A stretch of DNA of 64,000 nucleotides from an uncultured Bacilli bacterium (GTDB lineage Bacteria > Bacillota_I > Bacilli_A > RF39 > UBA660): assembly GCA_947585595.1 (NCBI GenBank), contig CANPXB010000001.1:1-64000 (forward strand), written 5' to 3'. The position numbers and the translations under genes were made by a program. This document shows positions 1 through 64,000 of the stretch, piece by piece (the first letter of the stretch is position 1; each line of letters opens with the position of its first letter). The notes beneath the pieces were generated by a model. That model was given only the letters and a program-made list of their open reading frames with translations, made no database searches and had not been told where the DNA came from.

Positions 1-1
1 T

Positions 2-94
2 TCGCAATTACCTGTTTCAGCAGCGGAAACCGTTACTAGTGACATTGTGAGTAAGCCTAACGGGTGGGGTAGTTATAAATACTCTGTATTCTAA
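2..94 (+). CDS. 3' end of a truncated CDS, C-terminus SQLPVSAAETVTSDIVSKPNGWGSYKYSVF
   Basis: Open frame from the window edge to TAA at 92-94. Confidence 0.5.
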   Translation, partial: SQLPVSAAETVTSDIVSKPNGWGSYKYSVF

Positions 95-133
95 AAAATG
101 TCTAAATATGTTATACTTATATTGGTGATTATA

Positions 134-541
134 ATGACTAATAATAAAGAAATTAAAATAGCTATAGCTGTTGGGGTTATCATGTTAACAATTTGTTTTG
201 TTATCGTTGTCTCTGGTGCTTCTACCAAAAAAGCTATTCAAAATGCTTCTGAAATAAAAGTATATAAACATTATGATGATGGAGAAAAACAAGAATATCA
301 TGAATGTAATATAACTACTAATGACTTAGTAAATATTAATAATGAATATAATAGTATTCTTCAATTAGATGAAGAAGATAAATATCCTGGAGCAAGTATT
401 AATGGTACTTATCGTATAACTAAAGGAACTAGTTTTATAGCTTTTGATGGTACTGATAACTTAGTATATCGTGGTGATACCGAAGCTATTTATATTTATC
501 AAACTGATCTTTATGAATATGTAGCTAACTTATGTAAATAA
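134..541 (+). CDS. Hypothetical protein with one N-terminal TM segment
   Basis: ORF; GGTGAT SD before ATG 134; hydrophobic N-terminus. Confidence 0.7.
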   Translation: MTNNKEIKIAIAVGVIMLTICFVIVVSGASTKKAIQNASEIKVYKHYDDGEKQEYHECNITTNDLVNINNEYNSILQLDEEDKYPGASINGTYRITKGTSFIAFDGTDNLVYRGDTEAIYIYQTDLYEYVANLCK

Positions 542-560
542 GTTTTATAGGAGTATATAA

Positions 561-1643
561 ATGCCAAATATAAAACGTCTTATTCATATATTTATTATTA
601 TCAATGTTATTCTTATAATTCTATTTGTTTTAATTTTACTTAATAACCATCTTAATAATAATAGTATAATTAATAGTATTTTTAATAAAAAATATAATCT
701 TACTAATGACATAATAAGACCAGATATCATTTTAAATGATTCTGATATAACAATTTATATCTATGAAGAATATCAAGAACCAGGATATAAAGCTCTAGAT
801 AATATCGACGGTGATATAACTAATAAAGTTAAAATAGATTCTAATGTCAATAATAAACAACCTGGTACTTATACTATAACTTATAGTGTTACTGATTCAT
901 CTGGTAATAAAACAGAGAGTATTCGTCATGTAACAGTTAAAGAAATAATTCATAATTATACATATTCTTCAACTAAAACTAATAACAAAGAAGTAAAAGA
1001 ACTAATTAATGATTTAAATAACTATTTAAAACATTATGACTTAAGTGTAGGATATTTAAATCTTAATAATAATTTTACTTATCTTTATAATGCTAATAAA
1101 GAATATTTTGGTGCTAGTTTAATTAAAACATTAGATGCTATGTATATTTATGAAAATAAAATGACTGATCCAGAGACCTTAAAAAATGTTAAAAAAGCCA
1201 TTTCTGTTTCTGATAATAATGCTCATGCTTATCTTGTTGATAAAATAGGTTTTAATAACCTTAAAGAATATGCTAAATATCTTGGAGCACCTTTAACTAC
1301 TTGTAATAGTCGTCATTTTTGTAATACCACTGTTAAAGCTCAATTATCTTATTTAACTCATCTATATAATTTAAAAACAACTTTACCAAATGGGGAAGAG
1401 TTAACCTCTTATTTTTTGAATGACTATGGTAATTATCTTAATTTAGAAGACACAAGTTTCTTTCATAAATATGGTGATTCTGACGAATACTATCATGATG
1501 TAGGACTTGCTAATACTGATAATCCATATATTATTGTTATCTTAACTAAAGAAAAACTAAATAAAGATATTAATTATCGTACTGTAATCAATAATATATC
1601 TCTTAAAATAGCTAATCTAAATAATCTAGTTATAAACCTCTAG
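561..1643 (+). CDS. Membrane-anchored serine hydrolase: DUF5011/Ig-like domain plus class A beta-lactamase-like domain
   Basis: EPGYKALDNIDGDITNKV...YTITYSVTDSSGNKT is typical DUF5011; GASLIKTLDAMYI (SxxK-like) and SDNN motifs. Confidence 0.7.
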   Translation: MPNIKRLIHIFIIINVILIILFVLILLNNHLNNNSIINSIFNKKYNLTNDIIRPDIILNDSDITIYIYEEYQEPGYKALDNIDGDITNKVKIDSNVNNKQPGTYTITYSVTDSSGNKTESIRHVTVKEIIHNYTYSSTKTNNKEVKELINDLNNYLKHYDLSVGYLNLNNNFTYLYNANKEYFGASLIKTLDAMYIYENKMTDPETLKNVKKAISVSDNNAHAYLVDKIGFNNLKEYAKYLGAPLTTCNSRHFCNTTVKAQLSYLTHLYNLKTTLPNGEELTSYFLNDYGNYLNLEDTSFFHKYGDSDEYYHDVGLANTDNPYIIVILTKEKLNKDINYRTVINNISLKIANLNNLVINL

Positions 1644-1701
1644 ATTTTACTAAAATAAATTAATATAGTATAATATCCCTCTATAAAGAGGGGATATTTT
1701 T

Positions 1702-3546
1702 GTGGCGGCATTTAATAAGAAGTCAATAATAATTCAAAGAATAAACCAAAGAATAAATATTATTAATGATTTATTAAATAATTATGATTTTTTAACTTCT
1801 TTAAGTACTTATTCGCATAATGATTTTAATACTTTTATTCATAATATAAGTCTTATGATAAATTACTATCTAAATAGTAATAGTTTTGTCGTTACCGAAG
1901 ATATTGAATATTTATTTAATAGAATAAATTCTACTACTTTAATAAATGATTATTCCTTTTATCCAACTAATACTTATTTTAAAAAAATGCTTCGTTTAAA
2001 TGGTCTTCAATTATCTTCAAATTCTATTCCTAGATATTTCTTAGATTTACGTACTATTGAACAAATAATTTCCATGAATTGTGAAAATAAATATCCTAAA
2101 CCAGAAGTATTTACCGATTTAGAACCAGCTCTTACTGCTTCTTTAACATATCCAAGTATCTTTTATGAAAGTATTTTAAAAACTCCTAAGACTAAAGAAC
2201 AAAGTTATAAAGAAGATGAAGAAACTCATTATTATTCTATCTTACAAAAAAGATTAGAAAATGTTCCTAATGCTTTAAGAGAATCATCTACTAAAAAAGC
2301 TCATAAATGGTTTAATGCTTTTATTGGTGAAAAACCATTACTTGTTATCTTTTCCAAAAACTTAAAAAGTAAAGATATAAAACCAGTCTTCTTATCATAT
2401 ATCGAACTTCCTACTAAGTATACTTTAGAACAAATATGTCAGCAAAATAAAGAACCAAAAGTTAACCAACCAGAGCCTAAAAAACCTAAATGTTATGTTC
2501 TATATTCACGTTATGAAAGTCTTCCAATTAATACTGAATTTAATTATAGTAATGAAGAACTTACTGGTGATATTGATTATGATATAGATTTAATCTATGG
2601 TGCTTTAGATTATAATGGTACTAGAGCTAAAATAAGTAATGAACCATATGTTAATATGCAAAGAATTAAAGATAGTTATAATATTGTTGTTCGTAAACAA
2701 AATGGTCAATATGAAATAAAAAATGGTCGTCATCGTCTTTTATATGCTAAGAACTATTATGTTCAAAACTATGATTATTACAAATCTAAAGATCAATTAG
2801 ATTTTTTAAGAAAACTAACATCTTTAATTGTTAATGTTGAACACTATATTGAAGATGAAGATATTAATAAATTACTTAAATATCTCTCAACTAAATATAA
2901 AGCTAAATTTATTAAATATGATATAAATAATGATGAACCAGGTATTATAATCCTTATTGATGATAAAGCATATGTTATTAATAATATTGATGAATTAAGT
3001 ACCTTAATAAATGATTTAACATCTAATAATAAATCAAAATATTATTTATCAGATAATGAAGAAGATCAACCAATAGATTATAGTCAAATTATGAATTATT
3101 TAATTATTACTTTAAAAGAACAAATATATACTATGAATTTTTTAGATATAATTAAATATTTATTAACAAATGGTTATTATATAGATAATAAACATTGTCT
3201 TCTAACAGCTATTGATTATTATACTTTATATAATAAATATATTTCTTTACAAAGTATGATTACCTTACATAAACTTCAAAATAAACCATTAGATATCGTA
3301 AATAAAACTCTTTCTAATATTCACTTACTTGAAATAGGTAAAATAATAATAGATATTATTAAAGCTAAAAAATATACTCTTGATTTAGAATGGTCAGAAT
3401 TAGTACCCATTTTAAAACATAATCCTTTATTACAAGATATTGATAGTAATACTTTATTAGAAGCTGCTAATTTAGCTGGTTATCAAGCTTTAAGATATCA
3501 AGTCTTGATTAAAGATAACCCTTCTAAATTATCTAAAATATGGTAA
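1702..3546 (+). CDS. Hypothetical 614-aa protein with a possible ParB-like motif (IKNGRHRLLYA)
   Basis: Long ORF with GTG start and GAGGGG SD. Confidence 0.65.
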   Translation: MAAFNKKSIIIQRINQRINIINDLLNNYDFLTSLSTYSHNDFNTFIHNISLMINYYLNSNSFVVTEDIEYLFNRINSTTLINDYSFYPTNTYFKKMLRLNGLQLSSNSIPRYFLDLRTIEQIISMNCENKYPKPEVFTDLEPALTASLTYPSIFYESILKTPKTKEQSYKEDEETHYYSILQKRLENVPNALRESSTKKAHKWFNAFIGEKPLLVIFSKNLKSKDIKPVFLSYIELPTKYTLEQICQQNKEPKVNQPEPKKPKCYVLYSRYESLPINTEFNYSNEELTGDIDYDIDLIYGALDYNGTRAKISNEPYVNMQRIKDSYNIVVRKQNGQYEIKNGRHRLLYAKNYYVQNYDYYKSKDQLDFLRKLTSLIVNVEHYIEDEDINKLLKYLSTKYKAKFIKYDINNDEPGIIILIDDKAYVINNIDELSTLINDLTSNNKSKYYLSDNEEDQPIDYSQIMNYLIITLKEQIYTMNFLDIIKYLLTNGYYIDNKHCLLTAIDYYTLYNKYISLQSMITLHKLQNKPLDIVNKTLSNIHLLEIGKIIIDIIKAKKYTLDLEWSELVPILKHNPLLQDIDSNTLLEAANLAGYQALRYQVLIKDNPSKLSKIW

Positions 3547-3565
3547 AATACTAGTAGGTGATAAT

Positions 3566-5167
3566 ATGTTAAAAAAATTAATAAATGTCTTAATTACATT
3601 AGTAATAGGTTTTATAATCTATTACATAACTTTACCAGCCATTAACTTAAATAATATGGGCTTTTACTTATTTATATTTTTTCTAGTTTTAACTTATGCT
3701 ATCTTAGATACAATAAGTAATACTAAGAAAATAGAAATCTTTAAAAAAGGAATTCGTCTAAATTATGATATTCCTAAAACTCTTACATATTCAATATATG
3801 GTATTATAGCTGTCTTTGCTTTAATTATCTTAGTTAACTTTATATGTTCTCCATTATTTAATGCTAAGAGTTATCAACAAAGAATAAGTGTTGATGAAAC
3901 AGGTAACTTTACTGAAGATATATCTGAAGTTAATTTTAATCATTTACCATTACTTGATCGTGATTCATCTGAAGTATTAGGTGATCGTGTTATGGGTCAA
4001 GTAAGTGAACTAGTTAGTCAATTTAGTGTTTCTAATTTATATACTCAAATTAATTATAATGATTCTATCTTAAGAGTAACTCCATTAGAATATGCTGATG
4101 CTATTAAATGGTTTACTAATCGTAAAGATGGTATTGTTGGTTATATAACTGTTGATAGTGTTACTGGTGAATCTAAATTAATTCGTTTAAATAAAGGCAT
4201 GAAATATTCTTCTAGTGCTTTATTTAATGAAAAACTAGAAAGAAAATTAAGATTTACTTATCCTACAACTAACTTTGGTAAAATATCATTTGAAATAGAT
4301 AATGAAGGTAATCCTTATTATATAATTCCAACTATTAGTTATACTGCCGTTGGTTTAAAAGCTAAAGTAACTGGTGTTATTATCTTTGATCCTGTAACTG
4401 GTGAATCTAAAAAGTATAAAAATGAAGATATTCCTTCATGGGTTGATATTGCTTATTCTGCTTCTTTAATTATTGAACAAGTAGATGATTGGGGCAACTA
4501 CAAGAATGGTTTCTTTAATAGTATCTTTGGTCAAAAAAATGTTGTTAATACAACTGAAGGTTATAACTATCTAGCGATGAATGATGATATCTATTTATAT
4601 ACAGGTATTACTAGTGTAGTCAGTGATGAATCTAATTTAGGTTTTATCTTAACTAATATGCGTACTGGTAAAACTACTTATTATAATGTACCTGGTGCTG
4701 AAGAATTTAGTGCTATGAATAGTGCTGAAGGTCAAGTTCAAGATATGGGTTATACTTCAACATTCCCATTATTAATTAATTTAAAAGGTAATCCAACTTA
4801 TTTAGTAAGTTTAAAAGATTCAAGTGGTTTAGTTAAGATGTATGGTTTTGTTGATGTTAAAGACTATCAAAAAGTAATTGTCACCGATGCTTCTAAAGGT
4901 ATTGAAACTGCTAGAGATAATTATTTAAACTCTATTAAAAAAGAAGCAACCGATGATGAATTAAAAATAGAAGAAATAACTATTGAAAAAATTGATGAAG
5001 CTATTATTGCTGGATATACTCATTATTTCTATACATCTAATAATAAAACTTATAATATCTCAATATCATTAAGTAATCGTCTTCCATTATTAAAAGTAGG
5101 GGACAAAATAAAAGTTGGTTATTACGAAACAGAAGACGAAATAATTGATGTTGAAAAAGTATACTAA
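3566..5167 (+). CDS. Hypothetical membrane protein with large extracytoplasmic domain
   Basis: ORF; three N-terminal hydrophobic segments; SD GGTGAT. Confidence 0.7.
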   Translation: MLKKLINVLITLVIGFIIYYITLPAINLNNMGFYLFIFFLVLTYAILDTISNTKKIEIFKKGIRLNYDIPKTLTYSIYGIIAVFALIILVNFICSPLFNAKSYQQRISVDETGNFTEDISEVNFNHLPLLDRDSSEVLGDRVMGQVSELVSQFSVSNLYTQINYNDSILRVTPLEYADAIKWFTNRKDGIVGYITVDSVTGESKLIRLNKGMKYSSSALFNEKLERKLRFTYPTTNFGKISFEIDNEGNPYYIIPTISYTAVGLKAKVTGVIIFDPVTGESKKYKNEDIPSWVDIAYSASLIIEQVDDWGNYKNGFFNSIFGQKNVVNTTEGYNYLAMNDDIYLYTGITSVVSDESNLGFILTNMRTGKTTYYNVPGAEEFSAMNSAEGQVQDMGYTSTFPLLINLKGNPTYLVSLKDSSGLVKMYGFVDVKDYQKVIVTDASKGIETARDNYLNSIKKEATDDELKIEEITIEKIDEAIIAGYTHYFYTSNNKTYNISISLSNRLPLLKVGDKIKVGYYETEDEIIDVEKVY

Positions 5168-5189
5168 GTACTCATTTTGAGTACTTTTT
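5166..5189 (+). terminator. Rho-independent terminator
   Basis: AAGTACTC-atttt-GAGTACTT followed by T-run. Confidence 0.75.
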
Positions 5190-5288
5190 ATATGTAACAT
5201 TTATATTTCAAAATAGCCATAACTTATAAATTCAATATTTATTTCATATTATAATACAATTAATTATTTTTAAGAGGTTGGACTATTT

Positions 5289-6047
5289 ATGAAAAATATT
5301 GGCGAATTTATAAGAGACATAAGATTAGAAAAGAAATTAACACAAAAGGCTTTTGGTAAATTAGTTGGTGTCGATGATAAAACTGTTTCTAAATGGGAAC
5401 ATAATGTCTATCTACCAGATATAACGTTATTATCTCCTTTAAGTAAAGCCTTAGGTATTACAGTAGATGAATTATTAGCATGTGAACGTCAAGAAAAACC
5501 TAAACTAGATATTGTTAATGACCAAGAGGAATCTACAATAAAACCAAAACCTAAATCCAAACTCTTCTTTAAAATCTTATTAATTATTCTAACTTTATCT
5601 TCTATCAGTATTGCTTCATTTATTATGTATCTTAAAACTAATAAAGCCAAATCATTAGATGAACCAACTTCTAATGAAGTAAATGTCTATAAACTAACCA
5701 GTGATGATGAAGACCTAATCATTGAAGGTTATATTATTGAGAGTGGTAGTGGACATTTAATAATAATAAAAAAATTATATATAAGAAATTTGTCACTTAA
5801 ACAAATAGATAATATTGAAATAAAACAATTATCGCCAAATGACGAAGTCATAATAAGCAAATTTATAAAGAAAAATGATATAACAATTGAAGGTAATTCT
5901 ATTAATTTATTAAACATTGAAACACAAAAAGTAAATAATATTAAAAAAATTAACTATGACAATATGATACTAAAAATAAAATATTATATTTCTACCACTA
6001 AAAGTAAAGATTTAGAATATAAAATAAAGCTAAGTAAAATATATTAA
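5289..6047 (+). CDS. XRE-family regulator with C-terminal TM and extracytoplasmic region
   Basis: N-terminal HTH: IGEFIRDIRLEKKLTQKAFGKLVGVDDKTVSKWEHNVYLPDITLL. Confidence 0.85.
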   Translation: MKNIGEFIRDIRLEKKLTQKAFGKLVGVDDKTVSKWEHNVYLPDITLLSPLSKALGITVDELLACERQEKPKLDIVNDQEESTIKPKPKSKLFFKILLIILTLSSISIASFIMYLKTNKAKSLDEPTSNEVNVYKLTSDDEDLIIEGYIIESGSGHLIIIKKLYIRNLSLKQIDNIEIKQLSPNDEVIISKFIKKNDITIEGNSINLLNIETQKVNNIKKINYDNMILKIKYYISTTKSKDLEYKIKLSKIY

Positions 6048-6163
6048 AAAAGTATTATTCGTCAAAATAACGAGTAATTCGTCAAACAAGCGATAGCGAT
6101 TTTTAAAAAGTTTATGGTAGTATGGAAAAGTAGAAAGGAGGAAAGAGTTACTTAGATATAAAA

Positions 6164-6919
6164 ATGAAGTACCTTAAGTTTACTTTGTTATTTATCTTAA
6201 TAATGCCTTTAATGGTTATGGCAGAAGCAAAGTCAACCGATGAATTTGAAATTGTTGGTGAAGCAACTAAGTATTATAAAATAGTTACTATTTTAAATGA
6301 TTCGGAAATCATGTCTATCGTATCTCCCGAAGTCACATCTTTTACTACCGAGATAACCAAGGAAGAATATGATAATGTTGATTTACAAGAATTATACAAT
6401 TTAAACACTTCAGTCACAGTTCAAACCGAATATAAAAAATTAACAACAACTATGTTAAAAGATAGTTCAAGATATCGTTATAGTGTTGATCTTACATGGA
6501 AGAATATTCCGAAAGTTCGTAGCTTCGATATTATTGCCATTGGACATTATTCTACGGTCAAAGTATCGATGGGGCCAATTTTCGAACAAAAATATTGCGA
6601 GGGGAATGGCGAATGTTACGAGGGTGCAGGAGTATCTGAAATTGTTGGAACAAACGGAACCGCTGCTGTTTTTGGCTTACCAACAGGAAATTTAACATCT
6701 TTGAGTCAGTCAATGTTTATTGATGTAGTAAAAAGCGGTTCTGGTACTGTTAAAAATCAGACTGCTGCTGGTGACTATGCCCATGCAACAAAGACCATTA
6801 CTAGAGATAATGCAAAGAAACTTAGAGTTGATGTAGTAGGAATTATCCACGATTCTAGTGTTGAATCCTATTACGACACTATCGGCGCCGCCATTGTTGA
6901 TTGGACAGGCAGCTGGTAG
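6164..6919 (+). CDS. Secreted protein of unknown function
   Basis: Signal peptide MKYLKFTLLFILIMPLMVMAEA; AGGAGGAAAGAG SD; richer in GC codons than neighbours by eye. Confidence 0.65.
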   Translation: MKYLKFTLLFILIMPLMVMAEAKSTDEFEIVGEATKYYKIVTILNDSEIMSIVSPEVTSFTTEITKEEYDNVDLQELYNLNTSVTVQTEYKKLTTTMLKDSSRYRYSVDLTWKNIPKVRSFDIIAIGHYSTVKVSMGPIFEQKYCEGNGECYEGAGVSEIVGTNGTAAVFGLPTGNLTSLSQSMFIDVVKSGSGTVKNQTAAGDYAHATKTITRDNAKKLRVDVVGIIHDSSVESYYDTIGAAIVDWTGSW

Positions 6920-7230
6920 AATATTAATTAATTGATGGATTACTTATTGTAACAATACAATGTATAAATAAAAACGGTATATATCATACCATCACCAAAA
7001 ATTATTTATACATTAAAATAATATAATAAGTAGTCATATTCAAAAATAATTAAACATAACAAACCTATAAATTAAAAAAAAATAAAAAATAAAAATAAAA
7101 AAATTTAAACAAAGAAAGAGAGGATCTTTCTAAAAGATATTTTATGAATGCCTCTTGGAATTATGTTTTAAAAAAATGTCGATTATAATAAAAAAAATAA
7201 TTAAATAATTAAATAACAAAAAAATATAAA

Positions 7231-7257
7231 GGGTACTCGTTTGAGTACCCTCCCTTT
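7231..7257. terminator. Bidirectional intrinsic terminator
   Basis: GGGTACTC-gttt-GAGTACCC with T/A tracts on both sides. Confidence 0.7.
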
Positions 7258-7265
7258 TTAATGTG

Positions 7266-7295
7266 TAAAAAAAAGAACTTACTAACTAAGTAAGT
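7266..7295 (-). terminator. Terminator of the TM2-domain gene
   Basis: Inverted repeat ACTTACT/AGTAAGT with T-run on - strand. Confidence 0.65.
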
Positions 7296-7297
7296 CT

Positions 7298-7702
7298 TTA
7301 TTGACCTAATGGAACGCCATTAGCATCAGTATTGATTGATCCTGATAAAATCATGATACCTTCAACTAAGCCCCAAATTTCAACAGCTACTGTTGCGATA
7401 CCACAAGTTACAATACCACCTAGTAAAGCTACAAGTAGTTGTGTAACTGCTTTTCCTGTATAACCTAAATAGAAATTATGTACTCCAAAAGTTCCTAAGA
7501 AAATACCTAATAAACCAGCACATAATTTAGATTTTTGTTGAGTTCCAGCAGGAACTTGTTGCATTGGTTGTACTGGTTGACCATTTTGAACTTGAACTTG
7601 TGGAGCTGCTTGTTGTGTAGCATTTACTGGAGCACCACAATTTTCACAAAATTGAACTCCTTCAGCTACCTCTTTGCCACAGTTAGGACAAAACTTATTC
7701 AT
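7298..7702 (-). CDS. Zinc-ribbon plus TM2-domain membrane protein
   Basis: MNKFCPNCGKEVAEGVQFCENCGAP zinc ribbon; SKLCAGLLGIFLGTFGVHNFYLGYTGKAVTQLL TM2 signature. Confidence 0.9.
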   Translation of the reverse strand: MNKFCPNCGKEVAEGVQFCENCGAPVNATQQAAPQVQVQNGQPVQPMQQVPAGTQQKSKLCAGLLGIFLGTFGVHNFYLGYTGKAVTQLLVALLGGIVTCGIATVAVEIWGLVEGIMILSGSINTDANGVPLGQ

Positions 7703-7802
7703 GTAAACACAACCTTTCTAGAATAATTATAAACCATAAAGACTTAAATTCAAACAAAAATTTACATAAAGTATAGTATAATACAGATGAGGTGTCATCT
7801 AT

Positions 7803-8258
7803 ATGAATTTATTAAAAGATCAATATATAATTTTAGAACTTATTCCTACAGCCTTAAAAAAAGAAAAAGGGGATATTATTCAATTATCAGCTATTAAACT
7901 AGAAGGTTTAAATCTTTTAGATCGTTTTGATTATCGTTTACGTGAAGATTTAATTGCTTTTCCAGATTTAAAAGAAATGATTTCTTATGACAAAGATGCT
8001 TTTATCTATAAAGATAGTACTAAAGAAATCTTAAATGCTTTTAAAGAGTGGTCAGGTGACTTACCATTACTTATTATTGATAATGCCTATACCCAAAACT
8101 ATTTAGTTGATTTAACTAATCCCAAAGAATCTATTTTTAAATATTTAGATATGGAATATCATGATTATATTATTGAAGAATTAATTAAAAAATATGAATT
8201 AGAACCTTCTAATTATATTGTTGATTTACTTTATGAATCTTTAATAAAACATTTATAA
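7803..8258 (+). CDS. DnaQ/DEDD exonuclease-like protein, catalytic residues apparently lost
   Basis: YIILELIPTALKKEKGDIIQLSAIKLEGLNLLDRF follows the ExoI region layout; DNAYTQNYL at the HNaxFD position. Confidence 0.5.
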   Translation: MNLLKDQYIILELIPTALKKEKGDIIQLSAIKLEGLNLLDRFDYRLREDLIAFPDLKEMISYDKDAFIYKDSTKEILNAFKEWSGDLPLLIIDNAYTQNYLVDLTNPKESIFKYLDMEYHDYIIEELIKKYELEPSNYIVDLLYESLIKHL

Positions 8259-8306
8259 AAAATGTGATATAATATTTTTATATTAGAATAAAATAGGGTG
8301 ATAAAA

Positions 8307-8768
8307 ATGAATTTAGAAAAACATCGTGGGCTTTCTCTTATAATTTATCTTTTAAGTAACGTCTTTTATATTATTGGAATCTTTATTATTTATAAGTTTT
8401 TATTTAATTTACATTATTATTATTTGTTTGTAACTATTCCAACTTTATTCTTATTTATTACCTTAACTATCGTTAATTTTATTAAAATAATCTTAGTTAT
8501 TATCTCTTCTATTTTTGGTCGTAATGATAATAGCGAAGTAAATAATTCTTTAAATCGTTGTCTAGCTTATTTAAATCGTACTTGTAAATATGTTTTAATT
8601 GGTATTTTTACTGCCTTATTAACTTCTATTATGGTCTTAGATGTTATCTTTTGTGTCCGTAAAGAAATGTATTTATTATTATCACTATCAATAGTTGTTT
8701 GGATTTTACTATATTATATTTTATTTAGAGTCATTGTTAAAATGATTAGAAAAGAAATTCGTTTATAA
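8307..8768 (+). CDS. Hypothetical multi-pass membrane protein
   Basis: ORF; GGGTG SD before ATG 8307. Confidence 0.65.
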   Translation: MNLEKHRGLSLIIYLLSNVFYIIGIFIIYKFLFNLHYYYLFVTIPTLFLFITLTIVNFIKIILVIISSIFGRNDNSEVNNSLNRCLAYLNRTCKYVLIGIFTALLTSIMVLDVIFCVRKEMYLLLSLSIVVWILLYYILFRVIVKMIRKEIRL

Positions 8769-8769
8769 G

Positions 8770-9207
8770 ATGAAAGAAAAAGTTTTAGTAAGTGCCTGTT
8801 TATTAGGCGTTAATTGTAAATATAATGGTGGTAATAACTTTAAAGAAGAACTATTGAATAAGTTAAAAGATAAGGAAATAATTCCATTCTGTCCAGAAAT
8901 TGCCGGTGGCTTAAGTACACCTCGTCCAGCTTCTGAGATAAAAGGTGATAAAGTCCTTAATATCGAAGGCCATGATGTAACTGATAATTTTAAACGTGGA
9001 GCAAGTGAAGCCTTACATCTATGCGAGTTACTAGGTATTAAAAAAGCTATCTTAAAAGCTAAAAGTCCTTCATGTGGTTATGGTCTTATCTATGATGGCA
9101 CATTTGGTTCGAAGTTAACAACTGGTAATGGAATAACTGCTAATTTATTACAAGAAAATGGTATTGAAGTCATTAGTGATCAAGAATATATAGAAAGAGG
9201 GGAGTAA
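8770..9207 (+). CDS. DUF523 family protein
   Basis: VSACLLGVNCKYNGGNN...PFCPEIAGGLSTPRPASEI...KAKSPSCGYGLIYDGTF. Confidence 0.9.
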   Translation: MKEKVLVSACLLGVNCKYNGGNNFKEELLNKLKDKEIIPFCPEIAGGLSTPRPASEIKGDKVLNIEGHDVTDNFKRGASEALHLCELLGIKKAILKAKSPSCGYGLIYDGTFGSKLTTGNGITANLLQENGIEVISDQEYIERGE

Positions 9208-9209
9208 CA

Positions 9210-9905
9210 ATGTTTGAAACAAGTCAAAGTTTTATAAAAAGTCCAACTTTTACCTTACCAAATCCCGAAGAAAACTCTTTGCCTGTCTTTACAACTGCTG
9301 ATTATCAAGATCTAGTTCTTCCTTCTTCAGAGACTGATTTTCATAACTTATATTTAGATATTGTTTCGGAAATTAATAATAAAATTAAAGAAATTAATTT
9401 CGCGCATGGTTGTTATGAAACAACTGGTATGATTTCCATTACTGATACTAATTTTATTAAAACTATTTTATATTTAGAAAATAAGATTAATCGTAATTTA
9501 CTAGATATTACTTTATATAAAAATGATTTATCTAATCTACGTATTGTCTACCTACAAAAGTTTCATAAACCATTAGTTAATAGTTTAATTCAAAAACCTA
9601 ATCTTCTTGACATTGAATATTATTCTAATGTTGATTATTATCTTGTCTTTAGTAATCAATTAATTAATGTTTCAGCTCATGAAATCTTAGACTTATTATC
9701 TAAAGAAGATTCTTCTAATGAATTTAAAATTAAAGACTTATTAGCTTTAATTGAATCTATTAAACGAATGATTAATAATCGTCTTTCATATGAAGTAAGT
9801 TATCATCACTTAGATATAAATGATATTGCTGATTTCTTAAATCAAAATCGTGATTTAATTAAAGAAGTTCAAGATAAATTATCTGGATCTAATTCAAATT
9901 CTTAA
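9210..9905 (+). CDS. Hypothetical protein
   Basis: ORF with SD GAGGGGAG. Confidence 0.6.
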   Translation: MFETSQSFIKSPTFTLPNPEENSLPVFTTADYQDLVLPSSETDFHNLYLDIVSEINNKIKEINFAHGCYETTGMISITDTNFIKTILYLENKINRNLLDITLYKNDLSNLRIVYLQKFHKPLVNSLIQKPNLLDIEYYSNVDYYLVFSNQLINVSAHEILDLLSKEDSSNEFKIKDLLALIESIKRMINNRLSYEVSYHHLDINDIADFLNQNRDLIKEVQDKLSGSNSNS

Positions 9906-9967
9906 AGATTAAATATTTTTATTTAATCTTTTTAATTACTATGTTATAATAAATAATAGGTGAGAAT

Positions 9968-11539
9968 ATGAAAAAGGGGAATTCATTAGTAGCAAATATT
10001 TCTAAGTTAAATACGTTTATTAATATGACTAAATCTAATGAATATTTAGGTCTTTATATTGAAAAGATTTTAAATAATCGTAGTAAAAATTTAAAATTTA
10101 TTTCTGATTTCGACTACGTTGCTTTAGATTTATTATATATTTCTTTACAAACTATGAATAATAATAAACATTTAACTAAGGAAGAATTTGCAAAGTTAGA
10201 TAAAAAAGAACTTAAATATTATATGGATCGTGTTAAAGGCATTAGCTATTTTAAAACGCAAGTTCCATCTATTAAAACTGAAGAAAGTTTAATTGATTAC
10301 TTAAAAGGAGCTTTAGCTAATGGTGAATATGTCTGCAATTATAATAACACTATTAAATTCGATAATGGTTTAGTAGTTGATTCTGAATGGTTAATTGAAT
10401 TTGCTAACTTCTTAATTACTTCAATGAATAATAATGTTAATCTATCTCTAGATCGTGATTCATATTCTTTCTATACTGTAACTATTCCTGAAGATAAGAG
10501 TGAATCTTTAAATAGTTTCCTTAAAGATATTGTCTTATATGAATATTCTGTTCATCGTAAAGATAATAAAGAATTGTCATATCAAGATGTTAAATATTTA
10601 ATTGATGTCTTATCTGATATTGAAGGTTATGATTTTAAAAAATTACAAGATATTAATAGTAAGTTATCTAAAGAAAGATTCTGTTTATCTGTTAATAAAA
10701 AAATTGCTATCTTTACTAAAGAAGATAAAGCAACTATTACTAAGTTATATAATGAACATGAATCTAGTAAAGTTCTAACTGAATTTATTGAAGATTTATA
10801 TAAATGTTATAATAGTAAAGCTAATCAAAATAAACGTCGTTTAATTTATACTTATGAATTATTAAGAAGTTTAGTTCATGCTTATAAAGAAAACTATCCT
10901 TTAGATAGATGTCGTAAAGCTTATGATTTTAATAAAATAACTCGTGAAGATATCTTAAATGCTTTTGCTATTTCTAATTTCTATATTAATTATATCTATG
11001 ATGAAGAAAATTTATCTCGTTTATTTAATTATTCATTATTAGATTTAAATGAATTAAAACCTAGTATTATTGATTATGAAACTCCAGAATATAAAAGTAT
11101 TATTAATGACTTATCTAAGTTAAATAAAAAAGTAGTTGGTGTTAATCGTCGTATTAATAAACGTTTAAATAATACTCGTTTAATTCCGAAGAATAATCTT
11201 AAATTATTAGCTGAAAATAGTGCAGGAATTACTCGTGACTGTGCTGAACTAGAACATTTAGTTAAAGAGATTAAATATCGTCGTGAAGCTTTAAATGATG
11301 CTAAAGATGAAAATAGACATGAATCAAATATTAATAAGACTAAATTAAATTATATTAAAGATGCTATTATTAGTGGTCATTTTAACTATAATGCTGCTGA
11401 TAATATGATGATTTTTGATTCATATAGTTCTAAAGATTATCGTCATAGTTTTCATTTAGAATTAACTTTAAATGAATTTATTGAAATACTTTTATCAGAT
11501 CATAATCGTAATATTCGTATAAATTTCTACCAAATGTAA
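9968..11539 (+). CDS. Hypothetical 523-aa cytoplasmic protein
   Basis: ORF with upstream promoter/SD. Confidence 0.65.
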   Translation: MKKGNSLVANISKLNTFINMTKSNEYLGLYIEKILNNRSKNLKFISDFDYVALDLLYISLQTMNNNKHLTKEEFAKLDKKELKYYMDRVKGISYFKTQVPSIKTEESLIDYLKGALANGEYVCNYNNTIKFDNGLVVDSEWLIEFANFLITSMNNNVNLSLDRDSYSFYTVTIPEDKSESLNSFLKDIVLYEYSVHRKDNKELSYQDVKYLIDVLSDIEGYDFKKLQDINSKLSKERFCLSVNKKIAIFTKEDKATITKLYNEHESSKVLTEFIEDLYKCYNSKANQNKRRLIYTYELLRSLVHAYKENYPLDRCRKAYDFNKITREDILNAFAISNFYINYIYDEENLSRLFNYSLLDLNELKPSIIDYETPEYKSIINDLSKLNKKVVGVNRRINKRLNNTRLIPKNNLKLLAENSAGITRDCAELEHLVKEIKYRREALNDAKDENRHESNINKTKLNYIKDAIISGHFNYNAADNMMIFDSYSSKDYRHSFHLELTLNEFIEILLSDHNRNIRINFYQM

Positions 11540-11610
11540 AAAGTAAGTTCAACGCTTACTTTTTTAAATAAATCGTATGTTATAATAACTATATAGTAAG
11601 GAGTGATTAG

Positions 11611-12588
11611 ATGAAAAATAATAACTATAATTATCAGAATTATAATGATAGTCTTCTTCGTATGGAAAAAAATTCTTCTAATAAAGCTGGTCTTATTATT
11701 ATGGTTATTCTTGTCCTTGCTTTAATTGCCAGTAGTGCTTATTATTTCTATCAAAATGGTATTAGTTTTGAATTTAGATTACCTTGGCAAACTGAAAAAG
11801 AAATTATTCGTCAAAAAGAGAAGAAGAATGAAGAAGAAAAAGAAAAGATTAAAAACGAATATGATGATCCAGTATTCTCTGATACTTTCATTGAACAAAA
11901 CTTTGGTTATACTATTTCTTTTACTAACTTTCGTAAATCTAAACTAGGTTATGACTTTGATTTAACTTTTGAAGCTAAATCTAAAAATTATACTTTTACT
12001 TTAGAAAAAGTCTTAGTTGATGGTTATGATACTTCACCATCTTTTACTCATGAATTAAATTCTCAAGAGAGTTTTACCCAAACTGTCCGTATTCCTCAAG
12101 CTGAATTAGATGCTTTAGATATTATTGCTTTTCGTAAGATAACTATCTATATTAAAAGTGTTGAAAAAGAAGAAGATGGTGAAACTAAAGTCGAAGGTTA
12201 TGATGTTTTATCTAGTGCCTTAAAACTAGCTGATAACTCTCGTATTGGTTTAATTGAAATTGATCGTAAGAATCAAACAATTATTAATTATTATAAATCT
12301 GATGAAGATAAAGATAATACTTATATCTATTTTGATTTCCGTAACTATGGTGCTTCTCGAACTCAATTAGTATCTGTTAAAAAACTACTAATTAATGGTG
12401 AAGTCTATGAATACAAAGAATTAAATGAAGAAGTCTATCATGGTGCTGAAAAAATAATATCTTTAACTATTCCTAAAAAAGAAGTAAAAAAAGTTAATAG
12501 TTTCTCCGTTGCCTTTACCATGTTAAATGAAGAAAATGGTAAAAAAACAGCTGCTTATATAACTAATGCATATAGCAAGAGCTTATAA
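11611..12588 (+). CDS. Hypothetical membrane-anchored protein
   Basis: ORF; one N-terminal TM then extracytoplasmic domain. Confidence 0.65.
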   Translation: MKNNNYNYQNYNDSLLRMEKNSSNKAGLIIMVILVLALIASSAYYFYQNGISFEFRLPWQTEKEIIRQKEKKNEEEKEKIKNEYDDPVFSDTFIEQNFGYTISFTNFRKSKLGYDFDLTFEAKSKNYTFTLEKVLVDGYDTSPSFTHELNSQESFTQTVRIPQAELDALDIIAFRKITIYIKSVEKEEDGETKVEGYDVLSSALKLADNSRIGLIEIDRKNQTIINYYKSDEDKDNTYIYFDFRNYGASRTQLVSVKKLLINGEVYEYKELNEEVYHGAEKIISLTIPKKEVKKVNSFSVAFTMLNEENGKKTAAYITNAYSKSL

Positions 12589-12648
12589 TCTTGTTTGTAA
12601 ATTAAATATTCCTATGTTATCATAATACATTAAGTAAGAAGGTGTGGT

Positions 12649-13056
12649 ATGGAACGTATTTGGTCTAGTTTATATGAAAATGCTAAAAAAAATTTAGTAT
12701 CCAAAGAAATTTCTGATTTTATAACAACTGGTAATACTTCATGTGCTTTATTAGGACATAATAATAAAATATATAGTGGTAGTAGTATCACTTCTAATTC
12801 TGTTATAAGTTGTAGTGCTGAAAAAAGTGCTGTTATTAATATGTTTAATGATCATGAATATATTATTGATAAAATGGTTGTTTTAAATGAATTAGAAGAA
12901 ATAATAATGCCTTCTGATAACTCTTTAGAATATTTATTAGAATTAAATCCTGATTATGGTAATATTGATATCTTAGTTGATTTAGAAAAAGATAAAGTTC
13001 TTAAATTAAAAGATCTTATTCCTAAATGGTGGGGTACTTATCGTAATCATAAATAA
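12649..13056 (+). CDS. Cytidine deaminase-fold protein, zinc site apparently incomplete
   Basis: ALLGHNNKIYSGSSITSNSVISCSAEKSAVINM resembles the CDA CAE region; PCxxC replaced by MPSDNSLEYL. Confidence 0.55.
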   Translation: MERIWSSLYENAKKNLVSKEISDFITTGNTSCALLGHNNKIYSGSSITSNSVISCSAEKSAVINMFNDHEYIIDKMVVLNELEEIIMPSDNSLEYLLELNPDYGNIDILVDLEKDKVLKLKDLIPKWWGTYRNHK

Positions 13057-13079
13057 TTATATAGAGAAGGGGTTTAATA

Positions 13080-13937
13080 ATGGAAATAGATTTACATACT
13101 CATAGTATTTATTCAGATGGTATTAATACCCCATCTGAATTATTACAAATGGCTTATGATAAACATTTAAAGTATCTAGCTTTAACTGATCATGACTTTA
13201 TCGAAGGATCTAAAGAATTAGTTAAACTTCCTCATAATAATATAACGATTTATAGTGGAGTTGAAATGAATGCTAAAGTCAGTAAAGGTCAGATGCATAT
13301 CTTAGGTTATAATATTGATTTAGATAATCAAGAATTAAATGATACTTTATTAGAACTACGTAATATATCTCATCAAACTATTCATCGTTATTTAGATATC
13401 TTAGAAAAAGAATTTAATATTACTTTTAGTAAAGAAGATTTAACTAATTTATTTGCTTCTAAAGGTAATATTGGTCGTCCTGAAGTAGGTAAGCTACTTA
13501 TCAAAGATGGTTATGTTAAAGATATGGATGAAGCCTTTGATAAGTATTTAAACTATGTTTATGAATGTGTAAGAGCTACTAAGAAAACTTTAACTAAAGA
13601 AGAAATAATTAATTTGATAAATAATGCTGGGGGAATCCCTGTTTTAGCTCATCCTTGGTCTTTAAGATTAACTGATGAAGAATTACATGATGAGGTCTCT
13701 TACTTAGTAAGTATTGGTTTAAAAGGTCTTGAAACTATTCATTCTGATGATAGTGAAGAACAAAGACGTTTTTATAAAAAATTAGCTCATGAATTTAACT
13801 TAATTGAAACTGGTGGTACTGATTATCATGGTCCTAGTGTTAAACCAGATATTGAACTAGGTAGTGGCATTAATAATAATGTTGATATCAATGAAGATGA
13901 TATAACTTTAACTAAACTTATTAAAAGTAGATATTAA
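13080..13937 (+). CDS. PHP-domain phosphoesterase (TrpH/RNase AM-like)
   Basis: MEIDLHTHSIYSDGINTPSEL...ALTDHDFIEG...GIPVLAHPW...ETGGTDYHG. Confidence 0.9.
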   Translation: MEIDLHTHSIYSDGINTPSELLQMAYDKHLKYLALTDHDFIEGSKELVKLPHNNITIYSGVEMNAKVSKGQMHILGYNIDLDNQELNDTLLELRNISHQTIHRYLDILEKEFNITFSKEDLTNLFASKGNIGRPEVGKLLIKDGYVKDMDEAFDKYLNYVYECVRATKKTLTKEEIINLINNAGGIPVLAHPWSLRLTDEELHDEVSYLVSIGLKGLETIHSDDSEEQRRFYKKLAHEFNLIETGGTDYHGPSVKPDIELGSGINNNVDINEDDITLTKLIKSRY

Positions 13938-13949
13938 TTATCAAATGTC

Positions 13950-13987
13950 AAACATTTACATTACTATATGTAAATGTTTTCTTTTTA
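13950..13987 (+). terminator. Intrinsic terminator
   Basis: 12-bp stem AAACATTTACAT/ATGTAAATGTTT then T-rich tract. Confidence 0.75.
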
Positions 13988-14024
13988 TTTACAATATATA
14001 AATGTAAAGTATTATAATTAAAAT

Positions 14025-14151
14025 AGAGAATAGGAACACTATCTCTCCATTAGATGATTAATATCTAATCAAAAAGAAAAAAGGGAAAGTGATACTTGCA
14101 CCATTTTGAGTGCCACACTTTAAGGAAGAAAGAGTTATTAACTCTTTTTTT
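14025..14151 (+). ncRNA. Candidate structured small RNA (unassigned)
   Basis: Noncoding; TTTACA (13988) and TATAAT (14013) upstream; three hairpins then an intrinsic terminator. Confidence 0.5.
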
Positions 14152-14191
14152 CTTGGCTTTTGTGATATAATCTTCTTATGAAGGTGATTAA

Positions 14192-16372
14192 ATGTATGCT
14201 GAAGTCTTAATCGAATATAATGCTAAATCTGTTGATAAAACATTCACATACTTAATCCCTAATTCTTTAAAACCAGATTTACAAATTGGCATGAAAGTTT
14301 TAGTTCCTTTTGGTAATAAAATTATTAATGGTTTTGTTACTAATATTAAAGATAATTATGAAGAAGATTATAAATTAAAAGAAATAACTGATATTGTTGA
14401 TAAAAACTTAGTCTTAAATGATGAAATGTTAAAACTAGGTTCATACTTACAACAAGAAACATTATGTACTAAAATAACTGCTTATCAAACAATGTTACCT
14501 AGTTCTTTAAAAGTTAAAGATCATAAAACTGATTATTCAAAATATATTATTTATTTAGAACTTAATGATAATGATATCGCCATTAATGACTATATTATTA
14601 ATCATCCTAATCGTAAAAAACAAATCGAAGTCTTAAATAATTTACTTAAAAATAAAAGAATACTAAAAAGTACTCTTACTTCTAATTTAGTTAAAGTTTT
14701 AAAAGAAGAAGGTTTAGTTAAAGAAGTTAAAGAACAAATATATCGTCTTAATAATCAAGTTAAAACTGCTGATAAAAAAGAATTATCTCTAGATCAACAA
14801 ACTGCTTTAGATAGTATTATTTTAAATGAAGAACAAACTTATCTACTTCATGGTGTTACTGGTTCAGGTAAAACTGAAGTTTATATGCAACTAATTGAAA
14901 AAGTTATTAAACTTAATAAAACAGCTATTATGTTGGTCCCTGAAATATCTTTAACGACTCAGATAATTAATAATTTCTATGAACGTTTTGGTTCTGATGT
15001 TGCCATATTCCATAGTGCCTTATCTGATGGCGAAAAATACGATGAATATTTAAAAATTCTAAGAGGGGAAGTCCATATCGTTATTGGTACTCGTAGTGCT
15101 ATCTTTACGCCCATTAAAAACCTTGGTATTATTATCATAGACGAAGAACATAGTGATACCTATAAACAAGATACTAATCCTCGTTATCATGCTTTAGATA
15201 TGGCTAAATTTAGAAGTCATTATCATCATATTCCTCTTGTTTTAGGAAGTGCAACTCCCTCTTTAGAAACAATGGCTCGTGCTAAAAAAGGTGTTTATAA
15301 ATATCTAAGTATGCCAAAACGTATAGGGAGTTCCATCTTACCAGCTGTTAAAATTGTTGATATGACGGAAGAAATGAAAAAACGTAATACTGTTTTATCT
15401 TCAATTCTAAAAGATAAAATTATTGATCGTTTAATTAAAAAAGAACAAGTTATCTTACTTCTTAATCGTCGTGGTTATTCAACTATTATTACCTGTAAAT
15501 CATGTGGTTATACTTACAAATGTCCGCACTGTGATATTACTTTAACATATCATAAATCAAGTAATAATCTTCGTTGTCATTACTGTGGTTATACTGTCTT
15601 TAAAAGTGATACTTGTCCTGAATGTCATGAAAAATCTATTTCTGATTATGGTTTAGGTACCGAAAAATTAGAACAAGAAATCAATAAACTTATTCCTAGT
15701 GCTAGAACCATTCGTATGGATGCTGATACTACTCGTAATAAAGGATCTCATGAAGATATCATTAAACGTTTTAAAAATCATGAATACGATATTTTACTAG
15801 GTACGCAAATGATTTCTAAAGGTTTAGATTTCCCTTTAGTAACTTTAGTTGGTGTTATTAATGCTGATGCTACTTTAAATATTCCTGATTTCCGTAGTGG
15901 GGAAAGAACCTATGCTTTACTTTCCCAAGTATCAGGTCGTGCTGGTCGTAGTGATATACCTGGTGAAGTAATTATTCAAACTATGAATCCTGATAACTAT
16001 ACTTTAAACTGTGTTGCTCATCATGACTATGAAAAATTCTATCAATATGAAATGGAAAATCGTCATAAACTTGATTATCCGCCATATTACTATTTAACTA
16101 GTATTAAAATAGCTTCTTCTGATTATGATTTAGCTTCTAAAGAAATAACTAAAGTAAAAAATTATTTAACTAATAATTTAAGTAAAACAAGCATTATCTT
16201 AGGACCTACAACGGCTTCAATGTTTAAAATAAATAATATTTATCGTTTTCAAATAATCATTAAATATAAAAAAGATGATCAATTATTTAAAACTTTAAAA
16301 GAATTAGATGAATTATATATTACTAATTCTAAAGTTAATATTGAAATCGATAATAATCCCTTACAAGTATAA
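14192..16372 (+). CDS. priA: Primosomal protein N' (replication restart helicase PriA)
   Basis: LLHGVTGSGKTEVYM, DEEHSDTYKQ, CxxC zinc motifs, MISKGLDFPLVTLVGVINAD. Confidence 0.97.
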   Translation: MYAEVLIEYNAKSVDKTFTYLIPNSLKPDLQIGMKVLVPFGNKIINGFVTNIKDNYEEDYKLKEITDIVDKNLVLNDEMLKLGSYLQQETLCTKITAYQTMLPSSLKVKDHKTDYSKYIIYLELNDNDIAINDYIINHPNRKKQIEVLNNLLKNKRILKSTLTSNLVKVLKEEGLVKEVKEQIYRLNNQVKTADKKELSLDQQTALDSIILNEEQTYLLHGVTGSGKTEVYMQLIEKVIKLNKTAIMLVPEISLTTQIINNFYERFGSDVAIFHSALSDGEKYDEYLKILRGEVHIVIGTRSAIFTPIKNLGIIIIDEEHSDTYKQDTNPRYHALDMAKFRSHYHHIPLVLGSATPSLETMARAKKGVYKYLSMPKRIGSSILPAVKIVDMTEEMKKRNTVLSSILKDKIIDRLIKKEQVILLLNRRGYSTIITCKSCGYTYKCPHCDITLTYHKSSNNLRCHYCGYTVFKSDTCPECHEKSISDYGLGTEKLEQEINKLIPSARTIRMDADTTRNKGSHEDIIKRFKNHEYDILLGTQMISKGLDFPLVTLVGVINADATLNIPDFRSGERTYALLSQVSGRAGRSDIPGEVIIQTMNPDNYTLNCVAHHDYEKFYQYEMENRHKLDYPPYYYLTSIKIASSDYDLASKEITKVKNYLTNNLSKTSIILGPTTASMFKINNIYRFQIIIKYKKDDQLFKTLKELDELYITNSKVNIEIDNNPLQV

Positions 16373-16386
16373 AAAGAGGTGTAAAT

Positions 16387-17586
16387 ATGAAATTAAGTAA
16401 TTTCTGTCAAAATGGCTCATTTTTAAGAGCATTTTATTTCTTTAATAATGTTCTTAAAATAGTTTTTATTATTGTTCCCATTATTATCATTATTGCTTCC
16501 ATAATTAGTATTGGTAAAGTAGTAATAAGTGGTAAATTAGATGATTTTAAAACTGTCTTAGTAACTTCAGCTAAGAGAATATTAGCTGGTATTATTATCT
16601 TTTTATTACCCAATATTATTAGTTATGTCTTTACTTTAACTGGTGAATCTTTTGCTGAATTACAAACTTGTATGAGTAATGCTACTTTAGAAAACATTAA
16701 GTACTATGATTCTATTTCTGAAGCTGTTTCAGCTTTAGATAATATGGATAGTAGCCCAACTAAATCCAATGTTGCTCGAGCAGAAAGTGCTGTTAATAAA
16801 TTAGCCAGTATTATTCGTGAAGATGATATGATTAGTTTTATTAAACGTATCTCTGATGCTGAAATCAAAGCTAATGAAAATGAATTAATCTTAGCTTGTA
16901 AAGCTAAAAATGGTCGTTATGTTAATGGTATGTGTATGACTATTGAACTTCCAAGAGATACTGGTCCAGCTAATGGCTCAAGTGGTAACGGAAGTGGCAG
17001 TGGTAATTCAGCTTATGATCCAGTTCTAAATAGTGGAGGAACTACTGAACTTAATATTTTAGGTGGTTCATTTACCGTCGTTAATACTCCAATTAGTGTT
17101 ACAGATTATGCTAATGCCATCGGTAGTAAAGGTGTTTTCCAAGCTAGTAATACTTCTAAATATGGCGATAAATGTCTAGGATTTGCTTATGTTCATACCT
17201 GTGGTTTATATCGTGGTAGTACAGCTGCTTCCCCTGATGATGGCGCTAATTATAACTCTGGTGGTTGTAGTTTTGCCACCTATGTTAATGATAGTAAAGA
17301 AGATGTTTTAGAAAAAGTCTTTAATGAAATTGCTAATGGTAGACCAGTTGTTTTACATGTTAATGGAAATAAACAGGGTACCTCAAGACACTTTGTCACT
17401 GTTGTCGGTTTTAATTCTAGTGTTCGTAATGCTTCTAGTTTAACTGAACAAGACTTATTAATTATTGATAGTTGGGATGGTAAAATAGAACGTATGGATA
17501 CTCCAACATCTCGTTTCATGACCTCTGGTAAAGACTGCGGTAAAACTGACTATTCTGGTTATCGTATTCAATATTTAAAAAGTTAA
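16387..17586 (+). CDS. Membrane protein with C-terminal C39-like cysteine peptidase domain
   Basis: Two N-terminal TM segments; GDKCLGFAYVH...SRHFVTVVGFN...LLIIDSWDG gives plausible Cys/His/Asp order. Confidence 0.6.
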   Translation: MKLSNFCQNGSFLRAFYFFNNVLKIVFIIVPIIIIIASIISIGKVVISGKLDDFKTVLVTSAKRILAGIIIFLLPNIISYVFTLTGESFAELQTCMSNATLENIKYYDSISEAVSALDNMDSSPTKSNVARAESAVNKLASIIREDDMISFIKRISDAEIKANENELILACKAKNGRYVNGMCMTIELPRDTGPANGSSGNGSGSGNSAYDPVLNSGGTTELNILGGSFTVVNTPISVTDYANAIGSKGVFQASNTSKYGDKCLGFAYVHTCGLYRGSTAASPDDGANYNSGGCSFATYVNDSKEDVLEKVFNEIANGRPVVLHVNGNKQGTSRHFVTVVGFNSSVRNASSLTEQDLLIIDSWDGKIERMDTPTSRFMTSGKDCGKTDYSGYRIQYLKS

Positions 17587-17591
17587 TAAAA

Positions 17592-17613
17592 GACCACTAT
17601 TTAGTGGTCTTAT
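17592..17613. terminator. Bidirectional terminator between convergent genes
   Basis: GACCACTATTTAGTGGTC with A/T tracts. Confidence 0.75.
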
Positions 17614-18980
17614 TTTATATATCGATATGCGTTATGTGGATTTAATTCAATTCCTTTAAGTTCAGCCATTTCTTCAATTGTTACAAATTCATAACCTTCA
17701 TTTTTTAACTTATCTATTGCACATAAAGCTCCATCTACTGAAGTTTGATATAAATCATGTAATAAAACTATATTTCCATCACTCGCATGCGTAATAATAT
17801 GTTCACATACTTTATCTTTATTTCTACTTTTCCAATCTTCGGTATCTACATTCCATAAGATAAAACTCATATTAATCTTATTTAATAAATCATTATTATA
17901 ACTACCATAGGGTGGTCTTAAATACTTAACATCTTCACCTGTAATATTTTTTATTATTTCATTCGTTGTCTCAATCTCAGTTTTTAAGTTATTATCATTT
18001 AACTTAGTCAATCTTTTATGATCATAACTATGTGAACCAATCGTATGACCACGATTATATATTTCTTTAACTAACTCAGTTTGTGAATTAATTCTATTCC
18101 CAACCATAAAGAATGTTACTCTGGCATCTCTTTTATCTAATTCATCAATTAAACCTTTAGTTACATTGTAATTAGGGCCATCATCAAAAGTAATTGCTAA
18201 TAACTTCTTATCTTTATATTTACTAAGATCTCTATTTTTGTTTGTACTTGAATTATCAACTGTCTTATCTTCTTCCGTAAAAGTAAAATATTCTTTATTT
18301 AAATAATCTTTAACTTTACTATAAGCAATATTAATATTAATATCTATTTCACTATTACTGACTTTATAAGGTGGAATAATAACAAACATTTCTTCTTCAC
18401 TGAATGTCAGAATCGCAAAGTCTTTTAAATTATTTAATGCTTCATCAATCATACTATCTTCATATAGCTCTAAATTCTTATGATTAACTAAATAATTCTT
18501 ACAATCATCTTTAATTACTTCATATATTTCATCATTAACTAAATCATCTTTCTTAACTTCTTTATTATCTAAAGCATTAATATATATTATTTCATCATTA
18601 TGATAAAATTCATTATCTAACCCAATATAAGAATAAGTTCTAATATGTACAGAATAAATATTATCTTTTACTGTATAACCATAATCAATATTAAGTTCAC
18701 TTTTATTATTATCTTTTTTAATCTTTTCTTTAAAATTATTTTTTTCAACATCAATAATCTGACTGACTTTCTTATTTAAACTCTTATTATTAAATACCGG
18801 ATAATTTATTTCAATATTATAGTTATCTTTAACTTCTTTAATAACTTCCATATGTATTTTAAATTCATTTTTATTAAAATTAAACATTATTAAACTAATT
18901 ATAATAATTAAGATTAAAATAAGACTTATAAATAAGATCCATCCATTATATTTTTTAAGCATTATTCTTAATGTTTCCAT
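17610..18980 (-). CDS. Polysaccharide deacetylase (NodB domain) with N-terminal TM and DUF3298/RsiV-like domain
   Basis: LLAITFDDGPNYN, IGSHSYDHKRLTKL, LRPPYGSYN, ILWNVDTEDWKSR, IVLLHD. Confidence 0.93.
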   Translation of the reverse strand: METLRIMLKKYNGWILFISLILILIIIISLIMFNFNKNEFKIHMEVIKEVKDNYNIEINYPVFNNKSLNKKVSQIIDVEKNNFKEKIKKDNNKSELNIDYGYTVKDNIYSVHIRTYSYIGLDNEFYHNDEIIYINALDNKEVKKDDLVNDEIYEVIKDDCKNYLVNHKNLELYEDSMIDEALNNLKDFAILTFSEEEMFVIIPPYKVSNSEIDININIAYSKVKDYLNKEYFTFTEEDKTVDNSSTNKNRDLSKYKDKKLLAITFDDGPNYNVTKGLIDELDKRDARVTFFMVGNRINSQTELVKEIYNRGHTIGSHSYDHKRLTKLNDNNLKTEIETTNEIIKNITGEDVKYLRPPYGSYNNDLLNKINMSFILWNVDTEDWKSRNKDKVCEHIITHASDGNIVLLHDLYQTSVDGALCAIDKLKNEGYEFVTIEEMAELKGIELNPHNAYRYIK

Positions 18981-19046
18981 TATGTTCAACCTCTAAAAAT
19001 ACTATATCATAAATATAATTACTAGGTATATAAAATAATAGCTTCC

Positions 19047-19208
19047 TTACTTTTCTTCTTCATAACTTTGACAGATTGTATTATACATTGTATTTTCATT
19101 TCTTATGTCTTTTGTAATTTGAATCTTTGTTAAAGCACATTTCATTCCATCTATACAATGAACACAATCAGTTACTGAACAATTAATTTTTTGTTTAAAT
19201 TCATTCAT
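19047..19208 (-). CDS. DUF1540-like small cysteine-rich protein (53 aa), absent from the ORF track
   Basis: MNEFKQKINCSVTDCVHCIDGMKCALTKIQITKDIRNENTMYNTICQSYEEEK, read by hand; CSVTxCxxC..C pattern. Confidence 0.7.
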   Translation of the reverse strand: MNEFKQKINCSVTDCVHCIDGMKCALTKIQITKDIRNENTMYNTICQSYEEEK

Positions 19209-19297
19209 AATATCACCAATAATATTATTAACTATTAAACCTTATTTTATACATTAAACATATTTAATTAATATCATAGAATATAGTAGGTGATTTA

Positions 19298-19540
19298 ATG
19301 AATTTTGATGATAAATTCTTTTCTAAAGTTGAAAAGAAAACTAAAGTTGATAAAGATACAATTATTTCTTTAGCTACTAAATTACAACAAGGAAACTTAA
19401 AAGATGAAGCCTCTTTAAGAGAAGTAATTTCTACTTTATCTAGTTTAACTGGTAAAAGTGTTTCTAAAGAAAAAGAAGATAAAATAATCGCTACAATTTT
19501 AAATGGAAAAGTACCTAAAAGTGTAGATAAAATGTTCTAA
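19298..19540 (+). CDS. SpoVIF-like sporulation protein
   Basis: FFSKVEKKTKVDKDTIISLATKLQQGNLKDEASLREVISTLSSLTGKSVSKEKEDKIIATILNG resembles the SpoVIF (YjcC) family. Confidence 0.65.
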   Translation: MNFDDKFFSKVEKKTKVDKDTIISLATKLQQGNLKDEASLREVISTLSSLTGKSVSKEKEDKIIATILNGKVPKSVDKMF

Positions 19541-19570
19541 ATATTATATACTAAACCTAGGTGATTGAAA

Positions 19571-21175
19571 ATGACAGATATTGAAATAGCACATAGTGTA
19601 AAATTAGAAAATATTACTAAAATAGCTGATAAGTTAAACTTAACTGATAACTTAGAACTATATGGTAATTATAAAGCTAAAATTGACTATGAAAATGTTA
19701 AAAGTAATAAAAAGGGCAAATTAATATTAGTTACAGCTACATCACCAACTCCATTTGGTGAAGGTAAAACTACTGTTTCTATTGGTTTATTAGATGCTTT
19801 ATGTCACGAAGGATATAATGCTATAGCATCCCTTCGTGAACCATCCCTAGGACCTGTCTTTGGTATTAAAGGTGGTGCTACTGGTGGGGGACATTCCCAA
19901 GTAATTCCCATGGAAGATATTAATCTTAACTTTACTGGTGATTTCCATGCTATTACCGCTGCTAATAACTTAATTTGTGCTGCTGTTGATAATCATATAT
20001 TCCAAGGTAATAAATTTAATATCGATGAAAATAATATTGTCTTTAATCGTTGCTTAGATGTTAATGATCGTGCTTTAAAAGACATTACTATTAATAGTAA
20101 AAATTATCATCGTCAAGAAAAATTTGATATAACAGCTGCTAGTGAAATAATGGCTATCTTATGTCTAGCTAAAGATATGGATGATTTAAAAGATAAATTA
20201 GATAATATCTTAGTTGGTTTTACTAAAGATAATAAACCAATATTTGTTAAAGACTTTAATATTACTGGTTCTTTATTAGTCTTACTTAAAGATGCCATTA
20301 AACCTAATTTAGTTCAAACTCTAGAACATAACCCTGTTATTATTCATGGTGGACCATTTGCTAATATTGCTCATGGTTGTTCAAGTATTATTGCCACAAA
20401 AACAGCTTTATCATTAAGTGATTATTGTATTACCGAAGCTGGTTTTGGTAGTGATTTAGGAGCTTTAAAATTCTATGATATTAAATGTCGCCTAAATAAT
20501 TTATGTCCTGATGTAACTGTCTTAGTTACAACTATTAAAGCTTTAAAATATAATGGTAATGATGATATTAAAGAAGGTATCTCTAACTTAGAAGCTCATA
20601 TTAATATTATGAAAAATATTACCAAAAATCTTATTGTATGTTTAAACAAATATGATAATGATACTGATGAAGATATTGCTTTTGTTAAAGATTATGTTAA
20701 TAAATTAAAAGTTAAATTTGCTATCTCTACCGCTTATAAAGATGGTGGAGTAGGAGCTATTCCTCTAGCTAAAGAAGTTATTGCGATGGCTAATAAAAAG
20801 AGTAAATACGAAGAACTATATAGTTTAGATTTACCATTACAAGAAAAAGTCTCTCGAATAGTTAAAGATATCTTTAAAGCTAATAAAATTAATTATAGTG
20901 AAAGTGCTTTAAAAATGATTGAAATGCTTGAAAAAAATAACTTGGATCATAAACCAATCTGCATAGCTAAAACTCAATATTCTATTTCTGATAATAAAGA
21001 TGTCTTAGGATATCCTAAAGACTATGAAGTAACAGTTAAAAATATTAAAGTATATAATGGTGCTGGTTTTATCACTATCTACTTAGGTAGTATTATAACA
21101 ATGCCAGGTTTACCTAAAGAACCTAATTACGAAAAAATCCATCTTGTCGATGGTGAAATAATTGGTTTATCATAA
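19571..21175 (+). CDS. fhs: Formate-tetrahydrofolate ligase
   Basis: TATSPTPFGEGKTTVSIGL, REPSLGPVFGIKGGATGGGHSQVIPMEDINLNFTGDFHAITAANNL. Confidence 0.98.
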   Translation: MTDIEIAHSVKLENITKIADKLNLTDNLELYGNYKAKIDYENVKSNKKGKLILVTATSPTPFGEGKTTVSIGLLDALCHEGYNAIASLREPSLGPVFGIKGGATGGGHSQVIPMEDINLNFTGDFHAITAANNLICAAVDNHIFQGNKFNIDENNIVFNRCLDVNDRALKDITINSKNYHRQEKFDITAASEIMAILCLAKDMDDLKDKLDNILVGFTKDNKPIFVKDFNITGSLLVLLKDAIKPNLVQTLEHNPVIIHGGPFANIAHGCSSIIATKTALSLSDYCITEAGFGSDLGALKFYDIKCRLNNLCPDVTVLVTTIKALKYNGNDDIKEGISNLEAHINIMKNITKNLIVCLNKYDNDTDEDIAFVKDYVNKLKVKFAISTAYKDGGVGAIPLAKEVIAMANKKSKYEELYSLDLPLQEKVSRIVKDIFKANKINYSESALKMIEMLEKNNLDHKPICIAKTQYSISDNKDVLGYPKDYEVTVKNIKVYNGAGFITIYLGSIITMPGLPKEPNYEKIHLVDGEIIGLS

Positions 21176-21180
21176 AAAAC

Positions 21181-21206
21181 AAGGAAGATTAACTAAAATC
21201 TTCCTT
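21181..21206. terminator. Bidirectional terminator
   Basis: AAGGAAGATT-aactaa-AATCTTCCTT. Confidence 0.75.
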
Positions 21207-22715
21207 TTATCTTTCTTGAATTTTAACTAACTTAGCTTGTACAACTATTCTAATTCCATTATTATTATAACAAGTCGATAGAGTAAGTATTTTATCGTTG
21301 GTATTAACATCTACCCCAAAATCATAAATACTTCTTTTCTTCATTGTCTTAATAAATGTTTCATATGATTCATCACTAGCAAAATCAGTAGTAATATAAT
21401 ATGATTCAGCTTGAATCTTATATATTGAGAATATCTGCCACATTGTATTATATTTAATCGTTGATAATTGAATAATTTGATTATCTGGATTCTTATACCA
21501 ATTAGCTTTTAATGCTTCATTAAGTGATCCAAACATAATACCATCTTTACGTCCATGACCATATATAATCATATTATTATTAAAATTATTAAAATTATCT
21601 CTAAAATCAGCAAATATCCAACCAGCTTGGTTCTTATTTTTATTAAAATCTTTATTTAAATAATACTCATTATCTTTAGTTTGTACTACTGGATAATTAA
21701 TATTAGTATTATTCATAATAATCCATGCTACTGTATCATTATTTTGTTTTAATAACTCTGTAAAATCTACCGAAGATAGGGGAGTATTTAAATATTTCCA
21801 GTATAATGAACCTTTTTGTTCTGCTTGTTCATTAATCTGACCTTCCATCTCACCCTCATTATAAAGTGATCCATCATCTATTGCATCTATTGGTGTATCT
21901 TCGACAATTGCATTACTTAAATTATTAATTTGAATTCCTTGAATAAACCAATTAACAATTATTAAACTTGTAATAAAAAGTAAGAATGTCGATAGACAAA
22001 CTCCACATTTATATAATTTATATTTCTTTGTTTCTTTAGGAGCAAACTTATAATATAGTTTATTAATTGCAAATCTATTTAATTTTGTTTGATATTTTAA
22101 ATAATTATTCCTACTAATCTTAACTTTTTCAATTCGTCCAATACGACTCGCAACTGAAGGCTTCCTTACTGTTTGATTACTTTGTTTACTTAAATTAACT
22201 AAAGCTAATTTATTTAAATTATATAATTGACGACCAAATTCATCACTTAAAACATTTATCTTAATATCTTTCTTCTTAGTAATATCAAATGGTTTAAATA
22301 AATGAAATTTTTCTTCAACATTTGTTTCTTCAACATCGATAATCTTTGTTAAATTACTAGTCTTTAAAGCTGCACGTCTGTTAATTAAATCATCTAACTT
22401 AATAATAACTGTATCATAAAGTGATTTCTTTTTCTTTTCCGGTAATTCAATATTACTTTCATCTATCTTAGCTCTTAAATCGCATATCTTTATTTTTATT
22501 GTTTTACCTAAAGAATTCTTTCTTTTAGGTAATTCTAAATCATTCTTTTTATTTTTATTATTTAATATCTTGAATTGTTGTGTTTTACTTAATAACTCAT
22601 CATTATCTGTAAAATTAATAATTACTTCTTTATCTTCAGGAGATATTTCCTTATCAGGCGTTATCTGTTCAATATGAACTTTATTCTGTTCGTTGTCTTT
22701 AATATTTTTATCCAT
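21207..22715 (-). CDS. Class B sortase with long basic N-terminal cytoplasmic extension
   Basis: TVAWIIMNNTNINYPVVQTKDNEYYLNKDF..., NNMIIYGHGRKDGIMFGSL, LTLSTCYN. Confidence 0.9.
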   Translation of the reverse strand: MDKNIKDNEQNKVHIEQITPDKEISPEDKEVIINFTDNDELLSKTQQFKILNNKNKKNDLELPKRKNSLGKTIKIKICDLRAKIDESNIELPEKKKKSLYDTVIIKLDDLINRRAALKTSNLTKIIDVEETNVEEKFHLFKPFDITKKKDIKINVLSDEFGRQLYNLNKLALVNLSKQSNQTVRKPSVASRIGRIEKVKISRNNYLKYQTKLNRFAINKLYYKFAPKETKKYKLYKCGVCLSTFLLFITSLIIVNWFIQGIQINNLSNAIVEDTPIDAIDDGSLYNEGEMEGQINEQAEQKGSLYWKYLNTPLSSVDFTELLKQNNDTVAWIIMNNTNINYPVVQTKDNEYYLNKDFNKNKNQAGWIFADFRDNFNNFNNNMIIYGHGRKDGIMFGSLNEALKANWYKNPDNQIIQLSTIKYNTMWQIFSIYKIQAESYYITTDFASDESYETFIKTMKKRSIYDFGVDVNTNDKILTLSTCYNNNGIRIVVQAKLVKIQER

Positions 22716-22812
22716 ATTAAACACACCTCTCTACTATTAATTATTATAGCATAATCTAAAAAAATATAAAATAAAATATTTCCATGGTATAATTTATAAT
22801 GGAAGTGATGAT

Positions 22813-23496
22813 ATGGATATTTCAATAATAATTATTTTAGCATTAGTCTTAGCAATTATAATTGCTTTAATTTTCTTAGTATTTTATATAAAAAATAAGG
22901 TCGAACGTTTTTCTTCTCTTTTCTTAGGAACTAAAAACATTTTTGAAGGCTTTAAAAAACAGGAAATCGAATATAGTGAAACTCCTAAATCTCTATCTGG
23001 TTTAGATTCTGTTTTACTTCCTAAAATAAATAAAGATTTCCCTAATATTAATATAAGTGAAATTAAAAGTATTGCTGAAAATGCTATTTTAACTTATTAT
23101 CAATCTTTAAGTGACCAAAAATTATTAACTATACCAAATATAACTCCTAAATTAGAAAATAAGATTAAAGAAGCTGTTAAAAGTAATAAAGCTAAATATA
23201 GTCGTATTAAAATTCATCGTACAGTCTTAAATTCCTATGATAATAAAAATGGTCTTTGTAAAATAACATTACAAACCGGTTTAGAATATTATAAGGATCA
23301 AACTAAAATTCAAGAACGAATTAATACTGAATTTATCTATATTTATGATGAAAAACAAGGTAATATCAGTTTAAATTGTCCTAACTGTGGCGCCCCAATT
23401 AAAGGTTTAGGTTTTAAAGCCTGTCCATATTGTGAAACAGGTATTGTCGAACTATTTTCTAAGACTTGGTTACTAGATGATTTATATCAAAAATAA
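22813..23496 (+). CDS. Membrane-anchored protein with C-terminal zinc ribbon
   Basis: N-terminal TM; LNCPNCGAPIKGLGFKACPYCETG. Confidence 0.65.
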   Translation: MDISIIIILALVLAIIIALIFLVFYIKNKVERFSSLFLGTKNIFEGFKKQEIEYSETPKSLSGLDSVLLPKINKDFPNINISEIKSIAENAILTYYQSLSDQKLLTIPNITPKLENKIKEAVKSNKAKYSRIKIHRTVLNSYDNKNGLCKITLQTGLEYYKDQTKIQERINTEFIYIYDEKQGNISLNCPNCGAPIKGLGFKACPYCETGIVELFSKTWLLDDLYQK

Positions 23497-23524
23497 ACTA
23501 GATTACAATGTAATTTAGTTTTTT
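23496..23524 (+). terminator. Intrinsic terminator
   Basis: AACTAgATTAC-aat-GTAATtTAGTT then T-run. Confidence 0.7.
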
Positions 23525-23581
23525 GTTCTAAATAAAATAACATAACCATAAACTTAATTAGAAATGATAGGGGTGTTATAT

Positions 23582-25060
23582 TTGAAAGATAACAAAATAA
23601 TAGAATCAATTTCTAAAAGGGGTAATGGTGAAATATATTTAGGAGTCGTTGGGGCTGTTCGTACTGGTAAATCAACTTTTATTAAAAGATTTATTGAAAA
23701 TTTAGTTGTTCCTAATATTACTGATGAATATGAAAAGAAACATTGTTTAGATGAAATACCACAAAGTGCTCAAGGTAAAACTATTATGACTACTGAACCT
23801 AAATTTGTTCCTTCTAATGGTGCTAAAATCAAGGTTGATGAATTTGAAACTAATATTAAATTAATTGATTGTGTAGGTTATATCATACCTGGTTCTAATG
23901 GTTATGAAGATGAAAATGGTAATCCACGTATGGTCTTAACTCCTTGGTTTAAAGAACCAGTTAATTTTGAAACTGCTGCTGAAATCGGTACCGAAAAAGT
24001 TATTAAAGATCATGCGACAATTGGTATAGTTGTAACTAGTGATGGTTCATTTGGTGAAATCCCTCGTGAAAATTATCTTGAAGCCGAACAAAAAGTTATT
24101 AGTGAATTAAAAGAGATAAATAAACCATTTATTGTTGTCCTAAACACTTCTCATCCTGAAGATATTGGAACTAAAGAACTTGCTCGTGAATTAAAAGAAG
24201 AACATAATGTTCCCGTCTTACCAATTAGTGTTGAATCAATGACCGAATACGAAATATACGATATTCTAAAATCAGCTTTATATGAATTTCCTGTTTTAGA
24301 TATTCAAATAGAATTACCTGAATGGGTTCATATCTTAAGTAATACTCATCCAGTCAAAGAAGAATACTTAACGAAGATTAAATCCAGTACTCTAAGTGTT
24401 TCTAAATTAAAAGATGTTGATGATATCCTAACTTATTTCAAAGATAGTAAATATATTTCTAAAGCTTATATCAGTAATGTTGATACTTCAACTGGTATTG
24501 TTAATATTAACTTAGATAGTGAAGACTCACTTTATAATGAAGTCTTAAATGAAATGATGGGTGATACAGTTAATACTAAAGCTGGAATGCTTAAAATCTT
24601 TAGTTCTTATAAAGAGACTAAAGAAGAAACTGACATTCTTAAATCAGCTTTAAAAACTGCTAAACAAACTGGTTATGGTATTGTCTATCCAACCTTAAAA
24701 GATATGCAACTAGATACTCCTGAAATAGTTAAACAAGGTAGTAGATATGGTGTTAAATTAAAAGCCACGGCTTCATCTTATCATATTATTAAAGCTGATG
24801 TTGTAAGTTTATTTGAACCAATTATTGGTAGTGAATTACAAAGTAAAGAACTTATTAGTTATTTAATGAAAGACTATGAAACTGATCCAACTAACATCTG
24901 GCGTAGTGAGATATTTGGTCGTAGTTTAGATGTCATTGTTAAAGAAGGTATTCAAGCTAAATTATCAGTAGTTCCAGAATCAACAAGATATAAATTAACG
25001 CAAACCGTTACTAAAATAGTTAATAAAGGTTCAACTAATTTAATTGCTATAGTTCTCTAA
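23582..25060 (+). CDS. spoIVA: Stage IV sporulation protein A (spore coat ATPase)
   Basis: NGEIYLGVVGAVRTGKSTFIKRFIENLVVPNI...YEKKHCLDEIPQSAQGKTIMTTEPKFVP; likely TTG start with GGGGTG SD. Confidence 0.96.
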   Translation: MKDNKIIESISKRGNGEIYLGVVGAVRTGKSTFIKRFIENLVVPNITDEYEKKHCLDEIPQSAQGKTIMTTEPKFVPSNGAKIKVDEFETNIKLIDCVGYIIPGSNGYEDENGNPRMVLTPWFKEPVNFETAAEIGTEKVIKDHATIGIVVTSDGSFGEIPRENYLEAEQKVISELKEINKPFIVVLNTSHPEDIGTKELARELKEEHNVPVLPISVESMTEYEIYDILKSALYEFPVLDIQIELPEWVHILSNTHPVKEEYLTKIKSSTLSVSKLKDVDDILTYFKDSKYISKAYISNVDTSTGIVNINLDSEDSLYNEVLNEMMGDTVNTKAGMLKIFSSYKETKEETDILKSALKTAKQTGYGIVYPTLKDMQLDTPEIVKQGSRYGVKLKATASSYHIIKADVVSLFEPIIGSELQSKELISYLMKDYETDPTNIWRSEIFGRSLDVIVKEGIQAKLSVVPESTRYKLTQTVTKIVNKGSTNLIAIVL

Positions 25061-25124
25061 AATACTATGGCATTTTTATTATCTTTATATTATAATAGTT
25101 ATATATAATAGGAGGTTCAAATTA

Positions 25125-26297
25125 ATGAATAATTGTCCTAAATGTGGAAACCCATTAGAACCAGGTGTTACATCTTGTCCTATATGTGGTAATAATTTAA
25201 ATGCCGAACAAGATTCTAATAATATAAATAAAACCCAAACTCCTGAAGTATCAAGTCCTGTTGAAACTTTAACTCCTTCAGAGGTCTTAACTCCAGATAA
25301 CAAAGTAGGGGAGCAAGCTCCTGTAGAGGCACCCGCACCTGTGGAAGCTCCAAAGGTAGAGGCAGTACCGGTAACTCAAGCTCCAGCTCCAGCTGAAGCA
25401 CCAAAAACCGAACCAACTGTCCAAGCTGCAACTCCAGCTCCTACACCAGTTGCGCCTTCAGTTGCACCAGCAACTCCTGAAGTAAAAGGAGCACCAGAAA
25501 CTACTAAAACAAGTGCAACCCCAGCTCCTGAACCTGACAAAAAGACTCCACTTGTTCAAGACTTACCAAAACCTAAAAAGAAAAAACCAATTCTAATAAT
25601 TGTTTTATTACTTTTAATTGTCGCTGCGGCTTTAGTATATACTTTTACTATTGGTAATAATAAAGAACAAAATAATGGACCTAAAAAGGTTGCTGTTGAA
25701 ACAACATCATTTGCTTCTAATGGTTATAAATTTAATTTACCAAAGACTTGGATTGTCTCTGAAGATAGTGAAAATGTCGTTATAACTAATGAAGATGGTA
25801 CTTTATCAGTCAAATTAGATCATAGTGAAAGTACCATTACTAATATCAATGAAACAATGATTAATAATGTTATCTCATCTCATGAAGAATATACTGATAC
25901 TAAAGTAGATAAGACTAAAATAAGTGCTAAAGATGCTTACTTAGTTAATACTAATATTAATAAAATGCCAGTTCAAATATATTTTATTAATGGTGGATCT
26001 AACTTACTATTAGGAGTTACGGTTATATATCAATCATCTGATATTAAGACCAAATATGAAGCTTCAGTTACCGAAATGATTGGTACTATATCTTATGCTG
26101 ATGATTCAATTAAAGCTTTAGATACTATTAATATGTATAGTAATATCTTTAATATTTATAATAGTGTTATAAATTATCATGAACCAGAAACTGTTCCTGA
26201 AGAAAACAATGAAGAAGAGCCACCAAGTGCTGAAGAAAATACCCCAAATGCCGAAAATAATCCTTCATCATCTGAAGAAGAAAACAAACCTGAATAA
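25125..26297 (+). CDS. Zinc-ribbon protein with Pro/Ala-rich linker, TM segment and extracytoplasmic domain
   Basis: MNNCPKCGNPLEPGVTSCPICGNNL; PAPVEAP-rich linker; PILIIVLLLLIVAAALVYTF. Confidence 0.75.
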   Translation: MNNCPKCGNPLEPGVTSCPICGNNLNAEQDSNNINKTQTPEVSSPVETLTPSEVLTPDNKVGEQAPVEAPAPVEAPKVEAVPVTQAPAPAEAPKTEPTVQAATPAPTPVAPSVAPATPEVKGAPETTKTSATPAPEPDKKTPLVQDLPKPKKKKPILIIVLLLLIVAAALVYTFTIGNNKEQNNGPKKVAVETTSFASNGYKFNLPKTWIVSEDSENVVITNEDGTLSVKLDHSESTITNINETMINNVISSHEEYTDTKVDKTKISAKDAYLVNTNINKMPVQIYFINGGSNLLLGVTVIYQSSDIKTKYEASVTEMIGTISYADDSIKALDTINMYSNIFNIYNSVINYHEPETVPEENNEEEPPSAEENTPNAENNPSSSEEENKPE

Positions 26298-26300
26298 TGA

Positions 26301-26332
26301 AAATATTAGTAAATTGACACTAATATTTTTCT
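26301..26332 (+). terminator. Intrinsic terminator
   Basis: AAATATTAGT/ACTAATATTT with T-run. Confidence 0.65.
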
Positions 26333-26463
26333 TTTGGCTGTAAAATGCAATATTTTTTCAGAAAATAAGCGATTTTTCTTGATTTAAATTTGTATTTTTG
26401 TTATTTTTAATATGTAAGGGTAATCCTTGCAGAGATAATTTTTTATTGGGAGGTAAAAAAATC

Positions 26464-26736
26464 ATGGGAAAACAAGAATTAGTAGAATATGTTGCTGCTA
26501 AAGCTGGCTTAACTAAAGCTGATGCTGCACGTGCACTTGATGCAACTTTAGAAGGAATTACTAGTGGACTTAAAAAAGAAGGAAAAGTTGCTCTAGTTGG
26601 TTTCGGAACATTCAGTTCTAAAAAAAGAGCTGCTAGAGAAGGTATCAATCCTTTAACAAAAGCTGCTATTAAAATCCCTGCTAAAAATGTTGCTTCATTC
26701 AAAGCAGGAAGCAAACTTAAAGACGCTATTAACTAA
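26464..26736 (+). CDS. hup: HU family DNA-binding protein
   Basis: MGKQELVEYVAAKAGLTKADAARALDATLEGITSGLKKEGKVALVGFGTFSSKKRAAREGINP; GGGAGG SD. Confidence 0.97.
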   Translation: MGKQELVEYVAAKAGLTKADAARALDATLEGITSGLKKEGKVALVGFGTFSSKKRAAREGINPLTKAAIKIPAKNVASFKAGSKLKDAIN

Positions 26737-26758
26737 TTTTAGTTAATCAATAAAAAAA

Positions 26759-26790
26759 CCATAAATGCTAAATATTTATGGCTTTTTTTT
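26759..26790 (+). terminator. Intrinsic terminator of hup
   Basis: CCATAAAT/ATTTATGG followed by T8. Confidence 0.8.
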
Positions 26791-26826
26791 GCAAACTTTA
26801 TTATACTATTAGTAGGAGTATATAAT

Positions 26827-27939
26827 ATGAAAACTAAAGTTACAAAAAATAAGAAAAATAAAAAGGATATCAATTATTTATCGTTAATTATTAGTATTGT
26901 AATCATTATTTTAACTATGTCAGTTAACGAAGTCAGTGTTATAAGACCAGTTATGTGGCTTATTGCTCTTCTTTTACTAACGATTAATATTATTCGTATC
27001 TTTAAACTAAAACCAATCGCTATTATCTTTGTTTTTATACTTATCTTCGCTTTGTCATTAGTTATCGATGGTTTAGGAGCTTTAGCTTTTCATCATCTTC
27101 CTGTATTTAGTTATAACATAACTAATGTTGGTAATACTAAAGTATACAACTCCCTAGGACTTCGTGTATGGCAATGTAATAAAGATAAAAAAGAATATAT
27201 CTTTGATTTATTTAATAATAATGGTTATATGTGTAATGCTGAAGATATCGATGTAATCGATTCAAATTCTTTTTTGAATTCCGTTGTTTCTAATTATACT
27301 GAATATAAAAATAAATATATTAAAATAAAAGGTAAAATAAGTAAGAAAACTGGCCAAAACTATTTAGAAATGCAACCATATAAAACAAGTGATATTAAGA
27401 TAAATGGTGAAGTTAGTTTTGCTGATAATATTACTTTAAGAATTCTCTTTAATGAAAATTCATCTGAACTGAATAATTATGATATCTATGATGAAATAAT
27501 TGTTGTTGGTTTAATTAAGAACTTAGAAACTCTTAATAATAAATATATAATCTATATGGGTGAAGCTAAAGTTGTTAGTAATATTAATTTAAATAATTTT
27601 GAAATAGGTATTACTAGTGAAAACCCATGTACAGAAAAAAGATTAGTATATAGTAACTTAGAAAATGATATCTATACTTATTGTCTTCAAGATATGTTTA
27701 TAAACTATCCTGATAATCAATATGAAATAGCTAATGCCTTATCAAGTAATAAATTGCAAATAGAAGAACTATATAATAATCCATTAGAAGTCTTATATAA
27801 TGAAACCGATAATAGTCTTATTTATAAAGCTTCTGATTATAGTATTCTCATCTGTGATAACACGACGAGTAAAGACATTATAATCGGTAATAAAAAACTT
27901 AATTTTGATTCAGTAACTTGTAACAAAATAGTCGAATAA
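26827..27939 (+). CDS. Hypothetical multi-pass membrane protein
   Basis: ORF; hydrophobic N-terminal third. Confidence 0.65.
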   Translation: MKTKVTKNKKNKKDINYLSLIISIVIIILTMSVNEVSVIRPVMWLIALLLLTINIIRIFKLKPIAIIFVFILIFALSLVIDGLGALAFHHLPVFSYNITNVGNTKVYNSLGLRVWQCNKDKKEYIFDLFNNNGYMCNAEDIDVIDSNSFLNSVVSNYTEYKNKYIKIKGKISKKTGQNYLEMQPYKTSDIKINGEVSFADNITLRILFNENSSELNNYDIYDEIIVVGLIKNLETLNNKYIIYMGEAKVVSNINLNNFEIGITSENPCTEKRLVYSNLENDIYTYCLQDMFINYPDNQYEIANALSSNKLQIEELYNNPLEVLYNETDNSLIYKASDYSILICDNTTSKDIIIGNKKLNFDSVTCNKIVE

Positions 27940-27956
27940 AGACTATTTTGTTTTTT
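27924..27956 (+). terminator. Terminator overlapping the stop codon
   Basis: CAAAATAGTC-gaataaa-GACTATTTTG-TTTTTT. Confidence 0.75.
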
Positions 27957-28039
27957 AAAAACATTTTACTATTCTAAATATAATGTTATAATATAAATGA
28001 TTTCAAACATTATAAATAGTTTGATTAAGGAGAATTAAA

Positions 28040-28960
28040 ATGGCAAAAGAAGAAGCAAAAAAAACAAAGAAGAAAAATGTTCCTAAAACTGAAAAAGTTA
28101 AAAAAGAAGTAAAAAAAGAAACTAAAAAAGTTGAAAATATAAAAGAAGTTAAAGAACCTAAAAAGAATCGTAATGAAGAAGATAATTACTCTCATACTTT
28201 ATTAGCAGCTATTATCATTGTTATTATCTTCCTATGTGGTTATCTAGGTATTCAATATAATAAACATAAAGATGATAATAACACCCAAGGTTATGTTATG
28301 ACTGATGATGAACAACATTTCAAAGAAGAATATGAAAATATTAATAATACAACACGTTCTAATGGTACTCAAAATAAAGAAATAAGTATTATTGAAGACA
28401 ATAATATCGTCTATATTACTTTAGATGAAGCTAATGATATCTTAGATTCAGGTAGTGGTGTTATCTATTTTGGTTATGCCGCTGATCCTTATAGTCGTAT
28501 TGCTGTCCCAATTTTATTAAATGCTATGTCTAGTACTAATTTAGAAACAATCTACTATGTTAATATTAGAGCTAATGACAAAGAAGAAAATGATCTTCGT
28601 GATATCTATGTTTTAAATGATAAAAATAAAGCTAAAAAAACTAAAGATGCTTCATCTTCTTACTATGAAGTAGTAACATCTTTAGCTAATTACTTAGATG
28701 AATATGTCTTATATACTAAAAAAGGTAAGAAAGTTGATACTGGAGTTAAAAGAATTAACACTCCAACAGTAGTTGCTGTTAAAGAAGGTAACGTTGTTGA
28801 TTTCCATGAAGGAACAGTTGATAATCATGAATTAGATGAAAACGAAAAATTACGTGATTTAACTAAGGAAGAGGAAGAAAAACTAGATGAAGCATATGCC
28901 AATTTAATATCTAAGTATTTAAATGATGGATGTGAAGTAGGTGAAGAAAAGGGTTGCTAA
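28040..28960 (+). CDS. Lys-rich N-terminus, TM segment and possible thioredoxin-like domain
   Basis: ANDILDSGSGVIYFGYAADPYSRIAVPILLNAM ... INTPTVVAVKEGNVVDFHEG resembles a thioredoxin fold. Confidence 0.55.
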   Translation: MAKEEAKKTKKKNVPKTEKVKKEVKKETKKVENIKEVKEPKKNRNEEDNYSHTLLAAIIIVIIFLCGYLGIQYNKHKDDNNTQGYVMTDDEQHFKEEYENINNTTRSNGTQNKEISIIEDNNIVYITLDEANDILDSGSGVIYFGYAADPYSRIAVPILLNAMSSTNLETIYYVNIRANDKEENDLRDIYVLNDKNKAKKTKDASSSYYEVVTSLANYLDEYVLYTKKGKKVDTGVKRINTPTVVAVKEGNVVDFHEGTVDNHELDENEKLRDLTKEEEEKLDEAYANLISKYLNDGCEVGEEKGC

Positions 28961-28975
28961 GCCTTTTCTTCTTTT
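28943..28975 (+). terminator. Terminator overlapping the stop codon
   Basis: GAAGAAAAGG/CCTTTTCTTC then T-run. Confidence 0.7.
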
Positions 28976-29021
28976 AATTTAAAACAATGTAGTTTATAAT
29001 ACATATTAAGGGTGTGATCAT

Positions 29022-30302
29022 ATGAAAATAATATCTTTATTACCAGCAGATACTTATACTGTCGTTAATAAATCTATTGTTACTGAAGACGATAAAAAAA
29101 ATATTATTTCTTTGTATGAACCAATCATTGGACCCATTGCTGTTAGTTTATATTTTACTTTACTTCGTGATATTAATTTACTAGATATTATGAGCTCTGA
29201 TCACACACATCATCATTTAATGACTATTATGAAAAGTAGTTTAGAAGTAATTAAACTAGCTCGTGAATCCTTAGAAGGCGTAGGTTTATTAAAATCATAT
29301 TTAAAAGAAGGTGAACCTAATTCCTATGTTTATGAATTATATTCACCATTAAGTCCTAAAGAGTTCTTTTCATCACCCATCTTTAATATAACTTTATATA
29401 ATAATATTGGTAAAACTGAATATGATTTAATTGTTTCTGAGTATGAACTACCTAAAATTGATTTAAAAGATTATGATGATATATCTAAAGAATTAAATGC
29501 GACGTATAAATCATCATCTAACTTTGAACCAATAGAAGCTCGTGAAAAAAACTCTCTTAATATTAAGTTAGATTCTAATATTGATTTTGATTTATTATTA
29601 TCCTCAATGCCAAAAGGTTTAATTAAAGAAAATGCTTTAACTAAAAAGACAAAAGAATTAATTGAACAATTAGCATTTATCTATGATTTAGATACTTTAA
29701 AAATGATTGAATTACTTCGTGTTGTTATTACTGATAAAGGTACATTTGATAAAGAAGAACTTCGTAAAAATGCTCGTAAATATTATCAATATAACAATAA
29801 TGGTAAATTACCAACTTTAGTTTATCGTACCCAACCCGAATATTTAAAAACTCCTGAAGGGGATACTTCAGCTTTAGCTAAGATTATCTACATGTTTGAA
29901 AATACCTCACCATATGATTTCTTAAGATTAAAAAATAAAGGTGCTAAACCCACTGCTCATGATCTAAAAATAATTGAATGTTTAATGATTGATTTAGAAT
30001 TACCACCAGCTGTTGTCAATGTCCTTATTGATTATGCCTTAAAGAAAAATAATAATAAACTTAATCAAGCATATATTGAAACTATCGCTAGTCAATGGAA
30101 AAGATGTAATATTAAAACCGCTCAAGAAGCGATGGAATTAGCTAAAAAAGAAAATAATAAAATAGTTAAGAAAATTGAAAATAAAACTAATAAAAAAGTC
30201 TCTTCTAAAGAACCTGTTTGGTTTAATAGTGATATTAAAAAAGAAGAGATAAGTGATGAAGAATTAACTGAATTAGAAGATTTATTAAAAGATTTCAGGT
30301 GA
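29022..30302 (+). CDS. dnaB: Replication initiation protein DnaB (DnaD-domain, Bacillus type)
   Basis: DnaD-like C-terminal region (YDFLRLKNKGAKPTAHDLKIIECLMIDLELPPAVVNVLIDYAL) and location before dnaI. Confidence 0.85.
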   Translation: MKIISLLPADTYTVVNKSIVTEDDKKNIISLYEPIIGPIAVSLYFTLLRDINLLDIMSSDHTHHHLMTIMKSSLEVIKLARESLEGVGLLKSYLKEGEPNSYVYELYSPLSPKEFFSSPIFNITLYNNIGKTEYDLIVSEYELPKIDLKDYDDISKELNATYKSSSNFEPIEAREKNSLNIKLDSNIDFDLLLSSMPKGLIKENALTKKTKELIEQLAFIYDLDTLKMIELLRVVITDKGTFDKEELRKNARKYYQYNNNGKLPTLVYRTQPEYLKTPEGDTSALAKIIYMFENTSPYDFLRLKNKGAKPTAHDLKIIECLMIDLELPPAVVNVLIDYALKKNNNKLNQAYIETIASQWKRCNIKTAQEAMELAKKENNKIVKKIENKTNKKVSSKEPVWFNSDIKKEEISDEELTELEDLLKDFR

Positions 30303-30306
30303 TATA

Positions 30307-31173
30307 ATGGAAAAATATAATGAAAAAGCTTTAAAAGATAGTTATCGTGAAGCTTCTACTGATAAAAAATTTTGTGCTTTAGTAAAAAAACTCGGTTTAA
30401 AAGAAGAAGAGGCAATGAAATATACTTCTTCTTTAGAAAGAACTTTAACTGAATTAACTAATTGTCATGATTGTCCTGGTTTAATCTATTGTAAAAATAA
30501 ACTAGAAGGTCATATCTTCTATCCGCAAAAAGAGAATAATAACTTAATATTTTCCTATGCACCATGTAAATATCAAAAAGAAGCTCTAGAACAAGAAAAG
30601 AATAAACCTACTCGTGAACGTGAACTAGCTAATGCTAGCATGGCTGATTTAGATTTAACTGACAAAAAAAGAATTCATGTTATTAAATGGTTAAAAAAAT
30701 TCTATGATGAATATAATACTCATGGTAAATTTAAAGGTTTATATCTTCATGGTAATTTCGGTAGTGGTAAAACATACTTTATTGCGGCTTTATTTAATGA
30801 ACTAACCAAAAAAAGAGTTACCACGGAAATTGTTTACTTTCCTGAACTCTTACGTGATTTAAAAAGTGATTTTGATAATTTTGCTGATTATATTGCTTAC
30901 TTAGAAAATGTTGATTTATTACTTCTTGATGATATTGGTGCTGAAAGAGTAACGGAGTGGGGCCGTGATGAAATCCTAGGACCTATCCTTCAAAAACGTA
31001 TGAATAATTATAAAACAACTTTCTTTACTTCTAATTTAACTATTGATGAACTAGAAGGACATTTAAACATTAATCGTTATAGTGATGATGAAGTAAAAGC
31101 TCGTCGTTTAGTTGAACGTATAAAAGAATTAACTGAAGATATGGAATTAATCAGTGAAAATAGAAGAAAATAA
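30307..31173 (+). CDS. dnaI: Primosomal protein DnaI (helicase loader)
   Basis: Zn-binding-like CHDCPGLIYCKN; Walker A LHGNFGSGKTYFIAAL; Walker B LLLLDDIGAE. Confidence 0.93.
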   Translation: MEKYNEKALKDSYREASTDKKFCALVKKLGLKEEEAMKYTSSLERTLTELTNCHDCPGLIYCKNKLEGHIFYPQKENNNLIFSYAPCKYQKEALEQEKNKPTRERELANASMADLDLTDKKRIHVIKWLKKFYDEYNTHGKFKGLYLHGNFGSGKTYFIAALFNELTKKRVTTEIVYFPELLRDLKSDFDNFADYIAYLENVDLLLLDDIGAERVTEWGRDEILGPILQKRMNNYKTTFFTSNLTIDELEGHLNINRYSDDEVKARRLVERIKELTEDMELISENRRK

Positions 31174-31198
31174 ATGCTATAATAGATAAGGTGATTAT

Positions 31199-32134
31199 AT
31201 GAAAGATACAAAAGTTATCTTTATGGGAACTCCTGATTTTGCTGTTCCTATATTAGAAATGTTAATTGCAAATACTAATGTTATTATGGTTGTTACTCAA
31301 CCTGATAAAGAAGTAGGTCGTCATCATGAATTAGAAATGTCTCCTGTTAAAAAGGTTGCCTTAAGTCATGGTATTAAAGTATTTCAACCAACTAAAATTA
31401 GAAAAGAATATGAAAGTATTGTTAACTCTGGTGCAGACATAATTATTACCTGTGCTTATGGTCAGATAATACCTGAAATAATTCTAAATACCCCACCATT
31501 AGGATGTATTAATGTTCATGCTTCCTTACTTCCTCGTTTAAGAGGTGGAGCACCTCTTCATCATGCTATTATTGATGGCGAAGAAAAAACCGGTATTACC
31601 ATTATGTATATGGATAAAAATATGGATACTGGTGATATTATTTCGACTAAAGAATACATTATTAAAGATACTGATAATGTTGGTATTCTACATGATACTT
31701 TAAGTCTCATGGGCCGTGACTTATTATTAGAAACTTTACCATCTATAATTAATAGAACTAATAAAAGAATTAAACAAGATGATTCTAAAGCAACCTATGC
31801 TTATAATATAACTCGTGAAGAAGAACATTTAGATTTTAATCTAACAGCTAAAGAAGTCTATAATAAAGTACGTGGTTTAAATCCATGGCCTAAAGCTAAT
31901 ACCATTATTAATGATCAAGAAGTAAAAATAATCGATTGTTATATTAGTGATAAAGATAGTCCATTTTCATCTGGAACAATTTGTGAAATAAATAAAGATA
32001 ATATCGGTATATGTACCAAAGATAAAATAGTTTATATAACTCGTGTAAAACCTTTTGGTAAAAAAGAAATGTCGGCTTTAGATTACATTAATGGTTTATC
32101 TAAAGAAAAGATTCTTTATAGTATTGTTAAATAA
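31199..32134 (+). CDS. fmt: Methionyl-tRNA formyltransferase
   Basis: KVIFMGTPDFAVPILEML, INVHASLLPRLRGGAPLHHAIIDGEEKTGITIM. Confidence 0.97.
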   Translation: MKDTKVIFMGTPDFAVPILEMLIANTNVIMVVTQPDKEVGRHHELEMSPVKKVALSHGIKVFQPTKIRKEYESIVNSGADIIITCAYGQIIPEIILNTPPLGCINVHASLLPRLRGGAPLHHAIIDGEEKTGITIMYMDKNMDTGDIISTKEYIIKDTDNVGILHDTLSLMGRDLLLETLPSIINRTNKRIKQDDSKATYAYNITREEEHLDFNLTAKEVYNKVRGLNPWPKANTIINDQEVKIIDCYISDKDSPFSSGTICEINKDNIGICTKDKIVYITRVKPFGKKEMSALDYINGLSKEKILYSIVK

Positions 32135-32718
32135 TGACTAAAAAAAGAACTTATGCTTTAATAATCTATGCCGCTATTATCGTTATTATCTTAGTTTTTC
32201 TTCTTTTCTTTGCTCCCGATAAATGGTTTTATAAAAAGGATAGTAATACCCCTGAAACTCCAGTTCTTAAAGAGGAAGAAGAAGTTGATGAAAGTATTGA
32301 CTATGAAACCCAAAAAAATAATCTAACAAATAATATCTATCAATATACTTATAACTTAATGGATAGTATGACTGATAAAACCTATCTTTATGAATGTAAT
32401 GGATCAATTAATAAAGAAATTGAAACTGGTCTATGTACATCCCCTAAAAGAGTAGAGTATAACTCTAATACCAAGAAAGATGCTCTAGATAATATTAATC
32501 TTGATCTATTAAATCCAACTTATATCTTTAATCTACTTAAAGATATCAAACCTGAAAAAACTGAAAATGATTCTTATACAGACTATGAATATTCTTTAAA
32601 TATAAATGATTATCCAACTGAGATAACTATTCGTTCTGGTAAAGATAGTATTAAAGAAATAATCATATCTAATATCTATCTTCAATATCATTTAAAGTTT
32701 ACTAATATAAAAGTTTGA
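32134..32718 (+). CDS. Hypothetical membrane-anchored protein
   Basis: ORF overlapping the fmt stop; N-terminal TM. Confidence 0.6.
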   Translation: MTKKRTYALIIYAAIIVIILVFLLFFAPDKWFYKKDSNTPETPVLKEEEEVDESIDYETQKNNLTNNIYQYTYNLMDSMTDKTYLYECNGSINKEIETGLCTSPKRVEYNSNTKKDALDNINLDLLNPTYIFNLLKDIKPEKTENDSYTDYEYSLNINDYPTEITIRSGKDSIKEIIISNIYLQYHLKFTNIKV

Positions 32719-32769
32719 CAATTACTAAAACCATTGCTATTATATGAAATCGATGGGAGATTCAACCTT

Positions 32770-33627
32770 ATGAAAAAAGAAAAATTTATTAACATTCAAA
32801 AAGATGAACAAGCTCGTAAAAAACATATTCGTAATAAAATAATTGTTAATCTTATTACTTTTATTCGTTCTTTAGGAACTATTGCTATCATCCCAATCTT
32901 TGCTACTTATGGGGCCTTTGCTACAGCTATCGCCGCCATTGGTTTTTTTTGTACTGATTTTATTGATGGCTTTCTAGCTCGTCATCTTCATGTCCAAAGT
33001 TTCTTTGGTAGCCTTCTTGATGGTTTATCTGATAAAGCTTTTGGGGTTGTTTGCTTACTTCTACTATCAACATTAAATCCAATTTTCTTAGTTCTTATTG
33101 GTTTAGAACTAGGTATTTTATATGTTAATTATCGTAGTATTGAAAGAGGTAACAATTCCCAATCAAGTAAAGCTGGTAAAGCTAAAACGGTTTTATTAGC
33201 AGCATCTATTGTTGGTAGTTATTTTGCATACTCAGCTCCAACTTTAAAAAACTTACTTAGTTATATTAACATTTCTTCATTTAATACTTTATTAAGTTTA
33301 AATCCTAATTTATTATCAACAATATTAGCTATCCCTGCTATTGCTGGTAGTATCTATGTTACATATGACTATCAAAAGAAAGCTCATCAACAAGATGAAA
33401 AAAGAGTCCAAAATACAATCCCATCTGAAGAACCAGAACCAGTATCACTAATCCCAACTATCTCTGAACTTCATGCTAAGAAAAGAACTCTTTTAAAAGA
33501 AAAAGCTCAAATTATTGAAGCTAAAAAAGAATTAAAATCCCGTGAAGAACTCATTCATGATTTGTTTGATACTGAATTTTATCTTGAACATAAAGACGAT
33601 GGCCTTAAAAAACTCTTATATAAATAA
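32770..33627 (+). CDS. CDP-alcohol phosphatidyltransferase family protein
   Basis: GFFCTDFIDGFLARHLHVQSFFGSLLDGLSDKAFG matches D(x2)DGxxAR...GxxxDxxxD; GGGAG SD before ATG 32770. Confidence 0.85.
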   Translation: MKKEKFINIQKDEQARKKHIRNKIIVNLITFIRSLGTIAIIPIFATYGAFATAIAAIGFFCTDFIDGFLARHLHVQSFFGSLLDGLSDKAFGVVCLLLLSTLNPIFLVLIGLELGILYVNYRSIERGNNSQSSKAGKAKTVLLAASIVGSYFAYSAPTLKNLLSYINISSFNTLLSLNPNLLSTILAIPAIAGSIYVTYDYQKKAHQQDEKRVQNTIPSEEPEPVSLIPTISELHAKKRTLLKEKAQIIEAKKELKSREELIHDLFDTEFYLEHKDDGLKKLLYK

Positions 33628-33681
33628 ATGAATCACTAAAACGTGATTTTTTTTGTGTTATAATAAGAGTAGGTGATTTAA

Positions 33682-34890
33682 ATGACACTTAATATTATAA
33701 TTTCTCTTATTGTTTTATTATTAATAATTCTTTTTAAAATCTTTTTAGTAAAGAAAAATAAATTAGTGTTTAAAAAAGACTTATATCAACAAGCCCATAA
33801 ACTAAATATCTTTTTATACTGTTTTTCTTTCTTAATCTTTCTTATTGCTTTATTTATTTCTTCTAAGAATTCCACCTCATCTTTAGAAATAATAATTAAT
33901 GCTTTATCAATTGCTTTAATCCCATTCCCTTTAACTATTAATACTTTATATTTAACAACTTTTAAAGATGAAGAAAAAATATCCCATATTAAAACTATCG
34001 TTACTAATATATATGATGCTAAACTAATAAAAGCTTTTAATAAATCTGGTATTAATGTTCTAGTTTTATCTAATAAAAAAATTAAAACTAAAATTACAAC
34101 TATTACAGAAGATGAAATAGATAATGTTTCTTTAAGAAAGAATCTTATAATTAAAACATCTAATTTAGATTTACTCAATAAATTACCTAAAACAACTACT
34201 TATTATGAATTTAATAATCTAGATGATGCTTATAACAAAATATATAATGCTCGTGGTGTTGCTGATAATTATATTCGTACTATTAAATATAATATCAATA
34301 CTTATCTCCCATTATTACTTTGTTATTTTGCTTTTACGATAGCTGGTTTTCCAACGATTAATAATTTACTTTTAATTCTTTTACTTAAAGTATATACAAT
34401 TATTGTTAGTGAATTTGTTTATAAAAAAATGCCTTTTGATACTGATATAAATATTCGTAAACCTAAACCAGTTTCCATCTTTATTGGTCGTCAAGAATTG
34501 TTTATTAATATTATGGAATCATTTTGTATTGTCTTTGCTATCGCTGTTCCATACATGTTTACATTAGCTCAAGGAGTAACTCTTAATTTTGCTAATACCA
34601 TTTACTTTATCAGTTTCCTTTATGTTAATATCTTTATGACTTATTCACTATTTAGTGAACACAATATTTTCTATAATATCTTTAAGTCCTTAAAGAGTAT
34701 TCGTCTAGATTTATATGTCTTAATAAGTATAGGAATAACTATTATCTTTAATTACTTTACTTATTTTACCACTCGTAATGTTGGTTTAAAAAACTACTTT
34801 AGTTCTCTAATCGTTAGTTTAGTTCCAATTCTTATCTTTGAATTAACTAAATTTGCTCGTTTTACAACTACTAGAAAGAAGGTTAAATAA
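33682..34890 (+). CDS. P-type ATPase-like membrane protein lacking catalytic domains (candidate pseudo-ATPase)
   Basis: IALIPFPLTINTLYLTT... GINVLVLSNKKIKTK... and C-terminal TM layout follow a P2 ATPase; no DKTGT or N domain. Confidence 0.55.
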   Translation: MTLNIIISLIVLLLIILFKIFLVKKNKLVFKKDLYQQAHKLNIFLYCFSFLIFLIALFISSKNSTSSLEIIINALSIALIPFPLTINTLYLTTFKDEEKISHIKTIVTNIYDAKLIKAFNKSGINVLVLSNKKIKTKITTITEDEIDNVSLRKNLIIKTSNLDLLNKLPKTTTYYEFNNLDDAYNKIYNARGVADNYIRTIKYNINTYLPLLLCYFAFTIAGFPTINNLLLILLLKVYTIIVSEFVYKKMPFDTDINIRKPKPVSIFIGRQELFINIMESFCIVFAIAVPYMFTLAQGVTLNFANTIYFISFLYVNIFMTYSLFSEHNIFYNIFKSLKSIRLDLYVLISIGITIIFNYFTYFTTRNVGLKNYFSSLIVSLVPILIFELTKFARFTTTRKKVK

Positions 34891-35810
34891 TGAATGTTAA
34901 AATAACCAAAAATATTAATGAAGCTAACTTAGTAACGCATTCATCTACTTTCCATCCTGATGATATCTTTAGTACGGTTTTACTATCTAAGATAATTAAA
35001 ACACCAATCGTCTGTCGTGTTAATAATGTTCCCCATAATTTAAACAAAGATGTTATTGTTTATGATATTGGTTTTGGTTCCTTTGATCATCATGGCCTAG
35101 ATGCTAAATGGCGTAGTGAAAAGATTAAGTATTGTTCTTTTGGTTTATTATGGCAAACCTATGGTAAAGAATATTTAAAAAATATCACTCCTGATTATGA
35201 AGAATTATGGCAAGTTATCGATGAAAAACTCATTATGCAAATTGATGGTATTGATAATGGTGTATTTCCAAGTATTAACGCCCCTTATAGTCTTTTAGAC
35301 TTAGATGATATAATCGATTTATTTAATAAAGCTTGGAATGAAAATGTTGATAATGACGAAAACTTCTTAGCTGCTCTAAATTGTGCTGAACTTATCTTTG
35401 ATCGTTTAATTACTAAAGAATTAGCTAAAATAACGGCGGCTAAAAAAATAGAATCGCTAATAGATACTACAAAAAATCATATCTTAATTTTAGATGAATA
35501 CATGCCATATCAAGAAGCTTTATTTAAATCAACTAATCCTAAAGTTAAAGATATTAAAGTAGTTATCTTTCCATCAAATAGGGGAGGATATAGTATAAAA
35601 CCAATGACTATTAATGAACACTCTAAAGAATTAGTATGTCATTTTAATCCATCATTTAATGGCTTACATGATGAAGAACTAGCTCGTATCTCCCAAATTA
35701 AAACTGCTCGTTTCGTTCATTCTAGTGGTTTTCTAGCTTGTACTGATACTTTAGAAGATGCCATCTTAATGGCCGAAAATGCTTTAAATAATTCCCAGGA
35801 AGAAAACTAA
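34890..35810 (+). CDS. MYG1/UPF0160 family protein
   Basis: VTHSSTFHPDDIFSTVLL ... VYDIGFGSFDHHGLDAKWR. Confidence 0.9.
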   Translation: MNVKITKNINEANLVTHSSTFHPDDIFSTVLLSKIIKTPIVCRVNNVPHNLNKDVIVYDIGFGSFDHHGLDAKWRSEKIKYCSFGLLWQTYGKEYLKNITPDYEELWQVIDEKLIMQIDGIDNGVFPSINAPYSLLDLDDIIDLFNKAWNENVDNDENFLAALNCAELIFDRLITKELAKITAAKKIESLIDTTKNHILILDEYMPYQEALFKSTNPKVKDIKVVIFPSNRGGYSIKPMTINEHSKELVCHFNPSFNGLHDEELARISQIKTARFVHSSGFLACTDTLEDAILMAENALNNSQEEN

Positions 35811-35883
35811 ATAAGGAATAAAAAATTCCTTTTTTTTAATATTGAATAATGCTATAATATTTCTAGAATAGGGAGTTGGCATT

Positions 35884-38800
35884 ATGCAAGAACAAGAATC
35901 TATAAAAAAACTATTTAAAGAACTAATTAAAAATAAAAATGATGAATTAAAAGCTAAACAAGCTTTAAAACAGATTAATCATCATTTATTAGATAAAAGT
36001 TTCCGTTTTACTAAAGAAAATACTGATATGTTATATCCATATCTTTATCTTTCTAATAAGTTTCAAGTAACTAATTATTTAAATAAATTATTAGATACAA
36101 AAGAATTTATTAATCTTTTAGATAGTACTGAAATCTCTGGTTCTATGCTTTTATCATTAACTACTAATTGCCATAAACCACGTTTAACTCTTTTATCATC
36201 TTCAAAAAAAATTAAACATAGTCTTTTAAAAGGTGATGAACTATTTACTTTATCCGAAATGATTAGTGATCTAACTCCTGAAGAAATTGTCTTTTTACGT
36301 CAAAATGCTAGTATCGATAATCTTTTAATTAAAAATGGTTTAAGTTTTAATACTTTAAAACCAGAAACTAAAGAACAAATCTTAAATGACTTAAGTATTT
36401 TAAAAGTCTATAATTTAAATACAATTAAAGAATTTGCTTCTACTTGTGATAATCCATCTAATTTAATTAATAATGAAACATTCTTAAATATTTATCTATC
36501 TAAATTAGATCCTAATTATGCTACTAATCATCCTTTATTTAAATATTTATCTTTAAAAAAATTAGAATATATCTTAAAAAAATATCATCAAGATTATATT
36601 ATCTTACATTTACTTAAAAATACTGATCATCTTTTACAAAAAGAAATCTTACGTCTTAAAAATATCAATGAACTTATTATGTTTCATCCTAATTACTATA
36701 TTTTAACTAGCTTACCATATAGTTATCTTAAAAAACTATTAGTAAATGAACCAAACTTATTTACTTTACCATTTATTGATATCTTATCATCTTTACCAGT
36801 AGATAAATTAACTTCTATTGCTTCATCAAATCCCTCTTACTATGAATGTTTATTAAATAACTTAAATAAAGACCATTTAAATTTAAAGTTTATTGAAGCC
36901 CTACCTTCTAACTTAGTAGTTGATTTACAAAATACCAAACTACCTAACTTAGATCTTAAAGCCATAACTAACTTATGCCAAGCATCATCTATATATAAAA
37001 AATCATTCTTAAAAAATAAAGCTTTATGTTCTAAAATTGCTTCTAATTTAAAAGTTAAAGATTATAGTTTACTTGATCAATTATTTTCACTAGGTCATTT
37101 TACTAATGATGATAAACTTCTATTCTTAAGTAATATTACTGATTCTAAAAATACATCTCTTATTAATCATCTTTTACAAAATATTCCTTTAAGTAAACGT
37201 AAATATTTCTATGATAATAATGAGTTAAGAACTGAACTAGTTAATGCCGATAACTATATCTTAGATGACTATGCCATTAGTTATTATTTAAATAACATTA
37301 ATGATATTCCTAAACTTCAAGCTCCAGTTATTAAAGATTTATTAATTAAAACTGATCTTAATTTTAATCATCAAGTTCTAAGTAATAAAAAAGTTACTAG
37401 TATCTTACTTAACTATGCTAAAAAGGATTATCATCTTATTCCCGAAATTATTCAAAATCGTCCATCTTTAATTAAATATTTTAATACTGAATCTCGTTAT
37501 TACACGAAAGAATTATTAGCTAATATCTTAAGTGAACTAGATTATGCTAGTAAAAAAGAACTATGTTCTAATGAGTTAATTAAAGCAGTCTTAAAAGATA
37601 AATACTATAATATTTATAAAAAGTTATTAAATAAAAATACTTATTTACTTAATACTATTGATTTTCGTATCTTCGAAGATTATATCTGTGATTTAAAAAT
37701 AAGTCTTTTAAGTGATATAACTAAATATCCACATCTTCAAAAAAATCTAATAACTATTAGTAAATACTATAAAGTAACTTCATCATTTATTAATAATTTA
37801 TCTTATAGTTTAAATGATTTAAATAAATATGAAACTTTAGATAATATCTTTACTTTATTAGTATCTGCTACTAATCCTAAGAATCGTAAAAGAGTAGGTA
37901 ATCTGCCTAAATTAATCGCTAATATAAACTATACTCGTCTTTCGAAAAAAGACTTAACTAGTATAATTAGTTATTATCTATATCTAATCCCTCGTTTATA
38001 TCAAAATAATCAATCATTACCAAGACCAATTATCTTAAATGCTCCACGTACTTATAGTGATATTCTAAATTATGAAACTAATACTGTTAATAAATTAACT
38101 AATCTAATTAAAACTGAAAAACATATTAAAGAATATTTCTTAGAAAAACATTTTAAATTAACTTTAACTGAAGCTGAAATGATTAGCCAAATGTATGACT
38201 TTAGTTATCTTGATACTAATACTTATAATGAAGAATATATCTTTATTTCTAATTTAAATAAAATTCTTAATACTGATGATGAATCTTTAAAAGAATTAGA
38301 TCAAGATTATAAAATTATTTCTATGTATGATTCATTCCGTTTAATTAATCAAATAAATAAGATGTATTCTAAAATATATAATTACGAATTACGTAGTAAA
38401 AATAATAATTTAAAAGCTGAAGTAATTAATTACTATAATAAACCAATAACTATTTATAAAAGTAAAGAAGATTTCTTATATCTTGTTGCTAACTTAGATT
38501 TAGAACCAACATACTTACAAACTAAGAGTTACTTTACTAGTTATCATACACTTTTAAATAATGGTAATCTTTATCTTCCTTGTAGCCTTCTATCTAAAGA
38601 TAATTTAAACTTTAATAGTGATTTCTTATTTGGTTATAATGGTATGTTAGATGAAGGTATTGCTAAAATATCTAACTATTATTTACCTGATTCAACATAT
38701 TTAGATAATACTAAAGATTACTATGCTAGTGTTAATAACTTAATTAATAATACCCGTGATTATAATAATACTATTTACTTAAATAAATATAGTATTCGCC

Positions 38801-39321
38801 CTAACTATAATAATGAAAATATTCCTAATATTGAACCAGATTATATGTTAGTCGATTCATCACGTTTAAAAGATAATATCTATCTAAGTAAGATTATTAA
38901 TATCAGTTTAGATTTTAAAAGTAAACATCATCCATCTGGTTTACCAATAATTGCTTTAGATTTAAAACAAATATCTAATCGTGAACTAACAAATATTAAG
39001 AAATTACTTAATGAATATAAAACAACTTATGAACCACATCTTCTAGCCAAATTATTAACTAAGTTAGAAAATAACTATACTGCATATCGTCATACTAATA
39101 AAGAAGAATCATTAAAATATGATATCTATGTTATTTTAAATATAGTTATCGATCGTATAAATAAAACTAATTCGATATATGAACTAAATTCTATTGAAGA
39201 AATATTTACAAAAGAATATCAAAAATATAAATTATTAAAAGAAGATAATAAATGTAATTACTTCTTGGATAATATTAAGAAAAACATTGCTAATCGTAAA
39301 AATATTTTGAATAATTACTAA
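35884..39321 (+). CDS. Very large Leu/Asn-rich hypothetical protein (1145 aa), probably alpha-helical repeat architecture
   Basis: Single long ORF; degenerate LxxLP/NNL-rich helical segments. Confidence 0.7.
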   Translation: MQEQESIKKLFKELIKNKNDELKAKQALKQINHHLLDKSFRFTKENTDMLYPYLYLSNKFQVTNYLNKLLDTKEFINLLDSTEISGSMLLSLTTNCHKPRLTLLSSSKKIKHSLLKGDELFTLSEMISDLTPEEIVFLRQNASIDNLLIKNGLSFNTLKPETKEQILNDLSILKVYNLNTIKEFASTCDNPSNLINNETFLNIYLSKLDPNYATNHPLFKYLSLKKLEYILKKYHQDYIILHLLKNTDHLLQKEILRLKNINELIMFHPNYYILTSLPYSYLKKLLVNEPNLFTLPFIDILSSLPVDKLTSIASSNPSYYECLLNNLNKDHLNLKFIEALPSNLVVDLQNTKLPNLDLKAITNLCQASSIYKKSFLKNKALCSKIASNLKVKDYSLLDQLFSLGHFTNDDKLLFLSNITDSKNTSLINHLLQNIPLSKRKYFYDNNELRTELVNADNYILDDYAISYYLNNINDIPKLQAPVIKDLLIKTDLNFNHQVLSNKKVTSILLNYAKKDYHLIPEIIQNRPSLIKYFNTESRYYTKELLANILSELDYASKKELCSNELIKAVLKDKYYNIYKKLLNKNTYLLNTIDFRIFEDYICDLKISLLSDITKYPHLQKNLITISKYYKVTSSFINNLSYSLNDLNKYETLDNIFTLLVSATNPKNRKRVGNLPKLIANINYTRLSKKDLTSIISYYLYLIPRLYQNNQSLPRPIILNAPRTYSDILNYETNTVNKLTNLIKTEKHIKEYFLEKHFKLTLTEAEMISQMYDFSYLDTNTYNEEYIFISNLNKILNTDDESLKELDQDYKIISMYDSFRLINQINKMYSKIYNYELRSKNNNLKAEVINYYNKPITIYKSKEDFLYLVANLDLEPTYLQTKSYFTSYHTLLNNGNLYLPCSLLSKDNLNFNSDFLFGYNGMLDEGIAKISNYYLPDSTYLDNTKDYYASVNNLINNTRDYNNTIYLNKYSIRPNYNNENIPNIEPDYMLVDSSRLKDNIYLSKIINISLDFKSKHHPSGLPIIALDLKQISNRELTNIKKLLNEYKTTYEPHLLAKLLTKLENNYTAYRHTNKEESLKYDIYVILNIVIDRINKTNSIYELNSIEEIFTKEYQKYKLLKEDNKCNYFLDNIKKNIANRKNILNNY

Positions 39322-39360
39322 AAATTGCGCTCTAAATAAGTAAGTGATATAATCTAGGCA

Positions 39361-40014
39361 ATGTGGGGAATTTATATGAAAACGGAAAAAGTATCTTTCC
39401 ATGATTTATTTTATACCTTTTTGTTTGGTTGTGTCTTTGGTTGGATAATAGAAGGTATATGGACTCTTATTAAAAAGGGTGTTTTAATAAACCATACAGC
39501 TTTAGTAATTGGTCCATTTAATGTTGTTTATGGTGTTGGTGCTGTCATCTTAACCATTATCTTATATCGTTTAAAAAACAAAGGTAATTTTGAAATATTC
39601 TGTGTTTCCTTTGCTACTGGTTCCATTTTAGAATATATTATGAGTTATTTAATGGAAGTAATGTTTGGTTTCGTAGCTTGGAACTATAAAAGAAAACCAT
39701 TTAACATTAATGGTCGTATCTGTCTAACATATTCCATCTTCTGGGGTATTTTAGGTATCTTATGGATTAAAGTCTTATATCCCCAAATAAAAAAAATAAT
39801 TGATAAATTAAATAAAAATAATAGTGTTAAACTAATGAAATATATGCTTATTTTCTTACTATGTGATTGCTTACTTACTTTTGCTGCTATTGATCGAGGT
39901 AAAAAATATGAACAAAATATTCCCCCAAGTAATAAATTTGAAGAAGTCTTAGATAAATACTTTGGAGTTGAATATTTAAATAATATGTTTAACGAACGTT
40001 GGAACAAAAAATAA
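39361..40014 (+). CDS. Putative ABC-transporter type IV membrane protein (CmpB-like)
   Basis: FLFGCVFGWIIEGIWTLIKKGVLINHTALVIGPFNVVYGVGAV...WNYKRKPFNINGRICLTYSIFWGILGI. Confidence 0.75.
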   Translation: MWGIYMKTEKVSFHDLFYTFLFGCVFGWIIEGIWTLIKKGVLINHTALVIGPFNVVYGVGAVILTIILYRLKNKGNFEIFCVSFATGSILEYIMSYLMEVMFGFVAWNYKRKPFNINGRICLTYSIFWGILGILWIKVLYPQIKKIIDKLNKNNSVKLMKYMLIFLLCDCLLTFAAIDRGKKYEQNIPPSNKFEEVLDKYFGVEYLNNMFNERWNKK

Positions 40015-40030
40015 AAAAGGAGTGAATACT

Positions 40031-40879
40031 ATGAAAGGTATTATAATTGATACATTATTAGATACTGTTAAATTAGTACCTTTTTTATTTGTCGCTTTTT
40101 TTATCATTGAATATGTCGAACATAAACTAAGTAATAAAAGTGAACACTTAATCAAAAAGAGTGGTAAGTTTGCTCCCTTCTTAGGAAGCTTACTAGGTTT
40201 AATCCCTCAATGTGGTTTTTCTGTTGTTGCTACTAATTTATATATAACTAGAATTATTTCTTTAGGAACATTAATTGCTATTTATTTATCAACTAGTGAT
40301 GAAATGTTACCAATTATGTTATCAAATCAAGCTTCATTAAAAATAATTTTATCTTTACTAGGTTGTAAATTTATTATTGGTTTAATCTTTGGTTACCTAA
40401 TTGATTTTATCTTCCGTAAAAAAGCTCAAGAAAATAAAATCCATGATATCTGTGAAGATGAACATTGTGGTTGTGAAGAAAGTGATAGTTTAATTAAATC
40501 AAGTCTTATTCATACATCAAAAACGATTATTTATCTTTTAATCATTACCTTTATTATCAATACTTTATTCCATTACATTGGTTCTGAATATCTATCTAAA
40601 ATCCTATACAAAAATAGTTTATTCGGTCCATTAATAACTAGTTTAATTGGTTTAATTCCTAATTGTGGTGCTAGTATTATGATTACTGAATTATATTTAA
40701 ATAATACGATTAGTTTTGCTTCAACCTTATCTGGTTTATTAACTGGTAGTGGAGTAGCTTTAATTGTCTTATTTAAATCCAATAAATCTTTAAAAGAAAA
40801 TTTACTTATTCTTTTAACTTTATATTTAATTGGTTCTTTAACTGGAATTATTTTTGAACTTATTTTAATGCTTATCTGA
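40031..40879 (+). CDS. Putative manganese/arsenic efflux-type permease
   Basis: GLIPQCGFSVVATNLYITRIISLGTLIAIYLSTSDEMLPIML and repeated GLIPNCGASIMITELYL; AGGAG SD before ATG 40031. Confidence 0.8.
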   Translation: MKGIIIDTLLDTVKLVPFLFVAFFIIEYVEHKLSNKSEHLIKKSGKFAPFLGSLLGLIPQCGFSVVATNLYITRIISLGTLIAIYLSTSDEMLPIMLSNQASLKIILSLLGCKFIIGLIFGYLIDFIFRKKAQENKIHDICEDEHCGCEESDSLIKSSLIHTSKTIIYLLIITFIINTLFHYIGSEYLSKILYKNSLFGPLITSLIGLIPNCGASIMITELYLNNTISFASTLSGLLTGSGVALIVLFKSNKSLKENLLILLTLYLIGSLTGIIFELILMLI

Positions 40880-40908
40880 TTAATATAGAAATATCTTATG
40901 ACCTATGA

Positions 40909-40971
40909 TATAATTTTCTTATCTAGATAAGGTAGTATACTCTAAAACTTGCTATCCCAAGCAAGTTTTTT
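40909..40971 (+). promoter_or_regulatory. Leader of Ca-ATPase gene: -10 box, 14-bp palindrome and intrinsic-terminator hairpin
   Basis: TATAAT 40909; CTTATCTAGATAAG 40918-40931; AAAACTTGC/GCAAGTTTT plus T-run 40944-40971. Confidence 0.55.
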
Positions 40972-41004
40972 ATAAGTAATATCTTTTAAGAAAAGAGGAA
41001 TAAG

Positions 41005-43617
41005 ATGAATTATTTTGCTAAAAGTACTAAAGAAGTCTTAGAAGAATTAAAAAGTAATGAACATGGTTTAAATAATGAACAAGTAAGTACCTCACAAGCT
41101 AAATATGGTAAAAATGAATTACCAGCTGCAAAACAAGAGAGTATCTTTAAAATCTTTATCTCTCAGTTTTATAATCCTATTGAATTAATCTTAGTTGTGA
41201 CAGTTATTCTATCTTTTGTGGCTCATGAAGTCGTTGATGCCATTGCTTTAATTTTTATTATCTTAGTTGATGTCTTAATGGGTACTTTTGAAGAATGGAA
41301 AGCTCGTAAAGATGCCCAAAGTTTAATTAATATGATTAAAGTCTCTACTCGTGTTTTAAGAGATAACGAAGAAATTGAAATTGATTCTAGTGAAGTAACT
41401 GTCGGTGATATTATTCTCTTAGAAAGTGGCGATAAAATATCTGCTGATGCCAGAATTATCGAATGCCATAACTTCCAAGTTGATGAATCAGCTTTAACTG
41501 GTGAAAGTGTAGGGGTTATTAAATCAAATTCTGAATTAGGTAAAGATACTCCTTTAGCTGAAAGAATTAATATGGTTTATGCTGGTACATCAGTTATTAC
41601 TGGTCGTGCTCATGCTGTTGTAACCTCTATTGGTACGCAAACTGAAATCGGTCATATTGCTGATAAAGTAACTAATACCAAAGAAGAAAAATCCCCATTA
41701 ACTATTAGAACGGAAAAGTTTTCTAAACAAATAAGTTTAATAATTATTTTAGTTGCTATTATTACCACTATTATTCTATTAGTTAAAGGTTATCCAACTA
41801 ATGAAATCTTCTTATGTGTTATTGCTTTATCTGTCTCTGCCATGCCTGAAGGTCTTCCTTTGGCTTTAACTATGGCTTTAACTATTGCTTCTAAACGCAT
41901 GGCGAAGAAAAATGTTATTGTTAAAAAATTAAATGCCGTTGAATCACTAGGTAGTTGTACAGTAATTGCTTCCGATAAAACTGGTACTTTAACTGTTAAT
42001 GAACAAACTGCTAAAATGATTGTTACAGCTTCTGGTGATACTTTTGAAATAAGTGGTACTGGATATAACGATGATGGTAAAGTTAAACCAGTTGGTAATG
42101 CTAATCTTGATAAAGCCAAAGAAATCGCTTTATTAGGAGCTCTAAATAACGAAGCTCACTTAGAGAAAAAAGGTGACGAGTGGCAATCATTTGGTGATTC
42201 TATTGATATTGCCTTCTTAAGTTTAGCTAAAAAAATGCAAATTGAAGATTTACCAGAAGTTGAAGAAATAATTCCTTATGAATCTGAAAACCAATATTCT
42301 GCTGTTTTCTACAAAAAGAATAATGAATTATATTGTACCGTTAAAGGTTCTTTAGAAAAAGTTATGTCTTTCTCTGAAGAAAATATTAAATATCATGATC
42401 AAAATGAAGATTTAACTGGTAAAGGATATCGTGTTATCGCTATTGCTGATGGTAAAGTAAAAGGTACTTCTAAAGAAGATATTAAAAAACTTGAATTTAA
42501 AGGTATGGTTGCTTTTATTGATCCAATTCGTGTTGAAGTAAAAGATTCAATTAAAGAATGTAAAAATGCTGGTATTAAAGTAATAATGATTACCGGTGAT
42601 CATCCTTTAACTGCTTATGCTATTGCTACCGATCTTGGTTTATGTAATAATGCATCTGAAGTCGCCACTGGTAAAGATGTTGCTAAGTATCGTGAAAAAG
42701 GGGAGGAAGCCTTTGATGAATATGTTAGTCATATTCGTGTTTTCTCTCGTGTAACACCAATGGATAAATTAGATATTGTTAACTCTTTAAAAAGACAAGG
42801 GGAGTTTGTTGCCGTTACTGGTGATGGAGTTAATGATGCACCCGCTATTAAGTCCGCTAATATTGGTATAGCGATGGGTAGTGGAACTGATGTTGCTAAA
42901 GAAACTGCTTCTATGATTGTCGCTGATGACAACTTTACTTCTATTGTCTCTGGTATTAAAGAAGGAAGAACAGCATATAGTAATATTCGTAAAATAACTT
43001 TATTCTTATTAGGTTGCGGTTTTGCTGAAGTATGTTTCTTCTTATTATCAATCGCCTTTGGTTATGATATTCCATTAGTAGCTATTCAATTACTTTGGTT
43101 AAATATTGTTACTGATGGTATGCAAGATATTGCTTTATCATTTGAAAAAACCGAAAAAGCTATTATGTTTGAAAAGCCACGTGATACTAAAGAATCATTA
43201 TTTTCTAAAGACTTAATGATTGAAGTAAGTATCTTAGGTATTACTATTAGTGCTACTGTCTTCCTAGTTTGGAAATACATCATTGATCATGGTACAGATA
43301 TCGTTACAGCTCGTGCTATTATCATGATGTTAATGGTCTTCATTCAAAATATAAATGTTTTAAATTGTCGTAGTGAAAAAAGAACTGTCTTTAAAGAATC
43401 TCTAATTGATAATCCATTTGTTATTCTTACAGTAGTAGGTTCTATTCTTCTACAAATCGTCTTAGCTGAGATTCCATTTACGGCTAACTTCTTAAAAGTA
43501 ACCCCATTACCATTTAAAACAGTCATTACTTTATTATTACTATCATTTATTATAATAGTTGTCTTTGAAATTTATAAATTAATTTATCGTCTTAGAAAGG
43601 AACATCAAAATGGATAA
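41005..43617 (+). CDS. Cation-transporting P-type ATPase, P2A/PMCA-like (calcium)
   Basis: AMPEGLPLALTMALTIASKRM, SDKTGTLTVNEQ, TGDGVNDAPAIKSANIGIAMGSGTDVAKETASMIVADDNF. Confidence 0.95.
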   Translation: MNYFAKSTKEVLEELKSNEHGLNNEQVSTSQAKYGKNELPAAKQESIFKIFISQFYNPIELILVVTVILSFVAHEVVDAIALIFIILVDVLMGTFEEWKARKDAQSLINMIKVSTRVLRDNEEIEIDSSEVTVGDIILLESGDKISADARIIECHNFQVDESALTGESVGVIKSNSELGKDTPLAERINMVYAGTSVITGRAHAVVTSIGTQTEIGHIADKVTNTKEEKSPLTIRTEKFSKQISLIIILVAIITTIILLVKGYPTNEIFLCVIALSVSAMPEGLPLALTMALTIASKRMAKKNVIVKKLNAVESLGSCTVIASDKTGTLTVNEQTAKMIVTASGDTFEISGTGYNDDGKVKPVGNANLDKAKEIALLGALNNEAHLEKKGDEWQSFGDSIDIAFLSLAKKMQIEDLPEVEEIIPYESENQYSAVFYKKNNELYCTVKGSLEKVMSFSEENIKYHDQNEDLTGKGYRVIAIADGKVKGTSKEDIKKLEFKGMVAFIDPIRVEVKDSIKECKNAGIKVIMITGDHPLTAYAIATDLGLCNNASEVATGKDVAKYREKGEEAFDEYVSHIRVFSRVTPMDKLDIVNSLKRQGEFVAVTGDGVNDAPAIKSANIGIAMGSGTDVAKETASMIVADDNFTSIVSGIKEGRTAYSNIRKITLFLLGCGFAEVCFFLLSIAFGYDIPLVAIQLLWLNIVTDGMQDIALSFEKTEKAIMFEKPRDTKESLFSKDLMIEVSILGITISATVFLVWKYIIDHGTDIVTARAIIMMLMVFIQNINVLNCRSEKRTVFKESLIDNPFVILTVVGSILLQIVLAEIPFTANFLKVTPLPFKTVITLLLLSFIIIVVFEIYKLIYRLRKEHQNG

Positions 43618-44125
43618 TAATATTTTAGCTATAGGTGCTATCTTAATTGGCCTAGCCCTATGTACAAGTGGTTTTAAAATTCAAAAATTAATTATAACTT
43701 TAGCTTGGTTTGCTATCGGCTATGTACTAGCCGGTTATGTTCTTCCATACTTTGACCTTAGTTCCCAAATTAACACTATTATCCAGATAGTTGTTGGTCT
43801 TATCGTTGGATCTCTTGGCTTCAAATTAGAAAAACTAGCCATCTTAATAGCTGTTGCTTACTTAGTTTATGGCTCTTTAAATATTAAAATTAATAATTTA
43901 GATCCTAATATGGTTTTAGTTATTAGATTAGTTATCTCTACTTTACTTGGTATCTTAGCTACTTTCTTTATTAAACCAATCATGATTTTAACAACATCTT
44001 TAGCTGGTTCAGCTATTATCAAGTCTTATTTACCAACTTTAGTAATTATCCCTTCTAATGTTTTATCAATCGTTGTTCTAGTTATTCTAATCGGTGGTGC
44101 TATCTTTCAATTTAAAACCAGTTAA
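43610..44125 (+). CDS. Multi-pass membrane protein (TMEM198/DUF4203-like)
   Basis: Mostly hydrophobic with Gly-rich TM pairs; overlaps preceding stop. Confidence 0.6.
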   Translation: MDNNILAIGAILIGLALCTSGFKIQKLIITLAWFAIGYVLAGYVLPYFDLSSQINTIIQIVVGLIVGSLGFKLEKLAILIAVAYLVYGSLNIKINNLDPNMVLVIRLVISTLLGILATFFIKPIMILTTSLAGSAIIKSYLPTLVIIPSNVLSIVVLVILIGGAIFQFKTS

Positions 44126-44146
44126 GGCAGAATTATCTGCCTTTTT
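44125..44146 (+). terminator. Intrinsic terminator
   Basis: AGGCAGA-atta-TCTGCCT then T-run. Confidence 0.7.
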
Positions 44147-44174
44147 GCCTTAAGTAGTAGAAAGGAAATAAAAT

Positions 44175-44909
44175 ATGTTAAGAGAATTTTTTGTTAATGA
44201 ACATCCTAAATTCTTATTTAAACAATTTGGTTTAATTCATAACATCTTTATTAGTATTGCTATTATTGGTTTAATAATTATTTATCTAAACCGTCACAAG
44301 ATAGCTAAAATATCTTTAAAAAATAAAAATCTTATTCTAAAGATAAGTGCAATTATATTATTAATTAATATGCTTATTTTTACCTTTGGTAATTTATATT
44401 TTGGTAGTTTCGATTTTAATGAACATCTACCTCTTCATCTTTGTTTCATCGCTAACTATCTATTCATCTTCGCTATTATATTTAATAAACAAAGTATTTT
44501 AAAAACAACTATTTTCTTATCCTTCTTAGGACCTATTCCCGCTATTTTATGGCCGAATTTAGTTTCTACCATTGATAACTTTAATTTCTGGCAATACGTT
44601 ATATCTCATCATTTCTTTATCTGTATCAGTTTATTTTCTTACTATGCCTTAAATTATCATGTTGAATTTAAAAACTTTATTATTACTTTTATTTTTACTA
44701 ACTTCCTTATGTTAGCTATGTATCCTTTTAATTTAAAATTTCATACTAACTATATTTTTTCCACGAAGATACCTGATAATGTCATTGCTTTATATCCATG
44801 GCTTAAACCATTCCCACCAATGCTAACTCTTGAAATAACTGGTTTAGTCATCTCGGGTTTAGTATATTATTTTATTATTAAAAAACATAATCAAGAATTA
44901 GCTAATTAA
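44175..44909 (+). CDS. YwaF/TIGR02206-type integral membrane protein
   Basis: NEHLPLHLCFIANYLFIFAIIF ... HHFFICISLFSYYAL layout. Confidence 0.7.
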   Translation: MLREFFVNEHPKFLFKQFGLIHNIFISIAIIGLIIIYLNRHKIAKISLKNKNLILKISAIILLINMLIFTFGNLYFGSFDFNEHLPLHLCFIANYLFIFAIIFNKQSILKTTIFLSFLGPIPAILWPNLVSTIDNFNFWQYVISHHFFICISLFSYYALNYHVEFKNFIITFIFTNFLMLAMYPFNLKFHTNYIFSTKIPDNVIALYPWLKPFPPMLTLEITGLVISGLVYYFIIKKHNQELAN

Positions 44910-44963
44910 TTTGCTAATTCTTTTTCTTTGTGTTAAATTATTTTAATCAAAGAGGGGATTAGT

Positions 44964-45785
44964 ATGAAAATCCATAATGGTCAAGTTGAAAGTTTATCTG
45001 ATGAACTTTTTTTATTACAAATGGAAAATATTTTAAATAGTACCGCTATTGAAATATCATCTCTTCATCATGAAACTAAACATAAAATGCTTGTTGCTTT
45101 TGCTCCCTTTACTATTACTGCTTTATTATATTTACTTACGGAAAAAACAGAATTTTTTGCTATTGGTGCTACTTATGTTGGTGGTTGTGCTATTGTAAAT
45201 TTAATTAAAGATGCAATTAAAGAACATCGTGAATATCTTATTTCTCATGATCCAAATCTAATTAAACTTCATCAAGATAATCCGTATCATCCTAACACTT
45301 CCTTTTATACTAGTAAAGACTTTATAAAAGAAGAAATAAAAAATAAACCATTCGAACTTAATGATAATGAAGTATCTATTCCTCCTTATGTCTTTTTTAA
45401 CTTAGATGATGTCAAGAATCGTCTTACCTTTGAATATAATGTACTAAATGGAGTATATGAACTTCCCCCAATTACTATCAGTGATACCGAGTGGGAAAGT
45501 ATCTATTCTTTATTTAGTAATGAACTTCAAGATAAAACATCATTAGATGAATTATATGAAGAAATTAATAAGACTTTAAGATTAACTATTGCTTATTGTT
45601 TATTAAATAAGTGTCCAAGTATTAGTTTAAAAGAATTTATTTATATCTTAGAATATCGTTCTAAAGTAAGTAAGTCTCCTTTAAATTATCAGGTAATTGC
45701 TGATGAACTTAACGCCTTTTTACCACCAACTACAATCATTGACTTAAAACCTTTACTTGCGAAGAAGAAAGAGAAAAATCTTTAA
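44964..45785 (+). CDS. Hypothetical protein
   Basis: ORF with AGAGGGG SD. Confidence 0.6.
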   Translation: MKIHNGQVESLSDELFLLQMENILNSTAIEISSLHHETKHKMLVAFAPFTITALLYLLTEKTEFFAIGATYVGGCAIVNLIKDAIKEHREYLISHDPNLIKLHQDNPYHPNTSFYTSKDFIKEEIKNKPFELNDNEVSIPPYVFFNLDDVKNRLTFEYNVLNGVYELPPITISDTEWESIYSLFSNELQDKTSLDELYEEINKTLRLTIAYCLLNKCPSISLKEFIYILEYRSKVSKSPLNYQVIADELNAFLPPTTIIDLKPLLAKKKEKNL

Positions 45786-45814
45786 AAGGTCATATTAATT
45801 TTGTATAATTAAGT

Positions 45815-46549
45815 ATGAAAAGAGTGATTCTATTGCCAAATTTATCTAACTGTTTTAAAAAGCATGTCTTACGTAATTTTATCATTATTTGTATAATCAT
45901 CATTTTCACTATCGTAACTATTTTATTTATGAATAAATGGAACTTAGTTCCTAAAAAATATTTTTCTGCTAAAGACTTCGATATTAAAACTATCTATAGT
46001 AGTGTTGATTTTGATGATGACGATATCGATGATTATTCTGACTTCTTACTAGGAGCTAGAAAAGATGCTGAAAATCATCCAACTTATATTTCTAAGTATT
46101 ATGCCGATTCTTATCCTCCAGATAATGAAGGAGTATGTACTGATGTCATCTGGCGTGCTTTTAAAAATGCTGGTTACAGTTTACGCGATATGGTTGATAA
46201 TGATATTAAAGAGCATCCAAGTGACTATCCTAATATTGAATATCGTGATAAAAATATCGACTTTCGAAGAGTTAATAACTTACGTGTATTCTTCTCTCGC
46301 TACGCTACTAGTTTAACATTAGATTACACAGATATCAAAGAATGGCAACCTGGTGATATCGTCTTCTTAAATGATAACCATGTCGGGATGATATCCGATC
46401 GTCGTAATGATAAAGGTTACACTTATATCATTCATAATGGTGGTCAACCAAATAGGGAAGAAGATGTTATTACTAACTATAAAATAACTGGTCATTATCG
46501 TTTTGATGCTTCTAAAATTGATGCAAAAATTCTCGTATCTTTCAAATAA
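45815..46549 (+). CDS. DUF1287-like exported protein
   Basis: GVCTDVIWRAFKNAGYSLRDMVDNDIKEHPSDYP ... WQPGDIVFLNDNHVGMISDRRN ... IIHNGGQP. Confidence 0.85.
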   Translation: MKRVILLPNLSNCFKKHVLRNFIIICIIIIFTIVTILFMNKWNLVPKKYFSAKDFDIKTIYSSVDFDDDDIDDYSDFLLGARKDAENHPTYISKYYADSYPPDNEGVCTDVIWRAFKNAGYSLRDMVDNDIKEHPSDYPNIEYRDKNIDFRRVNNLRVFFSRYATSLTLDYTDIKEWQPGDIVFLNDNHVGMISDRRNDKGYTYIIHNGGQPNREEDVITNYKITGHYRFDASKIDAKILVSFK

Positions 46550-46575
46550 AACTTACTAAAATAAATAAAAAATGT

Positions 46576-46646
46576 TATAATATAAATACAACGAGTAGCT
46601 ATAGGCATAAGTCCAGTTGAGCTACTCTTCTTTTTAAGTAGAGGGG
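46576..46646 (+). promoter_or_regulatory. Promoter -10 and structured 5' leader of CarD-like gene
   Basis: TATAAT 46576; 8-bp stem GAGTAGCT (46593)/AGCTACTC (46620); alternative CTACT/AGTAG pairing next to SD. Confidence 0.5.
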
Positions 46647-46654
46647 ATATTTAT

Positions 46655-47149
46655 ATGTTCAAAATAAACGATTACATTTTATATAAAAGAGAAGTATGTC
46701 TTATTAAAGATCTTAAAAAGAATTATTACCAGGGGAAAGATTACTATGTTTTAAGTCCTATTAGTGATGAATCATTAACTCTTAATGTTCCTGCTGATTC
46801 TAAAGACATTCAAAACATTTTAACTAAAGAACAAGCTTTAGATGTGATAAAATCTATTAAAGATGTTGAAATAATTGATACTGATGATAAATCTTTAGAA
46901 AATACTTATAAAGAATTACTAAGTACTCATAATACCCTTGATCTAGCTAAAATAATTAAAACCGCTTATATTCGTAATCAAAACCGTTTAAATAGTGGTA
47001 AAAAGATTGGTGATAAAGATAATAATTATTTTAATATCGCTGAAAAATATTTATATACTACTTTAGGTATATCATTGAATATGACTTCTGAAGAATGCAA
47101 AAACTATATTATTGATTATATAACTAACCAAGAAAAGGAGCAGAATTAA
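46655..47149 (+). CDS. CarD/CdnL-like RNA polymerase-binding regulator
   Basis: MFKINDYILYKREVCLIKDLKKNYYQGKDYYVLSPISDESLTLNVPADS matches N-terminal CarD/TRCF-RID layout. Confidence 0.8.
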   Translation: MFKINDYILYKREVCLIKDLKKNYYQGKDYYVLSPISDESLTLNVPADSKDIQNILTKEQALDVIKSIKDVEIIDTDDKSLENTYKELLSTHNTLDLAKIIKTAYIRNQNRLNSGKKIGDKDNNYFNIAEKYLYTTLGISLNMTSEECKNYIIDYITNQEKEQN

Positions 47150-47150
47150 T

Positions 47151-47363
47151 ATGTTAAATATCGATGAACAAATAAATAAATTAAATCTATCTAGTGAAAT
47201 AACTAAAAAACTAAAAAATCATAATATTAATACTATTAATGACTTATGGATTTTAAAACGTAAAGAACTAAAAGAACAAGAATTTACTGATTCTGAAATC
47301 AAAAGTATTATTATTGCTCTTCAATTACAAGGTTTAGATTTAAATAAAAAAATGTACAACTAA
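47151..47363 (+). CDS. Small RpoA C-terminal-domain-like protein
   Basis: INKLNLSSEITKKLKNHNINTINDLWILKRKELKEQEFTDSEIKSIIIALQLQGLDL resembles alpha-CTD/HhH. Confidence 0.55.
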   Translation: MLNIDEQINKLNLSSEITKKLKNHNINTINDLWILKRKELKEQEFTDSEIKSIIIALQLQGLDLNKKMYN

Positions 47364-47364
47364 A

Positions 47365-47392
47365 AACTAGGTTATATGAACCTAGTTTCTTT
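47365..47392. terminator. Bidirectional terminator
   Basis: AAACTAGGTT-atatg-AACCTAGTTT. Confidence 0.7.
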
Positions 47393-47666
47393 CATCTATA
47401 CGATGATGCTTAATAATTCTTTTTTCATCATACTTAATCAAATCAGCTGGTGTAATACTGGTTTTAAGTAGCTCAGATATTCCTTCAGCTAACTTATCTA
47501 ACATTTCTAAAGAAGGATTTCTTCTTTTTTTCTCTAATTGGTTTTCATAGATTAAACTAGTATCCAAAGCTTCGGCGAATCTTTCTTGAGAAAGTTTAGA
47601 CATATATCGATAATATTTTAAATTGATAGCTAATACATCTTTACTTTTCAATAAAATCCACCTCAC
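47382..47666 (-). CDS. XRE-family transcriptional regulator
   Basis: LAINLKYYRYMSKLSQERFAEALDTSLIYENQLEKKRRNPSLEMLDKLAEGI HTH. Confidence 0.85.
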   Translation of the reverse strand: MRWILLKSKDVLAINLKYYRYMSKLSQERFAEALDTSLIYENQLEKKRRNPSLEMLDKLAEGISELLKTSITPADLIKYDEKRIIKHHRIDERN

Positions 47667-47818
47667 CTTCTTAAGTATTTTTATTATATAGATTGCTCAA
47701 ATAAATTTCTTTTATACAGGTATTATAAAAAGTTCACTACTATATCAATAAAATATCCAAGTTTACTAATGGACTTTATAAACTAGTTTTGATAAAATAT
47801 TAACAGGTGGGTGAGATT

Positions 47819-48754
47819 ATGAAGTCAAAATATCTTGGCGGTTTAATGGGCTTTGTTATTGGTGATGCTTTTGGTGTACCAGTCGAGTTTATGTCACGTC
47901 ATGAACTACTTAAAAATCCTGTCACTAAAATGATTGGTAATGGTACTTATAATCTACCAGCCGGTACATGGTCAGATGACACATCAATGATGATTGCTAC
48001 TATTGATTCCATTAATTCTAAACAAGCTATTGATTTATTAGATATTGCTTTAAAATTTGTTGCTTGGAAAAACCATGCTACTTATACCGCTCTTGGTGAA
48101 GTCTTTGATATTGGTAATACTTGTTTAAAAGCTATTAGTAACTTTGAAGAAAGCCATAATCCAACTACATGCGGTTTAAAAGATATTAACTCAAATGGTA
48201 ATGGTTCATTAATGCGTATCTTACCAATTGCTTATTATGCTGTTGAAAAAAGATTAAAAGAAGATGAAATTTTATCTGTTGTTCGTGAAATATCTTCTTT
48301 AACTCATGCGCATGAAATAAGTATTATGGGTTGTTATATCTATATTAGATATGCTATCTTCTTACTAAATGGTAAAGATAAATATTCAGCTTATAGCATG
48401 CTAAAAAGTGTTGATTACTCCATGTTTAGTGAAGAAACCCAAAGTGTTTATAACCGTATCTTAAATGATGATTTATCTAAATTAACAATTAATGATATTT
48501 CTTCTAGTGGATATATAGTTGATTCTCTAGAAAGTGCTTTATGGGTAACTTTAAAAAGTGAAAACTTTAAAGAAGCTATTATTGGTGCTGTTAACTTAGG
48601 TGAAGATACTGATACAATCGGCGCTTTAACCGGTGGTTTATCAGGTATTATCTATGGTGATGAATTAATTCCTGAAGATTGGAAAAACGCCATTGCTCGT
48701 AAAGAATATCTTCTAGATATCTTTGAAGAATTCTACGAAAATAAATATGAATAA
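47819..48754 (+). CDS. ADP-ribosylglycohydrolase family protein
   Basis: GDAFGVPVEFMSRHEL, GTWSDDTSMMIATIDS, NLGEDTDTIGALTGGLSGIIYG. Confidence 0.93.
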   Translation: MKSKYLGGLMGFVIGDAFGVPVEFMSRHELLKNPVTKMIGNGTYNLPAGTWSDDTSMMIATIDSINSKQAIDLLDIALKFVAWKNHATYTALGEVFDIGNTCLKAISNFEESHNPTTCGLKDINSNGNGSLMRILPIAYYAVEKRLKEDEILSVVREISSLTHAHEISIMGCYIYIRYAIFLLNGKDKYSAYSMLKSVDYSMFSEETQSVYNRILNDDLSKLTINDISSSGYIVDSLESALWVTLKSENFKEAIIGAVNLGEDTDTIGALTGGLSGIIYGDELIPEDWKNAIARKEYLLDIFEEFYENKYE

Positions 48755-48757
48755 AAT

Positions 48758-48796
48758 AACTCCTTTTTAACCTATATAAGGTTGAAAGGAGTTTTT
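48758..48796 (+). promoter_or_regulatory. Terminator-like hairpin whose 3' arm contains the sigG Shine-Dalgarno sequence
   Basis: AACTCCTTT tt AACCT atata AGGTT g AAAGGAGTT TTT; SD AAAGGAG at 48785-48791, ATG at 48799. Confidence 0.7.
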
Positions 48797-48798
48797 AT

Positions 48799-49572
48799 AT
48801 GTATTCTAAAAAAGTTGAAATCCCTAATCTTAATACTAGTACTTTAAAAACTTTAAGTAATGATGAAATGAATCGTTTATTTATTGAAATGAAAAATGGT
48901 AGTAAAGAAGCTAAAGATAAATTAGTAGAAGGTAATTTAAAATTAGTTCTAAGTATCTTAAAACGTTTTAAAACTAATGCCAATAATATTAATGATATGT
49001 TTCAAATTGGTTGTATTGGTTTAATTAAAGCTATTGATAACTTTGATCTAAGTTTAAATGTCTGTTTTAGTACTTATGCAGTCTTCTTAATAAAAGGTGA
49101 AATCTTAAGAGCCTTCCGTGATGAAACACCCATTAGAGTAAGTCGTAGTACTAAAGATATAGCTTACAAAATCTTAGCTTATAAAGAAAAATACTATAAT
49201 ACCTATGGAATCGAACCAACTAATGAACAGATATCTAAAGAACTAGGTATTGAAGAATACTTTATATCTTATGCTTTAACTAGTTTAAAAGAACCAATTA
49301 GTATTCATACACCTATCTATAATGATGGGGGAGATACCATCTATCTTTTAGATCAAATATCTAATCCTAAACCTGAATATGATCGTGAAACCTTACTTTT
49401 ACTTAGAAAAGCCGTAAGTAAACTAAAGAGTCGTGAACGTAAAGTCATCTATAATCGTTATATAATTGGTAAAACCCAAACTGAATTAAGTGAAGAACTG
49501 CATATTTCCCAAGCCCAAGTATCACGCATTGAAAAGACGGCTTTAGAAAATATAAAAAGACTAGTGAAATAA
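48799..49572 (+). CDS. sigG: RNA polymerase sporulation sigma factor, SigG type
   Basis: KVEIPNLNTSTLKTLSNDEMNRLF, GNLKLVLSILKRF, FQIGCIGLIKAIDNFDLSLNVCFSTYAV, TPIRVSRSTKDIAYK, PIYNDGGDTIYLLDQI; YlmC-like gene follows. Confidence 0.92.
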   Translation: MYSKKVEIPNLNTSTLKTLSNDEMNRLFIEMKNGSKEAKDKLVEGNLKLVLSILKRFKTNANNINDMFQIGCIGLIKAIDNFDLSLNVCFSTYAVFLIKGEILRAFRDETPIRVSRSTKDIAYKILAYKEKYYNTYGIEPTNEQISKELGIEEYFISYALTSLKEPISIHTPIYNDGGDTIYLLDQISNPKPEYDRETLLLLRKAVSKLKSRERKVIYNRYIIGKTQTELSEELHISQAQVSRIEKTALENIKRLVK

Positions 49573-49602
49573 AAAGATACATATAATTAATAAGGTGGTT
49601 AT

Positions 49603-49827
49603 ATGTATTTATCTGATTTACAAAGTAAAGATATTATCAGTGTTAAAGATGGTCGTAAAATAGGGCGAATCATCGATGCTGAAATAAATAGTCAAGGTCG
49701 AATTATTAATTTAATTATTGAAGAAAAGAAAAACTTCCGTAAATTTGTTATTTCCTCCGAAGATACTAAAGTTTCATTTGATAATATATCTAAGATAGGG
49801 GAAGATGTAATTTTAGTTAATCTATGA
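49603..49827 (+). CDS. YlmC/YmxH family PRC-barrel protein
   Basis: LSDLQSKDIISVKDGRKIGRIIDAEINSQGRIINLIIE; next to sigG. Confidence 0.9.
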   Translation: MYLSDLQSKDIISVKDGRKIGRIIDAEINSQGRIINLIIEEKKNFRKFVISSEDTKVSFDNISKIGEDVILVNL

Positions 49828-49852
49828 TATAATGTTTACCGAGGTGGCCGAA

Positions 49853-50362
49853 ATGAATAAGAAAATCTTAATTATTGCAACTATCATTTTAGCACTAGAT
49901 CAAATAAGTAAAATAATTGCTTCAATATATTTAAAATTAAATACTAGTTTAAAAGTAATACCTCATTTTTTTTATCTCACCTTATGTCATAATTATGGTG
50001 CTGCTTGGGGTATTTTTAAAGATTATAAAGTCTTAATAATTATTGGTACTTTACTTGCTATCATCTTAATTTATCACTTTATTTTTTGCTTTAAAACCAA
50101 TAAACGTAATAATCTTGCTTTTGGTTTATTAATTGGTGGTTTAGCTGGTAATTTAATTGACCGTCTTATCTATGGTTATGTTAGAGACTTCCTTGATTTT
50201 TATCTTTTTAAATATGATTATCCCGTATTTAATATTGCTGACATAGCTATTGTTATAGGAATTATCCTACTTATTTATGCTGTCTTTAAAGGGGAAGATG
50301 TAAATGAAGATAACAGTTCTAGAAAAAACAAACGAAAGACTAGACAAGTATCTAGCAAGTAA
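49853..50362 (+). CDS. lspA: Signal peptidase II
   Basis: LALDQISKI, CHNYGAAWG, GGLAGNLIDRLIYGYVRDFLDF, FNIADIAI; GAGGTGG SD before ATG 49853. Confidence 0.95.
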   Translation: MNKKILIIATIILALDQISKIIASIYLKLNTSLKVIPHFFYLTLCHNYGAAWGIFKDYKVLIIIGTLLAIILIYHFIFCFKTNKRNNLAFGLLIGGLAGNLIDRLIYGYVRDFLDFYLFKYDYPVFNIADIAIVIGIILLIYAVFKGEDVNEDNSSRKNKRKTRQVSSK

Positions 50363-51206
50363 AACTGAATATACTCGTTCTTTAATTGCTAAAATGCTTG
50401 ATAGTAAAGTTATATTAGTTAATGAAAAACCAGAAAAAGCTTCTTATAAAGTTAAAGAAAATGATGAAATAATAATACCTGACGATTACGTTAAAGAAGT
50501 TGATATTACTCCAACTAAGATGGACTTAGATATCGTCTATGAAGATGATGACTTAATGATTATTAATAAACCAAGTGGTTTAGTTGTTCATCCTGGTAGT
50601 GGTAATTATGATCATACTTTAGTTAATGGTCTTATGTATTATACTGATAATCTAAGTGATATAAACGGTGAAGAAAGACCAGGTATCGTTCATCGTATAG
50701 ATAAAGATACTTCTGGTTTATTAGTTGTTGCTAAGAATAATAAAACTCATGCTATCTTAACGGATTATTTTAAAGATCATGAAAATATTAAAAGAGAGTA
50801 TATTGCTTTAATATGTGGTGAATTTCCTCATGACTCAGCAACGATTGATGCCCCAATTGGCAGAGATCCTAAAGACCGTAAAAAAATGGCTGTTGTTGCT
50901 GAAAACTCCAAACCAGCCATTACTTACTTAAAAGTCTTAAAAAGATATAAAGGCTATACTTTAGTTAGTTTAGTCTTAAAAACTGGTCGTACTCATCAAA
51001 TCAGAGTTCATATGCAATATATTGGTTATCCCATCTATAATGATCCTGTATATAATACTAAGAGTGCTACTGAGTTCGGCCAATTTCTTCATTCAGCTAA
51101 AATTGACTTTATTCATCCTATTACTAAAGAACATCTTCATTTCGAATGTCCTTTACCAGAATATTTTCAAAACTTTATAGATTCATTAGAAACAAATCAA
51201 AAATAA
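50304..51206 (+). CDS. rluD: 23S rRNA pseudouridine synthase, RluD family
   Basis: S4 domain; INKPSGLVVHPG, GIVHRIDKDTSGLLVVAKN, KTGRTHQIRVH. Confidence 0.95.
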   Translation: MKITVLEKTNERLDKYLASKTEYTRSLIAKMLDSKVILVNEKPEKASYKVKENDEIIIPDDYVKEVDITPTKMDLDIVYEDDDLMIINKPSGLVVHPGSGNYDHTLVNGLMYYTDNLSDINGEERPGIVHRIDKDTSGLLVVAKNNKTHAILTDYFKDHENIKREYIALICGEFPHDSATIDAPIGRDPKDRKKMAVVAENSKPAITYLKVLKRYKGYTLVSLVLKTGRTHQIRVHMQYIGYPIYNDPVYNTKSATEFGQFLHSAKIDFIHPITKEHLHFECPLPEYFQNFIDSLETNQK

Positions 51207-51510
51207 GATAAAAAATAAAGACAATATATATTAAGTAGGGCATTGAAAACAACTTATACTTATCATAAGTCATTCTTATTTCAAAACTTAAAAATATTGT
51301 ATTTACAAGTAAAAAGAATATATTAACTAAACTAAATAAATAATCTTTATAATAGAAGAAAAAGATTAAAAAAGAAAAAGATAAGATAAAATTCGATAAG
51401 ACAAAGAAAAACAAATCATTCTTCATCTTTTTCTCATAGATAATATGACAAAATAAAAAAGATAATAAAAGTAAAACAACGACATATAAACCAACTAAGA
51501 TTACAAGCAT
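51175..51510 (-). CDS. Hypothetical small membrane protein
   Basis: GAGGTGAAG SD before ATG (MLVILVGLYVVVLLLL); 3' end overlaps rluD antiparallel. Confidence 0.55.
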   Translation of the reverse strand: MLVILVGLYVVVLLLLSFLFCHIIYEKKMKNDLFFFVLSNFILSFSFLIFFFYYKDYLFSLVNIFFLLVNTIFLSFEIRMTYDKYKLFSMPYLIYIVFIFYLIFDLFLMNL

Positions 51511-51655
51511 GATCTTCACCTCATAGTTAATCATATTAAAAAGACGTAAAACTATGAATGAAATATCTTGCAAATATTTTACTTAACAGCTATCATATTA
51601 ATTAATCTTTACGAGTAATTAAATTTATAATAAAATTATAGATAGGAGGAATTTT

Positions 51656-52831
51656 ATGAGTACAATTGTAATGAATACAAAAGATGAAGTAATCATGAAG
51701 TTAGTCCATTATTTTATCACCGAGGGAAATTATAATCCTATCGTTGTTAATGGTGTTAAAGATGAAATATGGTTAGAAAATACTGATGGACCTTATCGTA
51801 TCGTTCGTATCAATTCTAATAATATTTTTAATAAAGAACAACTTGAATATGACAATTATAAAATTGAAAGTATTGTCCGTCAGATTAAGAAGAAAACCTT
51901 ATCATTTAATGTTAATACTTTAAATATTTTATTAGATGTTAATGAAGATTTAAAACTAGAAGAAACTAAGAATATTAAACCTGTTTCTTTAGTTGGTAGT
52001 GATTTAAATATTACAAATGAAGGTATTTTAGAAGCTTTTCCTAATATTAATGAAAAACTTTTAAAAGATACAAATGGAGTTGAATTAATTTTGAATGTTA
52101 CAAAGGATATAAATCAAAAAACGGAAAAAGATAATATGTTATATGAAAGAACTTTCCGTCCTAAAAAAATTGTTGTTACTTATCTCTTAATCCTTGCTTG
52201 TGTTATTATGTTTGGTCTTACTTGTTTAAAAGGTGGTCAAGCATTTATTGCTGGTGATGATAACCATTATGTTGCTAATATCTTAGGTCAGATGGGTGGC
52301 GATAATGTTCGATTAGTTCAAAGTGGTGAAATATGGCGTTTATTTACTTCCATGTTCTTACATGCTTCAATAATCCACTTATTAGTTAATATGTATTCTC
52401 TAAATGTCTTAGGTCGTCAAATTGAAACCTTCCTTGGTAAAACTAAACTAATTATTATTTACTTAGTAAGTGGTCTATGTGGTAGTTTATTATCTGTTGC
52501 CACTATGGATACTAATATTATTGCTGTTGGTGCTTCAGGTGCTATCTTTGGTTTAGCTGGAGCTTTACTATATTTTGGTTATCACTATCGTACTTACTTA
52601 GGAGATGCCTTAAAAAGACAAATAATACCCGTTATTGTTATTAACTTAATAATAGGTAGTATGATTAGTGGTGTAGATAACTTCTGTCATATAGGTGGCT
52701 TAGTCGGTGGTATCCTAATAACGATGGCCTTAGGTATTGATGGTCGATCTAAAACCTATGAAAAAGTAAATGGCGTTATATGTTTACTTATCTTCGTTGC
52801 CATTCTTATTTACGCAATATTCTTTAAATAA
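51656..52831 (+). CDS. Rhomboid family intramembrane serine protease (GluP-like)
   Basis: GEIWRLFTSMFLHASIIHLLVNMYSLNVLG, VGASGAIFGLAGALL, HIGGLVGG. Confidence 0.95.
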   Translation: MSTIVMNTKDEVIMKLVHYFITEGNYNPIVVNGVKDEIWLENTDGPYRIVRINSNNIFNKEQLEYDNYKIESIVRQIKKKTLSFNVNTLNILLDVNEDLKLEETKNIKPVSLVGSDLNITNEGILEAFPNINEKLLKDTNGVELILNVTKDINQKTEKDNMLYERTFRPKKIVVTYLLILACVIMFGLTCLKGGQAFIAGDDNHYVANILGQMGGDNVRLVQSGEIWRLFTSMFLHASIIHLLVNMYSLNVLGRQIETFLGKTKLIIIYLVSGLCGSLLSVATMDTNIIAVGASGAIFGLAGALLYFGYHYRTYLGDALKRQIIPVIVINLIIGSMISGVDNFCHIGGLVGGILITMALGIDGRSKTYEKVNGVICLLIFVAILIYAIFFK

Positions 52832-52837
52832 AAAAAA

Positions 52838-52860
52838 TTCATATCATTATATGAACTTTT
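52838..52860. terminator. Bidirectional terminator between convergent genes
   Basis: TTCATAT-catt-ATATGAA with A/T tracts. Confidence 0.7.
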
Positions 52861-52868
52861 TATTTGTT

Positions 52869-53489
52869 TTAAATATTACGATATAAACCGATAGCTTTAC
52901 CTAAGATTGTACAACTATCTAAAATAATAGGGCTCATTGTATCATTTTCTGGTTGTAATCTAATATGATCTTTCTCTTTATAAAAAGTCTTTAATGTTAC
53001 TTCACCATCTGATGTCATAGCTACAACTATCTCCCCATTACGAGCAACACCTTGTCTTTGGACAATGATAATATCCCCATCATAAATACCTTTATTAATC
53101 ATTGATTCACCATTAGCTTCTAAAGTAAAAATCGTTTCTTTAGGAGGAATTAAATTAGCTGGTAGGGTAAACCATTCATCAGGGTTTTCAATAGCTTCAA
53201 TTGGATTACCACAAGCTACTTTACCAAGTAAAGGTACTTTAACTAAATCTTCATTCTTCTTTGCGTATTCATTCTCCCCAACAATTTCAATTGTTCTAAA
53301 TTTCGAATTAGCTTTACGAATACATCCCGCATCTTCTAACTTCTTTAAATGTGAGTGAACAGTCGCAGGAGAAGATAAACCTAAAGCCGCTCCAATCTCT
53401 CTCGTTGAAGGTGGATATCCATGATCAACAACGTATTTCTTTATATAGTTAAGAACATCTTCTTGTCTTTTAGTAATATTCTTTTCCAT
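52869..53489 (-). CDS. lexA: LexA repressor
   Basis: ITKRQEDVLNYIKKYVVDHGYPPSTREIGAALGLSSPATVHSHLKKLEDAG; ESMINKGIYDGDIIIVQRQ; TLKTFYKE; GGAGG SD. Confidence 0.97.
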   Translation of the reverse strand: MEKNITKRQEDVLNYIKKYVVDHGYPPSTREIGAALGLSSPATVHSHLKKLEDAGCIRKANSKFRTIEIVGENEYAKKNEDLVKVPLLGKVACGNPIEAIENPDEWFTLPANLIPPKETIFTLEANGESMINKGIYDGDIIIVQRQGVARNGEIVVAMTSDGEVTLKTFYKEKDHIRLQPENDTMSPIILDSCTILGKAIGLYRNI

Positions 53490-53533
53490 ATTCAACCTCC
53501 AATAACATCATAACATAACCAAGCAGAGAAGTC

Positions 53534-53653
53534 AAACAAATGTTTATTTTTCAACTTTTTTCCATCATAAAAACGACTTGTCAAATAAAAATGTCAAAAT
53601 ACAAACAAATGTTTTAAATATCTATTGACACAAACAAGCGTATGTAATATGAT
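53534..53653. promoter_or_regulatory. Divergent lexA / small-ORF control region with three LexA-box-like dyads
   Basis: AAACAAATGTTT at 53534 and 53603, AAACAAGCGTAT at 53632; + promoter TTGACA 53625 N17 TATGAT 53648; - strand TTGACT N17 TATGAT for lexA. Confidence 0.7.
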
Positions 53654-53678
53654 AAAGATGGTAAAAGGAGTGAGGAAA

Positions 53679-53819
53679 ATGAAAAATAGTGAAACAATTA
53701 AGAATGTGGCAGGAGTTATAGTTCTATACTTAATCATCATTCTTGGTGTTATTGCTGTTGATGCTCGAATGGAGGTTATTAATAGCAGAACAACCAATGT
53801 TGCTTCATTAGGAAATTAA
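53679..53819 (+). CDS. 46-aa single-TM protein divergent from lexA, candidate SOS-induced YneA-position protein
   Basis: MKNSETIKNVAGVIVLYLIIILGVIAVDARMEVINSRTTNVASLGN; AAAAGGAGTG SD; promoter and downstream terminator. Confidence 0.75.
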   Translation: MKNSETIKNVAGVIVLYLIIILGVIAVDARMEVINSRTTNVASLGN

Positions 53820-53842
53820 TATCAGGTATCTGATATTTTTTC
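53820..53842 (+). terminator. Intrinsic terminator
   Basis: TATCAG-gtat-CTGATA-TTTTTT. Confidence 0.75.
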
Positions 53843-53892
53843 TATTTTAAAAAAAAATAATATAGTGTATAATCAACATAAGAGGTTATAAT

Positions 53893-55032
53893 ATGAAAAA
53901 AAGAATTTTATTAACTTATGCAATGTATGGTAATGGACATCGTGCTATCGCTGAATACATTCAAAGTTATTTTAAAAAGCAAGATCCTGAACTTGAAATT
54001 CTTGCGATAGATTTATTAAAATACTCAACACCTATCTTAGGTCGTATGAGTCAAAAAGTAACTGATTTCTTTTTATTAAAATTCCCCCTTGGTTGGTCAT
54101 TCATCTATGATATCTTTGATACTAAAATAAGTGCTGCTCTAGCTAACCATACCAGTATGAGCTTATTTAAAAATAAAAGGATGAAAAAAATAATTAGTGA
54201 TTTTAATCCTGATATGACTATATCTACCCATTTCTTTGGTAGTAGTTTAATTGAATACTATAATCGTAAAGGTGTTATTAATTCTAAACTTATTACCGTA
54301 GTTACTGATTATGAAGCTCATAGTTTATGGTTAAGAGGTTATAAAAATGAACAAGCTATCTTTGTTGGTGATAAAGACGAAGTTAACTACTTAGTTAAAA
54401 AAGGTGTTAAAAGAAGTATTATTAAACCATATGGTATTCCAATTCATCCAACTACTAGTGTCGATTTTGATGTTATTAAAGCCACCGAAAAATATGGCTT
54501 TGATGGAACTCGTCCTATCTGTTTATTCTTTGGTGGTGGCGGTAATGGTGGAACCCATTCACTACCATATATTCGTAAAATAATAAAAAGTAATTTAAAT
54601 ATCGATTTTATTTATGTTGCTGGTAAAAATCAAGCTGCTAAAGATAAAGTCGATAAGTGGATTAAAGAATATAATATTAAAAATATGAAAACATTAGGTT
54701 TTGTTAACAATGTACCTGAACTATTACAAATATGTGACTTTGTTGTTTCTAAACCAGGTGGAGCACAAACTACAGAAAGCTTATATTTTAAAAAACCTGT
54801 TATTATGATTAACTGTAGTGGTGGTCAAGAAGTAGGTAATATTAAATACTTTGAAAAACATGGTTATGGTAAACGTTTTAGAACTTCATTTATGTTTAAT
54901 AAATATATGCAACGTATTTCTGATAATCCAAAATTAATTGAAGATATGCAAAAAAACATGGCTTCTAACACAAATGATAAAGCCATGGAAAAACTTTATG
55001 CAGTTGCTATGAAGCACTTAAAGGAGAAGTAA
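53893..55032 (+). CDS. MGDG synthase/UgtP-like glycosyltransferase
   Basis: LLTYAMYGNGHRAIAEYIQSYF, FFGGGGNGGTH, VSKPGGAQTTESLYFKKPVI. Confidence 0.88.
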   Translation: MKKRILLTYAMYGNGHRAIAEYIQSYFKKQDPELEILAIDLLKYSTPILGRMSQKVTDFFLLKFPLGWSFIYDIFDTKISAALANHTSMSLFKNKRMKKIISDFNPDMTISTHFFGSSLIEYYNRKGVINSKLITVVTDYEAHSLWLRGYKNEQAIFVGDKDEVNYLVKKGVKRSIIKPYGIPIHPTTSVDFDVIKATEKYGFDGTRPICLFFGGGGNGGTHSLPYIRKIIKSNLNIDFIYVAGKNQAAKDKVDKWIKEYNIKNMKTLGFVNNVPELLQICDFVVSKPGGAQTTESLYFKKPVIMINCSGGQEVGNIKYFEKHGYGKRFRTSFMFNKYMQRISDNPKLIEDMQKNMASNTNDKAMEKLYAVAMKHLKEK

Positions 55033-55100
55033 GATACTTCTTCTTTTTCTATTTACTAATAAAAAAATATTGGTATAATTAAGAATAGGAGAGTGATGTT

Positions 55101-57083
55101 ATGAACCCTGATTCAACTCATTCATTAAATAGCTTAAGAATCCTAAGTATCGATATGATATCCTATGCCAAAAGCGGTCACCCTGGTATTTGTCTAGGTG
55201 CTGCACCGATTATTTTCTCAGCCTATGTCGATAATTTAAATATTCATCCTGGAGATCCTAAATGGCCGAATCGTGATCGCTTTGTTATGAGTGCTGGCCA
55301 TGGATCTGCTTTATTATATGCCATGCTTTTTATGGCTGGTTATGATATTTCAATTGATGACTTAGTTGATTTCCGTAAAATAGATTCTAAAACGCCAGGT
55401 CATCCAGAATATGGTATAACACCTGGGGTTGAAACTTCAACTGGTCCATTAGGACAAGGCTTTGCTAATGCCGTAGGTATGGCCATTGCTGAAAAATATC
55501 TTCAAACTTTACTTGAAGAAGAAATTCCTAAACAAAAGCTAATTAATTACTATGTCTATGCTTTAGTAGGTGATGGTGATTTAATGGAAGGTGTTGCTAA
55601 TGAAGCTGCTTCCTTAGCTGGAACTTTAGGTCTAGATAACTTAATTGTCCTATACGATTCTAATGATATTACTTTAGATGGTGAGTTAAAAAAAGCTAAT
55701 ACTGAAAATATTATTCAAAAATTCATCACGCTTGGTTGGGAAGTCGACTTTGTTCCTGAAGGTAATGATGTTCGTGAAATAGATAAAGCTATTACTCGTG
55801 CTAAAGTAAATAAAAAACCAACCTTAATTGAAATTAAAACAGTTATTGGTCGTGGATCTTACTATGAAGGTAAAAACCTAGTTCATGGTAAACCTTTAAA
55901 TAAAGATGATATGATTAATATTCGTAAAAAATATAATATTTCAACTAATACTATGGAAATAACTGAAAATGCCGTTAAATATGTTCGTGAATCAATTAAA
56001 GCTCGTACAGAACTTAATTATAAAAATTGGCAAAGTTATTTTACTAGTATCAAAAATAGTAACCCTAATGAAAACTTAAAAAAATTACTTGATTTCATCG
56101 AAACCGGTGAAGTTAATATTCCATTTAGTAGTAGTAACTTTAAAATTCAAAATAACTATAGTGAAGAATTACGTGAATCTAACTCTAAAATGATGAATAT
56201 AATTAGTGACCGTAATAAATTATTCTTAGGTGGTAGTGCTGACTTAGCTACATCTTGTCATACTGGTCTTTTAAAAGAAGTAGATTTCAGTAAAAAAGAT
56301 AATATGGGCCGTAACATTAACTTTGGTGTTCGTGAACATGCTATGGGAGCTATCTTAAATGGTCTTGCTTTATCTGGTTTCCGTGTCTTTGGTTCAACTT
56401 TCTTAGTTTTCTCTGATTACTTAAAACCAGCTCTTCGTATGAGTGCTTTAATGAATCTTCCTGTTACCTATATCTTTACTCATGACTCTGTAACAATCGG
56501 TCAAGACGGTCCAACTCATGAACCAATTGAACAACTAGCTATGTTAAGAACAACTCCTAACTTAACAGTCTTCCGTCCTGCGGATATCAATGAAGTTATT
56601 GGTTGTTGGGATTATATCTTAGAAAATAAAAAACCAGTTGCTTTAGTTCTCTCTAAAGAAGAAGCCCATATCCTAGATGGTACAGATGGTGAATCAGTAA
56701 AAAAAGGTGCTTACATAATTCGTAAAGAAACCCAAAGACTAGATGCTGTCTTAGTTAGTACGGGTATTGATTTAACAACCACATACTTAATATCTGAAGA
56801 ACTAAGAAGTAAAGGTATCGATACCCGTTTAGTATCGATGCCATCAGTTGACTTATTCTTAAACCAAAGTAAAGAATATCAAAATTCCATAATTCCTCCA
56901 AATGCTAAAGTCTTTACTGTCGAAGCTAGTTCAACCTTACCTTGGTATCGTTTTGCATCTCCTGATTGTGCTATTGGTATTGATACCTTTGGTTATAGTG
57001 GAAAAAAAGACGATGTCTTAAAGAAAGTCGGATTCGATTACGTTACCATCCTTCATAAAATAGAAGAAAATATTAAAAATTAA
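55101..57083 (+). CDS. tkt: Transketolase
   Basis: AKSGHPGICLGAAPI, HGSALLYAMLF, GDGDLMEGVANEAASLAG, NFGVREHAMGAILNGLAL, TFLVFSDYLKPALRMSALM. Confidence 0.97.
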   Translation: MNPDSTHSLNSLRILSIDMISYAKSGHPGICLGAAPIIFSAYVDNLNIHPGDPKWPNRDRFVMSAGHGSALLYAMLFMAGYDISIDDLVDFRKIDSKTPGHPEYGITPGVETSTGPLGQGFANAVGMAIAEKYLQTLLEEEIPKQKLINYYVYALVGDGDLMEGVANEAASLAGTLGLDNLIVLYDSNDITLDGELKKANTENIIQKFITLGWEVDFVPEGNDVREIDKAITRAKVNKKPTLIEIKTVIGRGSYYEGKNLVHGKPLNKDDMINIRKKYNISTNTMEITENAVKYVRESIKARTELNYKNWQSYFTSIKNSNPNENLKKLLDFIETGEVNIPFSSSNFKIQNNYSEELRESNSKMMNIISDRNKLFLGGSADLATSCHTGLLKEVDFSKKDNMGRNINFGVREHAMGAILNGLALSGFRVFGSTFLVFSDYLKPALRMSALMNLPVTYIFTHDSVTIGQDGPTHEPIEQLAMLRTTPNLTVFRPADINEVIGCWDYILENKKPVALVLSKEEAHILDGTDGESVKKGAYIIRKETQRLDAVLVSTGIDLTTTYLISEELRSKGIDTRLVSMPSVDLFLNQSKEYQNSIIPPNAKVFTVEASSTLPWYRFASPDCAIGIDTFGYSGKKDDVLKKVGFDYVTILHKIEENIKN

Positions 57084-57088
57084 TTAAT

Positions 57089-57095
57089 TTCGACA
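57089..57095. promoter_or_regulatory. Spo0A-box-like sequence upstream of sirA-like gene
   Basis: TTCGACA = reverse complement of the 0A-box core TGTCGAA; context TATTTTGTCGAAAT on - strand. Confidence 0.55.
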
Positions 57096-57103
57096 AAATA
57101 AAC

Positions 57104-57138
57104 CACCAATAAGCGTTATCTTCTTATTGGTGATTTTT
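57104..57138 (+). promoter_or_regulatory. Terminator-like hairpin with sirA-like Shine-Dalgarno in its 3' arm
   Basis: Perfect 10-bp stem CACCAATAAG/CTTATTGGTG then ATTTTT; GGTGA SD 57129-57133, ATG 57140. Confidence 0.7.
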
Positions 57139-57139
57139 A

Positions 57140-57553
57140 ATGCGTACATACTATGTTTTTAAAATTAAAGAACCATATTGTAATTTAACTAAATCTTGTC
57201 CTTATAATTTATATAAAACTTTAGAAAGTATCTATTATTTAAATAATGATCAAATAAAAGTAGCATATAACTTCTTTAGTCAGATAAGAGATTACTTTAA
57301 TAAAGATAATTTAGATTATAACTTATATGAACGTTATAAAAATAAAGATAATTATACTAAAATGAACTATACCCATATGATATATGATTATTTTACCAAA
57401 GAAAAAACCAAATTAATAATAAATAAATCATATCTTTATCTTAAATCAACTAAAGAAGTTCCAACTTTTTTAAAAGTCCTTTCTAAAAAAGATCGTCTCT
57501 TTGTCTGTGACTTTATTAACAAAGATTACTTTTGGTTAGAACAAATTCAATAA
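57140..57553 (+). CDS. sirA: SirA-like sporulation inhibitor of replication
   Basis: YYVFKIKEPY start and VCDFINKDYFWLEQI end resemble SirA; gene order tkt-sirA-yneF as in Bacillus. Confidence 0.65.
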   Translation: MRTYYVFKIKEPYCNLTKSCPYNLYKTLESIYYLNNDQIKVAYNFFSQIRDYFNKDNLDYNLYERYKNKDNYTKMNYTHMIYDYFTKEKTKLIINKSYLYLKSTKEVPTFLKVLSKKDRLFVCDFINKDYFWLEQIQ

Positions 57554-57608
57554 GTATTGTTAAATAATTAAATATTTAGTAAAATAAACATACAAAGGAG
57601 TGATATAA

Positions 57609-57818
57609 ATGCTTGCAGATATATTACAAGTCGGAGCCGGTCTTATTATCGGTTTAATAATTGGTTTCTTTGTTGCCAGATATTTCTTTAAAAAACAAAT
57701 TGAACAAAATCCTCCAATTAATGAAAAAATGATTGAAGCGATGATGAGTGGAATGGGTCGAAAACCTAGTCAAAAACAAGTCCGCCAAATAATGCAACAA
57801 ATGAATCGTTACAAATAA
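57609..57818 (+). CDS. yneF: YneF family (UPF0154) protein
   Basis: GLIIGFFVARYFFKKQIEQNPPINEKMIEAMMSGMGRKPSQKQVRQIMQQM. Confidence 0.95.
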   Translation: MLADILQVGAGLIIGLIIGFFVARYFFKKQIEQNPPINEKMIEAMMSGMGRKPSQKQVRQIMQQMNRYK

Positions 57819-57913
57819 CAACTTAAAATTAAGTTGTTTTTTTCTTAAACTTATTGTCAAAATAGGTATATTTATGTTATTCTTAATATGCATAGAATAA
57901 TAAGAGGTGGCAT

Positions 57914-58519
57914 ATGAATTTACTTAGTATTATTGATAAATTATATGAAAATGATAACTTTGTAACAATTCTAATTATAGCTATTGTTGTCTTAGTTATT
58001 TTATTTATTATTGTTTTAATTTTAGGACTTAAAGATGCAGCTAAATCTAAAAAGCCTAAGAAATTAAAAGAAGAAGAGGTTAAAGACATTACTTTTGAAG
58101 AAGGCGTTAAAGAACCTATTGAAAAAGAAGATGTTACTTTTGAAACTCCAGTTTTAACTAAGAATCTTGAAGATTTTAAAAAAAGTTTTGAAGAAGAAAT
58201 TCAAAAAGATCAAGATGTTGAAGTTAGAACAACTGCTCATAGTACCTTAAGTGAATCAACTAAACCAGTTAAGATTTTAGATATTAATGTTATCGAAGAT
58301 ACAGCTGTTATAACCCCAGTTACAGAAGAGGAAGTTAGTGTTCCAACTAAAGAAAAAGAGAAGGTTACACCTAAAGAAGAAAAAGAAGAAGTTAAAGAGG
58401 AAGAAAAAATTATAACTCGTGACGTTGATAAAAAAGAAATATTTAAAAGTAAAAAAGAACCAGTTGAAGAAAAAATTGAAGATGATAAACTTCATTTTAT
58501 CGATGACGATGAGTTTTAA
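57914..58519 (+). CDS. Membrane-anchored Lys/Glu-rich protein
   Basis: N-terminal TM then charged low-complexity tail. Confidence 0.65.
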   Translation: MNLLSIIDKLYENDNFVTILIIAIVVLVILFIIVLILGLKDAAKSKKPKKLKEEEVKDITFEEGVKEPIEKEDVTFETPVLTKNLEDFKKSFEEEIQKDQDVEVRTTAHSTLSESTKPVKILDINVIEDTAVITPVTEEEVSVPTKEKEKVTPKEEKEEVKEEEKIITRDVDKKEIFKSKKEPVEEKIEDDKLHFIDDDEF

Positions 58520-58537
58520 AAAAGTCCGAATATATGG

Positions 58538-58578
58538 GAGTTATTTGACATTTTAAACTGTCAAAACTCTTTTTTTTT
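58538..58578 (+). terminator. Intrinsic terminator
   Basis: GAGTTaTTTGACA...TGTCAAAACTC followed by T9. Confidence 0.8.
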
Positions 58579-58615
58579 GCTTGTCATTTATGATATACTA
58601 ACTATGGTGAATTAT

Positions 58616-60535
58616 ATGGCAACAGTAAAAAACAATGAATATGATGCAAAGTCAATAAAAATCCTTGAAGGCTTAGATGCCGTTCGTAAAAGACCAGGTA
58701 TGTATATTGGTTCAACTGATAAAAGAGGTCTTCATCATTTAGTATGGGAAATTGTTGATAATGCTATCGATGAAAGTATTAATGGTTATGGTGATTATAT
58801 TAAAATAACGATTAATAAAGATGGCTCTATTACTGTTGAAGATCATGGTCGTGGTGTACCAACTGGTATGCATGAAAGTGGTCGTTCAACTCCTGAAGTA
58901 ATTTATACTATTCTTCATGCTGGTGGTAAGTTTGAAGAGGGTAGTTATAAAGTATCAGGTGGCTTACATGGTGTTGGTGCCTCTGTCGTTAATGCCTTAT
59001 CTAAATGGATGAAAGTTGTCATATATCGTGATGGCAATATCCATAGTATAACATTTGAAAATGGTGGTCATGTTAAAGAACCTCTAAAAAAGATTGGTAC
59101 AACTAATCGTACAGGTACAACTGTAACATTCTTACCAGATCCTGAAATCTTTAAATCAACTAGTTTTTCTTTTACAACCATTACTGAAAGAATGCAAGAA
59201 AGTGCTTTCTTACTTTCTGGTATAACTATTGAAGTTGAAGATGAAGAAGATAATCGTAATGTTAAATATCACTACGAAGCTGGTTTAATTAACTTCGTTG
59301 AATATATTAATGAAGGTAAAAATACTCTTCATAAAGTAATTAATTTTAATGGTATTAAACAAGGTATTGAAGTTGATATCGCTTTACAATACCAAGAAGG
59401 ATATAATGAAAATATCTTAAGCTTCGTTAATAATGTTAAAACTAGTGATGGTGGATCTCATGAAACTGGTTTTAAATCTGGTATTACTAAAGCCTTTAAT
59501 GATTATGCTAAAGAAAATAACATTTTAAAAGGTAAAGATGCTTCTTTTGAAGGATCTGATGTTAGAGAAGGCTTAAGTGCTGTCATTAACCTTAAAATAC
59601 CTGAAAACTTATTACAATTTGAAGGTCAAACAAAAGGCAAATTAGGTACCCCAGAAGCTCGTACCGTAACTGAACAAATAACTTATGAAAATATGAAATT
59701 CTTCTTAGAAGAAAATCGTGAAATAGCTCTTACTATTGTTGAAAAAGCCTCTCGTAGTAAAGTTGCCCGTGAAGCTGCTCGTAAAGCTCGTGAAGCTGCT
59801 CGTCAAGGTAAAGGCAAAGAAAAGAAAGATAAAATATTAAGTGGTAAACTAGCTAAAGCAACTGGTAAAGATGCTAAAATATCTGAATTATTCCTAGTCG
59901 AAGGAGATTCTGCCGGTGGCTCAGCTAAAACTGGTCGTAATCGTGAAACTCAAGCTATTCTACCTTTAAGAGGTAAAGTTTTAAACTGCGAAAAAGCTTC
60001 AAGTAACGATATTCATAGTAATGAAGAATTAAATACCTTAACTTATGCCATCGGTGCTGGTATTGGTAATGATTTTGATCCATCGGAATCTAACTATGGT
60101 AAAGTAATAATTATGACCGATGCCGATGATGATGGGGCACATATTCAAATTCTTTTATTAACTTTCTTCTATCGTTTTATGCGTCCGTTAATTGAAGCTG
60201 GTATGTTATATATCGCTAATCCACCATTATATGCTATAGATTATGGTAAATATAAAGAATATGTTGCTACTGATGAAGAACTAGAAGAAAAGAAAAAAAC
60301 TATCAAGCAATCTTACAAAGTTCAAAGATTTAAAGGACTTGGTGAAATGGATGCTGATGAATTATATGAAACAACTATGAACCCTGCTACTAGAAGTTTA
60401 ATTAAAGTTAGTATTACAGATGCTGCTCTAGCTGAAAAAAGAGTATCTGTTTTAATGGGTGATAAAGTTGAACCACGTAAAGAGTGGATTAATGAAAATG
60501 TTGATTTCACATTAGAAGATGACTTTAGGAGGTAA
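58616..60535 (+). CDS. parE: DNA topoisomerase IV subunit B
   Basis: LEGLDAVRKRPGMYIGSTDKRGLHHLVWEIVDNAIDE, LFLVEGDSAGGSAKTGRNRETQAILPLRGKVLN. Confidence 0.95.
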   Translation: MATVKNNEYDAKSIKILEGLDAVRKRPGMYIGSTDKRGLHHLVWEIVDNAIDESINGYGDYIKITINKDGSITVEDHGRGVPTGMHESGRSTPEVIYTILHAGGKFEEGSYKVSGGLHGVGASVVNALSKWMKVVIYRDGNIHSITFENGGHVKEPLKKIGTTNRTGTTVTFLPDPEIFKSTSFSFTTITERMQESAFLLSGITIEVEDEEDNRNVKYHYEAGLINFVEYINEGKNTLHKVINFNGIKQGIEVDIALQYQEGYNENILSFVNNVKTSDGGSHETGFKSGITKAFNDYAKENNILKGKDASFEGSDVREGLSAVINLKIPENLLQFEGQTKGKLGTPEARTVTEQITYENMKFFLEENREIALTIVEKASRSKVAREAARKAREAARQGKGKEKKDKILSGKLAKATGKDAKISELFLVEGDSAGGSAKTGRNRETQAILPLRGKVLNCEKASSNDIHSNEELNTLTYAIGAGIGNDFDPSESNYGKVIIMTDADDDGAHIQILLLTFFYRFMRPLIEAGMLYIANPPLYAIDYGKYKEYVATDEELEEKKKTIKQSYKVQRFKGLGEMDADELYETTMNPATRSLIKVSITDAALAEKRVSVLMGDKVEPRKEWINENVDFTLEDDFRR

Positions 60536-60541
60536 TCAAAG

Positions 60542-63076
60542 ATGGCCAAAGCAAAAGAAGAAAAAACAATTATTGAAAAAATCTATGATTATACTTTAGA
60601 AGACATTATGGGTGATCGTTTTGGGAGATATTCTAAAAGCATTATTCAAGATCGTGCCTTACCAGATGTTCGTGATGGTTTAAAACCCGTTCAACGTCGT
60701 ATTTTATATACAATGTGGGAAGACAAAAATACCTTTGATCGCCCATATCGTAAATGTGCTAAAGCAGTAGGGGATGTCATGGGTAAATACCATCCCCATG
60801 GTGACTCAAGTATCTATGGGGCAATGATTTACATGTCTCAAGCCTGGAAAATGCGTGAGCCATTTATTGATATCCATGGTAATAATGGTTCAATAGATGG
60901 TGATGGTCCAGCTGCTTATCGTTATACGGAAACCAGACTTACTAAACTAGCTCAAACCATGCTTAAAGATATCAACCGTAATGCGGTTGAAATGACTTTA
61001 AACTATAGTGATGAAGACTTAGAACCAACTGTCTTACCAGCTAATTTTCCAAACCTCTTAGTAAATGGTTCAACTGGTATTTCCGCTGGTTATGCTACTA
61101 ATATTCCTCCTCATAACTTAGGAGAAGTAATAGATGCGACAGTTCATCGTATTGATAATCCTAATTGTCGTTTAGATACAATTTTAAATATTATTAAAGG
61201 ACCAGACTTTCCAACTGGTGGTGTTGTTGAAGGTAAAGAAGGTTTAATTGAAGCTTATTCCACCGGTCGTGGTAAAGTTGTTGTTAAAGCTAAAACCGAA
61301 ATCGTAAAAGACCGTGGTGTTCATCAAATTATTATTCATGAAATACCATATGATGTCCTAAAAGAACAATTACGTAAAAAAATCGAAGATATTAAAATCG
61401 ATAAAAAAGTTGATGGTATCGTTGATGTTATAGATGTTTCTGATAAAGAACATATGGCTAAGATTATCATCGAACTTAAAAAAGAAGCAAATGCTGAATT
61501 AATTTTAAACTATTTACTAAAAAATACTGAATTACAAATAAATTACAACTTTAACATGGTTGCCATTGTTAATAGAAGACCAAAACAAGTTGGTATCTTA
61601 GAAATCTTAGATGCCTTTATTGCTCATCAAAAAGATGTTATCTTAAGACGTACTCGTTTTGATTTAGATCATGCTAAAGCTCGTTTACATATTGTCGAAG
61701 GTTTACTAAAAGCTGTTGATATTTTAGATGAAGTAATTAAAACAATTCGTGCTTCTAAAAATAAAGCTGATTGTATTGTTAACTTAGTTAAAGAATATGA
61801 TTTCACTGAAGAACAAGCAACAGCTATCGTAACAATGCAACTATATCGTTTATCAAATACTGATATAAATCAATTACTTGGTGAAAAAAGTGATTTAGAG
61901 CGCATGATTGAATTCTTAAATTCCATTCTTAATGATGAAAATATTCTAAAACGTCAGATGAAGATTGAAATTAATGAAATCAAAAAAGAATTTGCTAATC
62001 CACGTCGTACCGAAATTCGTGATGAAGTAGTCGAAATAAAAATTGATGCTAAAGATATGATTGCTAAAGAAAACGTTATCGTTGTTGCTACTAATGATGG
62101 TTATGTTAAACGTATTCCTCTTAAATCATATACTAGTGCTTCCAGTGAACCAACTACTTTAAAACCAGGTGATTTCTTAAGAGGTGTATATAGTACAACA
62201 ACTTTAGATACCTTACTAATGTTTACTAATCTAGGTCATTACTTATATGTTCCAGTTCATGAAATAGTAGAAACCAAATGGAAAGAACTAGGTAAACACA
62301 TCAGTAACTTAATTCAAATTGGTGCTGAAGAAAAAATTATCTCAGCGATGATCTTAGATAATAAACAAACTAATATCATTATGACTACCAAAAATGGTAT
62401 TACTAAACGTACTAACTTAGAAGATTTAATTGTTAGTCGTTATACTAAACCAGTTAATGCCATGAAACTAAAAGATGGTGATGAATTAGTATCTGTATGT
62501 AAAGATAACGGTCGTGCAATCTTTGTTACTAAGACCGGTCGTTACTTAAATATTGATGCTAATGAAATACCAATTGTTGGTGCTAAAGCTGCTGGTGTTA
62601 AAGGTATTAATGTTAAAGAAGATGAAGTAGTAACTTGTCTATCACCAGAACCAAATGATGAATATCTAGCTATATTTACTAACAAGAGTACTTCAAAACG
62701 TCTAAAACTTAATGATTTAGATGAAATGAATCGTGCTAAAAAAGGTAATATGTTAATTAAGAAAGTTAAATCAACTAACTATGAAATAATTAATGCTTTA
62801 GCTGTTAATATTCATGATACTATTGGTCTTAAGACTGATGGTGACTTTAAAGAAATTAAATCATCTGAATTACCAATTATGGACTTAAATTCTACAGGTA
62901 GTGCTATTTGTAAGACTCCATTAGAAGATGCCTTTAAAGTCGCAGTTCTAATTGAAAGAAAACTAGAATTAACTGATAATTCTTCCCCAAAAGAAGAAAA
63001 GAAAGAAGAACCAGTTAAACTAGATGAACCTGAAGAATTAACTATTGATGACTTTATTGATGATTTTAAATTATAG
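60542..63076 (+). CDS. parC: DNA topoisomerase IV subunit A
   Basis: IMGDRFGRYSKSIIQDRALPDVRDGLKPVQRRILYTM, KYHPHGDSSIYGAM, GNNGSIDGDGPAAYRYTE; follows parE. Confidence 0.96.
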   Translation: MAKAKEEKTIIEKIYDYTLEDIMGDRFGRYSKSIIQDRALPDVRDGLKPVQRRILYTMWEDKNTFDRPYRKCAKAVGDVMGKYHPHGDSSIYGAMIYMSQAWKMREPFIDIHGNNGSIDGDGPAAYRYTETRLTKLAQTMLKDINRNAVEMTLNYSDEDLEPTVLPANFPNLLVNGSTGISAGYATNIPPHNLGEVIDATVHRIDNPNCRLDTILNIIKGPDFPTGGVVEGKEGLIEAYSTGRGKVVVKAKTEIVKDRGVHQIIIHEIPYDVLKEQLRKKIEDIKIDKKVDGIVDVIDVSDKEHMAKIIIELKKEANAELILNYLLKNTELQINYNFNMVAIVNRRPKQVGILEILDAFIAHQKDVILRRTRFDLDHAKARLHIVEGLLKAVDILDEVIKTIRASKNKADCIVNLVKEYDFTEEQATAIVTMQLYRLSNTDINQLLGEKSDLERMIEFLNSILNDENILKRQMKIEINEIKKEFANPRRTEIRDEVVEIKIDAKDMIAKENVIVVATNDGYVKRIPLKSYTSASSEPTTLKPGDFLRGVYSTTTLDTLLMFTNLGHYLYVPVHEIVETKWKELGKHISNLIQIGAEEKIISAMILDNKQTNIIMTTKNGITKRTNLEDLIVSRYTKPVNAMKLKDGDELVSVCKDNGRAIFVTKTGRYLNIDANEIPIVGAKAAGVKGINVKEDEVVTCLSPEPNDEYLAIFTNKSTSKRLKLNDLDEMNRAKKGNMLIKKVKSTNYEIINALAVNIHDTIGLKTDGDFKEIKSSELPIMDLNSTGSAICKTPLEDAFKVAVLIERKLELTDNSSPKEEKKEEPVKLDEPEELTIDDFIDDFKL

Positions 63077-63082
63077 TCAAAT

Positions 63083-63121
63083 AATCACTTATTAAACATA
63101 AAATTTAATAGGTGATTTTTT
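63083..63121 (+). promoter_or_regulatory. Terminator-like hairpin with ylbD-like Shine-Dalgarno in its 3' arm
   Basis: AATCACTTATTAAA/TTTAATAGGTGATT (one T-G wobble) then T-run; AGGTGA 63110-63115, ATG 63122. Confidence 0.7.
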
Positions 63122-63460
63122 ATGTCTAAAGAAGATTTTAAAGCTTTTGTTAAAACTAAACCCGAACTAGCTAATTATGTTGAAAATAACGAAATGACTT
63201 GGCAAAAATTCTATGAATTATATGACTTATATGGTGAAGATGAAACTATCTGGCAAAAATATACAAAGAAACCTAAAACTACTAAAAAAATAGCTGATTA
63301 CATGGAAAAATTCGATCCTGATTCCTTACAAAAACATATTGAAAATGCTCAAAAAGCTCTTGATATCTTTAGTGAACTAGCTACTAAAACAACTGAAAAC
63401 ATTAATACTAATATCAAACCTAATATCGAAAGACCATTATCTAAATTCTTTGGTGATTAA
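63122..63460 (+). CDS. YlbD-like putative spore coat protein
   Basis: FKAFVKTKPELANYVENNEMTWQKFYELYDLYGEDETIWQKY matches YlbD-type layout; followed by YlbE-like gene. Confidence 0.75.
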   Translation: MSKEDFKAFVKTKPELANYVENNEMTWQKFYELYDLYGEDETIWQKYTKKPKTTKKIADYMEKFDPDSLQKHIENAQKALDIFSELATKTTENINTNIKPNIERPLSKFFGD

Positions 63461-63679
63461 ATGGAAAAAATAATTTTAGAAAACTTACAAAAAGATAAAA
63501 TGTATAATTACTTAAAAGAAAATTCTTCTTTTGTGAAAGACCTTAATCGTCATCCCGATTTTTATCCTGAGTTTAAAAAACTAATGAAAGAAAAATATAA
63601 CTTACGTTTAACTGATAAAGTCTCTAATATTATAAATGATCTTGAAGTTGTTAGTAGTATTATCGAAACCTTAGAATAA
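63461..63679 (+). CDS. YlbE-like protein
   Basis: MYNYLKENSSFVKDLNRHPDFYPEFKKLMKEKYNLRLTDKVSNIINDLEVVSSIIETL; directly after YlbD-like gene. Confidence 0.7.
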   Translation: MEKIILENLQKDKMYNYLKENSSFVKDLNRHPDFYPEFKKLMKEKYNLRLTDKVSNIINDLEVVSSIIETLE

Positions 63680-63735
63680 TATTGTAATTTAAACCTCTTT
63701 ATATTAAAATATTATATAGAATATATGGTGATAAT

Positions 63736-64000
63736 ATGGATAAATATAAAGATAAAATTACTTTTTCTAAATTAGAAATACTATGTATGATTGTACTTAT
63801 TGTCTTATTTGTAACAGGTGGTATTTTTATTGTTTCTTTAGCTACCCAAAATCAAAAAGCTCTTAATTTAAAAAATGAAGCTAATTCTTTAATTGAAGCT
63901 TCTAAAATAGCTTATAATCATTATTCTTTACTTAATAATACTGAGTATATTGTTACTAGTAATGATGGTGAAAGTAAAGGAATGTGTATTACATTAGAAG
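63736..64000 (+). CDS. Truncated ORF with pilin-like N-terminal TM helix (5' part only)
   Basis: MDKYKDKITFSKLEILCMIVLIVLFVTGGIFIVSLATQNQKALNLKNEANSLIEASKIAYNHY; runs off the window. Confidence 0.45.
   Translation, partial: MDKYKDKITFSKLEILCMIVLIVLFVTGGIFIVSLATQNQKALNLKNEANSLIEASKIAYNHYSLLNNTEYIVTSNDGESKGMCITLE

Follow-up and report, generated by a model that had tools for sequence, protein, structure and literature searches.

A Conserved Micro-Protein Gene Divergent from lexA in Uncultured Gut Bacilli: A Probable SOS-Induced Division Inhibitor

A 46-aa membrane micro-protein is encoded divergently from lexA in the window (the whole 64,000-nt stretch of DNA analysed here, from an uncultured Bacilli bacterium). 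As judged from conservation and codon statistics, this open reading frame (ORF) is a real, translated gene under purifying selection, and its transcription is very likely controlled by LexA. The product is probably an SOS-induced single-pass membrane protein that delays division during DNA repair. The functional class is already known (YneA, SosA, ChiZ, DivS, and SidA); by sequence, the micro-protein appears to form a separate, smaller family, and no paper describing this family was found in a literature search.

The Micro-Protein Gene and Its Family

The gene extends from ATG to stop at positions 53679–53819 of the plus strand, and its translation is MKNSETIKNVAGVIVLYLIIILGVIAVDARMEVINSRTTNVASLGN. 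A Shine-Dalgarno (SD) sequence, AAAAGGAG, lies 8 nt 5′ of the ATG (53663–53670, plus strand), and a hairpin followed by a T run (53818–53837, plus strand) is the probable intrinsic terminator. This A/T-rich hairpin of 8 bp has a folding energy of −6.9 kcal/mol (z −3.9) and was not called by a strict scan for G+C-rich terminators. An earlier reading made from the sequence only had proposed this divergent ORF with a strong SD and its own terminator, all of which were recovered here; it had also named absence from relatives as evidence against its proposal, whereas the gene is kept at 127 of 164 non-redundant lexA loci.

The family was surveyed at lexA, a gene detected in 180 of the 195 genomes searched within the same bacterial family. 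Upstream regions came from a lexA search (30 loci), from coordinates (100), and from named records (up to 80), and a strict scan required an ATG, an SD-like motif, a length of 28–75 aa, and one hydrophobic stretch. Before full de-duplication, when some genomes were still included twice from two collections, such an ORF was present at 153 of 197 lexA loci (median 47 aa), whereas dinucleotide shuffles gave 0.8 on average and never more than 2. De-duplication by shared 30-mers left the 164 non-redundant loci, and the 127 divergent single-TM (transmembrane) ORFs among them encode 127 different proteins, mostly of 42–52 aa. Two further members (L105 and L204) were missed solely through the scan rules. 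Codon comparison of 32 independent pairs gave a pN/pS of 0.36 and a dN/dS of about 0.25; pN was the lower of the two in 32/32.

The shortness of the ORF, and its automatic listing inside a 64-aa frame that opens with TTG, would suit a chance ORF lying across the lexA regulatory region. That explanation is extremely improbable and is ruled out by conservation and codon statistics: the gene is considered real because of the census against shuffles and the excess of pS in every pair, and start, SD, and length are also conserved. A known RNA element was rejected as well, since an Rfam scan was empty. The 46-aa protein has no match in Pfam and only weak spurious matches in NCBIfam.

The named relatives are uncultured gut Bacilli, including Candidatus Coprovivens, which carry labels such as Tenericutes, Erysipelotrichaceae, and Mycoplasma; we take this group to be the order RF39 of GTDB. 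When 395 genomes of the class were searched with a profile, convincing matches came from this one family only, the others being marginal. Roughly one in five lexA loci has no micro-protein gene at lexA. The micro-protein is thus not indispensable, a point that counts against a role in division inhibition. At these loci, a transketolase, a polA-, mutS-, or miaB-like gene, or another ORF directly follows lexA (all except transketolase were read by eye from the sequence).

Two other proteins were observed near lexA. An unknown protein of 260–290 aa is often found there at loci without the micro-protein (L095/L228, L124, L155, L158, L242, L252, and L288); it starts about 115–175 bp from lexA, and several of these loci show a pair of LexA-like boxes at a spacing of 17 bp. 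In another family of the class (f11), L294, L296, and L297 carry an unrelated TM ORF that diverges from lexA and is accompanied by three LexA-like boxes, and a small conserved DUF896/YnzC-like ORF lies downstream in the f11 loci. The TM ORF of L296 has 57 aa and begins MFNKICLTIYSYRCLIGIYFFGIGLL. This f11 ORF is a second LysM-free candidate for the yneA slot.

Promoters and LexA Boxes

The micro-protein promoter, TTGACA-N17-TATGAT (53625–53653, plus strand), scores 11/12, with the −35 element TTGACA at 53625–53630, a spacer of 17 nt, and the −10 element TATGAT at 53648–53653. Its spacer contains the LexA box AAACAAGCGTAT (53632–53643, plus strand), which differs from RAACNNNNGTTY by one mismatch. 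Two boxes are exact and read AAACAAATGTTT. One lies 5′ of this promoter (53603–53614), and the other (53534–53545) overlaps the −35 element of the lexA promoter, TTGACT-N17-TATGAT (53507–53535, minus strand; TTGACT at 53535–53530), which suggests autoregulation of lexA. The dyad in the spacer and the two exact copies, one over the lexA −35, had been pointed out in the sequence-only reading.

The exact 12-mer AAACAAATGTTT has only four copies in the whole 1.55-Mb genome, two of them in the lexA/micro-protein region. The looser AAAC-N4-GTTT pattern is not rare by itself, with 5 occurrences in the window and 2.5 expected, so that the weight of the argument rests on conservation and on the recA and recX boxes. 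The micro-protein promoter may be summarized as TTGACA-RAACNNNNGTTY-TATAAT, with the LexA box within the spacer; the family consensus is TATTGACAC-GAACAAATGTTC-GTgaTAaaAT, in which the box fills the spacer. A spacer box with at most one mismatch is present at 112 of the 127 non-redundant loci, versus 1/127 in shuffled sequence. The lexA promoter has the family consensus RAACATTTGTTTGACATTT, and the box therefore overlaps the lexA −35. Among the census loci, the commonest arrangement is a pair of boxes 28–29 bp apart.

This genome has the same palindrome in front of recA, at a distance of 76 bp, and in front of recX, at 56 bp. Furthermore, a second micro-protein copy in a related genome (L068, G047:C86), located away from lexA and beside an MGDG-synthase-like ORF, retains TTGACG-CGAACAAATGTATGGTG-TATGAT with the box in its spacer. 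The family-wide spacer box, the recA and recX boxes, and the L068 promoter together make LexA control of the micro-protein gene very likely.

Elsewhere in the same genome, a LexA-like box, GAACAGATGTTT, lies 51 bp before a gene for a 343-aa secreted or membrane protein (L174:1557-2588). This protein has no match in Pfam and is possibly the product of a further SOS gene.

Genomic Neighbourhood

The lexA gene occupies 52869–53489 of the minus strand with an ATG start (a TTG at 53495 is also possible), and its product matches the Pfam families LexA_DNA_bind (2e-21) and Peptidase_S24 (1.9e-31). On the far side of the micro-protein gene, transketolase (tkt, identified by Pfam; 55101–57083, plus strand) serves as a synteny marker. 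The gene order in B. subtilis is lexA-yneA-yneB-ynzC-tkt, and the slot between lexA and tkt agrees with the yneA position, the one that the sequence-only reading had assigned to the ORF. In 54 micro-protein loci, counted before full de-duplication, tkt lies within 0.7–2 kb. A gene for a rhomboid intramembrane protease converges on lexA (51656–52831 of the window); such a gene is also near lexA in 29/107 related loci.

An MGDG-synthase-like gene is located 3′ of the micro-protein gene in the window and in a minority of relatives. This arrangement is compatible with an SOS-induced membrane adaptor acting on another target, such as a protease, a transporter, MGDG-linked lipid synthesis, or phage exclusion, and the phage-borne homologues described below would also fit superinfection exclusion. 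Such an adaptor is nevertheless unlikely, as the gene downstream differs between genera whereas lexA is the fixed neighbour, and the terminator-like hairpin separates the micro-protein gene from the downstream gene.

Protein Anatomy

One TM segment is predicted by hydropathy, and there is no LysM domain, the 46-aa protein being too short and without a Pfam match; the protein thus has the single TM and short LysM-free tail that had been described. The N-terminal flank is basic (mean charge +1.8) and the tail neutral to acidic (−0.3), with N exceeding C in 116 of 148 members, and an N-in/C-out topology is therefore predicted. AF2 models residues 3–44 as a single continuous helix (mean pLDDT 83), with good confidence over the TM and the following patch and weak confidence in the tail. 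The patch, which has the conserved form R-x3-L-N/E, begins right at the TM end and comprises, in order, R (58%), one hydrophobic position, two variable positions, L (59%), and N/E/D (87%). Many members end in aliphatic-x-x-N, the conserved C-terminal motif being [IV][AVS][ILMY]N. No significant conserved helical face was found in the TM (P 0.57), which speaks against the division-inhibitor interpretation.

The main rival to that interpretation is a membrane-active peptide of the TisB/DinQ type, which would be induced in the SOS response, lower the membrane potential, and cause dormancy. Such peptides are known in E. coli (DinQ, PMC3567139; TisB, PMC11575346), and they resemble the micro-protein in being small, with one TM, and under LexA control. 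However, TisB and DinQ are type I toxins with RNA antitoxins in a different genomic setting, and the search for an antisense RNA antitoxin, which consisted of the Rfam scan, found none here. The micro-protein gene is divergent from lexA and close to tkt, as are those of Gram-positive division inhibitors, and the polar patch after the TM and the C-terminal motif suggest a specific protein partner. A peptide of this type is accordingly regarded as improbable.

Phage and Prophage Relatives

A family member in a prophage-like region of another genome (L058, G035:C29; profile E 3.8e-12 and 5.2e-14) has as neighbours an HTH protein and an ORF that looks like a helicase of the DnaB type; lexA of the same genome has no micro-protein neighbour. 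Three viral contigs (L306, L307, and L308) encode proteins of 52–55 aa with a TM followed by NARFEYLN, those of L307 and L308 being identical. This core is common to the prophage-region and viral-contig homologues, which occur in early/replication gene sets. The homologue at L308:3980-4138 is flanked by a BetR-type regulator on one side and SSB/replisome-organiser genes on the other, and that at L306:282-449 has its own promoter-like sequence and no LexA box. A further viral match (L309) was rejected because it falls inside a long capsid-like ORF. Annotated phage records gave no match to the family, and promoter-shaped LexA sites in viral contigs had a family-like ORF downstream in 0/7 cases.

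The TM and the patch persist in the phage copies, but the host tail does not, an indication that TM and patch together form the effector. These relatives, which the sequence-only reading had not noted, suggest that phages turn this helix against the cell cycle of their host. A more specific reading is tentative and, taken as a whole, rather doubtful: the TM helix with its NxRFxYLN/RxxxLE patch might be the whole effector of a ~47-aa FtsW-type family of septation blockers lacking a peptidoglycan-binding domain, and phages might have captured this family to stop host division during replication, their versions keeping NARFEYLN and having lost the host tail and LexA box.

Comparison with Known SOS Membrane Proteins

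The closest analogue is Staphylococcus SosA, which the sequence-only reading did not mention. In S. aureus, SosA is a proven division inhibitor of 77 aa without LysM, encoded divergently from lexA; it needs residues just beyond the membrane, and removal of its last 10 aa raises activity and accumulation (PMC6851548). Both proteins are LexA-controlled (very likely so for the micro-protein) and divergent from lexA; they have one TM, an extracellular C-terminus (predicted here), and a long-helix model, lack LysM, and carry conserved residues immediately beyond the membrane. On the other hand, SosA is longer (77 vs 42–52 aa), its essential DH at 44/45 is farther from the membrane, and its turnover involves CtpA, whose family (Peptidase_S41) was not found in the present genome (96% completeness). 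The two are compared by description, and no sequence relation is claimed.

YneA of Bacillus and Listeria, with a LysM-type form in Paenibacillus (L258), shares the chromosomal slot, LexA control, the N-terminal TM, and nearby tkt. In B. subtilis, the TM of YneA binds TM7 of FtsW, and LysM is essential, the protein being inactive without it; AlphaFold 3 models also put SosA, ChiZ, and SidA on FtsW, not at high confidence (PMC13396833). The absence of LysM from the micro-protein therefore argues against division inhibition, as does the fact that no homology to YneA was detected in sequence: a BLASTP comparison with one YneA of Paenibacillus, which itself matches Pfam LysM, gave no match at E ≤ 100, and no in-frame LysM-like GDTLW was found in the family loci. 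Derivation from a YneA that lost LysM was also considered, the C-terminal IVMN resembling the LysM start "VIVMNGDTLW" of L258; four loose positions with no intermediate are suggestive only, and this idea was set aside.

SidA of Caulobacter, a small bitopic protein induced in the SOS response, acts on FtsW, as is proposed for the micro-protein; it is proteobacterial and, as far as known, unrelated in sequence. The sidA gene is not known to be divergent from lexA. DivS and ChiZ of Actinobacteria are DNA-damage-induced single-TM division inhibitors encoded next to lexA; they belong to another phylum and are much larger, ChiZ having LysM. The earlier proposal of a minimal SOS inhibitor analogous to YneA or SidA thus holds in part. 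A conserved LysM-free single-TM gene in the yneA slot with likely LexA control stands; the protein is not a minimal YneA by sequence, as no alignment with a LysM-type YneA was found, and SosA is the closer analogue.

Proposed Function and Mechanism

From position, anatomy, and the analogy with SosA, division inhibition is the probable function of the micro-protein. A block of septal peptidoglycan synthesis in the SOS response is proposed on the basis of the SosA-like layout in 46 aa, the SEDS genes, and a DdcP-like protease. Three SEDS genes (FtsW/RodA family) are present in the genome, so the proposed target is available; the septal synthase FtsW is probably this target, a point held less firmly than division inhibition itself.

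Briefly, in the undamaged cell, LexA bound to the spacer box and the upstream boxes would block both the micro-protein gene and lexA. After damage, RecA would trigger LexA self-cleavage and the micro-protein promoter would open. The 46-aa product would be inserted N-in/C-out. The TM helix, together with the conserved R-x-x-x-L-N/E patch that lies at the outer face of the membrane, may then bind the septal peptidoglycan synthase and bring septum synthesis to a halt, in line with the proposal for SosA. Once LexA is restored, this short gene would be switched off and a membrane protease would remove the protein. Because CtpA was not found, a PDZ+Lon_C protein of the same genome that resembles DdcP is proposed as a possible candidate for this step.

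Implications

If the proposed function is correct, the micro-protein, which annotation is likely to overlook because of its size, would supply the missing DNA-damage checkpoint protein for a large group of gut bacteria, nearly all of them uncultured. A form of ~47 aa that is conserved without LysM would also show what a minimal inhibitor requires, and would offer a small natural template for studying how FtsW is blocked.
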